NCBI RefSeq assembly: GCF_000336935.1
Contig: NZ_AOME01000002.1
Coordinates: 75,360-125,942 of the forward strand
Reading direction: 5' to 3'
Length of the DNA stretch: 50,583 bases
Source of the DNA: Halococcus salifodinae DSM 8989
GTDB taxonomy: Archaea; Halobacteriota; Halobacteria; Halobacteriales; Halococcaceae
The notes under the pieces are model-generated. The model worked only from the letters and a program-made list of their open reading frames with translations, made no database searches and had not been told where the DNA came from. The position numbers were made by a program, and so were the translations under genes. Numbering within the stretch: position 1 is the stretch's first letter; each line of letters begins with the position of its first letter. Below are positions 1 to 50,583 of this stretch, one piece after another.

Positions 1-47
1 GAGAATCTTCTGCACAAAGACTCCTCTTCCGCTTCATCTCAATCGTT

Positions 48-164
48 CTAACGACTCACCCCGACGCCGTCGGCGGATTCAATAGAGCTGTTCAACACGG
101 TCGTCTTCCCTGCGCCGAGATTGCCGCTCAGCACGGTGACGGGAATCGTCTCTCGACTCATCAT
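48..164 (-). pseudogene. Truncated CobW/G3E-family GTPase (metallochaperone) N-terminus
   Basis: A minus-strand frame opening at tandem ATGs (164 or 161) reads into a clear CobW/COG0523 start: a beta strand PVTVLSG, then the Walker A loop GNLGAGKTT and VLN. After about 25 residues the similarity ends, and a TAG at 48-50 stops the frame at 38 residues. Full family members are about 300-400 residues and carry CxCC and NKxD motifs, none of which appear. No continuation is visible in the other frames of bases 1-47. CobW proteins are GTP-driven Zn/Co metallochaperones. The gene is divergent from the oxidoreductase at 225, a pairing consistent with metal homeostasis. I read it as a degraded remnant; a frameshift at the contig edge cannot be excluded. 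Confidence 0.7.
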
Positions 165-224
165 TAACAACTGTGCACCGTATCTTATTTATATTCAGAT
201 ATTCTATACCAGTTATTGTTAAGA
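165..224. promoter_or_regulatory. AT-rich divergent promoter region
   Basis: The 60 bp between the CobW remnant and the oxidoreductase start are strongly AT-rich. They include CTTATTTATATTC at about 184-196, a good archaeal TATA-like element about 30 bp before the ATG at 225. It probably drives the plus-strand gene with a very short leader. The same stretch would have served the divergent CobW gene. Confidence 0.5.
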
Positions 225-1346
225 ATGACCTCAGACACGATCCGTAAATATGAGTCGCTTGACGTGGCCGTAGTTGGTGCAGGAGCCGCTGGAGTCGGGA
301 TCGGAGCCGTCCTTGCCGATCTCGATATCGGCTCCTACGTCATTTTCGAGCGTGACGATGTCGGCGCGTCCTTTCGACAATGGCCAGAGGAAATGCAGTT
401 CATCACACCATCGTTTCCGAGCAACAGCTTCGGATGTCGTGATCTGAACGCCATAACCACGGACACATCACCTGCCTTCGCCCTCGATCGAGAACACCCG
501 ACCGGCGTGGAGTACGCCGAATATCTCCAAGGAGTCGCTGAGTTCCACGATCTTCCTGTCCGAACGGGTGTCGAAGTGGAGTCTCTCGAACGTCATAAGG
601 ACGGTTTCGTACTGCATACGACTTCCGGCGTCATCCACAGTCGCTTCGTCGTTTGGGCGGCTGGTCAGTTCGACCAGCCGAACGACGACCCGTTCCCTGG
701 CGCGAACTACTGTGTCCACAACTCCCGGGTGAGTTCGTGGAGTGAGTTCGCCACAGAGTGTGTCGACGATCTTGTTGTTATTATTGGTGGCTACGAGAGT
801 GGGATCGACGCGGCCCTGACGCTCGCCAACTATGGCCAGGAAGTGCTGGTCCTCGACGAAGAGGGGCCATGGCAGTTCCGGGGGCCCGACCCAAGTGAAG
901 TACTCTCCCCTCACACTAGCCAGCAGCTTCACGACGCGCTCGAAAATGGCGCATCGATCGCGCTTGGGGACGGTACTCGTGTCGAGCGTGTCGATATGAA
1001 AGACAGTACGTTCGACGTTCGTGGCAGTGACGGAGAGTTCTACACGACCCGAAACCAGCCCGTACTTGCGACGGGTTTCGAGAGGGGACTCGGACTGGTA
1101 GACGAACATTTCGATTTCGAGGACGGGTTTCCACAGATCACCGAGCACGACGAATCAGCCACGACCTTGGGACTGTTTCTCGTTGGACCCCAGGTCGCAC
1201 ACAACGGACAGCAGTTCTGCTTCATCTACAAGTTCAGACAGCGATTCGCAGTTGTCGCCGACGAAATCGCCGCTAGACTCGGCATCGATCGCTCCCCGCT
1301 CGATGTGTACCGTGAGAAAAACATGTTCCTCGAGGATCTGTCCTGA
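225..1346 (+). CDS. FAD/NAD(P)-binding oxidoreductase (flavin monooxygenase/thioredoxin-reductase fold), C-terminus possibly lost
   Basis: This 373-residue flavoprotein has an N-terminal FAD-binding Rossmann motif GAGAAG (residues 18-23). A second dinucleotide motif, GGYESG, lies near residue 190, and an ATG motif (LATGFERG) comes before the C-terminal part. The layout matches two-domain pyridine-nucleotide:disulfide-type or flavin monooxygenase-like oxidoreductases. The substrate is not evident. ATG 225 is preferred over the in-frame TTG at 216 because of the TATA position. Directly after the TGA stop (1344-1346) the same frame reads CESDMCDC before TAG, a Cys-rich tail that looks like lost coding sequence. 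The divergent CobW remnant and downstream FeoB-like gene suggest a role in metal handling; that role is inferred. Confidence 0.8.
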   Translation: MTSDTIRKYESLDVAVVGAGAAGVGIGAVLADLDIGSYVIFERDDVGASFRQWPEEMQFITPSFPSNSFGCRDLNAITTDTSPAFALDREHPTGVEYAEYLQGVAEFHDLPVRTGVEVESLERHKDGFVLHTTSGVIHSRFVVWAAGQFDQPNDDPFPGANYCVHNSRVSSWSEFATECVDDLVVIIGGYESGIDAALTLANYGQEVLVLDEEGPWQFRGPDPSEVLSPHTSQQLHDALENGASIALGDGTRVERVDMKDSTFDVRGSDGEFYTTRNQPVLATGFERGLGLVDEHFDFEDGFPQITEHDESATTLGLFLVGPQVAHNGQQFCFIYKFRQRFAVVADEIAARLGIDRSPLDVYREKNMFLEDLS

Positions 1347-1373
1347 TGTGAGTCCGACATGTGTGACTGCTAG
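1347..1373 (+). other. In-frame Cys-rich extension beyond a TGA
   Basis: Eight sense codons follow the TGA of the oxidoreductase and end at TAG 1371-1373. They encode Cys-Glu-Ser-Asp-Met-Cys-Asp-Cys. Three Cys in eight codons directly at the C-terminus resembles a metal-binding or redox tail, and TGA is one base away from a Cys codon. I read this as a nonsense change that shortened the protein. Confidence 0.45.
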
Positions 1374-1409
1374 CTATGATATCAACGATTGCCCGAGCCG
1401 ACGACAGAA

Positions 1410-1464
1410 CCGATCGTACGAACGGGCACACAGAAGACGACAGCCACGTCCGTCGTACGATCGG
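1410..1464. promoter_or_regulatory. 12-bp perfect inverted repeat upstream of the FeoB-like gene
   Basis: CCGATCGTACGA (1410-1421) is repeated as its exact reverse complement TCGTACGATCGG (1453-1464), with a 31-bp spacer. Each arm also contains the smaller palindrome TCGTACGA. The element sits 90-145 bp before the FeoB-like start at 1554, in the otherwise empty gap 1374-1553. It could be a binding site for a dimeric metal regulator; no regulator is assigned. Confidence 0.4.
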
Positions 1465-1553
1465 CCGTGAACAAGCGATTGTCACTAGTGACGATATTGG
1501 CCTCCATCGACCGTCGTTCCGTGAACTAATGCAGAAGACGAGATTAATCAAAC

Positions 1554-3260
1554 ATGATTGACAGACGGTCGCCATCGAACAGTGCTCCGTCGGCAGAGAG
1601 CGAATCGAAAGAGCCCGTCGTTGTCGTCGGGAAAGAGAGCGTCGGTAAATCGGAACTCATCTCCAAGATGGCTGGCGCGTATCCGATAACGGGGAACTTT
1701 CGCGGGACGACCGTCGATGTTGAACGGTACGAATCGGATCGGTTTGTCTTCGTGGACACGCCCGGAATCCTCCTCGGGACAGATACAGAGACGACGCGGG
1801 CGGCTATCCGTGCCGTCGAGGAAACTGAGACGGTGGTACTCGTACTCCGGGCGACGAACATCGACGATGATCTCCAGGACCTTCTGCCACTGGTGCAGGG
1901 AAAACTCGGTGCGATTGCTGTCACGTTCTGGGACAAGGTGGATAACAGGAACGAAGCACGTGAGGAGCTGGACGGGCTTGCAGCCGCTCTTGGTGTACCA
2001 CTCGTCCCGGTCGACGCTCGGAACGTCTCTCGCATAGCGACAGACAGCGGCACCGGTGCCACGAGGAGCGACTACAATCAGCTCATCAGTGCGATTCAGA
2101 ATGCCGATGAGTTCCCGGGTGGAGTCGACCGACGGACAGATATTCACCTCGAACCGCCGGAGACGATCATCGAGCACCCCGTCTTCGGACCGCTCGTCAG
2201 CATACTACTTCTCCTGCTGCCCGCAGCTGTTGCAGTCCACTTCGCAAACGCTGCTGCCGCCGAACTCTCCCCTCGAGTCAGCACAGTTCTTGAACCCGTG
2301 GTTCAGTGGGCAAACAGTCTTCCGGGCCCAGTTGCAGCAGTTCTGGGTGGTGAGTACGGCCTCCTCTCGATGGGACCGTTCCTGTTCGTCTGGGCAGGAC
2401 CGACGATTCTCATCTTCGCCGTCTTCATGGCAGTCTATAAGAAGAGCGGGATCGTCACGCGGATTACTGCGTCACTCCATCCACATCTTCGACGGGTTGG
2501 TCTCACTGGACGGGACCTCGTTCGCGTCATAATGGGCTTTGGCTGTAACGTCCCAGCGGTCACCAGTACCCGCGGTTGTTCGGACTGTACGCGCCGGACG
2601 ACCGTCTCGGCCATCGGTTTCGGGTCGGCCTGTTCGTATCAGTTCCCCGCTACGCTCGCAGTGTTCGCGGCAGTCGAGATGCCGTGGCTCGTCTTCCCAT
2701 ATCTCGGTGTTCTCACGACGACGACGCTCATCTACGCACGGCTGATCGCCCCGGAGAACGCACGGACGACCTCGCTCGCCACCGGGAACCGCGCGTTCCT
2801 CCAGTGGCCGACGTGGCAGTCGGTGTGGCTCGAAACCCGAACCGTGATTCGAAGTTTCTTCGTGAAGGCGCTGCCTGTGTTCGTCGGTATCGTGTTCGTC
2901 GCATCGCTCCTCGATTATCTCGGAGCGCTCGACGTGACGGGAGACGTCCTCGCGCCGGTGATGGGGCTGTTCAATCTCCCCGGCGAGACAGCACTCGTCG
3001 TCGTTTTAGGTTCGATCCGGAAAGATGGCCTGCTGTTGTTGCAGTCGGATGGATTGAGCCCGACGCTAACGACCATGACCCCCGTTCAAGTCCTGACTGC
3101 CGTCTATCTGGCTGGAGTGTTGCTCCCCTGTCTCGTCACCGCAATCACGGTCGCGAAGGAACTTTCAGTGAACTACGCGGGGCGAATGATGCTCCGCCAA
3201 GCTACGGCTGCTGCGGGCTTCTCTCTGCTCATCGCATGGGGTGGCTCGCTTCTCGTCTGA
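1554..3260 (+). CDS. FeoB-like GTPase-coupled ferrous iron (metal) permease
   Basis: The protein has 568 residues. An N-terminal GTPase domain carries the P-loop GKESVGKS (26-33), a FeoB-like switch NFRGTTV (49-54) and G3 DTPG (68-71). Where G4 is expected it reads WDKVD (126-130), with Asp replacing the usual Asn of NKxD. The C-terminal half has about eight hydrophobic segments and the Gate/nucleoside-recognition signature GFGCNVPAVTSTR, followed by an unusual CSDC. FeoB proteins import Fe2+ across the membrane; they are usually longer (600-770 residues). The shortness, the G4 change and the extra CxxC suggest a divergent paralogue whose metal may not be iron. It is followed 3 bp later by the gene at 3264. 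Confidence 0.8.
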   Translation: MIDRRSPSNSAPSAESESKEPVVVVGKESVGKSELISKMAGAYPITGNFRGTTVDVERYESDRFVFVDTPGILLGTDTETTRAAIRAVEETETVVLVLRATNIDDDLQDLLPLVQGKLGAIAVTFWDKVDNRNEAREELDGLAAALGVPLVPVDARNVSRIATDSGTGATRSDYNQLISAIQNADEFPGGVDRRTDIHLEPPETIIEHPVFGPLVSILLLLLPAAVAVHFANAAAAELSPRVSTVLEPVVQWANSLPGPVAAVLGGEYGLLSMGPFLFVWAGPTILIFAVFMAVYKKSGIVTRITASLHPHLRRVGLTGRDLVRVIMGFGCNVPAVTSTRGCSDCTRRTTVSAIGFGSACSYQFPATLAVFAAVEMPWLVFPYLGVLTTTTLIYARLIAPENARTTSLATGNRAFLQWPTWQSVWLETRTVIRSFFVKALPVFVGIVFVASLLDYLGALDVTGDVLAPVMGLFNLPGETALVVVLGSIRKDGLLLLQSDGLSPTLTTMTPVQVLTAVYLAGVLLPCLVTAITVAKELSVNYAGRMMLRQATAAAGFSLLIAWGGSLLV

Positions 3261-3263
3261 TCG

Positions 3264-3662
3264 ATGACTGCTCGAACGATGACGCTCGCGGTCGACCTCG
3301 CCGCATTGCATCGGCTGCAGAACCCGCGAGCGGTCGTCGTCGACACGAGACAGTGGGCTCAACACGTCGGTATCGTCGCGAAGGATAGCGACGCCGCGGT
3401 AGGGTTCACCACCCGTCACGTCATCCGCCGTGACTTCCCACGAAACTCCTGTGACAGGAAGACAGCCCTGAAAAATGCACACTCACGATTCAAAACAGAT
3501 CGACACGTGTACGTCGGGGTCGAAGACAGTCGGATTCTCGCGGAAGGTTCCGAGTGGGAGTTTTTGTATGTCGAGACTGCTGCAGAGATGGCCGGGTGGC
3601 TGCTCGGAGATGATACGTGTGATGATCGAACGCTACGAGCGCGGCTTCGGAAGCTGTTCTGA
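3264..3662 (+). CDS. Conserved haloarchaeal protein of unknown function (DUF7124-like), coupled to the FeoB-like gene
   Basis: This soluble 132-residue protein starts 3 bp after the FeoB-like stop and is almost certainly cotranscribed with it. It is alpha/beta in character. Notable segments are NPRAVVVDTRQW near residue 20, TDRHVYVGVEDSRIL and WEFLYVETAAEMAGW in the second half, and a basic tail. From memory the VGxxD...GWEFL/YL...AAEMAGW pattern resembles haloarchaeal proteins annotated DUF7124; I cannot verify that. There are no membrane segments or obvious catalytic motifs. It contains two Cys but no CxxC. Its position suggests an accessory role to the permease. Confidence 0.65.
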   Translation: MTARTMTLAVDLAALHRLQNPRAVVVDTRQWAQHVGIVAKDSDAAVGFTTRHVIRRDFPRNSCDRKTALKNAHSRFKTDRHVYVGVEDSRILAEGSEWEFLYVETAAEMAGWLLGDDTCDDRTLRARLRKLF

Positions 3663-4052
3663 ACGCCACTCTACAGAGAATGACTCGCCCATCACCACAC
3701 AAAGACTCGTACCATGGATCGACGCTATCCATGGGCTTCCATCAGGACTCAGTCCTCCTTGTTGGGGTGTGGGCATCAAACGAGGCTGCGCTCATCGGCA
3801 CGAACCCGTTTTCAACATCCCCTTCAAATCTACCGCGTTGCCTCCGAGGCATCCGGAGAGCGTCGTCGCTCGGCATCGAAGCTCCTCGTTGTCGATACGA
3901 ACAGCACTTCGCCTTTCTGGAGACAGATACCTCATCGTGGCCGTCTTCGATGTAGTCGTGAAGAACACCGTACCAGCGGAGGTCGGCTACCGACATTCAT
4001 CATGCACAGCTATCTCTGAAATACGAAAGGAGTTCGACGACAGAGCTCGGTT
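3663..4052. other. 390-bp convergent intergenic region with hairpins, no convincing gene
   Basis: The region lies between convergent genes. Short ORFs occur in several frames but lack haloarchaeal codon bias. It contains two palindromes at its left end (listed separately). A minus-strand frame ends at 3742 with a phrase AHTPTRRTES that looks protein-like, possibly a decayed transposase tail. I see no RNA gene. Confidence 0.4.
3712..3753. repeat. Two adjacent palindromes (hairpin-forming)
   Basis: CCATGGAT (3712-3719) pairs with ATCCATGG (3727-3734) across a 7-base loop. It is followed by AGGACT-C-AGTCCT (about 3744-3756). Two strong hairpins in a row, 50 bp after the end of the 3264 gene, may act as a bidirectional terminator, or may be the end of a vanished IS200/IS605-like element. 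Confidence 0.4.
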
Positions 4053-4490
4053 TTACGATCTGGATCTGGTGATCGTCTCTCCGATAGTGTCGATTGGTAT
4101 CAGAGAGTATTCGACGGTCAACGCTTCATCCACGGCACGGACTTTCCTGACGAACGTCGAGATGTCTTCGAGATGTCCCTCCAGCACGAACGACTCCATA
4201 CACCCACGTTTTTCACCGACGCAGTTGTGCGCGTTTGACGAGAGAAGGTCGTCGTGCTCGTGGCGGAGATCCATCATCCGCTCCTCGACCTGTGGACTGT
4301 TGTACTCGAACACGGCCGTGACCACTCCCATGAGCTCACTGTCGTCGGGGGGATCGTCCTCAAACTCTCCGAGAAGGGCCCGTGCAGCTTCGCGGACCAC
4401 CTCGCTCCGACCCGCGTAGTCGTGGTCATCGGCGAACCCATCGATCCGGTCGAGAAGCGAATCCGTCATCGAGACGCTAACGATCTCCAT
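4053..4490 (-). CDS. nikR: NikR-family ribbon-helix-helix metal-responsive repressor with altered metal site
   Basis: The 145-residue protein has an N-terminal ribbon-helix-helix DNA-binding domain ([14 protein letters not shown]...[14 protein letters not shown], residues 4-40). A C-terminal ACT-like domain (about 53-135) contains H77, H79, H88, C90 and C97 (CMESFVLEG). NikR tetramers bind Ni(II) through His76, His87, His89 and Cys95 (E. coli numbering) and repress uptake genes. Here the central H-x-H reads H-x-C (H88/C90), and the spacing to the last Cys is one residue longer. It is the last gene of a minus-strand cluster, 24 bp after the ABC ATPase, so it probably controls that importer. 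It may also control the FeoB-like system. The metal specificity is uncertain. Confidence 0.85.
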
Positions 4491-4514
4491 ATGTTAATTT
4501 TGCGTTTCGAGATA

Positions 4515-5363
4515 TTAAAATCGGTCGGTCGCCTCCCCGCCGATGAGTGCCCGGATGCGTTCGGTGTACTCGACGAACGAACCATCCGTTCGAGACCGCG
4601 GCCGCGAAAGATCGACATCGACGATCTCTTTCACCCGTCCAGGCTCAGGACTCATGACGACCACTCGATCACCGAGGAGGGCCGCCTCGTTGACCTCGTG
4701 GGTCACGAAGAGCGTCGTTTTTCCCGTCTCCTGCCAGATGTCGAGCAGTTCGGCGTGAAGCCGCTCGCGAGTCCGGGCGTCGACGCTTCCGAACGGTTCG
4801 TCCATCAGCAACACGTCAGGATCGACGGCAAGTGCGCGTGCTACGGCGACGCGCTGTTTCATCCCTCCACTGAGTTCCTTCGGATAGGCGTCTGCGACCC
4901 CATCGAGACCGACGAGATCGAGCATCTCATGACAGCGGTTGTCACACGCTTCTCGCGCCATCCCCTGTCGTTCGAGCCCGAAACAGACGTTCTCCTGGAC
5001 CGTGAGCCACGGAAACAAGCCGTACTCCTGAAACACCATCCCGCAGTCGGTGTCGGGACCGTCAACCGTCTCGCCGTCGATCACGACCGTTCCCGCCGTC
5101 GGTGCTTCGATCCCCGCGACCGCTCGAAGGAGCGTCGTTTTCCCACAGCCCGAGGGACCAACGAGACAGACGAACTCGCCGCTCTCGACGGTGAACTGCA
5201 CATTGGACAGCGCCTGCACCGACTGGCGCTCGGACTCGTAGCGCTTGCTCACACCATCGACGAGGATTTCTGGAGTGTGGTCGGTATCGTCCGCGTCGCC
5301 AGTGCCGTTAGCGTGGGCACCGACCCGCTCGATCGCATCGGCGCTCTCGTCTACTCGCGCCAC
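4515..5363 (-). CDS. ABC transporter ATPase, nitrate/sulfonate/taurine (SsuB/TauB) class
   Basis: The ATPase has 282 residues from GTG 5363, chosen because GGAGG lies 8 bp upstream and the reading overlaps the permease stop by 13 bp. The longer open frame to 5540 only shadows the permease. It has Walker A GPSGCGKTT, a Q-loop MVFQEYGLFPW, signature LSGGMKQR, Walker B VLLMDEPFGSVD and the H-loop VTHEVNEA. The GLFPW Q-loop and short C-terminus are typical of the SsuB/TauB/NrtD class. It energises the permease at 5351-6199 with the lipoprotein at 6196-7266. The true substrate is unknown; cotranscription with the NikR-like gene hints at a metal-linked ligand rather than sulfonate. Confidence 0.88.
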   Translation of the reverse strand: MARVDESADAIERVGAHANGTGDADDTDHTPEILVDGVSKRYESERQSVQALSNVQFTVESGEFVCLVGPSGCGKTTLLRAVAGIEAPTAGTVVIDGETVDGPDTDCGMVFQEYGLFPWLTVQENVCFGLERQGMAREACDNRCHEMLDLVGLDGVADAYPKELSGGMKQRVAVARALAVDPDVLLMDEPFGSVDARTRERLHAELLDIWQETGKTTLFVTHEVNEAALLGDRVVVMSPEPGRVKEIVDVDLSRPRSRTDGSFVEYTERIRALIGGEATDRF

Positions 5364-6199
5364 GCGAGCATCCTCCCTTCGACGCTGCGGAACGCTCCGT
5401 CGGTCACGAGATAGACGAGGCTGATCACCAGCATATACGCGACGCTTATGTCCATCGCGAGGTTGTTCGAGGCGTTGATGATCTCGTAGCCGACGCCGGG
5501 TGCGCCGAACAGCTCCGCGCCCACGACGATCATCCAGCACCGACCGATGCTCGTCCGAAAGCTCGTCAGGATCTGTGGCGCGGCACTTGGGAGGACGACG
5601 TAACGGATCATTTCAAGGTCTGCCCGAACCCCGAGGCTCGACGCGACCTCCGTGAGCTGGGTGGGAGTGCTTTCGACGCCGCTGTACGCGCCGTAGAAGT
5701 TGATCCAGAACGCGCCGATGAACACGATGAACGCCGCTCCCGTATGACCGATCCCGAACCACACGATCGCGAAGACGATCCATGCCAGCGGCGGGATCGG
5801 CCGCAGGATTCGAACTACCGGCGTCAGTGCGTCATCGAGTCGCCCGCTCCATCCGAGGGCGACACCGAGTGCGATCCCGAACGATGCCCCGATGAGCAAC
5901 CCCGGAACGTAATGGAGCAAGCTCTGGGCGAGCTTCACCACCATCCGTGCGGTCTGGATCTCAGTGCCGACCACCGGGAGCGTAAGTCTCGCACTCGTCG
6001 TGAGCTGCTCGACGAACGCGCTCGCCGCCGCCAGTGGACTCGGAAGGAGATACGCCGGTGTAACGACCGACGATGCTGCCCACCACAGCCCGAGAAATCC
6101 GATCGTTCCGAGGACTCCACGCACGATCCGACTCGCGTTCCACTCGGGAAACGTCCGTTTTCCAGTAGCCTGGTCGGTGTCACTCGTTTCGATGCTCAT
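5351..6199 (-). CDS. ABC transporter permease, SsuC/TauC class
   Basis: This 282-residue inner-membrane protein has about six hydrophobic segments. It carries the BPD_transp_1 EAA-like loop (TQLTEVASSLGVRADLEMIRYVVLPSAAPQILTSF) in the second half, the site of contact with the ATPase. N-terminal residues 1-20 are polar and cytoplasmic. The ATG at 6199 overlaps the stop of the substrate-binding protein (ATGA), and its own end overlaps the ATPase start. The three genes are therefore translationally coupled. Family and order (binding protein, permease, ATPase) fit NitT/TauT-type importers. Confidence 0.88.
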   Translation of the reverse strand: MSIETSDTDQATGKRTFPEWNASRIVRGVLGTIGFLGLWWAASSVVTPAYLLPSPLAAASAFVEQLTTSARLTLPVVGTEIQTARMVVKLAQSLLHYVPGLLIGASFGIALGVALGWSGRLDDALTPVVRILRPIPPLAWIVFAIVWFGIGHTGAAFIVFIGAFWINFYGAYSGVESTPTQLTEVASSLGVRADLEMIRYVVLPSAAPQILTSFRTSIGRCWMIVVGAELFGAPGVGYEIINASNNLAMDISVAYMLVISLVYLVTDGAFRSVEGRMLAWRE

Positions 6200-7266
6200 T
6201 GGTTCGAGACGGTATCGTAGACCTCGAAGTCGAACAGTTGGTCGGGCGAGACCACCGAATCCGTGTTTCCGACCTCTTTGACGAACTCGGCCATCGTCGC
6301 CGCCTGATCTCTGAGTTCATGTGGATCGGAGAGGAAATCGGACGCCTGGGAGTCGATCGCCTCCCGCGCCAGTTCGGTACTGACACCCGACCCGATGACC
6401 GCCGCGGCGTCTTCGGCCGCTTTCTTTGGGTTCTCGCGGAGGAACTGCGTTGCTTTGCTGTGCTGTTCGACGAACTGTTCGGCAACGCTCCCAGGGACAC
6501 TGTTCTGGACGAACGTCACGGTTACTGGGTGCCCCGGAAGGATCTCACCAGACCATGCGACCTCACCGAAGCCCTGCTCGCTCGCGATCACCGTCGCAAA
6601 CGGCTCCTGGATCATCGTCGCGTCGATCTCACCCGCCTGGATCGTCTGTGGGGCCTTCGCCGGGGACAGCTTCACCTTGTCGATCACCGACTCCATCTCA
6701 CCGAGATCGAGATCCTGCTCGATCCAGTATCGCAGGACGACGTCCGGAACGCTCCCGTCGGGTGGAACGCCGAATTTCATCTTCCTCCCGTGCTGGTTCT
6801 CGAACGCCGAGAATGCATCCCCCTGCTGGTTCGTGTACAGATCAGCGAACGCGCTCGTCGCCATCACCCGGAACCCGTTCCGGCTGTTCGCCGCCAGTAC
6901 GTTCGCCGCTTTGCCCTTGTCGACGAGCACCATCGCTGGCGTGATCCCGAACAGCGCGATATCGACCTCGTCGCTCGCGAACGCCTTGACGACGCTCGGA
7001 CCGTTCGAGAACCGTTCGACGGTCACTGCCGAGGAGATCGATTCGTAGTAGCCCTCCTCTTGCATGATGTAGTGCTGCATATTCGGGTAGATCGGCACGT
7101 AGGCGACAGTGAGCTGCCCCATATTACTCGTCGTGGCAGTAGTGTTGGTTCCTTCAGCATCGCTGCTGCCGGGATTGCCCTGGCCGACACAGCCGGCCAG
7201 TCCCACCACACTACCCGCTGCTATCCCACCTGCTGCGAGGAGCTGCCGCCGGGTGCGTTCACTCAT
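6196..7266 (-). CDS. ABC transporter substrate-binding lipoprotein, NMT1/SsuA-like
   Basis: This is a 356-residue secreted lipoprotein. The N-terminus has a twin-Arg motif (RTRRQLLAAGG), a hydrophobic stretch and the lipobox LAGC at about residue 26, then a Ser/Thr/Gly/Asn-rich linker. The mature part matches the two-lobed NMT1/SsuA fold (LTVAYVPIYPNMQHYIMQEEGYY, DEVDIALFGITPAMVL, GEIDATMIQEPFATV). These proteins bind nitrate, sulfonates, taurine, pyrimidine precursors or similar small molecules; nothing visible fixes the ligand. It is the first gene of the importer-NikR cluster and is preceded by an inverted repeat overlapping its promoter, so the regulator encoded at the end of the operon may act there. 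Confidence 0.87.
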   Translation of the reverse strand: MSERTRRQLLAAGGIAAGSVVGLAGCVGQGNPGSSDAEGTNTTATTSNMGQLTVAYVPIYPNMQHYIMQEEGYYESISSAVTVERFSNGPSVVKAFASDEVDIALFGITPAMVLVDKGKAANVLAANSRNGFRVMATSAFADLYTNQQGDAFSAFENQHGRKMKFGVPPDGSVPDVVLRYWIEQDLDLGEMESVIDKVKLSPAKAPQTIQAGEIDATMIQEPFATVIASEQGFGEVAWSGEILPGHPVTVTFVQNSVPGSVAEQFVEQHSKATQFLRENPKKAAEDAAAVIGSGVSTELAREAIDSQASDFLSDPHELRDQAATMAEFVKEVGNTDSVVSPDQLFDFEVYDTVSNQ

Positions 7267-7291
7267 AGCTACTGCTATCTGCCACCCCAGC

Positions 7292-7331
7292 CTTAATAAA
7301 AGCTACTATCGAAGGCAAGCTTTTTATTAAG
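7292..7331. promoter_or_regulatory. Inverted repeat over the ABC importer promoter (candidate operator)
   Basis: CTTAATAAAAGCT (7292-7304) and AGCTTTTTATTAAG (7318-7331) are reverse complements apart from one extra T, separated by 13 bp. The left arm, read on the minus strand as AGCTTTTATTAAG, lies 26-38 bp before the start codon at 7266 and is also the best TATA box. A protein bound to the repeat would occlude transcription initiation. The NikR-like protein encoded in the same operon is the obvious candidate; this is inference. Confidence 0.5.
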
Positions 7332-7649
7332 ATGGGTGAGCGACAGCGCTATTGGACGCTCTTTGGTTCGTGCGTTAGGACGCTGATCCTGAGACAGTGA
7401 CCAGATTCCGCTCGCGGCTCGTTTACTGTACCAAGAAACCGACTGCATCGAACATCCATTCCGTGCATTCAGCACCGACCCAGCCGACGGCAGAGTGCAT
7501 GAGCATATCACTTGCCGGGTTTCAGAAACAGCGGTCGTCATAGTCGTCGCACACACCGAGACGACGGTTCGTGACGTCGCACGCCCTGGGAAAGTATGGC
7601 TATATAGAAGTCATAGAAGGGTACTTACGATCCCTATTGCTACGTAGCG
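7332..7649. promoter_or_regulatory. Intergenic region with pst operon promoter
   Basis: No convincing gene is present in these 318 bp between divergent operons. GGCTATATAGAAG at 7598-7610 is a strong TATA element about 45 bp before the pstS ATG, implying a leader of roughly 20 nt. An AAGTA...TACTT pair (7592-7596, 7622-7626) brackets it and may be a phosphate-control site. I could not identify a defined PHO box. Confidence 0.5.
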
Positions 7650-8744
7650 ATGATGCAGGAGAGCCCAGTGAGTCGGCGCGCAGTGCTGGCCGGTGGAGCC
7701 GGCCTCTGTGCGGGACTCGCCGGTTGTATCAGTACGAGTGCGACGCCGCCGAGTCAGGCAGGCGGGAACGATTCGGGTGGTGGCGGTGGCAACGAGAACG
7801 TCCCGACGCTCCGTCTGGGTGGCTCCTCGACGGTGTTCCCGATCGTCGACAGGGCGGCGTCGTTCTGGGGGACGAACGCCGCTCCACCCGACGAAGAGTA
7901 CTGGACGCCCGACGAGTACGGGATCAGTACCGACGAGCGCCTCGCGGACTACTGGGCGGGACAGTACGGTTTCGATGCGATCGACAGCGAGACGCCCCCG
8001 ATCGCGGTGTCGGTGGAGCTCAGCCACTCGGGAACGGGGCTCGAAAACCTCCGGAAGGGACGGCTCGACCTCGGGAACTCGAGCGCACCCGTGAAAGCCG
8101 AGTTCCCCGAGTTGGAGCAAGCCGAGCTCTCGAAGTACACGGATCACGTCGTCGGTGTCGACGCCCAGCCGATCGTCGTGAGCGGGGCGATCGCCGAGGC
8201 CGGCGTCGAGAAGATCTCGGCTGAGACCCTGAAGGGGATCTACGCCGGCGACATCACGGACTGGCGGGACGTTCCGGGCTACGAGGGACCGAAAGTAGAG
8301 ATCCAGACGGTCGGGCGCGCCGAGGGCTCGGGCACCGACACCGCGTTCCGGAACAACCTCTTCGGCGATTCGGACGCCCCGATCCCCGGCGTCGACAGCC
8401 GGAAAGGGCAAAACCAGCAGGTCAGACAGATCGTCGCGAACTCCGACAACGCGATCGCGTACATGGCGCTCGCGTTCGTCGACGACTCCGTCTCCACGAT
8501 CGCGCTGACGTTCGACGGCACCGAGTACGTGCCCGGCGAGAACCTCGCGGAGGGTGGCTACCCGCTCGCGCGTGATCTCCACTGTTACACGTGGGACGGC
8601 ACGTCGAAGAAGGAGGCCGCGTTCGTCCGGATGATTCTCAGCGAGTACGGCCAGGCGAACTTCGTGAAGGGTGCGGGCTACGCGGTACTGACCGACAAAC
8701 GACAGCAACGCCAGCGCGACAAGCTTCCGACCCCGCAGCAATGA
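7650..8744 (+). CDS. pstS: Phosphate ABC transporter substrate-binding lipoprotein PstS
   Basis: This 364-residue secreted phosphate-binding protein starts at tandem ATGs (7650/7653). A Tat-like signal SRRAVLAGGAG is followed by the lipobox LAGC (about residue 28) and a Ser/Gly/Asn-rich linker. The mature domain has the PstS phosphate-site signatures LRLGGSSTVFPIVDRAA and GRAEGSGTDTAFRNNLF, plus VSVELSHSGTGLENL. It captures phosphate outside the membrane for PstCA. Its stop overlaps the pstC start (ATGA), so the operon pstS-pstC-pstA-pstB is tightly coupled. Expression is likely phosphate-repressed; no phoU lies in the operon, and the only PhoU-like gene in the window is at 37788. Confidence 0.93.
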   Translation: MMQESPVSRRAVLAGGAGLCAGLAGCISTSATPPSQAGGNDSGGGGGNENVPTLRLGGSSTVFPIVDRAASFWGTNAAPPDEEYWTPDEYGISTDERLADYWAGQYGFDAIDSETPPIAVSVELSHSGTGLENLRKGRLDLGNSSAPVKAEFPELEQAELSKYTDHVVGVDAQPIVVSGAIAEAGVEKISAETLKGIYAGDITDWRDVPGYEGPKVEIQTVGRAEGSGTDTAFRNNLFGDSDAPIPGVDSRKGQNQQVRQIVANSDNAIAYMALAFVDDSVSTIALTFDGTEYVPGENLAEGGYPLARDLHCYTWDGTSKKEAAFVRMILSEYGQANFVKGAGYAVLTDKRQQRQRDKLPTPQQ

Positions 8745-9799
8745 GCACCGGGACCGGACTTTCGGGACGGATGGAAGGGGTCGCTGGCGGGATGGGCCAC
8801 GTCGGCGGGCTCGTCCTCGCGACGCTGCTCGCCACCGCGGTCACGTTCTTCCTCGCGCCGGGGCTCGTCGTGTACCCGCTCGCGGCGGTCGTCGTGAGCG
8901 TGGCCTACGGCTGGGTCGCCGACGAGGCGACGACCGCCCGCACGCTCGCACTCGCGGCGACGGTCGTGACGGTGCTCGTCCTCGGGCTGATCATGATCTA
9001 TCTCGTCGCGCGGTCGTTCCCGGCGTTCCGGGCGATGGGTCTCGACATTTTGACGAAGACCGACGGGACGCTGTGGGCATCGAGCGAGGCGATCTACTCG
9101 CTCGTCCCGATGATGTGGGGGACGCTGGTCACGACGCTCATTGCGGTCGTGATCGCGGCCCCGCTCGGCGTCGCGGGCGCGGTGTTCATCAGCGAGATGG
9201 CCCCCGACTGGGCACGGAACGTCCTCAAACCCGCGGTGGAGGCGCTCGCGGGGATTCCGTCGATCGTCTACGGTTTCATCGGGTTCACGGTTCTCAACCG
9301 GTTCATGATGGACGAGTTCGCGCTGCCGGACTTCGGCAGCCTGTTCGTGGTGGGGACCGTGATCGGCGCGATGGCGCTGCCCACCGTGGTCTCCGTGGCC
9401 GAGGACGCGATCACGAGCGTGCCCGGCCCAATGAAGGACGGCTCGCTCGCGCTTGGTGCGACCGGCTGGCAGACCACGACCGACGTCACGGTGCCCGCGG
9501 CCTTTTCCGGCATCTCCGCCGCTGTCCTCCTTGGTGTGGGGCGCGCGGTCGGCGAGACCATGGCCGCGACGGTGATTCTCGCCAACGTCACGGAGCTGCC
9601 CGACCCGCTGTACGACGTGTTCGGCAACACCATCACGCTCACGAGCCTGATCGCCAGCCAGTACGGCATCGCGAGCGGTCTCCAGATGAGCGCGCTGTTC
9701 GCCGCCGGCGTCGTCCTCTTCGTGACGGTGCTCGGTCTCAGTCTCGGCTCGCAGTACATCGAACGCCGGATGCAGCGCAAACTCGGGGGGAGTGAGTGA
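8741..9799 (+). CDS. pstC: Phosphate ABC transporter permease PstC
   Basis: The permease has 352 residues from ATG 8741, which overlaps the pstS stop; the longer in-frame ORF upstream shadows pstS. About seven to eight hydrophobic segments are visible. The PstC/A core includes [52 protein letters not shown] and the coupling loop [22 protein letters not shown]. It forms the phosphate channel with PstA. The N-terminal 100 residues add two membrane segments before the transport core. It ends in TGATG overlap with pstA. Confidence 0.93.
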
Positions 9800-11433
9800 T
9801 GGCCGAAACGAGCACATCCGCCCTCACTCGCGGTACGTCCGGCTCGCTCCGGTACGCGGCTGGCGCGGTCACCGGCCTCGGCGTCGGTGTCCTGCTCGTG
9901 AGCCTGCTCGCGTTCGCGGGGGCGATCCCGACCGGCACCGTCGCGGGCGTCCCGCTGCTCGATCTGCTCGCGGTCGTCCTCGGAGCGGGGGCGCTCGGTA
10001 TGATCGGTGTCGGGACCGCCTCGTCGGCAGGACTGCTCGACACGACGCCGGATCACACCGCGGGCACGTCGATCGCGGCGGTGTTCGGGGTTCTCGGCTT
10101 CGTCGCCGGCAGCCTCGTAGCTGCACAGACGCTCGGGCTGGCGACGCTCTGGCCGCTCGGCGGAATCGCGGGCGCGGCGCTCGGCGTCGGTCTCGCGCTC
10201 GTCCCGCGCGAAGACGTGGCGCTCGCCGCGACCGGCGGCGGGTTCGCGCTGATCACGAGCCTCGTCGTTCTCACCGGCGTCATCGGCTCGAACTGGTCGT
10301 GGCAGCCGAGCGGACTGTCGGTCGTTTTCAGCGCCGACACGACCGTGCCGCTGCTGTTCGGCGTCGCCGGCCTGCTGCTCGCGTGGGTCGGCGCACAGGC
10401 GATCGCCGGGTTCGGCACGCAGGGCAAGGCGCGCGGCGCGTCGCTGCTCGTGAGCGCGAACGCCGCGGGGATGATCGCGCTGCTCGTGGTGCTGGTTTCG
10501 TTCATCGCCGTCCGCGGGTGGGGGCCGATGACCGAGGGAATCCGATACGGGCTGTTCTGGGAGCCGCTCACGTGGTTTCAGGTCCCGATCTGGAACCAGT
10601 GGGTCATCGTCGACGCGCCGACGATCTGGTTTTACTGGCCGTTCGCGATGGAAGGCGTCGCGATCACCAACCCAGTAAACGGCGTCGCCCCCGCAATCGT
10701 CGGCACGGTCTGGCTGGTGGTCGGCGCGGTGACGTTCGCGGTGCCGCTCGGGGTCGGAACTGCGGTGTTCCTGACCGAGTACGCCGAGCAGGGCCGGATC
10801 ACCGCGCTGGTCGAGATCGCGACCAACGGGCTCTGGAGCACGCCGAGCGTGGTCTACGGCCTGTTCGGGCTCGCGTTCCTCGTCCCACGGATCGGCAACC
10901 AGAGCACGCTGCTGTCGGGAATGATCGTGCTCGGGTTCATGTTACTGCCGCTCGTGGTCATCACGAGCCGGGAGGCGCTGCTCAACGTCCCCGACGAGTA
11001 CCGCGACGCGAGCGCCGCGCTCGGGGTCAGCCGGTGGGAGACGATCAAGACCATCGTGTTGCCGGCCGCAATGCCGGGCGTCATCACCGGCACGATCCTC
11101 GGCGTCGGCCGGATCGCAGGCGAGACGGCACCCATTTTGCTGGTGCTCACCGGCGAGCCGTTCCCCGCCGAAGGGCCCGATCTTCTCGACTTCTCGGCCG
11201 GGTTCACGTCGTCGTTCCCGTTCGTGGAGGTGAGCGCGATCAACCCGGACGCACTGCTCCAGTCCGCGACCGCGCTGCCCTACCAGCTGTTCGCCACCAT
11301 CACTGCGGGTGTCGGCGACGTCTCCGAGGGCTTCAGATGGGGGACGGCGCTCGTCCTCCTGTTGGTGGTGATGAGCTTCTACGCCGTCGGTATCGCCTCG
11401 CGAATCTACTTCCGGAGGAAACTCGACGCATGA
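9799..11433 (+). CDS. pstA: Phosphate ABC transporter permease PstA with long N-terminal membrane extension
   Basis: PstA is 544 residues here, nearly twice the usual 280-300. The C-terminal ~300 residues hold the transport core: [39 protein letters not shown] and the coupling loop [25 protein letters not shown]. The first ~230 residues add about six hydrophobic segments, an extension I recall in other haloarchaeal PstA proteins. ATG 9799 (TGATG overlap with pstC) is chosen; GTG 9796 is the alternative. Its end overlaps pstB by ATGA. It acts with PstC in the membrane as the phosphate pore. Confidence 0.92.
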
Positions 11434-12323
11434 GTACGACACAAACCGAACCAGAGGAACGACCCGAACGCACCGCCGCCGAAACCGACGAACGCATCGA
11501 TCCCGCGTGGACCGAGTACGGGTTCGACGGCCGGACGAAACTCGCCGTCGACAGCCTCGACGTCCACTACGGCGACGAGCGCGCGATCGACGACGTCAGT
11601 CTCGAGATCCCCGAGGAGAGCGTCACCGCGCTGATCGGGCCCTCGGGCTGTGGGAAGTCGACGTTCCTCCGGTGTCTCAACCGGATGAACGATCGGATCG
11701 ACGCCGCACGGGTCGACGGCTCGGTCAGATTCGACGACGAAGAGATCTACGGCGACAGTACCGATCTCGTCGAACTGCGAAAGCGCGTCGGAATGGTGTT
11801 CCAGCAGCCGAACCCGTTCCCGAAGTCGATTCGGGACAACGTCGCCTACGGTCCCCGGAAACACGGCGAGGTCGAGACAGGGCTGCTCTCTCGGCTGTTC
11901 GGCCGCGGTGACGGAACGAACGAAGACGATCTCGTCGAACGGTCGCTCCGGCAGGCGGCGATCTGGGACGAGGTGAAAGACCGGCTCGACGACAACGCAC
12001 TCGGACTCTCCGGTGGCCAGCAGCAGCGCCTCTGCATCGCCCGCTGTCTCGCGGTCGGCCCCGACGTCATCCTGATGGACGAGCCTGCAAGCGCGCTCGA
12101 CCCCATCGCCACCTCGAAGATCGAGGATCTCATCGAGGACCTCGCCGAGGACTACACCGTGGTCGTCGTCACCCACAACATGCAGCAGGCCGCCCGCATC
12201 TCCGACCAGACCGCCGTGTTCCTCACCGGCGGCGAACTCGTCGAGTACGGCGACACCGACCAAATCTTCGAGAACCCCGAAAGCCAGCGCGTCGAGGACT
12301 ATATTACGGGGAAGTTCGGGTAG
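11430..12323 (+). CDS. pstB: Phosphate ABC transporter ATPase PstB
   Basis: PstB has 297 residues from ATG 11430; the much longer open frame upstream is a shadow of pstA. Motifs: Walker [10 protein letters not shown], PstB-typical [13 protein letters not shown]-loop [13 protein letters not shown], signature [16 protein letters not shown], Walker [15 protein letters not shown] and H-loop [14 protein letters not shown]. An acidic ~35-residue N-terminal extension ([16 protein letters not shown]) precedes the domain. An insert [13 protein letters not shown] between the Q-loop and the signature is a haloarchaeal-style variation. It powers PstCA. Confidence 0.94.
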
Positions 12324-12441
12324 CGCCGAACCGGGAAGTCGACGAGCGAACCGAATGGGCGACGCCAGCGCGGCAACGGGGTCGTGCTGTTGGTCGGAAC
12401 CCATGTCGCGGTTGGCGCGCGCTCGCGCTCGTGTGCGAACA

Positions 12442-12470
12442 GCGAGGTGCGAGCGAAGCGAGCACCTCGC
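12442..12470. repeat. 9-bp stem hairpin in haloarchaeal-type repeat
   Basis: GCGAGGTGC (12442-12450) pairs with GCACCTCGC (12462-12470) around an 11-base loop GAGCGAAGCGA. Such GAGCGAAGCGAG hairpins are scattered in intergenic DNA of many haloarchaea. No function is assigned. Confidence 0.6.
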
Positions 12471-12649
12471 CGCGAGCATCGAGCGCGGATCGGCGTGCGA
12501 GGGATGACTGAGAGAACGAACGGAGTGAGTGAACGAGGGAATCGGTTGGGGAGGCGTGTGGACGGTTGTGGTGCTGTTCTCATTGGCGTCGGCATCGCAG
12601 TGGTCTCGACAGCGGCGACGGCTATCGATACCACGAACGTCTCGAAAGT

Positions 12650-12678
12650 CCCGGCAACGCCGGGAGTGACGCCTTTTT
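12650..12678 (+). terminator. Hairpin followed by T-run (candidate terminator)
   Basis: CCCGGC-AAC-GCCGGG (12650-12664) is followed by a five-T run at 12674-12678. It lies in the convergent gap about 330 bp after pstB. Archaeal termination mainly needs T-runs, so this is a plausible but distant terminator for the pst transcript. Confidence 0.35.
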
Positions 12679-12763
12679 CAATCCCACCGGGAGCAGTTGC
12701 TCAGCTGGCTGTCGCCGAAGTCAACAGCGGCTTCCCAGCAGAAAGCGGTTCGTTCGAGTGCTG

Positions 12764-14758
12764 CTACTCCCGGAGCCGTGATTGCGTTACTTCGACCGGA
12801 GTGCGTCCCTCGCCGACGAGCGGGTCCGCGACGCTCGCGTGGGCGAACACGGTACCCTCGCGGACAGCGTCGGTGCAACGAGCCCGGAGTGTAACCGTCC
12901 CACGATCACTCTCGACGGCGACTTGAGCGCCATCCACGATGTCACGCGTGGCGGCGTCGGCGGGGTTGATCTGCACCGTCGCCGCTTCCCGGCGAGCACT
13001 CGGACTGCCGGCGTCTTCGTCGACCCGACTTTCGGTCAGCAACACGAGCCCGTCCCCGTCGCCCGAATCGCGATCGTCCCCAGCCGTCCCGCTTGCCGCC
13101 ACGTCGATCGGTTCGAGCGGTGCGCGCTGCCGTCCGGTCCGGAATCGCTTCCGATGGAGAATGTCTTGGCCCTCACTTTCGCCCTCGGAAAACGGCCACC
13201 GCTCGCCGCCATCGAGGACGCCCTCGTACTCCATCCCCGCGTAGAGCGGGTTCACTCGTGTCATCTCGTCGAACACCGCTGGCGGCCCGTCGTACTCGAA
13301 ATCGATGTCGGTGAGCCGAGCGCCGAGATCGGCGAGAACGTCGAAGTCGCGCCGCGCTCGTCCCGGCGGCGACGCGGCGGGGCGGAGCGCCTGGACCTGC
13401 CGGTCGAGGTTGGTCACGGTGCCCTCCTTTTCCGCCCACGCGCTCGCCGGGAGCACCACGTCGGCGAACGCGGTGGTTTCGTTCGGCGCGACATCCTGAA
13501 CGGCGAGGAAATCGAGGTCGGCGAACAGCCGCTCCGAGGTCGCGTCGTCGAGTCGGTTCACCGCGGGGTTCTCCCCGAGCACGAACGCGCCCCGAACTCC
13601 CGATCCGAACTCCCTGACGAGATCGGGCTCGGATCGTCCAGACTCGGCAGGTGGCTCGACGCCCCACTCGGCGGCGACGCGCGCGCGGGCGTCGGCGTCC
13701 GAGACGGGCGCTTCGCCCGGCAGGCAGTCCGGTCGCGCACCCATATCGCTCGCACCCTGTTCGTTCACGAGGCCGCGAAAGGGGTTCATCCCCACCCCGC
13801 GCTTGCCGAGGTTCCCGGTGACGAGGAGGAGATCGAGCAGCGCGTTCGGGGTCGTGCCCTCGTCGTCCTCGATTCCCGTTCCGGTGACGACGGCGGCGCG
13901 GTCGGCCTCGCCGAACGTCTCGGCCGCCTCGCGCACCGCCGCAGGGTCGAGTCCCGCTCGCTCGGCGTCCGCCGCGACGTCGAAGCGCTCCATCGAGCGG
14001 GCGAACGCGTCGAACCCCGTCGTGCGCTCCGCGACGAACGCCCGATCTTCGAGCCCCGCATCGAGGATCGCTCGGACGAGCAGCGCCACCGCGAGTGCGT
14101 CGCGCCCCGGATGCGGTGCGAGGTGCTGTGTCGCGAGTCGTGTCGTCCGGTTCGCCCGGGGATCGAGATGGAGCAGGGCCGCACCGTCGTTGACCGCCGG
14201 CCGGACACACCGATCGAACGCGATCGGCTGGCGCTCGGCTGGGTTCGCGCCGGCGACGAGGAAGACATCGGCCTCGGCGAGGTCGTCGAGGCTGTTGGTG
14301 GTCCCACCCGAGCCGAGTCGTGCTTCCATCGCCTCCGCGGTCGCGTCGTGACAGCTCCGCGCGCGGTTGTCGGCGTTGTTGGTGCCGAGCGAGCGCGCGA
14401 TCTTCTGGAGGAGGTAGTTCTCCTCGTTCGTGCATCGCGGCGCACCAAAGAAAGCGAGTGCGTCCGGCCCGTGTCGCTCGCGGACCCGCTCGATCCCGCT
14501 TGCGACACGATCGAGCGCTTCTTCCCACGAAACGGATTCGAGATCGCCGTCGCGCCGCACGAGGGGAGTGGTCAGTCGATCCTCGTCGAGACCCTCGAAC
14601 GCCGCGATCCCCTTCGGACAGAGCCGCCCTTCACGATTGACGCGCGCGCCCTCGACCCCGGTCGCGCGGCCGGTTGCCTCGTCGTACCGCAGCCGACACC
14701 CGACCGCACACCGCGGGCAGGTGGTTTCGGTTCGTTCGTCGAGACGCTCCTGGCTCAT
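12764..14758 (-). CDS. Second molybdopterin oxidoreductase, formate dehydrogenase alpha-like
   Basis: The enzyme has 664 residues from ATG 14758 (MSQERLDERTE); the open frame to 15004 is a shadow. The N-terminus binds [4Fe-4S] (CPRCAVGC, then RLCPKG about 30 residues on). The Mo-ligand region is NRARSCHDATAEA, with Cys in the position occupied by Sec or Cys in formate dehydrogenases. The Fdh-type active-site loop NPFRGLVNEQGASDMG is present. The C-terminal MGD-binding domain ends near EGTVFAHASVADPLVGEG. It is a paralogue of the longer FdhA at 15080 in the same operon. It could be a second formate dehydrogenase with different specificity, or a partner enzyme. An assimilatory nitrate reductase label is less likely given the PFRG loop. 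Confidence 0.82.
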   Translation of the reverse strand: MSQERLDERTETTCPRCAVGCRLRYDEATGRATGVEGARVNREGRLCPKGIAAFEGLDEDRLTTPLVRRDGDLESVSWEEALDRVASGIERVRERHGPDALAFFGAPRCTNEENYLLQKIARSLGTNNADNRARSCHDATAEAMEARLGSGGTTNSLDDLAEADVFLVAGANPAERQPIAFDRCVRPAVNDGAALLHLDPRANRTTRLATQHLAPHPGRDALAVALLVRAILDAGLEDRAFVAERTTGFDAFARSMERFDVAADAERAGLDPAAVREAAETFGEADRAAVVTGTGIEDDEGTTPNALLDLLLVTGNLGKRGVGMNPFRGLVNEQGASDMGARPDCLPGEAPVSDADARARVAAEWGVEPPAESGRSEPDLVREFGSGVRGAFVLGENPAVNRLDDATSERLFADLDFLAVQDVAPNETTAFADVVLPASAWAEKEGTVTNLDRQVQALRPAASPPGRARRDFDVLADLGARLTDIDFEYDGPPAVFDEMTRVNPLYAGMEYEGVLDGGERWPFSEGESEGQDILHRKRFRTGRQRAPLEPIDVAASGTAGDDRDSGDGDGLVLLTESRVDEDAGSPSARREAATVQINPADAATRDIVDGAQVAVESDRGTVTLRARCTDAVREGTVFAHASVADPLVGEGRTPVEVTQSRLRE

Positions 14759-14804
14759 GGATGGACGACCGGCGTCACCGGTTGGATCCGGGCTCGGCGC
14801 ACGA

Positions 14805-15074
14805 TCACTCCTTCGGGATGTCGCCCGCGAGGACGTTCCGAACGACGTGGAGGCCGGTCGCAGCGAGCACCACGACCATATTGAAGAGTGCATGCGGGAC
14901 GAACGTCTTCGTCCGGCTGATCCGGCTCCCACAGTCCGGGCAGGTCGTTGCCTCGCTGTCGAAGCGCTTACCGCAGACGGTACACTCCCGGAGCGTTCGT
15001 TCACGCGAGCTTTCGACGCCGGTTTCGTCGCTCGTGATACCCGCCAGCCGCTTGATTCGGCGTGTGAGACTCAT
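14805..15074 (-). CDS. Zinc-ribbon membrane protein in the formate dehydrogenase operon
   Basis: This 89-residue protein lies between the two catalytic-subunit genes, starting 5 bp after fdhA ends. The centre has two CxxC knuckles 15 residues apart (CTVCGKRF...CPDCGSRI), a typical zinc ribbon. The C-terminal third has one hydrophobic helix (ALFNMVVVLAATGLHVV), so the ribbon is probably tethered to the membrane. The N-terminus is basic (LTRRIKRL). There is no signal peptide. Its operon position suggests an assembly or membrane-anchoring factor for the dehydrogenase; no homologue of known function is recognised. Confidence 0.8.
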   Translation of the reverse strand: MSLTRRIKRLAGITSDETGVESSRERTLRECTVCGKRFDSEATTCPDCGSRISRTKTFVPHALFNMVVVLAATGLHVVRNVLAGDIPKE

Positions 15075-15079
15075 GGGTA

Positions 15080-17482
15080 TCAGTCGTCCGACGCTGCCGG
15101 TCGTTCGTCACTTCCGGAGTCCGTTTCGGCGGGCGGCCGTTCGTCGCTCTCGGCGGGTGGCCGCTCTCCCTCCGTCGATCCACCCTCCAGCGTCACCTGA
15201 ACGTCAGTGACCTTGTACTCGGGCGCGCGGCTCGGCCCGTCGAGCGGTTCCTCCTTGGTCAGGTTGTTTGCCCCCCCTTCGAGGTAGTGCATCGGGACGA
15301 ACACCTCGCCCGGACTCGGGCGATCGGTCGTCTCGGCGCGCACCGCGGTCGCTCCGTGGCGCGAGGTCAGCGTGACGGTCTCGCCATCGGCGACGCCGTA
15401 CTCCGCCGCAGTCTGCGGATGGATCTCGACGAAGCTTTCGGCGGAGTACGCGTCGAGCCCCTCCTCCCGGAGCGTCATCGTGCCGGTGTGGTACTGGTAG
15501 AGAACTCGTCCAGAGGTCATCACCAGCGGGAACTCCTCGTCGGGCGTCTCGCCGGGTTCGATCGCGTCGGCGACGTGCATCTGGGCCTTCTCGCTGTCCT
15601 CGACCGCATGGAAGCCGTCGGCGTAGAGGTAGGGCGTGCCATCGTCGTCCTCGCTCTGACACGGCCACGGAATCCCACCCTCCGTTTCGAGGCGTTCGTG
15701 ACTGATCCCGCCGTAGATCGGTGTCAGATCCGCGATCTCGTCCATGATGTCCGACGGCGAGTCGAACCCCCAGTCGTAGCCGAAGCGTGCCGCGAGCGCC
15801 TGGGTGATCTCCCAGTCCGGCTTCGCGTTCCCCTTCGGCTCGATCGCGCGCTTGACGAGCTGCACGTGGCGGGACGAACTCGTGTACGTCCCGTTCGATT
15901 CGACGGTCGAGGTCGCCGGGAGCACCACGTCGGCGTATTCGGCAGTTTCGGTGAGGAAGATGTCCTGGACCGCGAGAAAGTCGAGATCTTCGAGGACCTC
16001 CGTCGCGTGGCCGATGTTCGGCTCGGAGATCTGGGGATTCTCGCCCTGGATGAACATCCCTTTGAGATCGTCATCGTCGGCAGCCAGAAACATCTCGGTC
16101 AGGCGATACCCCTCCTCGGCGGGCATTTCGTCCATCTCCATTCCCCACTGCTCGGCGAACTTCTCACGGTTCTCCTCGTCAGTCACCGGCTGATAGCCCG
16201 GGAAGTTGTTCGGGAGCGGCCCCATGTCACCGCCACCGCCCTGGACGTTGTTCTGGCCGCGGAACGGGCTGACGCCGCTTTTCGGCCCACCCATGTGACC
16301 CGTGATCAGCGCGAGGTTCGCGATCGCGTAGATGTTGTCCGTCCCGTGGGAGTGCTCGACCAGTCCGAGCGTCCAGCCGAACATGCACGAATCGGCGGTG
16401 GCGATCGTCTCGGCCGCACTCTTCAGCTCCTCGGGCGGGATGCCTGCCTTCTCCTCGACGAACTCGGGCGTGAACTCCTCGACACTCTCTCTGATCTTCT
16501 CCAACCCGTCGACGTGCTCCGCGATGAACTCCTCGTCGTGGAGGTCTTCGGCGAGGATGTACCGGATCATCCCGTTGATCCACGTCGTGTCGTAGCCGGG
16601 TTCGACGCGGGTGAACTGATCGGCGTATTCGGCGATCTGAGTCTTCCGTGGGTCGAAGACGAGCAAATCCGCGCCGTCCCGGACGTTCTGTTTGATCCGC
16701 GTCCCGAACACCGGGTGGGCCTCGGTGGTGTTCGAGCCGACGAGCACGTAGCAGTCGGTGTCTTCGAGCGCTGTCAACCCTGTCGAGGCCGCCCCGAACC
16801 CGAACGTGTCCGAGAGCCCCTCGACGGTCGCGGCGTGACACAGCCGGTTGCAGTTGTCGATGTTGTTCGTTCCCAAGACCTCGCGGGCGAACCGCTGCAT
16901 CACGTAGTTGTCCTCGTTGGTCGCCTTCGAGGAGGCCACCAGACTGATCGCGTCCGAACCATACTCCTGCTGAATCCCGTCGAGCCCCTCCTTCACTCGC
17001 GAGAGCGCCTCGTCCCACGACGCCTCGCGGAACTCACCGTCCTCCTTCACGAGCGGCTGGGTCAGCCGGTCGTCGCTGTCGACGTAGCCGTAGCTGAACT
17101 TCCCTTTCACACAGGTCGAGATACCGTTGATCGGGGCCTTCTCCGGGTTCGGCCGCGTCCCGAGCACCTCACCGTCCTTCGAGTAGACGTCGAACCGACA
17201 CCCCACCGCGCAGTACCCGCAGGTAGTGTCGGTGACGTCGACCTCGTTGAGTCGGTAGTCGCTGAGGGCGTCCGCGACGTCGAACAGTCGGCCTTCCGAC
17301 ATCGTGTTCGCGGCGACGCCCTCGACGGCGTGCTCGACCGACGCGAACGCGTCGCTCTCGGTTGCGTTCGCCATCCCCTCCTGGGCCTGCTCACGCGCAC
17401 GGGCCATGAAGCCCGCGACGCCCTCCTTTTCGGTGTCGGGATCGCCTTCCGGATCGGACTCGGGTGTGGGTTTCCCGGACAT
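15080..17482 (-). CDS. fdhA: Formate dehydrogenase-type molybdopterin catalytic subunit
   Basis: The subunit has 800 residues from ATG 17482 (MSGKPTPESDPEG); the frame extends upstream only as a shadow. After an acidic ~70-residue leader come the [4Fe-4S] motif CGYCAVGC...TCVKGKFSYGYV, the Mo-ligand motif NCNRLCHAATVEGL (Cys form) and the formate dehydrogenase loop SPFRGQNNVQGGGDMG with the conserved Arg. The C-terminal MGD domain has MHYLEGGANNLT. The last ~30 residues are a low-complexity acidic tail with repeated ERPPAESD/ERPPAETD units. It has no Tat signal, so it is cytoplasmic. It would oxidise formate to CO2 and pass electrons through the Fe-S subunit at 17485. Neighbouring moaA and mobA supply cofactor steps. 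Confidence 0.88.
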   Translation of the reverse strand: MSGKPTPESDPEGDPDTEKEGVAGFMARAREQAQEGMANATESDAFASVEHAVEGVAANTMSEGRLFDVADALSDYRLNEVDVTDTTCGYCAVGCRFDVYSKDGEVLGTRPNPEKAPINGISTCVKGKFSYGYVDSDDRLTQPLVKEDGEFREASWDEALSRVKEGLDGIQQEYGSDAISLVASSKATNEDNYVMQRFAREVLGTNNIDNCNRLCHAATVEGLSDTFGFGAASTGLTALEDTDCYVLVGSNTTEAHPVFGTRIKQNVRDGADLLVFDPRKTQIAEYADQFTRVEPGYDTTWINGMIRYILAEDLHDEEFIAEHVDGLEKIRESVEEFTPEFVEEKAGIPPEELKSAAETIATADSCMFGWTLGLVEHSHGTDNIYAIANLALITGHMGGPKSGVSPFRGQNNVQGGGGDMGPLPNNFPGYQPVTDEENREKFAEQWGMEMDEMPAEEGYRLTEMFLAADDDDLKGMFIQGENPQISEPNIGHATEVLEDLDFLAVQDIFLTETAEYADVVLPATSTVESNGTYTSSSRHVQLVKRAIEPKGNAKPDWEITQALAARFGYDWGFDSPSDIMDEIADLTPIYGGISHERLETEGGIPWPCQSEDDDGTPYLYADGFHAVEDSEKAQMHVADAIEPGETPDEEFPLVMTSGRVLYQYHTGTMTLREEGLDAYSAESFVEIHPQTAAEYGVADGETVTLTSRHGATAVRAETTDRPSPGEVFVPMHYLEGGANNLTKEEPLDGPSRAPEYKVTDVQVTLEGGSTEGERPPAESDERPPAETDSGSDERPAASDD

Positions 17483-17484
17483 GA

Positions 17485-18459
17485 TCAGTCGTCCTCCGTC
17501 GCCGGCGATTCGGCGGTCGGTTCGGCGGCCGACTCGTCTCCCTGATCGCCCTTCATCGGCGTCGCCTGACCGGGCTGGAACCGGTCGTTCTCGGCTTCGA
17601 CGGTCTTGCCGATCGAGTTCTTCTGGGTGAATCCCGGGGCCGGGATGGTCGCCGCGTCGGTCAACCCCTGCTCGACGAGCGCGCCCGTCGGACACACCGT
17701 CGCACAGTGGCCACACGAGACACACGTCGAGTCCATCATCGTCTCCGCGTCGTTCTGGAACCCGATCCGGGTGTCCTCGCCCGAGCCTTCGATCCGGAGC
17801 ACGCCCTCGACCTGGACGTCGTTGCACGCCTCGACGCATCGGTTACAGAGGATGCACTTGTTGCGGTCGATCTGGATGAACGGCGACGAATCGTCGAGCG
17901 GTTCGTAGGCGTCGCGCTCGTCGAACACCCCGTACCGAGGTTCGGCCACGTCGTTCTCGATCGAGACGTCCTGAAGTTCGCATCGGCCGTTCTTTCCACA
18001 GGTGGTACACCGGAGGTTGTGATTCGAGAGGAGCAGATCGAGGTTGACGTCGCGAGCCTCGCTCGCCTCGGTCGTGTCGGTGCGGACGGTCATCCCGTCT
18101 TCGGCGGGGAAGCTACACGACGGCACGACGCCGTGCTCCTCGGTTTCGACCATACACGTCCGACACTCGCTCCGCGGACCGATCTCGTCGTGGTCGTCGT
18201 ACGAGCACAACGCAGGGACGTAGTCGTCGGTGTCGATTGCCTCGGTGGCGTCGAGCAGGGTCGACTCCGCCGACACCGTGACCGACTCGCCGTCGACCGT
18301 GAGCGTCGCCGCCCGGTCGGCGTCGGCCGTCCGATCGCGCTCGACGATCTCGACGGGGGGATCGTTCGCGGTCCCCGGTCTGATGTCTTCGGTCAGCGGC
18401 ATGGTCGGCTGCGGGTTCTCGACGTCCGGAACGCGTGGGGTGGATTGGTCGGTGCTCAT
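17485..18459 (-). CDS. Multi-cluster Fe-S subunit (HoxU/NuoG-N-terminus-like) of the dehydrogenase
   Basis: The subunit has 324 residues from ATG 18459, overlapping the NuoF-like stop by 4 bp. Cluster sites in order are: [2Fe-2S] (ALCSYDD...SECRTCMVE...PSCSFPAEDGM); a His-Cys [4Fe-4S] site (HNLRCTTCGKNGRC); and two [4Fe-4S] ferredoxin sites (CILCNRCVEACN and CVSCGHCATVCPTG). This is the NuoG/HoxU N-terminal arrangement and serves as the electron wire between FdhA and the NuoF-like protein. The N-terminal 55 residues and the C-terminal 50 are acidic, low-complexity and probably disordered. Cytoplasmic. Confidence 0.9.
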   Translation of the reverse strand: MSTDQSTPRVPDVENPQPTMPLTEDIRPGTANDPPVEIVERDRTADADRAATLTVDGESVTVSAESTLLDATEAIDTDDYVPALCSYDDHDEIGPRSECRTCMVETEEHGVVPSCSFPAEDGMTVRTDTTEASEARDVNLDLLLSNHNLRCTTCGKNGRCELQDVSIENDVAEPRYGVFDERDAYEPLDDSSPFIQIDRNKCILCNRCVEACNDVQVEGVLRIEGSGEDTRIGFQNDAETMMDSTCVSCGHCATVCPTGALVEQGLTDAATIPAPGFTQKNSIGKTVEAENDRFQPGQATPMKGDQGDESAAEPTAESPATEDD

Positions 18460-20027
18460 GATGAAACTCCATCGCAGGAACCGCTGGGACAGCGCCCGTC
18501 GGCGTGGGCGCGGAACTCGGGCTCGAAGGACTCCATCGCAGTCGTGACGGGGCGCGAGGCCTCCTGGCCGAACTCGCAGGTGCTGGTCTCGCGCATGGTG
18601 CGGGCGAGTTCGCGGAGCATCCCATCCTGGTACTCGCCGTCGTACACGTCGCGCAGGAGGTCGACGAGCTGTTTCGACCCTTCGCGACAGGGAACACACC
18701 GGCCACAGTTCTCCTCGCGCGCGAGTTTCGCGCGCCGGCCGGCGAGCGCCACCGTGCAGGTCGATTCGTCGAACAGCTCGATAACACCATTGGTACCGAG
18801 GCGCGCGCCCCGGAGTCCGGACGCGCTCGCCGGCACGTCGAGATCGCGAGTCAGCCCGCCGAACCGCCCGCCGACACACGCGGTCTTCAGTCCGCCGTCG
18901 AGCGCGACCGCACCGCGGACGTCGGCGAGCGTCGCGTCGGTCGGCAGTTCGATCGTCGCGGGTGCGTCGACGTCGCCAGCCACGGTGAACAGTCGAGTCC
19001 CCGGATCACCGGGGACACCACCGAGGCCCTCGCCAGCGAGCGCCTGCCCGACCTGGGCAAAGGTGCGGGGTGTGTGGATCACCGTCGGTCGGCCGTACAG
19101 TCCGTACTCAGCGGGACCGGGCGGTCTGCGTCTGGCTTCGAGTCGGTCGTTTCCCTCCATCGCTTCGAGCGCCATCGTCATCTCGCCTGCAGTGTACTCG
19201 TCCGGTCCGGCGACGACTTGGATCGGGACGGGGGAATCACACTCGGCGGCGAGCGCGTCCGCCGCCTCCTGTGCCCGCTCCCTCGCGAGCGACTCGGTGT
19301 CGTTGGTGTAGACGAGCACGTCGGTCGCGTCGACGGCGTGGGCCGTCGCGAGCGCCGCGTCGAGGACCGCGAGCGGCGCGCTTTCGAGCAGGAGTCGATC
19401 GGCGCGCGCGTGATCGTCGGCCTCGTTCGCGTTCACGACCACGACCGGCTCGCCGTCGGTTTCGCTCGCGGTCGTCCACGCCCCCGATATCGGGTCGTCG
19501 GTGCTGCCGTCGCCCCGGCCTCGCCCGCGGAGCGCGGCGTCCGCGACCCGTTCGTGGACCGCGTCGGGATCGTCGATCCCGTCCTCGGCGAGGAGCGCGC
19601 CGTCGCACGAGGTGCGGTAGTCCGCGACGCTCGCCGGTGCCTGCCAGCCACAGCCCCCGAGTGCGCGACGCACGCCGGCCGTGAGCGCCGTCGAAACCAT
19701 CGTTTCCTCGGGAGGGAGCGGCAGTGTCGACGTGGTCGGGTCGTGCTCCACGGTCGGTCCCCCATCCGGAAGCGATCCGTCTTCGAGTGCCTCGACGGCC
19801 GTGCGCGCGTCTTCAACGGTACACCGGGGCAGAAACGCCGTCGCGCCGTCACGAGTCGCGAGGACGAGCGGCGCGAGCGCCTCCACGCCGGTCGGCCCCA
19901 CCGCAACGACATCGACCGTCTCGGCCGTGTCACGGGCCGCATTCAGGCGGTCGGTGCCGTCGTGCTCGCCGCCGACCGCGATCCGGACGACTGGTTCGTT
20001 GCCGATCGCACCCTTGGGCGTTGCCAT
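18456..20027 (-). CDS. NuoF-like subunit with eroded FMN/NADH motifs
   Basis: The subunit has 523 residues from ATG 20027 (a TTG lies further upstream); a TATA-like AAATACTCC about 27 bp upstream supports this start. The C-terminal half matches NuoF: SLBB-like TRLFTVAGDVDAPATIELP, then the N3 [4Fe-4S] motif ENCGRCVPCREGS...CEFG. The FMN/NADH half is degenerate. LRGRGGAGFPTG reads LRGRGRGDGSTDDP, NADESEPG reads NANEADDH, and GEETALL reads GEMTMAL. An N-terminal ~120 residues may be a NuoE-like remnant. It is the first gene of the operon. It is inferred to relay electrons to an acceptor other than NAD+, or to be structural. Confidence 0.82.
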   Translation of the reverse strand: MATPKGAIGNEPVVRIAVGGEHDGTDRLNAARDTAETVDVVAVGPTGVEALAPLVLATRDGATAFLPRCTVEDARTAVEALEDGSLPDGGPTVEHDPTTSTLPLPPEETMVSTALTAGVRRALGGCGWQAPASVADYRTSCDGALLAEDGIDDPDAVHERVADAALRGRGRGDGSTDDPISGAWTTASETDGEPVVVVNANEADDHARADRLLLESAPLAVLDAALATAHAVDATDVLVYTNDTESLARERAQEAADALAAECDSPVPIQVVAGPDEYTAGEMTMALEAMEGNDRLEARRRPPGPAEYGLYGRPTVIHTPRTFAQVGQALAGEGLGGVPGDPGTRLFTVAGDVDAPATIELPTDATLADVRGAVALDGGLKTACVGGRFGGLTRDLDVPASASGLRGARLGTNGVIELFDESTCTVALAGRRAKLAREENCGRCVPCREGSKQLVDLLRDVYDGEYQDGMLRELARTMRETSTCEFGQEASRPVTTAMESFEPEFRAHADGRCPSGSCDGVSS

Positions 20028-20043
20028 CACCGAACACAATCGG

Positions 20044-20058
20044 CGGGAGTATTTGTGT
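20044..20058 (-). promoter_or_regulatory. TATA-like promoter of the formate dehydrogenase operon
   Basis: On the minus strand CACACAAATACTCCC is centred about 25-28 bp before the ATG at 20027, the spacing expected for a leaderless haloarchaeal transcript. No other strong AT-rich element occurs in the gap 20028-20181. Confidence 0.5.
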
Positions 20059-20181
20059 GTGGCGCTCCCCCACGTCGCGGGCCGATACGACCACCGGATT
20101 CGCCGTTCGAGCGGATCGCTCCGCAGTCATTCTCGATGCAGCCTCACGCCGACCGAAACCAGCGATCGTCGTCTCGCAGCG

Positions 20182-20349
20182 TTACAGGTCGCGCGTCTGG
20201 ACGGTCTTTCGGTCGTTGTCCGCGGCGCGCCGGGCAGCGTCGTCGAGGAGCTCCGCGACGTCCTCGTCGAGGGCGTCGTAGAAGTCGGCCGCAACGTTCT
20301 GGTCGTCGAGTCGGTCCTTGACCGCTGATTTCACGATGAAGTCCGCCAT
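20182..20349 (-). CDS. Small histone-fold protein (DUF1931-like)
   Basis: The protein has 55 residues from ATG 20349 (MADFIVKSAVKDRL), chosen over the longer frame because a TATA-like GGATATAAG lies about 27 bp upstream. The sequence NVAADFYDALDEDVAELLDDAARRAADNDRKTVQTRDL has the helix-strand-helix pattern of a histone fold, with the conserved NDRKTVQxRD end seen in archaeal DUF1931/histone-like proteins. It probably binds DNA as a dimer. It lies downstream of nothing on its strand and is read by its own promoter toward the fdh operon. Its role here is not clear. Confidence 0.78.
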   Translation of the reverse strand: MADFIVKSAVKDRLDDQNVAADFYDALDEDVAELLDDAARRAADNDRKTVQTRDL

Positions 20350-20494
20350 ACGTACTCTACTCGTTTCGATCCGCACTTATATCCTATCGAAGCGGAGTGG
20401 AAGTAGAACGACGTTCGGTGGTCGACCGACCGCGCGATGTCGCGGGACGATGCCGTGGAACACGTTCATGCGTGCGCACGACGAACGGTCACCG

Positions 20495-21124
20495 ATGCGT
20501 GCTGGCGTCATCGTCGCAGGCGGACGCTCGATGCGGTTCGGCGATCGGGACAAGGTCACCGCCGACCTCGCGGGCGTCTCGATGATCCGCCGGGTCGCCG
20601 ACCGTCTCGTGGGTGTCGTCGATACACTCGTCGTCAACTGCCGAGCCGACCAGATCGAGGCCATTTCGACGGCGCTTGCGGGGTTGGACGCACGATACGC
20701 CACCGACGCCGATCCCGATCGTGGACCGGCAGCCGGCATCCGAACCGGGCTCGATTTCGTCCGGGCCGAACAGCCCACGGTCGAGTATGCGGCCGTCGTC
20801 GCTGCCGACATGCCGCTCGTCGATCCGAGATTCGTCTCGCATCTGTTCGATCGGGCCGCCGGCCACGACGCGGCGGTTCCTCGATCCGACGACCGTCTCC
20901 AGCCGCTTCAGGCAGTGTACCGCGTCGACGCGATGGCCGACGCGTGTGCGGCGGCGCTCTCGCGGGACGAACACCGAGTTACTGCGGCGGTGGCCGATCT
21001 CGATCGCGTCGTGATCGAAGAGCAGGAGCTGCGCGAACACGCCGACGCGGCGACGCTCACGAACGTCAACACGCGCGCGGGGATCACGGCGATCGCTGAT
21101 CGGTTCAGCGATCAGGCCGAGTAG
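20495..21124 (+). CDS. mobA: Molybdenum cofactor guanylyltransferase MobA-like
   Basis: The enzyme has 209 residues from ATG 20495, placed so the nucleotide-binding loop AGVIVAGGRSMRFGDRDK begins at residue 2. An in-frame ATG at 20453 is an alternative. The loop is the GxxxRxGxxK-type nucleotidyltransferase signature. AAVVAADMPLVDPRFV gives the metal-binding Asp of the family (DMP), and GPAAGIRTGLDFV follows the usual pattern. MobA attaches GMP to Mo-molybdopterin to form the MGD cofactor needed by both Fdh-type subunits in this window. It is divergent from the histone-fold gene and convergent with moaA. Confidence 0.85.
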   Translation: MRAGVIVAGGRSMRFGDRDKVTADLAGVSMIRRVADRLVGVVDTLVVNCRADQIEAISTALAGLDARYATDADPDRGPAAGIRTGLDFVRAEQPTVEYAAVVAADMPLVDPRFVSHLFDRAAGHDAAVPRSDDRLQPLQAVYRVDAMADACAAALSRDEHRVTAAVADLDRVVIEEQELREHADAATLTNVNTRAGITAIADRFSDQAE

Positions 21125-21191
21125 CCCGTCGCTGTCGCTCGACTACTGGGATCGCGGCGATCACAGGAATCACTCCCGTCGACGATCGTCG

Positions 21192-22151
21192 CTACGCGCC
21201 GACGTACTCGTCGTTGACTTCCCAGCCGCCGTCACCGTCCCGGACCATGTACTCGCCGTAGTACGGCACCCGGTTGTGGACGACCTCGCGGAACGCGTCG
21301 CGGATTTCGTCCCTGGTCATCTCGCCCATCGACCGGAGGTCGTCGTTCCGGTTGAGACAGCCCTTGAGATACCCCTCGTGAGTGACCCGGACCCGGTGGC
21401 AGTTCGCACAGAAGGTTTCGTTGCCGACGGGGTCGACGATCTCGACCATCCCACCATCGACCCAGTAGCGCCGCCGATCGTGCATCTCGCGGTGTTCGAT
21501 CCGATCGGCACGCTCCGCGAGCCAGTCGTGAACCCGTTCGATGTCGATCGCCCACTCGGGGTGGCCCGCGATCTCGGGCATGTACTCGATGAGCTGGAGC
21601 TGGAGTCCCGCGTTCGTGGCGACGTGTTCCACCATCTCCGGGATGAATTCTACTGTGCCCTCGAACACCACCATGTTGAGCTTCACGGGGTCGAGACCGG
21701 CGTCGAGCGCGGCCTCGACGCCTTCCAGCACGCGCTCGTACGCACCGGATTCGGTGATCTCGGCGAACGCTTCCCTGTCGATCGCGTCCTGAGAGACGTT
21801 CACGCGGTCGAGGCCCGCCTCACGCAATCCCACCGCGCGCCCCGGAAGGAAGGTCCCGTTGGTCGTCAGTGAGGTCTCCATGTCGTCGGGCGTCCGGCGG
21901 ACGATCTCCTCCAAGTCGTCGCGGAGCATCGGCTCGCCGCCGGTGAACTTGACCTTCCCGACATCGAACTCACGGGCGACTTCGAGGAATCGAACGACGT
22001 CATCCGTGTTCATCTCGTTTTCGGCGGGCTCCATCGGGCCGCGCGTGTCGCCGAGTCCTTCGTTGTGGCAGTAGACACAGTCGAAGTTACAGCGATCGGT
22101 CAGGGAGACACGCACCCCCGAAACCTCCCGACCGAATCCGTCGACGAGCAT
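21192..22151 (-). CDS. moaA: GTP 3',8-cyclase MoaA (molybdenum cofactor biosynthesis)
   Basis: MoaA has 319 residues. The radical-SAM cluster motif CNFDCVYC lies at residues 22-29, with [10 protein letters not shown] (the SAM-binding GGEP) near 70. The second [4Fe-4S] site is near the C-terminus ([19 protein letters not shown], CxxC-x13-C). The length matches the family. It converts GTP to the cyclic pterin precursor in the first step of molybdopterin synthesis. A TATA-like GGCTTAACC lies about 27 bp before the ATG. It is convergent with mobA. The two genes flank the Mo-enzyme operon and make functional sense together. Confidence 0.93.
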
Positions 22152-22323
22152 AGTCGTCTTATTCGTCGCAAACGGTTAAGCCTGTGCGAACGTGCCACAG
22201 TTGGCACGATCGACCCGAGATCGACGTGTCGATACACATACACTCCGATCTCGTGTTCGTGGGTATCGATCGCATGTCGATCGCACGCAAAAGTCAAATC
22301 CCAGGAGGGATACTGGTTCGGTA

Positions 22324-24309
22324 GTGGTCCCCAACACGTCCCGCCGTGGGTTCCTCACCGGAGTAGCCGCGCTCGGTCTGACCGGCGTGGGCGAACGCGT
22401 CGGTGCACAGTCCTCTCAAGCAGCGGGAACGATCCGCCTCGGCGGCGAGATTCCTGGCTGGCGGGGGCGCGACCCGGCGACGATCCAGGGCGAGACGAAC
22501 CCCACACTCGCTCTCGAACCGGGTCGGGTCTACCGGATCGTGTGGGAGAACGTCGACGGCACGCCCCACAACGTCGCGCTGCTCGGCGCCGACGGCGGTG
22601 CGATCGAGCGCACCTCGTTCGTGACCGAGCGCGGCGCGACCCAGACGTTCGACTTCGTCGCCACCGAGACGATGGCGGAGTACGTCTGCGAGGCCCATCC
22701 GGGCTCGATGCGCGGCGACATCCGGATCGCGGGCGAGGAGTCCGCGAACGACGGCGGTGCTGGCGACGGCAGCGCCGGCGACGACACGGACGGAAGCGAC
22801 CGCTTCATGCCGCCCGGTCCGACCGTGCGGACCGAGACGGTCGCCGACGGGCCCCTGAGCGCACCACTCGGGTTCGAAGTCGCTCCCGACGACCGCGATC
22901 GCCGGTTCGTCGTCGACCAGATAGGGAAAATCCACGTTCACGGTTCCAACGGACTCGCCAAGGAACCGTTCCTCGACATCACCGATCGACTCATCGACTT
23001 CTCATCCGCGCGGACCGACTCGATCGAGGAACGCGGGCTGCTCGGACTCGCCTTCCATCCCGATTTCCGGGAAAATCGTCGGTATTACGTCCGATACAGC
23101 GCCCCACCTGCGCCGAACACTCCCGAGGGCTACACCCACATCGAACGGCTCTCGGAGTTCACGGCGGGTGAGAACGGCCGGCGAGGTCGCCCCGACGCCG
23201 AACGAGTACTCCTCGACATCCCGTCGCCGCATTACACCCACAACGCCGGCTCGGTCGCGTTCGGTCCGAACGGGTATCTCTACATGGGAATGGGCGACGG
23301 CGGCGGCAGCAAACTCGAAGCCGGCCACGCCGAGGACTGGTACGCGAACAACGGCGGCAACGGCCAGAACGTGACCGAGAACCTCCTCGGGTCGATCCTC
23401 AGAATCGACGTCGACGATCGGGGTGGATCCGAACCCTACGGCATCCCCGACGACAACCCACTGGTGGGCAGACCGGGCCGCGACGAGCACTACGCATGGG
23501 GGTTCCGGAACCCGTGGCGGATGAGCTTCAGTAGTGGAGAACTGTTCGTCGCCGACGTCGGCGCGAGCAACTACGAGGAGGTGAACGTCGTCGAGAAGGG
23601 TGGAAACTACGGCTGGAACGTTCGCGAGGGGAGTCACTGTTACAGCACCGGCAGCCCCACGGACCCGCCAACGGCGTGTCCCGAACGGACGCCACCCGAC
23701 GTCCGTGGCGGCGAACCGCTCGTCGATCCGATCGTAGAGTACCCCCACGTCTACGAGGGCAACAGCGTGGGGCTCGCGGTCATCGGTGGCCACGTCTACG
23801 ACACCGACACGATCCCGGACCTCGACGGGGCGTACGTCTTCGGCGATTACAGCCTGAACGGCGAGCCCCGCGGATCGCTGTTCGCCGCGACGCCATCCGC
23901 CGAGGACGGGCAGTGGTCGCTCGAAGAGCTCCGGGTCGCCGGCGGCCCCGATGGCTCGCTCGACGCCTACCTCCTCGGGATCGGCCAGGACGCGGCGGGC
24001 GAGCTGTACGCGCTCACGACCGACGTGCTGGGCGTCGATCCTGCGACCACGACCGGACGGGTGCAGAAGCTGGTCCCGGAGACCTCCGCGACGGAATCGA
24101 CGGCGGGAGACACGCCCGCAGCGGAATCGGCGGGGACGGAGAACGGAACGGCGACGAACGGCTCGGGAGCGGAAAACGGGAGCGACACTGCGAGCGACGC
24201 TCGTGGGCCGGGGTTCGGCGCAGTCGCAGCGCTGGGTGCGGTCGGCAGCGTCGCAGCCGCCGCGATCGCCCGGTCGCTCGCCGGCGATGGAGACGGGGGC
24301 GACGGATGA
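22324..24309 (+). CDS. Secreted cupredoxin-PQQ sugar dehydrogenase (soluble glucose dehydrogenase-like) with PGF-CTERM-like tail
   Basis: The protein has 661 residues from GTG 22324, placed to give the Tat signal NTSRRGFLTGVAALG at the N-terminus; no upstream ATG exists. Residues ~50-135 form a plastocyanin-like domain (ENVDGTPHNVALL...YVCEAHPGSMRG) with His, Cys, His and Met copper ligands. Residues ~165-590 form a sGDH/YliI-type beta-propeller (ERGLLGLAFHPDF, HNAGSVAFGPNGYLYMGMGDGG, YAWGFRNPWRMSF, NYGWNVREG). A Thr/Ser/Gly/Asn linker precedes GPGFGAVAALGAVGSVAAAA, which resembles a PGF-CTERM surface-sorting tail. It probably oxidises sugars or alcohols outside the membrane, passing electrons to the copper domain. 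Confidence 0.85.
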   Translation: MVPNTSRRGFLTGVAALGLTGVGERVGAQSSQAAGTIRLGGEIPGWRGRDPATIQGETNPTLALEPGRVYRIVWENVDGTPHNVALLGADGGAIERTSFVTERGATQTFDFVATETMAEYVCEAHPGSMRGDIRIAGEESANDGGAGDGSAGDDTDGSDRFMPPGPTVRTETVADGPLSAPLGFEVAPDDRDRRFVVDQIGKIHVHGSNGLAKEPFLDITDRLIDFSSARTDSIEERGLLGLAFHPDFRENRRYYVRYSAPPAPNTPEGYTHIERLSEFTAGENGRRGRPDAERVLLDIPSPHYTHNAGSVAFGPNGYLYMGMGDGGGSKLEAGHAEDWYANNGGNGQNVTENLLGSILRIDVDDRGGSEPYGIPDDNPLVGRPGRDEHYAWGFRNPWRMSFSSGELFVADVGASNYEEVNVVEKGGNYGWNVREGSHCYSTGSPTDPPTACPERTPPDVRGGEPLVDPIVEYPHVYEGNSVGLAVIGGHVYDTDTIPDLDGAYVFGDYSLNGEPRGSLFAATPSAEDGQWSLEELRVAGGPDGSLDAYLLGIGQDAAGELYALTTDVLGVDPATTTGRVQKLVPETSATESTAGDTPAAESAGTENGTATNGSGAENGSDTASDARGPGFGAVAALGAVGSVAAAAIARSLAGDGDGGDG

Positions 24310-24310
24310 C

Positions 24311-25450
24311 CTACAACCCGAGTTCGCGCCCGATGACGAGGTGCTGGATCTCGCTGGTGCCCTCGCCGATCTCCATCAGCTTGGCGTCGCGGTAGAAGCG
24401 CTGGGGCGCGAAGTCGGTGGTGTAGCCGTAGCCGCCAAGAACCTGGACTGCGTCCTCGGCGATCTCGCGGGCGGCCTCGCTCGCGTCGAGTTTCGCGAGC
24501 GCGCTCTCGCGGTTGACGTCCTGTCCGGCGTCGTACTTCGTCGCGGCCTTGTGAGTCAGGAGGCGCGCGCGCTCGATCTTCCGATCCATCGCCACGATCT
24601 TGTTCCGAACCGCGTCGAACTCCGAAATGGGCTGGCCGAACTGCTCACGTTCGGTGGCGTAGGATTTCGCGGCCTCGTAGGCCCCCTGACCGAGCCCCAC
24701 CGAAAGGGCGGCGATCGAGATCCGGCCGCCGTCGAGGGTTTTTTTGGTTTGGTTCCACCCGTCGCCCTCGTTCCCAAGGAGTCGGTCCTCGGCCAGGCGA
24801 ACGTCGTCGAGCTGGATCTCGCAGGTCGGCGAGGCGTTGAGCCCCATCTTGTCCCAGATCGTGGTGACTTCGAACCCGTCGTCCGCGGGATCGACGATGA
24901 AGGTGGAGATGCCGTCGTAGCCCGCGTCGGGATCGGTGACGGCTTTGACGAGCACCGACCCGGCTTCCGAGGCGTTCGTGATGAACTGTTTGGTGCCATT
25001 CAGCACGTACTCGTCGCCCTCCTTCTCGGCGAGGGTGTCCATGTCGCTCGCGTCGCTGCCGCTGCTGGGTTCGGTCAGCGCCCAGCCACCGATGTGGTCG
25101 CCCTCGGCGAGTGGCCGAAGCCAGCGCTCTTTCTGCTCGTGCGTGCCGAACAGTTCGAGTGGTTTCGAGGCGAGGCTGACGTGGGCGGCGTAGGAGAGCC
25201 CGATCGAGCCCGAGACCCGGCCGAGTTCCTCACAGACGAGCGCGTACATCAGCTGATCGCCGCCGAGCCCACCGTACTCCTCGCTGATCGGGACGCCCAT
25301 CACGTCGAGCGCGCCGAGCTGGTCGAAGATCTCGGCGGGATAGCGGTGCTCGTCCTCGATTTCCTGGGCGATCGGCTCGATTTCGTCCTCGCAGAAGTCC
25401 CGCACCGTGTCGCACATCATCCGGTGTTCGTCGGGCACCTCGAAATCCAT
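24311..25450 (-). CDS. Acyl-CoA dehydrogenase
   Basis: The enzyme has 379 residues from ATG 25450 (MDFEVPDEHR); the open frame to 25525 is unlikely to be translated. Family signatures present are GWALTEPSSGSDASDM (FAD/substrate binding), GTKQFITNASEAG, LDGGRISIAALSVG and, near the C-terminus, VQVLGGYGYTTDFAPQRFYRDAK. IGEGTSEIQ contains the catalytic Glu of short/medium-chain enzymes. It introduces the alpha-beta double bond in fatty or branched acyl-CoA using FAD, with ETF as acceptor. It is convergent with the PQQ dehydrogenase and stands alone, so its substrate is not indicated by context. Confidence 0.93.
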   Translation of the reverse strand: MDFEVPDEHRMMCDTVRDFCEDEIEPIAQEIEDEHRYPAEIFDQLGALDVMGVPISEEYGGLGGDQLMYALVCEELGRVSGSIGLSYAAHVSLASKPLELFGTHEQKERWLRPLAEGDHIGGWALTEPSSGSDASDMDTLAEKEGDEYVLNGTKQFITNASEAGSVLVKAVTDPDAGYDGISTFIVDPADDGFEVTTIWDKMGLNASPTCEIQLDDVRLAEDRLLGNEGDGWNQTKKTLDGGRISIAALSVGLGQGAYEAAKSYATEREQFGQPISEFDAVRNKIVAMDRKIERARLLTHKAATKYDAGQDVNRESALAKLDASEAAREIAEDAVQVLGGYGYTTDFAPQRFYRDAKLMEIGEGTSEIQHLVIGRELGL

Positions 25451-25556
25451 GCGCTCCCTACGGCGGCACGAGGATAAAAACTCCCGGCAACGATTGCGAA
25501 CCTGGGCGATCGAATCCGACCCCAACGTTGATGCTCACAGCCGACGAGCGAGTGCT

Positions 25557-25712
25557 ATGTGGTTCGGCATCATTGACCATTATCTCGACAGACGGCCCCA
25601 TGCGTTCGGCCGAGAGTTCGACGAGCAGCGGGCCGCGACGACCGATCCACGGTCGGAGAGCGCCGTTTCGTCGGCCACCGAATACGCGAACGAGAGCCAG
25701 CCACTTCGCTGA
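25557..25712 (+). CDS. Small hypothetical protein coupled to the GMC oxidoreductase
   Basis: This 51-residue ORF starts at ATG 25557 (MWFGIIDHYLDRRPH) and stops 2 bp before the GMC start at 25715. About three-quarters of its third codon positions are G or C, as in neighbouring genes, and it is rich in charged residues. It has an aromatic N-terminus and no membrane segment. Tight spacing suggests translational coupling. No family is recognised. It could instead be a leader peptide; the longer in-frame ORF reaching back to 25407 has no good start. Confidence 0.4.
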   Translation: MWFGIIDHYLDRRPHAFGREFDEQRAATTDPRSESAVSSATEYANESQPLR

Positions 25713-25714
25713 CG

Positions 25715-27304
25715 ATGGCGCCCAAAACCGCCACCTACGACTACATCGTCGTCGGCGCGGGGTCGGCGGGCTGCGTGCTCGCGAACCGCCTCAGTGCGGA
25801 CGCGGAAACGTCGGTACTGCTGCTCGAAGCCGGCGAACCCAACGAGCAGCGCGAGATCGACATCCCGGCCGCCTTCCCCGAACTGTTCGAGAGTTCGGTC
25901 GACTGGGAGTTCTACACCGAGCCCCAGACCGCGATGAACGGCCGCGAACTCTACTGGCCGCGGGGCAAGACCCTCGGGGGGTCGAGTTCGATCAACGCGA
26001 TGATCTACATCCGGGGTCACCGGGCGGACTACGACTACTGGGCATCGCTGGGAAATGAGGGATGGAGCTACGACGATATGCTCCCTTACTTCGAGCGAAG
26101 CGAACACTTCGAGCCAGGCGACGCGACGCACCACGGCCAGGGTGGCCCGCTGAACGTCACCACTCCCCGATCGCCTCGATCGCTCTCGGAGACGTTCGTG
26201 GACGCTGCGGTCGAGGTCGGCAACGCCCGCAACGACGACTTCAACGGCGAACACCAGGAAGGTGTCGGGCACTACCACCTCACCCAGAAAAAGGGCGAGC
26301 GCCACAGCGCTGCCGATGGGTTCCTGAAGCCGGTTCTCGACCGCCACAACCTGACGGCACGAACCGGCGCACAGGTCACACGGATCGCGTTCGACGGCGA
26401 CCGCGCGACCGGCGTCGAGTACGAGATCGACGGCGATCGGGTTCGGGCCGACGCCCAGCGCGAGATCGTCCTCTCGGCGGGCGCGATCAACTCACCCCAA
26501 CTGCTCATGCTCTCGGGGATCGGCGACGCCGAACATCTCCGCGAACACGACATCGGGGTGCGCCACGACCTGCCCGGCGTTGGGCGCAACCTCCAGGATC
26601 ACCTGTTCGCGACCGTGGTCTACGAGGCCACGAACGCGGACACGATCGACGACGCTGCCAAGCTCCGTCATCTTCCCAAATACGCCCTACTCAAGCGCGG
26701 CCCCCTGACGTCGAACGTCGCCGAGGCCGGCGGGTTCGTCAGGACGAGCCCGGACGAGTCGGCACCCGATCTCCAGTACCATTTCGGGCCGGCGTACTTC
26801 ATGCGCCACGGATTCGACAACCCCGAGAAAGGTAGCGGATTCTCGATCGCCGCGACCCAGCTCCGCCCGGAGAGTCGTGGGCGGATCAGCCTCGACTCCG
26901 CGGACCCGTTCGACGCGCCCGCCATCGATCCACGATACCTCACCGAGCCGGCGGACATGGAAGCGCTCGTCGACGGTCTCAGGCGGGCACGCGAGATCGC
27001 CCGTGCCGACGCCTTCGAAGAGCATCGGGGTGAGGAGGTCTGGCCCGGCGAGGCCGCACGCACCGACGAGGAGCTCGAAGCGCACATCCGCGAGACCTCA
27101 CAGACGGTCTACCATCCGGTCGGCACCTGCCGGATGGGCGACGATCCGATGGCCGTCGTGGACGACCGCCTGCGGGTCCGCGGCCTCGACGGCCTCCGGG
27201 TCGTCGACGCCTCGGTCATGCCGACGATCACCGGCGGCAACACCAACGCGCCGACGATCGCCATCGCCGAACGGGCCGCCGATCTCATCGCAGCGGGCAG
27301 TTAG
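25715..27304 (+). CDS. GMC-family FAD alcohol oxidoreductase (choline dehydrogenase-like)
   Basis: The enzyme has 529 residues. The FAD Rossmann motif YIVVGAGSAGCVLANRLS is at the N-terminus, and GMC signature 1 (WPRGKTLGGSSSINAMIYIRG) is near residue 90. GMC signature 2 (GAINSPQLLMLSGIG) is near 255, and the catalytic His-Asn region is VYHPVGTCRMGDD...TNAPTIAIAERAADLI. The length and motifs match BetA-type choline or aliphatic alcohol dehydrogenases. It oxidises an alcohol to an aldehyde, passing electrons from FAD to a respiratory acceptor. Two aldehyde dehydrogenases downstream on the same strand suggest an alcohol-to-acid pathway, possibly choline to glycine betaine; the substrate is not proven. 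Confidence 0.92.
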   Translation: MAPKTATYDYIVVGAGSAGCVLANRLSADAETSVLLLEAGEPNEQREIDIPAAFPELFESSVDWEFYTEPQTAMNGRELYWPRGKTLGGSSSINAMIYIRGHRADYDYWASLGNEGWSYDDMLPYFERSEHFEPGDATHHGQGGPLNVTTPRSPRSLSETFVDAAVEVGNARNDDFNGEHQEGVGHYHLTQKKGERHSAADGFLKPVLDRHNLTARTGAQVTRIAFDGDRATGVEYEIDGDRVRADAQREIVLSAGAINSPQLLMLSGIGDAEHLREHDIGVRHDLPGVGRNLQDHLFATVVYEATNADTIDDAAKLRHLPKYALLKRGPLTSNVAEAGGFVRTSPDESAPDLQYHFGPAYFMRHGFDNPEKGSGFSIAATQLRPESRGRISLDSADPFDAPAIDPRYLTEPADMEALVDGLRRAREIARADAFEEHRGEEVWPGEAARTDEELEAHIRETSQTVYHPVGTCRMGDDPMAVVDDRLRVRGLDGLRVVDASVMPTITGGNTNAPTIAIAERAADLIAAGS

Positions 27305-27395
27305 CTCGTCGCTGGCGGTAACGGTCGTGCAGTCGGAGCCGGTACGACTGCTCGGCCGTTGCCAAGTTCCGAAGTCAAAAGACGGGGGCTCCTCT

Positions 27396-28202
27396 ATGGA
27401 ACCCGTGGCGTTCCGTCGATTCATCCGGGGTGAGGTCGATCCCGAGCGACTCGAAGCCGTCTGTGCGGCGGTCGCCGCCCGCTACGGGGCGTCGGTCGAG
27501 CGGATCGACCGCCTCGACGCCGACAACTGGCTCTCGACGCCCTGCGTCCTGAACGAGCGGTGGTTCGTGAAGGTCATCACGCCACAGAACGCCCTGGTCC
27601 ACGGGCTGCTCACCACGGGCCGGAACCTCGGTGCGTTTTCGAGCGGGACCGAGGGCTTCTTCGAGCGCTTCGCGGACCCGGTTGAGATGGCAGAGCACGA
27701 ACGCGACGCGACCCGCCGGCTGCGCGGTATCGGTGTCAACGCGCCCGAACCGCTCGAAGCGTTCGCCCACGAGGAGTTCGGCGTGCTCGTGTTCGAGTAC
27801 CTCCCCGCGTTCCGCACGCTCGACGCGCTCCCGACCGACGAGGCCCGCACGCTCGCGCCCGACGTGTTCGGCGTGCTCGCGCGGATGCACGCGGCGGAGC
27901 TCGGCCACGGCGATCTCCGGGCGGAGAACGTCCTCGTCGCCGACGGCGAGCTGTACGTCATCGACGCGACGAGCGTGCGAGGGGACGCCGCTGCCGACGT
28001 TCGATCGTACGATCTCGCCTGCGGGCTCGCGGCACTCGAACCGCTGATCGGGGCGCGGGCGGCGGTCGACGCCGCCACCGAACACTACGGCGTCGACGAC
28101 CTGCTCGCCGCTCGCGAGTTCGTCGATTTCATCAACATGCGCCCGGATCACGACTTCGACGCCGCGTTGCTCCGCGGCGAGATCGAAAAGCGCGCGGCGT
28201 AG
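27396..28202 (+). CDS. Kinase-fold phosphotransferase (RIO/APH-like)
   Basis: The protein has 268 residues from ATG 27396 (MEPVAFRRFIRG); longer upstream reading only shadows the GMC gene. The N-lobe lysine is in RWFVKVITPQ. The hinge reads VLVFEYLPAFRTL. The catalytic loop is GHGDLRAENVLV (Asp and Asn of HxDxxxxN), and the metal-binding Asp is in LYVIDATSV. This is a compact RIO/aminoglycoside-kinase-like layout with no recognisable substrate domain. It sits 91 bp after the GMC gene and 58 bp before the aldehyde dehydrogenase. It may phosphorylate a small molecule or protein; the substrate is unknown. Confidence 0.78.
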   Translation: MEPVAFRRFIRGEVDPERLEAVCAAVAARYGASVERIDRLDADNWLSTPCVLNERWFVKVITPQNALVHGLLTTGRNLGAFSSGTEGFFERFADPVEMAEHERDATRRLRGIGVNAPEPLEAFAHEEFGVLVFEYLPAFRTLDALPTDEARTLAPDVFGVLARMHAAELGHGDLRAENVLVADGELYVIDATSVRGDAAADVRSYDLACGLAALEPLIGARAAVDAATEHYGVDDLLAAREFVDFINMRPDHDFDAALLRGEIEKRAA

Positions 28203-28260
28203 CCCGGTGTGTCGTCGCCATCGGCGACAGCTATACGTGATTTCCACTCGTTCGAAGGGC

Positions 28261-29832
28261 GTGACCGAACCGATTCAGGCACGACCGACGGGAACGGAGG
28301 AGTTCGTCGAACTGCTCGAACATCTCCCGAGCGACACGACCGAGCGGGAGGCGATCACCGTCGAAGCACCCTACACCGGCGAGCCGCTCGGCTCGGTCCC
28401 GGCCCACACCGAGTCCGACGTGGAGAGGGCGACCGAGCGCGCCGCTGACGCCCAAAAATCGTGGGCCGATCGGTCGTTCGGCGAGCGGGCGGCAGTAGTG
28501 AAGCGGTATCACGATCTCGTGCTCGACCGCCAGGACGAGCTGCTCGATCTCGTCCAGCGCGAGAGCGGCAAGAGCCGGCGGGCGGCCTACGAGGAGCTCC
28601 TCGATGTCGCCATCACGAGCCGGTACTACGCCTACCACGGCGAGGATCACCTCACGTCGCGCCGACGGACGGGTGCGCTGCCGTTGCTGACGAAGACCGT
28701 CGAGCACCACCATCCTGTGGGGGTCGTCGGGATCATCGCACCGTGGAACTACCCCCTGACGCTCGCGGTCTCGGACGCGATCCCCGCGCTGCTCGCGGGC
28801 AACTCGGTGGTACTGAAACCGGCCGAGGAGACGCCGTTCACCGCGCTGCTCGCGGTCTCGCTCCTCCGTGAGGCCGGCCTTCCCGAGGACGCCCTCCAGG
28901 TCGTCACGGGGCACGGCTCCACGATCGGCCCGCCGCTGATCGAGAATTCTGATTTCCTGATGTTCACCGGCAGCACCGAAACCGGAAAGACCGTCGCCGA
29001 GCAGGCCGGCGCGAACCTCACGAAGTGCTCGATGGAGCTCGGCGGGAAGAACCCGCTCCTGGTGTTCGACGACGCCGATCTCGCCAAAACTACCGAGGGC
29101 GCGATCCGTGGCTGCTTCACCAACGCCGGACAGCTCTGCATCTCGCTCGAACGATGCTATCTTCAGTCGGGCGTCCGCGACGAGTTCGAGCGGCGGTTCG
29201 TCGCGGCCGTCGAGGACCTCGATCTCGGGACGAGCCTCGACTACGGCCCCGACGTTGGCTCGCTGGCGTCGGCCGACCAACTGGAGAAGGTGAAGTCACA
29301 CGTCGCGGACGCGCGCGAGAAGGGTGCGACCGTGCTCACCGGCGGCGAGGCGCGCCCGGACGTCGGACCGTATTTCTACGAACCGACAGTGCTCGCCGAC
29401 GTAACGCCGGACATGACGGTGGCAAGCGAGGAGACGTTCGGCCCGGTGGTGTCGCTGTACGAGTTCGAGGGTACAGAAGAAGCCATCGAGCGGGCGAACG
29501 ACTCCGATCGGGGGCTGAACGCGAGCGTCTGGACCGAGGACACGGAGCGCGGCCACGCCGTCGCGAAACGGATCGAGTGTGGAACGGTCAACATCAACGA
29601 GGCGTACGTCGCGGCGTGGGGGTCAGTCGACGCGCCGATGGGCGGGATGAAGGAATCGGGGCTCGGTCGGCGACACGGCCGCGAGGGCATCCAGAAGTAC
29701 ACCGAATCCCAGACGGTGGCCGAACAGCGCGTGGCCCCGCTCGCCGCGCCGCCCGGCGTTCCCGAGTGGCTGTACACCACGGGGATGACGGCCGCGCTGC
29801 GCGCGATGAAGCGGATTCCCGGCCTTCGGTAG
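28261..29832 (+). CDS. Aldehyde dehydrogenase, succinate-semialdehyde type
   Basis: The enzyme has 523 residues from GTG 28261 (MTEPIQARPTGTEEF); other in-frame starts to 28207 are less likely. ALDH motifs are APWNYPLTL, VLKPAEETPFTALL, the NAD-binding FTGSTETGK, the general-base Glu in MELGGKNP, the catalytic Cys in NAGQLCISLERCY and EETFGPVVSLYEF. The C-terminus extends about 25 residues beyond the usual end (WLYTTGMTAALRAMKRIP). It oxidises an aldehyde to the acid with NAD(P)+. It probably takes the product of the upstream GMC enzyme; the physiological substrate is not defined. Confidence 0.9.
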   Translation: MTEPIQARPTGTEEFVELLEHLPSDTTEREAITVEAPYTGEPLGSVPAHTESDVERATERAADAQKSWADRSFGERAAVVKRYHDLVLDRQDELLDLVQRESGKSRRAAYEELLDVAITSRYYAYHGEDHLTSRRRTGALPLLTKTVEHHHPVGVVGIIAPWNYPLTLAVSDAIPALLAGNSVVLKPAEETPFTALLAVSLLREAGLPEDALQVVTGHGSTIGPPLIENSDFLMFTGSTETGKTVAEQAGANLTKCSMELGGKNPLLVFDDADLAKTTEGAIRGCFTNAGQLCISLERCYLQSGVRDEFERRFVAAVEDLDLGTSLDYGPDVGSLASADQLEKVKSHVADAREKGATVLTGGEARPDVGPYFYEPTVLADVTPDMTVASEETFGPVVSLYEFEGTEEAIERANDSDRGLNASVWTEDTERGHAVAKRIECGTVNINEAYVAAWGSVDAPMGGMKESGLGRRHGREGIQKYTESQTVAEQRVAPLAAPPGVPEWLYTTGMTAALRAMKRIPGLR

Positions 29833-29918
29833 GGCCGAAGCGTCGTCATCGCCTCTCGGCCGTGTCCGGTGTGAACAGCGCGACGTTTTTGTACCCGGCC
29901 CGCGCAATTCTTGCCGAG

Positions 29919-31451
29919 ATGAGTCAGCAACTCAGTGAGCCGTCGGAGCACTACGTCGACGGCGAATGGACCGACGGAGAGGGAACCGAAACGTTCGAGA
30001 GCATCAACCCGGCGACGGGCGAGACGCTCGGCGAGTTCCACCGAGGCACCGATTCGGATGTCGACCGCGCGCTCGCAGCCGCCGACGAGGCCTTCGAGGA
30101 GTGGAGCGCGCTGTCGTACATCGACCGTGCGGAGTACCTCTGGGACATCTACCACGAACTCAAGGATCGTCACGAGGAGCTGGGCGAGGTCGTCACGAAG
30201 GAGTGCGGCAAGGAGATTTCCGAGGGGAAAGCGGACGTGACCGAGGCGTGGCACATGGTCGAGTGGGCTGCCGGCAACGCCCGCCATCCCCACGGCGACG
30301 TCGTGCCGTCCGAAATCCCCGGCAAGGACGCCTACATGCGACGGAGCCCTCGTGGCGTCGTGGGCTGTATCTCGCCGTGGAACTTCCCGGTCGCGATCCC
30401 CTTCTGGCACATGGCGGTCACGCTGGTCGAAGGCAACACCGTCGTCTGGAAGCCCGCCGAGCAGACCCCGTGGTGTGGCCAGGTCATCGCCGAGATGTTC
30501 GAGGACGCCGGGATTCCCGACGGCGTGTTCAACATGGTCCAGGGCTACGGCGACGCCGGCGAGGCCATCGTCGACGACGACCGCACTGATACCGTGCTGT
30601 TCACGGGCTCGGCCGAGGTCGGCCAGGAGATCGCCGGTGAGGTCGGCGGCCAGCCCGGCAAGCTCGCGGCGTGTGAGATGGGCGGCAAGAACGGGATCAT
30701 CGTCTCCAGCGAAGCCGACATGGATACTGCGGTCCACTCCGCCGTCATGTCGAGCTTCAAGACCACCGGCCAGCGGTGTGTTTCCTCCGAGCGGCTGATG
30801 ATCCACGAGGATCGCTACGACGAGTTCAAGGAGCGCTTCGTCGACGTCGCCGAGGACGTCGCTGTCGGCGACCCTCTCGAAGAGGACACGTTCATGGGGC
30901 CGCTGATCGAGCCCGATCACCGAGAGAAGGTCACCGGCTACAACGACCTCGCACGCGACGAGGACGTCAACGTGCTCGTCGACCGCGCGGATCTCGACGA
31001 CGACGAAATTCCCGACGGTCACGAGGACGGCAACTGGATCGGGCCGTTCGTCTACGAGGCCGATCCCGAAGACGACCTTCGCGTGACTCACGAGGAGGTC
31101 TTCGGTCCCCACGTCGCTCTCCTGAAGTACTCCGGTGACATCGAGGACGCCGTCGAGCTTCACAATGACACCGAGTACGGCCTCGCGGGAGCGATCATCT
31201 CCGAGGACTACCGCGAGATCAACTACTTCCGCGACAACGCCGAGATCGGGCTCGCCTACGGCAACCTCCCCTGCATCGGCGCGGAGGTTCACCTCCCGTT
31301 CGGTGGGGTGAAGAAGTCGGGCAACGGCTACCCCAGCGCGCGTGAGGTCATCGAGGCCGTCACCGAGCGCACCGCGTGGACGCTCAACAACTCTGAGGGG
31401 ATCGAGATGGCACAGGGACTGTCGGCCGACATCACGACCGACGAGGACTGA
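29919..31451 (+). CDS. Aldehyde dehydrogenase (piperideine/semialdehyde-type)
   Basis: The enzyme has 510 residues from ATG 29919 (MSQQLSEPSEHYVDG), with an AT-rich CGACGTTTTTGTACC element about 30 bp upstream; the longer frame to 29025 is a shadow of the previous gene. Motifs are SPWNFPVAIPFWHM, VVWKPAEQTPWCG, LFTGSAEVGQ, CEMGGKNG, the catalytic Cys in TTGQRCVSSERL and EEVFGPHVALL. TTGQRC with MGGKN recalls ALDH7-like and semialdehyde dehydrogenases. An acidic insert (DRADLDDDEIPDGHEDGN) lies in the catalytic half. It has its own promoter and so may not be cotranscribed with the first ALDH. Confidence 0.9.
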   Translation: MSQQLSEPSEHYVDGEWTDGEGTETFESINPATGETLGEFHRGTDSDVDRALAAADEAFEEWSALSYIDRAEYLWDIYHELKDRHEELGEVVTKECGKEISEGKADVTEAWHMVEWAAGNARHPHGDVVPSEIPGKDAYMRRSPRGVVGCISPWNFPVAIPFWHMAVTLVEGNTVVWKPAEQTPWCGQVIAEMFEDAGIPDGVFNMVQGYGDAGEAIVDDDRTDTVLFTGSAEVGQEIAGEVGGQPGKLAACEMGGKNGIIVSSEADMDTAVHSAVMSSFKTTGQRCVSSERLMIHEDRYDEFKERFVDVAEDVAVGDPLEEDTFMGPLIEPDHREKVTGYNDLARDEDVNVLVDRADLDDDEIPDGHEDGNWIGPFVYEADPEDDLRVTHEEVFGPHVALLKYSGDIEDAVELHNDTEYGLAGAIISEDYREINYFRDNAEIGLAYGNLPCIGAEVHLPFGGVKKSGNGYPSAREVIEAVTERTAWTLNNSEGIEMAQGLSADITTDED

Positions 31452-31529
31452 GCGGCGGAGCGACGACCACACTCGGTTTTGTGGCACGTGGCTCAGTTGA
31501 ACCCGTAAAGTGCGCCATTTTGATATTTT

Positions 31530-31547
31530 CCACGGCTAAAGCCGTGG
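31530..31547 (-). repeat. Hairpin typical of an IS200/IS605 right end
   Basis: CCACGGCT-AA-AGCCGTGG is a perfect 8-bp stem with a 2-base loop. On the minus strand it reads GATTCCCACGGCTTTAGCC, the 'GATTCC...GGCTTTAGCC' style of stem I associate with the 3' ends of haloarchaeal IS200/IS605 (TnpB) elements. It may also terminate the aldehyde dehydrogenase transcript, which ends 78 bp upstream. Confidence 0.5.
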
Positions 31548-31643
31548 GAATCCACGGTAGGATATCACGGTTCGCAACCCACCATCGGCAGACGGCCACG
31601 CGTTACCGTGGCCTCGAAGTCGGACATCGAACGCGAAGGGACG

Positions 31644-31697
31644 TTACCCGTCCACCGTCGCAGTGCCGTGACGGGGAGAGCCGGAGTCCACTGACAT
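31644..31697 (-). pseudogene. Possible TnpB C-terminal remnant (IS200/IS605 family)
   Basis: An 18-codon minus-strand frame reads MSVDSGSPRHGTATVDG and stop. The VxxGSP phrase followed by a short variable tail resembles the extreme C-terminus of haloarchaeal TnpB proteins. The IS-type hairpin lies about 100 bp further downstream, in the expected order. No other TnpB sequence (zinc ribbon, RuvC motifs) is present upstream, where the 112-residue membrane protein gene sits. The match is short, so this is tentative. Confidence 0.35.
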
Positions 31698-31700
31698 CAC

Positions 31701-32039
31701 CTACTCTGATCGATCGAACTTTTGCAGATCATCAACTGCTGCGTCCGACCAATCGTAGAACGGCTCCTCGATATCGCGGAGCGTCTCGACGCACTCGTTG
31801 TACCGGCGACGAGCCTCGGGTTCGTACGTGTCATCGGGGTGGGCCTGAATCCACTCGTGGAGTTCCCCGAGTGCTTGCGGCGAGTAGGTATCGATCTTCC
31901 CCTGTTCGGTGAGGAGTTCGAGTTTCTGACCTTCGTCCCGAAGCGTGCGAACCAACGCCCACACGGCCGGCACCCATAGGACCGAAATCGAACCGATCAT
32001 GACGACCCAAGCGGCCGTACTGAGCGCCATTTCAGTCAC
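31701..32039 (-). CDS. Small membrane protein coupled to the NSS transporter
   Basis: This 112-residue protein has one N-terminal transmembrane helix (STAAWVVMIGSISVLWVPAVWALV) followed by an ~80-residue charged, helical cytoplasmic part (RDEGQKLELLTEQGKID...HEWIQAHPDDTYEPEARRRYNECVETLRDIEEPFYDW). Its start overlaps the end of the transporter gene by 8 bp, so the two are cotranslated. Some NSS transporters (for example MetPS of Corynebacterium) need a small membrane subunit. By analogy this may be an accessory or regulatory subunit. No domain is recognised. Confidence 0.75.
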   Translation of the reverse strand: MTEMALSTAAWVVMIGSISVLWVPAVWALVRTLRDEGQKLELLTEQGKIDTYSPQALGELHEWIQAHPDDTYEPEARRRYNECVETLRDIEEPFYDWSDAAVDDLQKFDRSE

Positions 32040-33489
32040 CCCCGGAGGCTACGTTGGTGCTCTCCCGCTGTCGCACCACGCGCATGACGAGCACTGCCCC
32101 AGTAAGCAAGACCGTCATGAGGACGACCCCGCCGACCGTCTGCAACGTCGAACCCGCAATGTTCGTCAAGAGGTAGTAGGCCATGATGAACACCATCACG
32201 AGCGGGATGACGTATTTGATTACCGGGTTCCACCACGAACCGATGTAGACGTCCGCGTTGCGATTGAGTTCGATAACGCGGAGGCGTTCGGGGCCGATCT
32301 TCCAGCCGACCGTACCGATAATCAGCAGCGTTGCCAGCGGCAGCCCCCAGTTCCCGAACATGAAGTCCATCGTGCCGAGAAACGCTGAGGAGTAGGCGCT
32401 CGGAATCCCGAGGAGCCAGACGATCGTACAGACGACGAGAACGGTCTGGGTTCGATCCAGCCGTGTTTCCTCGATGATCGTCGACACGCCGATCTCGGTG
32501 ATGACGATACCCGTCGACAGGGCCGCGAAGAAAAAGCCGACGAAAAAGACGATCGCCCAAATCGGGCCGCCCGCCATCTGGGGGAACACGCTGACCAGCG
32601 AGACGAACGTCAGCTCGGCACCGGCGGTTGGCTCGAGCCCAAATGCAAAGACCACGGGAAAGACGGCGAAGATCGACAGGAGTCCGATGCTGGTGTTGCC
32701 GATCGCAGTGAATATCCCCGCTCCTAGCGGGATGTCGTCGTTCTGGCGGAGGTAGCTCCCAAAGGTGAGCGCGATCCCCCATCCCAGGCCGGTCGAGAAC
32801 AGCGCCTGTCCGAGGGCAGCGATCCACGTCTGGCCGCGAACGAGATAGTTCCAGTCCGGCGTGAGCACGAAGGCGAGCCCTGCAGTCGCGCCCGGTAGTG
32901 TCAGCCCACGCACAGCGACCACGATCAGCGTCACGACCAGCAGCGGGATCATCCACTTCACGACGCGTTCGATCCCACGCTTGATACCGAAGAGGAGGAC
33001 ACCACCCACCAGTACGGTCGCGATCGTGTGGGTACCGATCGTGAGCAACGGTGAGGCCGTGAACTCGTTCCAGAAAGCCACGGACTCGAAGCCAGGCTGA
33101 GAGAACGTGAGCAGGAACGAGTGTGCCACGTAGTAGGTGACCTGTCCAACCACGGGGAGATAGTACGAGGTGAGAGCCATCGTGACGACGACGACGACGA
33201 GGCCGAACCCCTCCGACCAGCCGCGTCCATACGTTTTCTTGAACGCTCCGATGACTCCCTGTTTGGTGTACGAGCCAAGCGCGGTCTCGGCCATCAATCC
33301 GGGTATCGCGATCACGAAGAGAAGGATGATATAGGCCAGGAGAAATGCTCCACCACCGTTCTGACCGGTCGTGTACGGCATCCGCCAGATGTTACCCGAG
33401 CCCACCATCCCCCCGAGCATCGCCATCAGAAATCCGAACCGAGTCCCCCACTCTTCGCGGGCCGTCCTCGCTTCGTTCTCGTTTGCCAT
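32032..33489 (-). CDS. Sodium-dependent transporter, NSS/SNF family
   Basis: The protein has 485 residues from ATG 33489 (MANENEARTAREEWGTRFGF). ATG 33504 is possible because a TATA-like CTTTTATCC lies about 25 bp upstream of it. About 11-12 hydrophobic segments are visible. TM1 has the NSS signature GFLMAMLGGMVGSGNIWRMPY (Na+/substrate site; bacterial members usually have AVGLGNVWRFPY), and TM6 region ALGQALFSTGLGWGIALTFGSY matches the conserved bend. It probably cotransports an amino acid or organic solute with Na+. The small gene at 31701 follows in the same transcript. The substrate is not inferable. Confidence 0.92.
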   Translation of the reverse strand: MANENEARTAREEWGTRFGFLMAMLGGMVGSGNIWRMPYTTGQNGGGAFLLAYIILLFVIAIPGLMAETALGSYTKQGVIGAFKKTYGRGWSEGFGLVVVVVTMALTSYYLPVVGQVTYYVAHSFLLTFSQPGFESVAFWNEFTASPLLTIGTHTIATVLVGGVLLFGIKRGIERVVKWMIPLLVVTLIVVAVRGLTLPGATAGLAFVLTPDWNYLVRGQTWIAALGQALFSTGLGWGIALTFGSYLRQNDDIPLGAGIFTAIGNTSIGLLSIFAVFPVVFAFGLEPTAGAELTFVSLVSVFPQMAGGPIWAIVFFVGFFFAALSTGIVITEIGVSTIIEETRLDRTQTVLVVCTIVWLLGIPSAYSSAFLGTMDFMFGNWGLPLATLLIIGTVGWKIGPERLRVIELNRNADVYIGSWWNPVIKYVIPLVMVFIMAYYLLTNIAGSTLQTVGGVVLMTVLLTGAVLVMRVVRQRESTNVASGGD

Positions 33490-33905
33490 GAAATACCGGA
33501 TCATCCATCTAAACTGAGGTGGATAAAAGCATCGGTCACGATAGTTCGATCAAGACTCTGGGACTGGTCCGATTCTCTGATATGCTCCAGCTGGTACGAC
33601 GGGAGATTCGTTACTGACTCGTCATTTCTGCGAGGTCGCGTTGACTACTGCGTCTACAACGTCGAACAGGCCGTCAAACAGTGAATCCCGTCGCCTCTAC
33701 GGGTTCAATAGCGCCGTGGCACACTGATCGAACCGGCGTCGCTGGGGCTTACCGGTTTTGAGTGTATCGAGCGAAACGGGGTGGGGGTGGGGGTGCGGTG
33801 GGCGCGGTGGTGGCGGGCGCGTTGTTGCCGGCTGCAACGAGAAAAGCGTCACGTACCGGCACCTAGGATAAGGTTCGTGCGCCGGATAAACCTCTCGTTT
33901 CCCGT
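33490..33905. other. 416-bp intergenic region without convincing gene
   Basis: The region separates the transporter start and the nitrilase-family stop, both on the minus strand. It contains the transporter promoter (about 33520-33530), a short hairpin CCCGT...ACGGG near 33687-33703, a G-rich tract at 33778-33820, and a 20-codon minus-strand frame (SLFDGLFDVVDAVVNATSQK) that lacks a start and may be a gene fragment. Nothing else is recognisable. Confidence 0.45.
33778..33802 (+). repeat. G-tract with canonical quadruplex pattern
   Basis: Four G-runs (4, 5, 5 and 3 bases) are separated by loops T, T and TGCGGT, meeting the usual G3+N1-7 quadruplex pattern. GGTGGTGGCGGG follows. It lies about 100 bp beyond the stop of the nitrilase gene, so the minus-strand transcript would be C-rich and the G-tract is on the template strand. 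It may contribute to transcription arrest. Confidence 0.5.
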
Positions 33906-34736
33906 CTATCGTCGCCGATCGCGCCACGCCGGAAACTCCTCGCGGACCGTCTCGACCCGGCCGGGATCGATGTCGGCGGTGACGGTGGCCGGTGCGTCGT
34001 CGGTCTCGGCCAGCACGTCGCCCCACGGATCGTACACCGTCGAGCGTCCACAGAGCGCCGTTTCCGAGGCGTCGGACGCTTCGCTCTCGAACACGCCGGA
34101 GCCGTTGCAGGTCGCCACGAACAGTTGATTCTCGATCGCTCGCGCTCGCGGGAGGAGCTGCCAGTGTTCGACTCTGGGGTATGGCCACGCACTCGGAACC
34201 AGAATCAGGTCCGCGCCAGCTTCCGCGAGATCGCGGTACAGTTCGGGGAAGCGGAGGTCATAGCACGTCGTCATCCCGACCGTGAATCCGCCGATGTCGG
34301 CCACGCCGAGCGACTCGCCGGGCACGAGCAGGTCGGCTTCGGCCGAGTCGTACCCAAACAGGTGGTGCTTTCGGTAGGTCGCCTGGCGTTCGCCCGATCG
34401 ATCGAATAACACCGACGCGTTCGCGAGACCGCTTTCGGCAGGCGTCGCCAATCCGTCCGCCGCGCTCGCCGCGAGATCCTCGACGATGCTCCCCGCGAGC
34501 ACGGCCACGTCGTGATGGTTTGCGGCGTCGGCCACCGAGCCGAGTGTTGGCCCGGCGAGCGATTCTGCACGCTGCTCGTACTCGTCGAACGTGAAGTACC
34601 CGACAGTGAAGATTTCGGGGAGACAGACGAGCTCCGCACCCGCCGCGGCCGCGTCCTCGATCGCGCCCAGCGCCCGCTCAACGTTGCCAGCGACATCGCC
34701 GGCCTCGATCCGGAGCTGGAGGAGCGCGAGTTCCAT
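33906..34736 (-). CDS. Carbon-nitrogen hydrolase (nitrilase superfamily amidase)
   Basis: The enzyme has 276 residues. The catalytic triad of the superfamily is visible: Glu in LVCLPEIF (about residue 40), Lys in ATYRKHHLFGYD (about 122) and Cys in GMTTCYDLRFPELYR (about 157). The ending EFPAWRDRR is typical of omega-amidase/NIT2-like members. It hydrolyses amide bonds of small molecules in the cytoplasm; the substrate is unknown. Its start shares a base with the stop of the SRPBCC gene (TGATG), indicating a coupled two-gene operon. Confidence 0.9.
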   Translation of the reverse strand: MELALLQLRIEAGDVAGNVERALGAIEDAAAAGAELVCLPEIFTVGYFTFDEYEQRAESLAGPTLGSVADAANHHDVAVLAGSIVEDLAASAADGLATPAESGLANASVLFDRSGERQATYRKHHLFGYDSAEADLLVPGESLGVADIGGFTVGMTTCYDLRFPELYRDLAEAGADLILVPSAWPYPRVEHWQLLPRARAIENQLFVATCNGSGVFESEASDASETALCGRSTVYDPWGDVLAETDDAPATVTADIDPGRVETVREEFPAWRDRRR

Positions 34737-35167
34737 CAGGCCTCGATTTCGGCCGCGTTCCGGATAGCGGTTTCGAGGTTGTCGAGCTCGCCGTCGAGGT
34801 TGCGTTTGAAGAAGCGCTCGACGCCCGGTACTTTCCCCTCGACGGTGAAGCGATTCCTGAGTCGCGTGCCGCCGCCATCAAGCGGTTCGAGATCGTGTTC
34901 GCCGATGACGCGCATCACGCGCGAACGGCCGACGAACTCGACGTGTTCGGGTGATTCACGAACGGTGTCCTCGGTCTCGACCGCGATCGTCTGGCTGACG
35001 AACGGGATCGGGAGTGAGATGTGCCACGTCGCGTGGGTGTCGTCGTGGACGTCGAACGACTCGACGACGCTGATCGGGCGCGCGCGTTTCGCCGGGTCGG
35101 CGATGAACTCCCAGACGCGCTCGGGCGAGGCTTCGAGTTCGAAGGTGCGTTCGACCCGGACAGTCAT
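34736..35167 (-). CDS. SRPBCC (START-like/CoxG-type) domain protein
   Basis: This 143-residue single-domain protein begins VERTFELEASPERVWEFIADPAKRARPISVVESFDV. This is the strand-helix opening of the SRPBCC/polyketide-cyclase fold, followed by antiparallel strands and a long C-terminal helix (VERFFKRNLDGELDNLETAIRNA). Such proteins bind hydrophobic ligands or act as CoxG-like membrane factors. It is read upstream of, and coupled to, the nitrilase-family gene. No specific ligand is implied. Confidence 0.88.
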   Translation of the reverse strand: MTVRVERTFELEASPERVWEFIADPAKRARPISVVESFDVHDDTHATWHISLPIPFVSQTIAVETEDTVRESPEHVEFVGRSRVMRVIGEHDLEPLDGGGTRLRNRFTVEGKVPGVERFFKRNLDGELDNLETAIRNAAEIEA

Positions 35168-35261
35168 ATCGAGTAGAGGGCTCGGTCGGGTAAAAGTCCG
35201 CCGACCCGAGAAAGCACGGCCGCGATCGATCGGCTGTCGTTCGGTCGACGAGTCCGGACAG

Positions 35262-35486
35262 TCAGCCCGGCGAAACGCGCCACGTCGTCGACTTGGCGCG
35301 ACCCCACTTCTCGATCTCGATGTCGTCAGTGCGCTCGGCCAGCCGCGGGAGGCGAACGCCGACCTGCTTCGAGCTCAGGCCGAGCTGCTCGGCGATGTTT
35401 TTGGATCGGAAGTACCGTTCGCCACGCGACACGCTGTCGTGGAGGTACGCGAGAATACGGCGGTCTTCCTCGGTGAAGTCGCTCAT
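35262..35486 (-). CDS. Small winged-helix protein (DUF7123-like)
   Basis: This 74-residue protein has the pattern TEEDRRILAYLHDSVSRGERYFRSKNIAEQLGLSSKQVGVRLPRLAER, a compact helix-turn-helix (recognition helix SSKQVGVRLPRL). It ends in a wing-like IEIEKWGRAKSTTWRV. From memory it matches haloarchaeal proteins labelled DUF7123. It is probably a DNA-binding regulator or architectural factor. It stands alone, in the same orientation as the SRPBCC gene. Confidence 0.85.
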   Translation of the reverse strand: MSDFTEEDRRILAYLHDSVSRGERYFRSKNIAEQLGLSSKQVGVRLPRLAERTDDIEIEKWGRAKSTTWRVSPG

Positions 35487-35555
35487 TGTACGTACTACGG
35501 CCGTGACGTCCTTAACCCTTTGTGGCGAATCGAGCCGCTCCTGTCTCCGTCGTCC

Positions 35556-35747
35556 TCACCCAGTGAGGTGAATCCCGACCACGAGGATCGCACCGGCGAG
35601 CACCGCGGCCGCAAAGCCCCACGCGGCGACGACCTGACTGTGCGCGAGCGCGGCGGCGAACGCCACGAGCGCGCCAGCGAGTCCGAGCAACCCGAACAAC
35701 ACCGCAAACCCTACACTGCGGTCGCTTCCGACGGTTTCGGTAGCCAT
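35556..35747 (-). CDS. Small two-helix membrane protein
   Basis: This 63-residue protein has two hydrophobic helices (VGFAVLFGLLGLAGALVAFAAAL and AAWGFAAAVLAGAILVVGIHL) and a short polar N-terminus. It has no charged catalytic residues. Its promoter carries a 13-bp element that is repeated in inverted orientation in front of the divergent LEA-like gene at 35943. No family can be named with confidence. Confidence 0.75.
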   Translation of the reverse strand: MATETVGSDRSVGFAVLFGLLGLAGALVAFAAALAHSQVVAAWGFAAAVLAGAILVVGIHLTG

Positions 35748-35773
35748 GCCACCGCTATCGGCGGCGGGGACTT

Positions 35774-35875
35774 ATACTGTCGGAAAGAACGAACCACGAG
35801 TCCATGCGTGAACACCCGATCGCTGTCCCGCGATTCGTTCGTCTTCGATGGGTGAAGACGTTTTTCCGACAGTAT
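35774..35875. promoter_or_regulatory. Divergent promoters sharing an identical 13-bp element
   Basis: ATACTGTCGGAAA (35774-35786) has its exact reverse complement TTTCCGACAGTAT at 35863-35875. Read in the direction of each flanking gene the element is TTTCCGACAGTAT, looking like a BRE followed by a TATA box. The left copy ends 26 bp before the ATG of the small membrane protein, the right spacing for leaderless initiation. The right copy is 67 bp before the LEA-like gene. Similarity extends a few bases beyond both arms. This suggests shared control. Confidence 0.55.
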
Positions 35876-35942
35876 CGTTCCATGCCGCGGAGGTTATGCC
35901 GCCGCCGGCCCGATCCCAGCCAATGAGGCGATCGCCACCCGG

Positions 35943-36881
35943 ATGAGCCTGCGTGGCCTGTTGCGCACCCTCGTGATCGCCGTCGTCGTTCTCGGGCTGA
36001 TCGTCGGCGGGGCGGTGGTGTTCGGCGTGATCGAGCGACCGTCGATCGTCGACTCCGAGAGCCGGTTCGCCGGGGTGAACGCGAGTACGACCGTCGTCGA
36101 TACCGACGTCGTCGTCACCAACCCGAACCCGATCGGCGTCCGCCTCAGCAACACCACGGTCGGCCACACCATCACGATGAACGACATCGAGATGGGCACT
36201 GGGAAGAAAAACGGGTTCGAGCTGAGCGACGGCAACACGACGATCGGTCTCACGACCGCCATCGACAACCAGCGAATTCCCGCGTGGTGGGCGAGCCACG
36301 TCGCGAACGGCGAGCGATCGCAGGTCGTCGCGACCGCGCGCGTGCGCTCGTCGCTACTCGGTCGCACGGCCAGCGTCAGCGAGACCGAAACGATCGAGAC
36401 CCACATCACGGATGGGTTCAATTCGACCGAATCGCGGCCGGTGAACGCGAATCTCCCGCTCGTCGACGATCCGGTGCTGGTCGTCGACCGAACGAGCGCG
36501 ACGTGGGGCGAGGTGACCGACGAGGCGACGCCGTTGGCCACCGAGATCGTCGTCTCGAACCCGACGTCGATCCCGTACGCGATCAGTCGGATCGACTACG
36601 AGGTCACGATGAACGACGTGACCGTCGGCAACGGGACCACTGCCCGCGGATACACCGTCCCCGCCGGTGGCCAGGAGACGATCCGTGGGGACGTGGCGAT
36701 CGATAACAGCAAACTCGACGAGTGGTGGGTGTCACATATCGAACGAGAGCAACAAACCGAGCTCCAGGTCGATTTCACTGCCGTCGTCGAACTCCCCGAC
36801 GGTGAGACGGTCCGAGTCCCGCTCGACGAGCTCGGGTACACCACCCAGGTCGAGACCGACGTGCTCGCCGCCGACGGCTGA
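35943..36881 (+). CDS. LEA14-like (WHy-domain) membrane-anchored protein, internally duplicated
   Basis: The 312-residue protein has one N-terminal membrane anchor (LLRTLVIAVVVLGLIVGGAVVFGVI) and an extracytoplasmic part made of two related WHy/LEA type 2 domains. The duplication is plain: VVTNPNPIGVRLSNTTV against VVSNPTSIPYAISRIDY, TITMNDIEMGTG against EVTMNDVTVGNG, and IDNQRIPAWWASH against IDNSKLDEWWVSH. LEA14-like proteins are linked to desiccation and osmotic stress. A surface stress-protection role in a halophile is plausible but inferred. Confidence 0.85.
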   Translation: MSLRGLLRTLVIAVVVLGLIVGGAVVFGVIERPSIVDSESRFAGVNASTTVVDTDVVVTNPNPIGVRLSNTTVGHTITMNDIEMGTGKKNGFELSDGNTTIGLTTAIDNQRIPAWWASHVANGERSQVVATARVRSSLLGRTASVSETETIETHITDGFNSTESRPVNANLPLVDDPVLVVDRTSATWGEVTDEATPLATEIVVSNPTSIPYAISRIDYEVTMNDVTVGNGTTARGYTVPAGGQETIRGDVAIDNSKLDEWWVSHIEREQQTELQVDFTAVVELPDGETVRVPLDELGYTTQVETDVLAADG

Positions 36882-36971
36882 TCGACCGGAGCGGTCGTCC
36901 CTTGGGAAGTGGCTTCCCATCGGTGTTCGGTACTAGCAAGGTAATTGTGTCCCCGGTTACGAGACGAGACC

Positions 36972-37742
36972 ATGCAACGGCGGTCCGCGATCGTCGTGGC
37001 CCTCGCGATCTGTGCGGTGTTCGCGGGCTGTTCGCAGTTGGCCGCGCCTGTCGACGAGGGGACACCGACCGCGACGACGGAGTCGACGGCTCCCATCACC
37101 GCATCGCCAACCGACACGTCCCAGTCGGCCGAAGCGACCCCAACGGCGACCGAAACCGCGTCGGCCACGACGGCCGCAACGCCGACGCGAACCACTACGA
37201 CGACGCCGACTGCAACCGTGACGGCGACAGCAACCGCGACTGCGACCGCAATACCGACTGCAACCGCGACGCCGACGCCAACAGCAACGCCGACCCCGAC
37301 CCCCACACCGACACCGGAACGTCCGCCGACGGCGACTCCGACACCGTCCACGACGGCCACGTCGACTGCCTCAACCCCGCCATCGACGACAGCCTCGGGA
37401 TCGCCGACACCGCAGTCAGCACAGCTAACCATCACACGCCTCGACGCCGAGAACGAGACGGTCGTGTTCCGCAACGCCGGCAACCGATCGCTCGATCTCG
37501 ATGGGTACGTCGTGGACTTCGACGACGGGCAACAGCACACGTTCTCCCGGTACGTCCTCCGACCCGGTGAGACAGTCACGCTCAACACCGGGCGGGGCGA
37601 CAACACCGGTGCCGAGCGCTACGCTGGCTTCTTCTATCCAGTGATCAACGACGCCAGCGATACGGTGCTCGTCGAGACACCCGGTGGACGGATCGTCGAC
37701 GCCCGACAGGTGTCGGCAGAAACGTCGACCTCGGGTGGGTGA
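36972..37742 (+). CDS. Lipoprotein with Thr/Pro-rich linker and lamin-tail domain
   Basis: The protein has 256 residues from ATG 36972. The signal peptide RRSAIVVALAICAVFAGC ends in a lipobox (AGC, Cys at about 19). Residues ~35-145 are almost only Thr, Pro, Ala and Ser (TATPTPTATPTPTP-like), a likely glycosylated stalk. Residues ~150-250 form a lamin-tail (LTD) domain: ITRLDAENETVVFRNAG...LDLDGYVVDF...YVLRPGETVTLNTGRG...DTVLVETPGGRIVD. LTD domains in archaea occur on secreted proteins and nucleases; none of the latter is present here. The stalk and lipid anchor would hold the domain outside the cell. Confidence 0.85.
   Translation: MQRRSAIVVALAICAVFAGCSQLAAPVDEGTPTATTESTAPITASPTDTSQSAEATPTATETASATTAATPTRTTTTTPTATVTATATATATAIPTATATPTPTATPTPTPTPTPERPPTATPTPSTTATSTASTPPSTTASGSPTPQSAQLTITRLDAENETVVFRNAGNRSLDLDGYVVDFDDGQQHTFSRYVLRPGETVTLNTGRGDNTGAERYAGFFYPVINDASDTVLVETPGGRIVDARQVSAETSTSGG
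37085..37415 (+). repeat. ACN/CCN-rich low-complexity tract (Thr/Pro codons)
   Basis: Within the lipoprotein gene a run of imperfect GCGACGCCGAC and GCAACCGCGAC units encodes the Thr/Pro/Ala stalk. Such tracts vary in copy number by slippage, so this segment is also prone to assembly error. Confidence 0.65.
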
Positions 37743-37787
37743 GATCACGCTGGATCGCGTGAACTGTGGGCGCGATCGAGCCCGTTG

Positions 37788-38822
37788 CTACAGGATCGTG
37801 GTGTGTTCGGACTCCTCGTTGAGCGCGAGATTCGTCGCGATCTCGGCGTTCCGGACGGCGTACTCCGCCGTCTTGGCGAGGCTGACGAGCACCTCACGCA
37901 CCCGGAGGAGACTCTCGTTGTCCATCTCGGGCAGGTCGTCCAAGATCTCGCTCTCGCGGTCGTTGATCTCGGCGAACTGCCGCCGGACTTCGATCGTGCG
38001 CTCGAAGTCGCGTTCGACGGCCGCCTGGACCGCGAGTGCGGAGATCTCGTCGACCTGATCGGTGAACTCCCGGATGCGGCGCATCGTCGCGTCGTCGACA
38101 TCGAGGGTGTGGCCCGGCGTTTCCATCGCGATGTCGGCGATGTCTTCTGCGTTGTCCGCGGTGAGTTCGAGGTTCTTCGCGATGGCGCGATACCCCACCA
38201 GGGGAAAGCCGTCGTCGAGGTCCACCGCCCGCGCGAGGTTGGGGTTCTGGTAGGCGGTGAAGATCAGCCGAAGGAGAAGGACGAAGATCTTGTTGGCCTG
38301 GCGCTCGCGGTTCAGCGCGCGCTGGGCGAAGTCGGGGTTGCCGAGCGCGAGCGCCTTCACCGCCTCCTCGCGCATCGTCGAACCCGTGGATTCGAGCCGT
38401 TCGAGGAGGTTGTCGAGCGTGAAGTCCTCGGGATCGACCGAACACCGGATCGCGATACGCTCGGGAGTCTCCTCGATCACGCCGAGGCCCATCAGCTGGG
38501 TTTCGGCGTTGTAGACCGCGTTGATGTGTTCGGAGTCGAGAGTACCTTCCGCGACCTCGACGTGGATCACCCGTCGACCGAGGACGTACTGCGCGACGAT
38601 CGCGCGCTCGACCGCGTCCGCGTCGAGGTTCTCGGCGTGGATCGTCGCCTTCGACTCCTCGGTCTGGGCCGACTCCGACAGCACCGTCAGCGTCCCCTTG
38701 CCGCCCATCCGAAGCGACACCTCGTCGCCCTTCTCGACATCGTGTGCCGACGCCCACTCGGCCGGTAACGTCATCGCCAGCGTCGAGGGGCCCAGCCGCT
38801 GGACCTTCCGCGTCTCAACCAT
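37788..38822 (-). CDS. AbrB-PhoU fusion protein
   Basis: The protein has 344 residues from ATG 38822 (MVETRKVQRLGPSTLAMTLP). The N-terminal ~50 residues are a SpoVT/AbrB-type swapped-hairpin DNA-binding domain (STLAMTLPAEWASAHDVEKGDEVSLRM). The rest is helical, with two PhoU-like bundles (ESTGSTMREEAVKAL...; NAEDIADIA...FTDQVDEISALAVQAAVERDF). PhoU proteins signal phosphate sufficiency to Pst systems, and AbrB fusion suggests direct transcriptional control. It is 25 kb from pstSCAB in this window and is convergent with the lipoprotein gene. Confidence 0.9.
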   Translation of the reverse strand: MVETRKVQRLGPSTLAMTLPAEWASAHDVEKGDEVSLRMGGKGTLTVLSESAQTEESKATIHAENLDADAVERAIVAQYVLGRRVIHVEVAEGTLDSEHINAVYNAETQLMGLGVIEETPERIAIRCSVDPEDFTLDNLLERLESTGSTMREEAVKALALGNPDFAQRALNRERQANKIFVLLLRLIFTAYQNPNLARAVDLDDGFPLVGYRAIAKNLELTADNAEDIADIAMETPGHTLDVDDATMRRIREFTDQVDEISALAVQAAVERDFERTIEVRRQFAEINDRESEILDDLPEMDNESLLRVREVLVSLAKTAEYAVRNAEIATNLALNEESEHTTIL

Positions 38823-38908
38823 ACCGGGAGTCGACGCGCCCACACACCTTAATCTTCTCCCTATGTCACTAAACGAAGTCGGCGGCCTACTAGCTCACTG
38901 GCTGAACG

Positions 38909-40072
38909 CTAGACGACCTTCATCAGCCGGCGCTCGACCCGCCCGATCCTGACCTTCCGCCAGCCCCGGAGTTCGTCGTCGAGGTCCGTGTCGCCAGTAT
39001 CGACGCGCAGCACACCGATGTCGTCGAGCTTGCGGCGCGAGGCGACGATCTCGACATCCGACTGTCGGAGCACGTCGGGCGAGAGCTGCTGGTTGCCGCG
39101 GCCGAAGACGAACCCCTGGCCACCGATCGGCGAGACGACCACCACGTTCCGGTCGCCGAGGCACGCGAGGATCTCGTCGGCACTCGCGTCGCGGGCGAGC
39201 ACCTCGCCCGCCGGCCACTCGCCCGCATCCGGCCCCGCCGGGTCCGCACGCCAGACGTCGACGCCGAGCGGCGTTCCTTCGAATCCGAGTTCGTCCGCGA
39301 TCGCCCCGACGGTGCTGCCGGGACCAAGTACGTACGTCGTGCCAGGCTCGATCTCGCTCGCGACCCCCGCCGCGAGCGTTGCGACGGTGCCGCCGCCGAG
39401 CTGTTTGCTCGATTGGATCTCCTCGGCGACTGGAACCTGGGCGAGCGCTCGAAGCTCGGTGTGGACCTCGCCCTCGCGATAGGCGTCCTCGTCGATGTCG
39501 TTCACCTCGCGGGACTCGGTGTCGTCGAACGTCGCCGCGATCCGACCTGCCGCGCGGGGCGAGACCGCGAACACTGAGGAGTAGATCTTGACGCCAGCCG
39601 GTACCCCCAGAATCGGAATTTCACTACTACGCTCTTCGAGCGTCTCGGCGACGTCGACTGCGGTGCCGTCGCCGCCGACGAACAGGACTAAATCGACCCC
39701 CTCGTCTCGCGGCTCCGCCGCTCGACCGTTCCGTTCCGCCGCCGGCGGAACGTGCTCGGCGAACCGCCGGACGGCCTCACGGGTGTCGGCAGCCCCGGTC
39801 TCCGTGGGCGGGTCGGTCACGACTTCGCATTCGAAATCGACATCGTGGACGATCGACGCACCCATCTCGCCGCCGGCAGCAAGGAGTTCGATCGTCTCGT
39901 CCGCGTCCGCAGCGTGAGTAACGAGCGACGCGAGCGCGTCACGGGCGCGACCTGGTGCGCGCGGCTCTGCGCCGCGTGCCCGTGCCTCCTTGACCTTGCC
40001 ATCGGTCCCTTTCAACCCGACACGGCCACCCATCCCGGCGATGGGATTCACCACGAAGCCGACCCGTCGCAT
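38909..40072 (-). CDS. ATP-NAD kinase family protein (COG3199-like)
   Basis: The protein has 387 residues. The N-terminus GFVVNPIAGMGGRVGLKGTDG and the motif LVLFVGGDGTAVDVAET (GGDGT, the NAD kinase/diacylglycerol kinase nucleotide loop) are diagnostic, followed by LGVPAGVKIYSSVFAVSP. The C-terminal region has YVLGPGSTVGAIADELG and GGQGFVFGRGNQQLSP. The AcoX-like/COG3199 branch differs from classical NAD kinase and its substrate is not settled. The protein is cytoplasmic and monocistronic, divergent from the 41-residue membrane protein gene. Confidence 0.88.
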   Translation of the reverse strand: MRRVGFVVNPIAGMGGRVGLKGTDGKVKEARARGAEPRAPGRARDALASLVTHAADADETIELLAAGGEMGASIVHDVDFECEVVTDPPTETGAADTREAVRRFAEHVPPAAERNGRAAEPRDEGVDLVLFVGGDGTAVDVAETLEERSSEIPILGVPAGVKIYSSVFAVSPRAAGRIAATFDDTESREVNDIDEDAYREGEVHTELRALAQVPVAEEIQSSKQLGGGTVATLAAGVASEIEPGTTYVLGPGSTVGAIADELGFEGTPLGVDVWRADPAGPDAGEWPAGEVLARDASADEILACLGDRNVVVVSPIGGQGFVFGRGNQQLSPDVLRQSDVEIVASRRKLDDIGVLRVDTGDTDLDDELRGWRKVRIGRVERRLMKVV

Positions 40073-40181
40073 ACCCTCGCTATCGCCGGCGACGAGAAAA
40101 GCGGTCCGGCTCCGGCGGTAGTGGTTCGAGTTGGTGTAGCTCGGATGGAACGCTTAAATCCCGGGCGCGCAAGCGTCCGGC

Positions 40182-40307
40182 ATGAGCGAGATCGGCGTAC
40201 TCCTCCAGGAGGGCGTGCAGACGGGTGTCATCAACGGAGCCGGCTACGCGGTCGGAATCGCGGGGATCGTCATCGCCGCGGTTTGGTGGGCGTATCTCTA
40301 CCGCTGA
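40182..40307 (+). CDS. 41-residue single-helix membrane protein
   Basis: This ORF (MSEIGVLLQEGVQTGV...) encodes a short amphipathic N-terminus and one transmembrane helix (YAVGIAGIVIAAVWWAYLYR). A TATA-like CGCTTAAATCCC at 40151-40162 is about 27 bp before the ATG, exactly right for a leaderless mRNA, and the codons show full haloarchaeal G/C third-position bias. The aromatic-rich end resembles small respiratory-complex or transporter peptides; the function is unknown. Confidence 0.7.
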   Translation: MSEIGVLLQEGVQTGVINGAGYAVGIAGIVIAAVWWAYLYR

Positions 40308-40316
40308 ATCCGGTGA

Positions 40317-41039
40317 TTAGCTCGAGCCGGCTTCAGCCGATTCGTCGGCTGGCTCCGCCACGTCGACACGGTCGCTGAGCCACGCGGCTGCCGCCGCCGC
40401 CTCCTCGGCGTCGTCGCTTTGGAGCTTGAGTCGGACGTGTTCGCCCGGATAGCTTCCCACCGTGACGTCGAAGCGTTCCCTGACAGCGGCGATCCGGTCG
40501 AGCAGCGCGCTCTCGGGTTCGGCGGCGCGGACCCACTCGACGTGCGAGATCGTCCCCGAAAACTCCCCCGCGACCGTCTCGAACATCGCGTGCATCTCTT
40601 CGGGGACACCGGGAAACACGTACACCGACTCGACAACGCAGCCTGGCGCGACCCCGGCCTCGTTGTGGAGCACTCGTGCGCCCGCCGGGAGGTCGGCGGT
40701 GCCAGCAGCGAGATCCGCGCGCTCGTAGCCGCCGTGTTCGGCGAGCCATTCGATCGCCTCGTCGTTCGTTTCGAGGTCGCGGTCGAACGCCGCCGCCACG
40801 GCGTCCATCGTCAGGTCGTCGTGGGTTGGCCCGAGTCCGCCCGTGACGAGCACCGCGTCGTAGCGGTCGTGGAGTTCTGCGACGGTGTCCGCGATCGTCT
40901 CGATCCGATCGGGTACCACGACACACCGCTCGACCGTCGCGCCGCGCTCCGTGAGCCGGCTCCCGAGCCACGCGGCGTTGGTGTTCACGGTGTCGCCCGC
41001 GAGGAGTTCGTCGCCGACCGAAACCAGGCCAACGCGCAT
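40317..41039 (-). CDS. CinA N-terminal (MoCF-binding) domain protein
   Basis: The protein has 240 residues. The COG1058/CinA opening VGLVSVGDELLAGDTVNTNAAWLGSRL is followed by VLVTGGLGPTHDDLTMDAV, the MoaB/MogA-like fold signature (GGxGPTxDD), and VYVFPGVPEEMHAMF. The C-terminal amidase domain of full CinA is absent. Single-domain archaeal members may act on nicotinamide nucleotides or ADP-ribose; the exact reaction is unknown. A TATA-like ACTTTTATCACCC lies about 27 bp before the ATG. Confidence 0.87.
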   Translation of the reverse strand: MRVGLVSVGDELLAGDTVNTNAAWLGSRLTERGATVERCVVVPDRIETIADTVAELHDRYDAVLVTGGLGPTHDDLTMDAVAAAFDRDLETNDEAIEWLAEHGGYERADLAAGTADLPAGARVLHNEAGVAPGCVVESVYVFPGVPEEMHAMFETVAGEFSGTISHVEWVRAAEPESALLDRIAAVRERFDVTVGSYPGEHVRLKLQSDDAEEAAAAAAWLSDRVDVAEPADESAEAGSS

Positions 41040-41193
41040 GGCCGGTGTTGGGTGGCGGGTGATAAAAGTCCGCAGGTCCCAGGTGCGCTCGGCATCTCAC
41101 GATCGCTCCGTGCGGACGAGCCTCCGTCGTCCGTTCAGTCACTGCTCTACCTGAACTGCCGGTGGGATCGTCGCCCGGCGCGGTTCGGGTGAC

Positions 41194-41598
41194 TCAGCCC
41201 TCGACGGCCGCCGTGGGCTGGTCGGACGGCTCGTACTTCGTCCGGAACTCCCCGATGAGCTGGCCCATCTTCGCGTACCAGTCGTTCAACATGCGTTGCA
41301 TCTCGTCGGCGACGACGTCCGGATCGGTCGGCCGGAAGACGTGGTAGTAGCCACCCTGCTCGTAGTTGACCTGCTCTTTCTGGACGAACCCCGCCTGGAG
41401 CAGTCGCTGGAGCGAGCGATACACCGTCGAGCGTTCTCGGTCGACCTCCTCGGCGATCTCGTCGACGGTCAGAGCTGCGTCGTGACTGACGACGACTTCG
41501 AAGCAGTCCCGGTCGAGATCGGTCAGGCCGTGGAAACATTCGAGGAGCCCCTCACACTCCATGTCCGCACGAAGATACTCCGCCATCGAGTCGGGCAT
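41194..41598 (-). CDS. TrmB-like winged-helix regulator of the sulfur island
   Basis: The protein has 134 residues from ATG 41598 (an internal Met at 41586 is possible). It carries a TrmB-type winged helix: LTDLDRDCFEVVVSHDAALTVDEIAEEVDRERSTVYRSLQRLLQAGFVQKEQVN, with recognition helix RSTVYRSLQRL, and a short helical C-terminus (MQRMLNDWYAKMGQLIGEF) for dimerisation. Cys at residues ~14, 20 and 32 could sense redox or persulfide state; this is speculative. A TATA-like GTCTTTATTCGC lies about 27 bp upstream and is flanked by inverted repeats. It sits at the left edge of the sulfur genes. Confidence 0.82.
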   Translation of the reverse strand: MPDSMAEYLRADMECEGLLECFHGLTDLDRDCFEVVVSHDAALTVDEIAEEVDRERSTVYRSLQRLLQAGFVQKEQVNYEQGGYYHVFRPTDPDVVADEMQRMLNDWYAKMGQLIGEFRTKYEPSDQPTAAVEG

Positions 41599-41612
41599 TG
41601 GTTACGCCCTGT

Positions 41613-41654
41613 AGTCGTGGAGCGAATAAAGACGTTGTGCATGCTCCGCACGAC
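41613..41654 (-). promoter_or_regulatory. Promoter of the TrmB-like regulator with inverted repeats
   Basis: The TATA element (41619-41631) is bracketed by GTCGTGGAGC (41613-41622) and GCTCCGCACGAC (41643-41654), an inverted repeat with a two-base bulge. Overlapping it, GTTGTGC (41634-41640) and GCACGAC (41648-41654) form a second near-palindrome at the BRE position. Both could be autoregulatory operators. Confidence 0.4.
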
Positions 41655-41699
41655 TGTACACGACCATCACGGTCGAACTCGTGCCATCGAGAGTGTGGC

Positions 41700-42410
41700 T
41701 CACTGTTCGGTGTCGCCCCAGACATCGACGTCGGTCAGTCGGAGTTCACCGTTCGCCTTCCACGTCCGCGGTCGGCAGGCGACTACGGTTGCGGCGACGA
41801 AGAACGCGGCGACGAGTCCGGTCACGACGATTCCGGGAATGGCACCGATCGCGGCGCTCGCCGGCCACTCCGTCGCCTGCATGAAGGCGGTGATCCGGAT
41901 AAACCAGGCGACGAGGAGCACGGCCATGAGTGGAAGGTACACCCGGCGCAGGCGGTGGGCGAGCGCTTCCTCGAAGCTGATCTTGATCTTCGGCTGGCGG
42001 TAGTCCTCGCTCAGCTCGCGTCGCCAGTGGGGGTCGCTGATGTCCTTCGAGGCGTCGAGTGCGTTCGCGAAGACGTTCTCCTGCATCAGTCGGACGCGCG
42101 ACCGCCAGAGATCGTAGCCCCGGTATCGACGGGCCTCGATCACGAGGAAGACGGTGAGCATCGCCAGTCCGATCAGCACGATGTAGTGGGGGTTGTTGCC
42201 CGTGAACGCCCACGTCAGGATCGCTGCCATGATCGTGATGGCCCAGTTGGTCGTGCGATCGAGGCGCTCGCGCCAGAACTTCATCCGGTGGACCTCGCCG
42301 CGGTAGAGATGGGCCATCGAGGAGCCAGGCCCCATCCCTTCCTCGAACATCCCGCGACCGATGTGGCGCTCGACCTCACCGGTCGGATCGAAGGGTGTGT
42401 CGTCGCTCAC
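41700..42410 (-). CDS. DUF2270 integral membrane protein
   Basis: The protein has 236 residues from GTG 42410. Two pairs of transmembrane helices (TTNWAITIMAAILTWAFTG, YIVLIGLAMLTVFLVI; YLPLMAVLLVAWFIRI, IPGIVVTGLVAAFFVAATVV) flank a conserved cytoplasmic stretch (EARRYRGYDLWRSRVRLMQENVFANAL). HLYRGEVHRMKFWRERLDRT is the DUF2270 signature. The function is unknown. Its GTG overlaps the TGA of a tiny upstream ORF (GTGA). Confidence 0.88.
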   Translation of the reverse strand: MSDDTPFDPTGEVERHIGRGMFEEGMGPGSSMAHLYRGEVHRMKFWRERLDRTTNWAITIMAAILTWAFTGNNPHYIVLIGLAMLTVFLVIEARRYRGYDLWRSRVRLMQENVFANALDASKDISDPHWRRELSEDYRQPKIKISFEEALAHRLRRVYLPLMAVLLVAWFIRITAFMQATEWPASAAIGAIPGIVVTGLVAAFFVAATVVACRPRTWKANGELRLTDVDVWGDTEQ

Positions 42411-42478
42411 GAGTCCCCCTCGATCCGCGATAGCTGTTCGTGGTCGGTATCGTGCTCGTGTTCGGTGTTTCGCATCAT
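42407..42478 (-). CDS. Tiny His/Glu-rich ORF overlapping the DUF2270 start
   Basis: This 23-codon frame from ATG 42478 (or 42475) contains NTEHEHDTDHEQ and ends in TGA overlapping the GTG start of the DUF2270 gene (GTGA). The overlap suggests translational coupling. It is too short to be sure it is a protein; a leader ORF or chance frame is possible. Confidence 0.25.
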   Translation of the reverse strand: MMRNTEHEHDTDHEQLSRIEGDS

Positions 42479-42500
42479 CTGGGAGTCGAATCGGGGACGA

Positions 42501-42968
42501 TCAGTCGCTCGGTGTGACCGTTCTATCGGTTTCCTGTCGATACGCGCGCCAGTAGCCCTGAGCGTACGCACCGAGGAACATCCCGGCGATCCCGAGCAGG
42601 ATCGGGTAGTTCCCGATGCCGAGGCTGGCGTACGCCGAGCCCGGACAGAGCCCCGAAATCCCCCAGCCGACGCCGAAGACCGCTCCGCCGAGGAGCACGC
42701 TGCGGTCGAAGGATCGCTCGCGTTTGCCGTAGGGATCGCCGGTGAGCGGTGCACGGTCGAGGTGGCGCGTCGCCAGCGTGATGACGGTTCCAGTGACGGC
42801 CGCCGCCCCGCCCATCACGAAGAGGAGTCCGAGATCCTCCAACTGGAGGAAATCGAGGACGATCTCGGGTCTCGCCATCCCGCTGTAGGCGAGGCCGAAC
42901 CCGAACAGCGATCCGCCAACGGCGATCAGCGGCACGAACAGCGGGTGACGGGTGCCGTTCGCGCTCAT
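42501..42968 (-). CDS. YeeE/YedE family transporter half (thiosulfate/sulfur channel)
   Basis: The protein has 155 residues from ATG 42968, which overlaps the stop of the partner gene by 4 bp. About four hydrophobic helices are present. The Cys motif GISGLCPGSAYASLGIG is the second of the two conserved YeeE/YedE signatures. In full-length YeeE, conserved Cys residues relay thiosulfate through the membrane. Here the protein is split into two half-size subunits encoded in tandem (with 42965-43477), which probably assemble together. Confidence 0.9.
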   Translation of the reverse strand: MSANGTRHPLFVPLIAVGGSLFGFGLAYSGMARPEIVLDFLQLEDLGLLFVMGGAAAVTGTVITLATRHLDRAPLTGDPYGKRERSFDRSVLLGGAVFGVGWGISGLCPGSAYASLGIGNYPILLGIAGMFLGAYAQGYWRAYRQETDRTVTPSD

Positions 42969-43477
42969 GGTGTCACCCCGAGCGCCTGCATCGAGAGTGC
43001 GGTCCCGATCGCGACTGCCATGAACGTCGCGACGTTCGCGAAGGAGGTCCGCGACAGCGACGCCAGCCCGCTGATCCCGTGGCCGGAGGTACAGCCCTTC
43101 CCGATCCGCGTCCCGACACCGACGAGGACGCCACCGCCGAGCAGTCGCCACGGCTGGACATCGGTCGTCCAGCCACCCTCTCCGAGAAGGAGGGCGTAGA
43201 CGGCCGCGCCGGCGACCATGCTCAGCGTGAAGACGAGCCGCCAGTCACGTGTGGCGAGATACTTCGCCCGGTTGAATCGTGGGATCTTCGAGACGTACGA
43301 CAGCGTCGACTCGAAGAACGTGCTCGCGCCCGGCGTGATCGCCGTCCCGAGGTAGATGATCGAAACCCCGAGCCCGATGAGGACGCCGCCGATGGCGTAC
43401 TGGCCGATTCCACGGGGGAACAGCCCCGCGAGCGATGCCTGTCCGATGACCGTCAGGACGTCGAACTGTCCGATCAT
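42965..43477 (-). CDS. YeeE/YedE family transporter half (thiosulfate/sulfur channel)
   Basis: This 170-residue membrane protein has about four to five hydrophobic segments. The signature GTRIGKGCTSGHGISGLASLS carries the conserved Cys of the first YeeE half. An extracytoplasmic or loop part (TPGASTFFESTLSYVSKIPRFNRAKYLATRDW) is typical of the family. It starts 3 bp after the rhodanese-MBL stop and overlaps the second half-channel gene. The operon order persulfide enzyme-channel-channel suggests imported thiosulfate or persulfide is processed at once. Confidence 0.9.
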   Translation of the reverse strand: MIGQFDVLTVIGQASLAGLFPRGIGQYAIGGVLIGLGVSIIYLGTAITPGASTFFESTLSYVSKIPRFNRAKYLATRDWRLVFTLSMVAGAAVYALLLGEGGWTTDVQPWRLLGGGVLVGVGTRIGKGCTSGHGISGLASLSRTSFANVATFMAVAIGTALSMQALGVTP

Positions 43478-43480
43478 CGA

Positions 43481-44665
43481 TCAGTCGCTCGTCAGCGCGT
43501 CCTGGCTCGCCGCACAGTTGTTGGGGCCCTGTTCGAGCGCGAACGCCTCCTCGTCGGTCGGCTCGCGTTCGCCGAGATTTGTCGCGACGATTGCCTCGTA
43601 GTTGCTCGGTCGTGGCGGCATATTCGATTGGACGAGATCGACGAACGCTGCACGGTCCATTCCGAGTGCGTCCATTCGAGATTCGAGATCACCGAGTCGA
43701 GCCGTGTACGTGCCGTCGTCGGCCTCGGCGTTCCCGCTGAAGTGGCCTGGAGCAACGACGGTCTCGTCGGGAAGCTCCAGCACACGCTCGTGCAGCGTCT
43801 CGTGGAGCTGTTTCGCGGCGTCGGCTGCGCCCTCGGCTCCCGCTTCGAGATCGGGACGAGCGACGCTCTCGATGAACAGACCGTCGCCGGCGAACAGGAC
43901 GTTCCCGATCCGGTAGGCGGTCATCCCCGACGTGTGGCCGGGCGTGTGAAGCGCCTCGATCTCGGCCTCGCCGACGGCGATCGTCTCGCCGTCCTCGATC
44001 GTCGCATAGGCAGTGTCGTCGACGCCGCGCTCGGCGGCGGATGCGGGAAGGAACGCTTCCGCGCTGGTCCCTGCGGCGACACGCCGGTTCCCGCTGATGT
44101 GGTCGGCGTGGATGTGGGTGTCGAGCGCGGCCGTGATCTTCGCCCCCAGCGTGCGCGCGTCCTGATGATAGGTGTCGGTGAACGTCCGGAGTGGATCGAC
44201 GACCGCGGCCTCGTCGCCGCTGACGACGAGATACGAGAGACAGCCGCTGGAGGGCCGCTGGTACTGGACGATCGTGGCGTCGACATCGACGGCGAGTTCG
44301 TGGGATTCGTAGAGCTCCGCCCAGCCGTTCATGCCGCGTGCGAGATGGCGCACCCCGTAGCCGCGTTCGTGCAGCAGGCCGGCGACGTACTCGCTCGAAT
44401 CGCCTTTCGCACAGAGAACCGTCACGTCCCGATCGTCGGGAATCCCCTCGAAGACCTCCTCATCGACGTCGCCGAGCAGGAATTCGAAGTACGGTACGTT
44501 CCGGACGGTGACGTTCGGTCCGTCGATGTGCCACTCCTCGAACGCCTCACTCGCACGCGTATCGAGCAGAAATACGTCCTCGTTGTCGTCGATGCGCTCT
44601 TTCAGTTCGTTCGGCTCGATCGATTCGACATCGACAGCCGGGTCGGGAAACGTTTCGTCACTCAT
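43481..44665 (-). CDS. Rhodanese-metallo-beta-lactamase fusion (persulfide dioxygenase/sulfurtransferase type)
   Basis: The protein has 394 residues from ATG 44665 (MSDETFPDPAVD); the longer frame upstream is a shadow. Residues ~15-115 form a rhodanese domain (VFLLDTRASEAFEEWHI) with the active-site loop VLCAKGDSSEYVA. Residues ~130-340 form an MBL fold: THIHADHISGNRR (HxHxDH), LHTPGHTSGM, FAGDGLFIE and VAPGHFSG. Rhodanese and ETHE1-like MBL domains act on glutathione or protein persulfides. Here the rhodanese comes first, the reverse of most fusions. The tail ends QGPNNCAAS, shared with the paralogue at 47072. It is probably cytoplasmic and cotranscribed with the YeeE pair. Confidence 0.9.
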   Translation of the reverse strand: MSDETFPDPAVDVESIEPNELKERIDDNEDVFLLDTRASEAFEEWHIDGPNVTVRNVPYFEFLLGDVDEEVFEGIPDDRDVTVLCAKGDSSEYVAGLLHERGYGVRHLARGMNGWAELYESHELAVDVDATIVQYQRPSSGCLSYLVVSGDEAAVVDPLRTFTDTYHQDARTLGAKITAALDTHIHADHISGNRRVAAGTSAEAFLPASAAERGVDDTAYATIEDGETIAVGEAEIEALHTPGHTSGMTAYRIGNVLFAGDGLFIESVARPDLEAGAEGAADAAKQLHETLHERVLELPDETVVAPGHFSGNAEADDGTYTARLGDLESRMDALGMDRAAFVDLVQSNMPPRPSNYEAIVATNLGEREPTDEEAFALEQGPNNCAASQDALTSD

Positions 44666-44872
44666 CGTACCCGCCACTACCCGTTCGATCCCAATAAGCG
44701 TTCGTATAGAATAGTGAATTCTATGCAATATAGATCGGTCGAAAATGGGTTGTATGGACTCCTTAGTGGATTCGGTGCAGTCTTCGGGGGTCTTCGAGAG
44801 AGGGATGTTCGACAGATGCACAAGACTTTTGCAATACCGAGGTTGTATTGTTCGATGGAGGCAAGACAGAAC
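44666..44872. promoter_or_regulatory. Divergent sulfur-gene promoter region with two perfect inverted repeats
   Basis: ATAGAAT-AGTGA-ATTCTAT (44706-44724) is a perfect 7-bp inverted repeat 41 bp before the rhodanese-MBL start. CAATAC-CGAGGTT-GTATTG (44832-44850) is a perfect 6-bp inverted repeat next to an AAGACTTTTGC TATA-like element for tusA. Both have operator geometry. The half-site CAATACCG recurs at 47047 before the second rhodanese-MBL gene. Confidence 0.5.
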
Positions 44873-45118
44873 ATGAGCGACGAACACGATACTGCCGAGA
44901 CGCTCGACGTCAAAGGTGAGAACTGCCCCATGCCGGTCATCGAGACCAAGCAGGCGGCCGACGAGTTGGAGAGCGAGGAGGTGCTCGAAGTGCTCGCGAC
45001 CGATGCCGGGAGCATGAGCGATATCAAGGGGTGGGCCGGCTCGACCGCGGGCGTCGAACTGGTCGATCAGACCGACGACGGGGACGTGTACAAACACTAC
45101 GTCCGGAAGACCGCATGA
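44873..45118 (+). CDS. tusA: TusA-family sulfur carrier
   Basis: The protein has 81 residues from ATG 44873; ATG 44855 gives 6 more residues and fits the TATA spacing better, so the start is uncertain. GGAGG at 44857 supports either reading. The TusA signature ENCPMPVIETKQAAD contains the persulfide-carrying Cys and the CPxP motif, followed by a typical beta-alpha-beta ending (VLATDAGSMSDIKGWAG...). TusA accepts sulfane sulfur from rhodaneses or DsrE and passes it on. It is the first gene of the plus-strand sulfur operon. Confidence 0.92.
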   Translation: MSDEHDTAETLDVKGENCPMPVIETKQAADELESEEVLEVLATDAGSMSDIKGWAGSTAGVELVDQTDDGDVYKHYVRKTA

Positions 45119-45176
45119 CGGCCACCGACGAGATCGGGTCGTGCGCGTCGACCGGTCGATCGACTGAGAGGCGACG

Positions 45177-45746
45177 ATGAGCACGGAGACCCGATCCACC
45201 GCTGGCGAGTCGATCGAGGACGGTGCCGGCCTCGAAGCTCGCATCGAGGAGCTCGAAGCCGAACTCGCCGCGATCCGGGACGACGACGATCAGCGGATGG
45301 TCATCATCGCGACGAAGGGGACCCTCGACATGGCGTACCCGCCCCTGATCCTCGCTTCGACGGCCGCAGCTTTCGGCTGGGACGTGACGGTGTTTCACAC
45401 GTTCTGGGGGCTCGAACTCCTCCACGAGGAACACTCTCAGGAGCTGGGCCTGAGTTCGGTCGGCAATCCCAACATGCCGATTCCGAACGTCATCGGGGCG
45501 CTTCCCGGCATGGATCGGGCGACCGCGAAGCTGATGGAGCGACGCATCGCCGACAACGACGTCGCGAGCGTCGAAGAGCTCGTTCGGACCGCACTCGATA
45601 GCGGGGTCGATCTCCAGGCGTGTCAGATGACGATCGATCTGTTGGACTACGACGAAGCCGACTTCTACGACGGCGTCGAGACGGGCGTCGGCGCGGCGAG
45701 CGCCTTCCAGCGCATGACCAACGCCGACATCCAACTCCTCGTCTGA
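45177..45746 (+). CDS. DsrE/DsrF/DrsH-like (DsrE2) sulfurtransferase
   Basis: The protein has 189 residues. After a ~35-residue acidic coiled stretch (LEARIEELEAELAAIRDDDD) comes the DsrE fold: MVIIATKGTLDMAYPPLILASTAAAFGWDVTVFHTFWGLELL, then a loop MPIPNVIGALPGMDRATAKLM. The Cys-bearing strand is DLQACQMTIDLLDYDEADF. DsrE2 proteins are usually encoded beside TusA and rhodanese and relay persulfide sulfur. It follows tusA by 58 bp. It has no strong membrane segments, unlike some DsrE2A proteins. Confidence 0.88.
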   Translation: MSTETRSTAGESIEDGAGLEARIEELEAELAAIRDDDDQRMVIIATKGTLDMAYPPLILASTAAAFGWDVTVFHTFWGLELLHEEHSQELGLSSVGNPNMPIPNVIGALPGMDRATAKLMERRIADNDVASVEELVRTALDSGVDLQACQMTIDLLDYDEADFYDGVETGVGAASAFQRMTNADIQLLV

Positions 45747-45818
45747 GTCGGCCCGCTCCCACACACCGGATCTCACGAACCGAAAACGATTTTCACGACA
45801 GACACAATACTCTACACG

Positions 45819-46259
45819 ATGACGCTCCCCATCGACCCGAGCCAGCTGGACGAAGACGACATCGGTGTGAAACGAACCACCCTGGAGATGAGCCACGAGG
45901 ACGCGATCGAACACGTTCGGACGGTGTTCACCGACGCGGGCTTCGGCATCCCTGTCGAGTTCTCGCCGTCGGAGCTCCTCAACGAGAAGGTCGACGCCGA
46001 CCGCGACCCGTACTACGTGCTGGGTGCGTGCAACCCCGCGATCGCCGACCGCGCGCTCGACGCCAGTGAGGACCGAATGGGTGGGCTCTTTCCCTGCAAC
46101 GTCGTCGTCTGGGAGGAAGAGCCCGGCGTGCAGACCGTCTATCACGTCTCGATCATGCGGATCGCCCGGCTCGTCGGGATGGCTCCGGACGACGACGCGA
46201 TGGCCGACATCATCGAGGACACCGGCGAGCTCGCCGACGAAGCGTTCGAGGCGCTGTGA
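45819..46259 (+). CDS. DUF302 family protein
   Basis: This 146-residue protein has the DUF302 core: KRTTLEMSHEDAIEHVRTVFTDAGFGIPVEFSPSELLNEKVDAD, YYVLGACNPAIADRALDAS and GGLFPCNVVVWEE. The two Cys (in GACNP and LFPCN) are positioned so they could carry a ligand or persulfide. DUF302 proteins are small alpha/beta dimers often found near sulfur genes; the biochemical role is unknown. It lies between DsrE and the methyltransferase on the same strand. Confidence 0.88.
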   Translation: MTLPIDPSQLDEDDIGVKRTTLEMSHEDAIEHVRTVFTDAGFGIPVEFSPSELLNEKVDADRDPYYVLGACNPAIADRALDASEDRMGGLFPCNVVVWEEEPGVQTVYHVSIMRIARLVGMAPDDDAMADIIEDTGELADEAFEAL

Positions 46260-46261
46260 CG

Positions 46262-46822
46262 ATGGGCTATCACACCTTCGATGCCGACAACGCCGATAAG
46301 CTGGAGGAGACGGCGTGGCGCTACCGCTTCCTCTCGGCCGAGGAGCTGCTGTGGGCGATTTCGCCATCGCCGGAGCACGTCGTGGCCGACCTCGGCAGCG
46401 GCACGGGGTTTTACACCGACGACGTCGCGTCGCACGCCAGCGAGGTCTACGCAGTCGACGTCCAAGAAGCGATGCACGAGTACTACCGGGAGAAGGGGGT
46501 TCCCACGAACGTCGAACCCGTGACGACAGGCATCGAGGAGCTTCCGTTCGAGGACGCGAGTCTCGACGCCGCGTTCTCGACGATGACCTATCACGAGTTC
46601 GCGAGCGACGACGCGTTCGCGGAGATCCGTCGGGTGCTCCGGCCCGGGGGACGACTCGTCATCATTGATTGGACGGCCACGGGAACCGGCGAGAACGGCC
46701 CGCCGCTCGACGAGCGATACACCGCCGACGCGGCCGCGGACGCGCTCCGTGACCACGGGTTCGAGATCGAGCACGAGACCACCCGTCCGGAAACGTTTCT
46801 ACTGGTCGCTACGATCGAGTAG
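46262..46822 (+). CDS. SAM-dependent methyltransferase (class I)
   Basis: The enzyme has 186 residues from ATG 46262; GTG 46256 overlapping the DUF302 stop is possible. The SAM-binding motif I is VVADLGSGTGFYTDDVA, with VYAVDVQEAM as motif post-I, LDAAFSTMTYHEF as motif II and EIRRVLRPGGRLVIIDW as motif III. It resembles UbiE/arsenite-type small-molecule methyltransferases, but the Cys set of ArsM is missing. Position at the end of a sulfur operon suggests methylation of a thiol or sulfide; this is inference. Confidence 0.85.
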   Translation: MGYHTFDADNADKLEETAWRYRFLSAEELLWAISPSPEHVVADLGSGTGFYTDDVASHASEVYAVDVQEAMHEYYREKGVPTNVEPVTTGIEELPFEDASLDAAFSTMTYHEFASDDAFAEIRRVLRPGGRLVIIDWTATGTGENGPPLDERYTADAAADALRDHGFEIEHETTRPETFLLVATIE

Positions 46823-47046
46823 CCTCACGTCGGTTTTCACAGTGCCATCGGGGTTGGGTCGTGATGTGGCCGACTCCGCCCACACCACGGGTGTATTTCG
46901 CTCCAAAGACGGATTCATCCGACACGTATCGAACGGTCGTCCGGGTTCGGCGTCGCCGGGCGACCACCGAGCACGAACCCGGTGTGTGTCGTCGGCAATA
47001 CGATTCGTGGACCCGATGAAAACGCCAGAGAAATGTTTATTTGTCC

Positions 47047-47054
47047 CAATACCG
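47047..47054 (+). promoter_or_regulatory. CAATACCG half-site and TATA before the second rhodanese-MBL gene
   Basis: CAATACCG here is identical to the left arm of the inverted repeat before tusA (44832-44839), and GCAATACG occurs at 46995-47002. A TATA-like TGTTTATTTG lies at 47034-47043, about 30 bp before the ATG. The gap 46823-47071 is otherwise empty of genes. Confidence 0.35.
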
Positions 47055-47071
47055 TACAGAAAGCCAGAACC

Positions 47072-48223
47072 ATGTTCGAGACGATCACTGCCAGAGAACT
47101 CGCTGACGCACAGGACGAAGGTGTGGACGATTTCATACTCATCGATACGCGCCCGGCGGACAGCTACGAGTCGTGGCGCGTGCCGGGTGCGGTGAACGTC
47201 CCGTTCGGGCCGGCGGAGACGCTGGGGACGGACCAGCGCGAGACGATCAGTTCGTTGGCGGACGACAAGCGGATCGTCACGATCTGCGGGAAGGGGGCGA
47301 CGTCGACGACCCTCGCCGCCGAACTCGACGCCGACGGGTTCGAGGACGTCGCGGTCGTGACAGGGGGAATGCGCGAGTGGAACTCGCTGTATGAGACGGC
47401 TCGTGTGGACACGAGGGACGAGGATCTCCACGTCGTCCAGTTCCAGCGCCGGGCGAAAGGCTGTCTCTCCTATCTCGTCGGCTCGAAACGTACGGGCGAG
47501 GCGGTCGTCATCGATCCCACGCGACACACCGATCAGTACGTGACAACCGCCGCCGAGCACGGAATGGCGATCACTCACGTTCTGGATACCCACGTTCACG
47601 CCGATCATCTCTCCGGCGGACGGGAACTCGCGACACGGCTCAGTGTCCCCTATCACCTCGGCGAACGCGCGACCGAGCGCGACCTCGGCCACGAGTTCGA
47701 ACCGCTGGCCGACGGCGCGACGATCACGGTCGGTGATACCGAGATCGAAACGCTCGGTGCGCCAGGCCACACCACCGAGATGGTCGCCTACCGCGTCGGT
47801 GACGACGCCGTGCTCACCGGCGACAGCCTGTTCTTCGATTCGGTCGGTCGTACGGAGCTCGAATTCGGCGCGGAGGGGGCCGAAGAGGGTGCGGAGATGC
47901 AGTACGAGACGCTCCACGACACGCTGCTCGAACTCCCCGGAGCGCTGACCGTCCTGCCGGGCCACGTCACCGTGAACAGCGACGGCACCTACGAGAACGC
48001 TTCACCAGGCGAACTCGTCGGGCGATCTCTTGAGGAAGTTCAGGACCGACTCGGCCTCGTCGACCTCGACCGGGCGGCGTTCGTCGAGCGGATGGTCGAG
48101 AACGTCCCCGAGAAACCCGACAACTACGAGACGGTGATCGCGATCAACCGAGGTGTCGAGAGGGTCGAGAGCACGCGTGCGGCGACGATGCTCGAGACAG
48201 GTGCGAACAACTGCGCGGCCTGA
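47072..48223 (+). CDS. Second rhodanese-metallo-beta-lactamase fusion
   Basis: The protein has 383 residues from ATG 47072 (MFETITARELADAQ), supported by the TATA box; the frame reaching 46982 is unlikely. The rhodanese domain is residues ~1-115 (ILIDTRPADSYESWRV, active loop TICGKGATS). The MBL domain is ~120-330 (THVHADHLSGGRE, GAPGHTTEM, LTGDSLFFD, VLPGHVTVN). The C-terminus ends TGANNCAA, like its paralogue at 43481. The two proteins share architecture but differ in active loops (CAKGDS against CGKGATS), so they may act on different persulfides or at different steps. It has its own promoter with a shared half-site. Confidence 0.9.
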   Translation: MFETITARELADAQDEGVDDFILIDTRPADSYESWRVPGAVNVPFGPAETLGTDQRETISSLADDKRIVTICGKGATSTTLAAELDADGFEDVAVVTGGMREWNSLYETARVDTRDEDLHVVQFQRRAKGCLSYLVGSKRTGEAVVIDPTRHTDQYVTTAAEHGMAITHVLDTHVHADHLSGGRELATRLSVPYHLGERATERDLGHEFEPLADGATITVGDTEIETLGAPGHTTEMVAYRVGDDAVLTGDSLFFDSVGRTELEFGAEGAEEGAEMQYETLHDTLLELPGALTVLPGHVTVNSDGTYENASPGELVGRSLEEVQDRLGLVDLDRAAFVERMVENVPEKPDNYETVIAINRGVERVESTRAATMLETGANNCAA

Positions 48224-48233
48224 AACGCGCGCC

Positions 48234-48923
48234 TCACGCCGTCCGCTGGCGTCGGTACGCGACGTAGGAGTAGACGGTGACGTATACGACGGCGAGCAGG
48301 ATCGGGACGACGACGAACAGGGTGGCGGCTGCGGGGAAGACGAGCCCGCCGAGCGAGAGGACGCCCGACAGTTTCAGCGCGAGCGCGGCGCGGCGGTTGG
48401 TGCGTTCCCATACCGTATCGTCGGCGAGCGTCCACGGCGTGCGGACGCCGGCGATCCAGTTCGGTTCGGCGCGCTCGACGAGGAGTCCGCTCGCGTAAAA
48501 CACCGCAGCGAGACCCGGTGCGAGCGCCGCACCGATAGGTGGCTGGATGCCGAGATTCCAGAGTAGCACGAGTCCGTGGACGTAGAGCAGGAACCACGTC
48601 ATCCCGGCGGCGAACCACTCGTAGAGCCCGCGAAATTGCTCAACGTTCGCCTTTCGTGGATCAAACTGCGGAGAGACCAGGAGAAGCGCGTACACCCCGG
48701 CCGCGAGCACTGGGAGGAGGAACGCACCCGCGAGCCGCGACATCGTGCCGTCGGCCTCGCCGCTCGCGCTCCAGTGGGTCGCCATCCTGGCCGGGAGCTC
48801 CGGATAGACGACGACGCTCGCGAGGAACGCGAACACGATCGCTGCAACGCCGACGGTCCGGGGGCGGCGGTGTTTCACGACGCGAGCTACGATTCGTGCC
48901 GGTATAAGTTCCCAGTCTGTCAC
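48234..48923 (-). CDS. SdpI/DUF1648-type membrane protein
   Basis: The protein has 229 residues and about six hydrophobic helices. The DUF1648 signature VVVYPELPARMATHWSASGEADG is near residue 40. The SdpI-like C-terminal part has NWIAGVRTPWTLADDTVWERTNRRAALALKLSGV. SdpI confers immunity to a toxin in Bacillus; archaeal members are of unknown role and probably not toxin-linked. It is convergent with the rhodanese-MBL gene (10 bp gap) and upstream of nothing related. Confidence 0.87.
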   Translation of the reverse strand: MTDWELIPARIVARVVKHRRPRTVGVAAIVFAFLASVVVYPELPARMATHWSASGEADGTMSRLAGAFLLPVLAAGVYALLLVSPQFDPRKANVEQFRGLYEWFAAGMTWFLLYVHGLVLLWNLGIQPPIGAALAPGLAAVFYASGLLVERAEPNWIAGVRTPWTLADDTVWERTNRRAALALKLSGVLSLGGLVFPAAATLFVVVPILLAVVYVTVYSYVAYRRQRTA

Positions 48924-48959
48924 GAGTGTCCGTGAACCATCCTCAACGAGGTCGGCCGA

Positions 48960-49931
48960 TCACCCGTCGAACATCCCGGTCGAGAGATACCGCTCGCCGC
49001 TGTCGGGAAAGACGGTGACGACCAGCGGACAGTCATCGTACTCGGTGGCGGCCGCTCCGCTTCCGTCGGCCCGGAGCTCCGTCGGGGCGGGCGGGCAGTC
49101 AAGTTTGGGTTCGGCGAGCCGTTCGGCGACCCGCTGGGCCGCGAGGTTCGCTGCGCCGCTCGACTGGCCGACGATGATTCCCTCCTCACGCGCAAGGCGG
49201 CGACACTCGGCTTCTGCGGCCTCGATCCCGACGGTTTCGATCGTGTCGATCAGCTCGCGGTCCAGGATCTCACTCACAAACCCAGGGCCCATTCCCTCGA
49301 AATCGTCGATTCCCGCTTCCCCGGTCGAGAGCACGGCGTTCGCCTCCGGTTCGACCGCGACGACATCTATTTCGGGGTACTCCTCACGGAGTCGGCTGGC
49401 GATCCCGGTGAGCGTCCCACCGGTGCCGACCGCGGCGACGAGGGCATCGACGGTCCGATCGCCGACCTGCTCCGTGATCTCAGCGCCGGTCGTCTCGTAG
49501 TGGGAGCGGACGTTCGCCCGGTTCTCGAACTGCCGGAGCTGGACCATTCCCTCGGCTTCGAGTTCGTCGGCACGTGCTTTCGCTTGCTCGATCTCACCGT
49601 CCACGAGTTCGAGGTCCGCCCCGTAGGCCGCCATGACCTGCCGCCGTTCTTCCGATTTCGAGGCGGGCATGACGACCGTGAGGTCGTACCCCTTCGCCGC
49701 CGCGACGACGGCGAGGCCGATTCCGGTGTTGCCGCTCGTCGGCTCGACGAGACGATCGCCGGGTTCGAGGCTCCCCTCGCGCTCTGCGGCCTCGACCATC
49801 GCCTTCGCGGGGCGGTCCTTCGCCGACCCGCCGGGGTTTTTCGACTCGATCTTCGCGGCCACGGTCGCACCCTCGGGCGAGCCGACCTGCACGAGGGGCG
49901 ATCCGATGGCGTCGAGGATGCTGTCGTCCAT
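48960..49931 (-). CDS. cysK: Cysteine synthase (O-acetylserine sulfhydrylase)
   Basis: The enzyme has 323 residues. The PLP-binding Lys is in ESKNPGGSAKDRPAKAMV, the substrate-binding loop is EPTSGNTGIGLAVVAA, the phosphate-binding glycines are in AVGTGGTLTGIASRL, and the C-terminal GQSSGAANLAA is present. This is a beta-family PLP enzyme that replaces the O-acetyl (or phospho) group of serine with sulfide to make cysteine. A haloarchaeal-style insert (CPPAPTELRADGSGAAATE) lies before the last strand. It provides the sink for sulfide generated by the neighbouring sulfur genes. A TATA-like CGGTTTAGG is about 27 bp before the ATG. Confidence 0.93.
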   Translation of the reverse strand: MDDSILDAIGSPLVQVGSPEGATVAAKIESKNPGGSAKDRPAKAMVEAAEREGSLEPGDRLVEPTSGNTGIGLAVVAAAKGYDLTVVMPASKSEERRQVMAAYGADLELVDGEIEQAKARADELEAEGMVQLRQFENRANVRSHYETTGAEITEQVGDRTVDALVAAVGTGGTLTGIASRLREEYPEIDVVAVEPEANAVLSTGEAGIDDFEGMGPGFVSEILDRELIDTIETVGIEAAEAECRRLAREEGIIVGQSSGAANLAAQRVAERLAEPKLDCPPAPTELRADGSGAAATEYDDCPLVVTVFPDSGERYLSTGMFDG

Positions 49932-50055
49932 TGCGTGGCGATACGGAGCGTGGCCCTAAACCGATGACGGGATCGGTGATTCGTGCGCGACGTGATTTAT
50001 CGACGTCGTGTGGAGGATGCGGGAAGCCTAAGCACGCCGGCACCGAACGACACCC

Positions 50056-50433
50056 ATGAGCCTCGAAACGATGTCGCCGAATCCCGTCTGGAATCCTGCG
50101 GGCTACGAGGACGCGGTCGACGCCGTCGCCGAACACGCCGACGAACTCACCGTCCGAGTCTGGGCCGGCGATTGGTGCAAGGACTGCCGAGCCATCCTCC
50201 CGGACTTCGCGGCGGCGCTCGGCGAGGCCGACGTTCCCGAGGAGCGGATCGAAGAGTACGCGCTGGATCAGGACAAGCAGGGCGAACTGGTCGCGGAGTA
50301 CGGAATCGAGTACATCCCGACGATCGTCATCGAGCACGACGGCGAGGAAGTCGCACGGTTCGTGGAGGACGAACCCGAACCGCCGATCGTCCATCTCGCC
50401 GAGCAGCTCGACGCGCCCGAGCCGACGAACTAA
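50056..50433 (+). CDS. Thioredoxin-fold protein with WCKDC site
   Basis: The protein has 125 residues. The fold starts with LTVRVWAGDWCKDCRAILPDFAAAL, where WCKDC is a thioredoxin-like CxxC, and continues to YGIEYIPTIVIEHDGEEVARFVE, with the cis-Pro loop (IPT). It is probably a cytoplasmic disulfide or persulfide reductase. It is divergent from cysK. A TATA-like GCCTAAGC lies about 27 bp before the ATG at 50056. The C-terminus overlaps the stop of the next (minus) gene by 2 bp. Confidence 0.9.
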   Translation: MSLETMSPNPVWNPAGYEDAVDAVAEHADELTVRVWAGDWCKDCRAILPDFAAALGEADVPEERIEEYALDQDKQGELVAEYGIEYIPTIVIEHDGEEVARFVEDEPEPPIVHLAEQLDAPEPTN

Positions 50434-50564
50434 CGCGGGCTGTCGTCCGTTGGAGTCGATTCCGGATCCGCGTCCGTGTCGGGCGCGAGCCGTTCTACCC
50501 ACGACAGCGCGTCCTCGACCTCGGTCTGCGGTGGCGAGCAAGTGAACGATCGGCAGACGTACGC
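50430..50564 (-). CDS. Partial C-terminus of a DUF255/YyaL-type thioredoxin-domain protein
   Basis: The last 44 codons of a minus-strand gene end at TAG 50430-50432 and run into the adapter at 50565. They read AYVCRSFTCSPPQTEVEDALSWVERL, then an acidic low-complexity tail. The 'AYVCxxFxCSxPxT' ending is the usual C-terminus of COG1331 (DUF255, YyaL/SSP411-like) proteins, whose N-terminus is a thioredoxin fold. The rest of the gene is off the contig. Confidence 0.6.
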   Translation of the reverse strand, partial: AYVCRSFTCSPPQTEVEDALSWVERLAPDTDADPESTPTDDSPR

Positions 50565-50583
50565 CTGTCTCTTATACACATCT
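50565..50583. other. Nextera transposase adapter (sequencing artefact)
   Basis: The final 19 bases, CTGTCTCTTATACACATCT, are the reverse complement of the Tn5 mosaic-end sequence used in Nextera libraries. They are not genomic. The contig was not trimmed at this end. Confidence 0.97.

Follow-up and report, generated by a model that had tools for sequence, protein, structure and literature searches.

In C. glutamicum the COG0523 gene cg0794 lies divergent from the oxidoreductase gene cg0795, both are repressed by Zur, and a joint metallochaperone role has been proposed for their products (PMC2823685). In Synechococcus 7002 an FAD-dependent oxidoreductase (G0132) is induced by zinc starvation (PMC4628125). 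These two oxidoreductases are possibly kin of the flavoprotein family considered here, whose Pyr_redox_3-type body is also found in plasmid-encoded oxidoreductases of Paracoccus sp. MA, Acaryochloris marina and Pantoea soli. In those three systems the protein terminates in CC...C.C, and the neighbouring genes encode CobW/ZigA, zinc ABC transporters, Fur-family repressors, FolE2, DksA, an extra CysS and a FeoB-like nucleoside-recognition protein. The neighbours recorded for bacterial homologues likewise comprise ZigA/COG0523 GTPases, the AztABC zinc transporter, Fur-family repressors, FolE2, DksA, an extra CysS and ribosomal protein paralogues. A homologue of the oxidoreductase is also present in about 520 plasmid records from Klebsiella and Escherichia; among the matches listed, identity is about 40% and the alignment runs through the tail region. 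The closest solved structure is a Staphylococcus aureus 'flavin-containing putative monooxygenase' (PDB 3d1c), with which an intact haloarchaeal relative can be aligned over the full length. Our search found no literature on this Pyr_redox_3 flavoprotein family or on its tail. A better described parallel is MerA, in which a flexible C-terminal Cys pair hands Hg2+ to the active site (PMC10587081).

Here we describe a haloarchaeal member of this family that has lost its tail. The window, a 50,583-nucleotide stretch of the Halococcus salifodinae DSM 8989 genome, encodes an oxidoreductase with 72-79% identity to its nearest haloarchaeal homologues, upstream of which a CobW/COG0523 GTPase gene is divergently oriented (Table 1). 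The body of the protein is homologous end to end with the COG0523/zinc-linked Pyr_redox_3 oxidoreductases, while the CC...C.C tail is missing from the predicted protein and a remnant persists in the DNA only. Judged from these alignments, the window oxidoreductase is a descendant of the zinc-linked CC..C.C family from which the tail has been lost. It thus differs from the Paracoccus, Acaryochloris and Pantoea systems in being tail-less and in having a disrupted CobW partner, and from 3d1c, which is bacterial and has its tail. With MerA the family shares a flavoprotein body and a terminal vicinal Cys pair (PMC10587081). Unlike MerA, it has no conserved CxxxxC or CxxC in the body, where Cys331 is the only invariant Cys, and membership of the MerA or thioredoxin-reductase families is unsupported because this redox-active pair is missing from the alignment. 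The YpdA/Bdr bacillithiol disulfide reductases belong to the same flavoprotein superfamily, although the window protein reaches 82.5 bits against a TIGR04018 cut-off of 339.9 and was not assigned to them; the match to this 316-position model ends at residue 349, before the tail. AlphaFold2 prediction for an intact relative with 20 homologues gave a mean pLDDT of 61 and values below 40 in the tail, which is too weak to place the tail.

Table 1. Features of the oxidoreductase locus, in positions of the window
Feature	Position	Strand	Remarks
Insertion-sequence (IS) end, IS in CobW	1..88	.	Full element G000:C2:74422-75358 (L077), just left of the window
CobW/COG0523 GTPase, first ~24 codons with P-loop GNLGAGKTT	89..161	-	Remaining ~400 codons left of the IS, outside the window
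Target duplication, one 11-bp copy TGTTCAACACG	89-99		Within the CobW fragment
NAD(P)/FAD-dependent oxidoreductase, 372 aa	228..1346	+	Pyr_redox_3, PF13738, E 2e-88; premature TGA end
TGA replacing the first Cys codon of the conserved tail	1344..1346	+	From homologue comparison; stop unique among 391 genomes
In-frame cysteine-tail remnant CESDMCDC, then TAG 1371-1373	1347..1373	+	Presumably untranslated
Degenerate zinc-site-defective uS14 paralogue, 61 aa	1376..1561	+	No Cys, no Pfam match
FeoB-like GTPase / nucleoside-recognition (Gate) membrane protein, 568 aa	1554..3260	+	Intact
DUF7124 protein	3264..3662	+	End of the conserved gene run

An earlier note on this DNA, made from the letters alone, had proposed that the TGA at 1344 interrupts a Cys-rich C-terminal tail that probably once began Cys-Cys. 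The reading frame, which starts at ATG 228 (TTG 216 is a possible alternative), ends in ...EKNMFLEDLS, and bases 1332-1373 read GAG GAT CTG TCC TGA TGT GAG TCC GAC ATG TGT GAC TGC TAG, in translation EDLS-stop-CESDMCDC-stop, confirming that the frame continues after the TGA as proposed. The overlapping minus-strand open reading frame at 1273-1575 is a mechanical one without support. The accompanying argument, that so many cysteines are improbable by chance, stood in part: composition alone gives at least three Cys in eight codons with P about 1e-3, but 6 of the 1274 window stops that are followed by eight sense codons also reach this number. Composition by itself is therefore only moderate, suggestive evidence for a lost Cys tail, and it is the homologues that decide.

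A scan of the genome contigs and of 391 haloarchaeal genomes returned 52 with a strong match (the source genome included), from which about 40 distinct full-length haloarchaeal homologues with a readable C-terminus were obtained. At the same codons these carry CC(E/D)P(D/E)(M/Y)CDC, typically preceded by S/E/D, the residues leading into the tail being (L/A)(S/E/D). One homologue has a single extra residue, and that of Halocatena marina is the only haloarchaeal one without the Cys pair, having Tyr-Cys instead. A CCxxxxCxC-like tail is thus present in nearly every homologue, its CC falls at exactly the codons where the original Cys-Cys start had been suggested, and none of the homologues read ends at DLS without a Cys tail. 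The bacterial proteins end similarly: SCCGENCKC in Paenibacillus, SCCDNDCIC in Acaryochloris, TCCDADKCLC in Paracoccus and CCQDDRCHC in Pantoea, all plasmid homologues, and SCCEVSCTC in S. aureus 3d1c. Because the same tail closes haloarchaeal and bacterial homologues, these comparisons indicate that it is ancient and ancestral, conserved from Bacillota, cyanobacteria and proteobacteria to the haloarchaea, with the TGA of the window lying on its first Cys codon. A single stop codon has accordingly removed the last nine residues, a tail of the CC-x4-C-x-C type, from the oxidoreductase. The remnant differs from the relatives at one further position, with Ser in place of the conserved Pro.

The genes downstream of the oxidoreductase follow the order (uS14 paralogue, FeoB-like, DUF7124) that is annotated on plasmids of Haloferax gibbonsii and Haloarcula halophila, and the neighbourhood as a whole contains the CobW/COG0523 gene (IS-disrupted), the uS14 paralogue and the FeoB-like gene. 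The window also holds a CopG/NikR-like regulator frame (4053-4490, minus strand) and an NMT1-type ABC transporter (4515-7266, minus strand); these resemble the ABC genes and nickel-responsive regulator found by the Haloferax gibbonsii module. The earlier note had described the CobW gene as truncated. Its disruption is real; the cause is an IS insertion seen from one side rather than a simple truncation. The element is ~0.94 kb long, encodes a DDE_Tnp_1 transposase, is bounded by terminal repeats GCTCTATTGAATCC and is accompanied by an 11-bp target duplication TGTTCAACACG. Beyond it the other ~400 CobW codons are free of stops; where they align with the CobW of a relative, identity is 74%. The contigs on both sides extend into the ends of the IS. 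As the joins carry single Ns with duplicated flanks, the interior of the element at this site is inferred from the scaffold. Two more near full-length copies of the IS (94% and 84% identity) and several partial ones are present in the genome.

The uS14 paralogue of the window is strongly degenerate. It is 45% identical to its counterparts, compared with at least 69% for the other full-length copies compared; it differs by 0.32-0.39 at non-synonymous sites, where the other copies differ by no more than 0.17; and, whereas a relative's copy matches Pfam Ribosomal_S14, this one does not. A canonical uS14 with CxxC...CxxC is encoded elsewhere in the same genome. The relatives' paralogues keep CRMT...CRQS (L094:9149-9334, L093:9149-9334), half of the CxxC...CxxC site, and this half-kept set of zinc-binding cysteines suggests that the paralogue of the operon is a zinc-independent replacement uS14. 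It may be the same gene as rps14b; a uS14 paralogue in about 20% of haloarchaeal genomes is listed as an open question (PMC8305020).

How far decay has gone was assessed from substitution rates. The body of the oxidoreductase gives a pairwise dN/dS of 0.09-0.125 against close relatives, within the range of a comparably distant relative, and contains no lesion besides the TGA. Since the body appears to be under strong purifying selection, the gene taken as a whole shows no obvious sign of being defunct. Rates for the FeoB-like gene and for the remainder of CobW are near those of other lineages, that of CobW being slightly raised. The suggestion that the module is decaying therefore needs qualification: with CobW split by an IS and uS14 degenerate, while the oxidoreductase body and the FeoB-like gene are still constrained, the decay is partial. 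Damage is also seen in other copies. On the Haloarcula halophila plasmid (L051/L078/L093) an in-frame TAG lies at a conserved Trp of the oxidoreductase, where no gene is annotated; in a metagenome-assembled genome (L021) TGA replaces a conserved Trp codon of the oxidoreductase; one copy (L079) has a stop within the FeoB-like gene; and in another (L081) CobW is shortened and a deletion affects FeoB-DUF7124. Given these independent lesions, the module looks facultative and often damaged in haloarchaea.

The eight codons past the TGA offer about 21 sites, and against most close relatives the window shows a single non-synonymous change there. Taking 4.75 events as the Poisson upper bound, selection on the tail could have been absent for only a minor share of the divergence, a rough estimate as synonymous sites are near saturation; for the same reason, and because pairwise rates average over the whole lineage, the stop is poorly dated. 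So few changes imply either that the stop is recent or that the tail is still translated, and the recent stop is favoured because the tests for recoding were negative. In the source genome no SepSecS was found, matches to SelD were far below the cut-off, and all matches to tRNA-Sec were below the cut-off and proved to be ordinary Ser, Arg, Lys, His and Thr tRNAs. All 48 tRNA matches in the genome were typed by ARAGORN (five with its intron option), and no anticodon that reads TGA was among them. An Rfam scan of the window gave nothing at the gathering cut-off and no known recoding element. TGA is moreover an ordinary stop here: it closes the neighbouring FeoB-like gene (3258-3260), and many relatives use it behind the tail as the stop of this oxidoreductase gene. 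A degenerate pattern search found a TGA-bearing tail in the source genome only, one of the 391 haloarchaeal genomes.

Taken together, the results make it likely that the Cys tail of the oxidoreductase was removed by a recent nonsense mutation and that the module around it, of the zinc-starvation type, is partly decaying. Two observations fit this reading less comfortably: the strong purifying selection on the body (pairwise omega about 0.1) with no other lesion, and the three cysteines kept in the remnant, as continued translation would also explain. Were the TGA recoded, by selenocysteine, a suppressor or readthrough, the full tail would be made, possibly with a Sec-Cys start; the position of the TGA, exactly on a redox-type Cys of the terminal pair, and the preserved codons downstream would suit such a scheme. 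Selenocysteine and a suppressor tRNA were nevertheless rejected, as the Sec machinery is missing, no suppressor anticodon exists among the typed tRNAs and the TGA is not conserved in relatives; the gene falls outside the selenoprotein class on both machinery and conservation. Recoding in any form is thus very improbable, in line with the earlier ranking of readthrough as the lesser alternative. The same low expectation applies to partial readthrough or decoding that would yield short and Cys-tailed forms of the flavoprotein, which would represent unrecognized recoding in a haloarchaeon without known Sec machinery.

The main residual doubt about the nonsense mutation, a small one, is an error in a draft assembly with adapter and scaffolding artefacts, in which case the true genome would have a Cys codon and a full tail. 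The assembly is a draft of 109 contigs, an Illumina adapter remains at a contig end of the same genome beside the canonical uS14 gene (L144:8-21, G000:C79 end), in the window's own contig the IS is joined through single Ns flanked by duplicated sequence, and the sequence on both sides of the TGA resembles a functional frame. Yet a lone substitution inside unique sequence is atypical of adapter or repeat problems, no adapter was found within the window, and the change from Pro to Ser in the conserved tail and the degenerate uS14 paralogue are consistent with real relaxation; we consider an error unlikely. A tolerated or adaptive truncation, in which the tail-less enzyme works and selection keeps the short form, for example after loss of the CobW partner, would account for a body omega like that of relatives and for the intact FeoB-like gene, and the genome does hold a second, intact CobW family gene (a 416-aa open frame, 45% identical to the module CobW of a relative). 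Against this, almost all homologues, bacterial and archaeal, have kept the tail, which speaks for its importance in normal function, and selection for a short form is undemonstrable from one genome. This explanation too seems rather improbable, and a recent nonsense mutation remains the reading that we follow here.

The module would then comprise a CobW/COG0523 GTPase, the divergent oxidoreductase, a zinc-site-defective uS14 paralogue, a FeoB-like transporter and the DUF7124 protein. By analogy with the bacterial systems and from its neighbours, we infer a role in zinc starvation; a ZnuABC-type transporter is encoded close to one haloarchaeal copy (L079), and archaea sequenced by 2009 were without a recognizable Zur (PMC2770081). 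Metals other than zinc are possible, given the CbiM/CbiQ genes in the window's own contig and the NikBC genes and nickel-responsive regulator near the module in relatives. Context likewise suggests a metal or redox role for the tail: the ancestral tail may have been a flexible thiol arm that binds or relays metal (probably Zn2+) or is redox-cycled by the flavin, possibly as a partner of the CobW GTPase. The disruption of CobW probably eased the constraint on the tail, and a nonsense substitution on the Halococcus salifodinae lineage would recently have removed the nine residues. Without its tail, the body may remain a folded enzyme that turns over NAD(P)H, presumably without delivery to the target of the tail.

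As a lesion, the TGA is ordinary decay of the pseudogene type. Less ordinary is the presence of a deeply conserved CC...C.C tail on a flavoprotein that travels with COG0523 GTPases and zinc-independent paralogues, and a natural tail-less version with a disrupted CobW offers a ready comparison for the function of this tail. The conserved tail and the link to uS14 give the locus a modest interest: in zinc shortage, the operon suggests a likely reason why some haloarchaea possess a second, hitherto unexplained uS14 gene.
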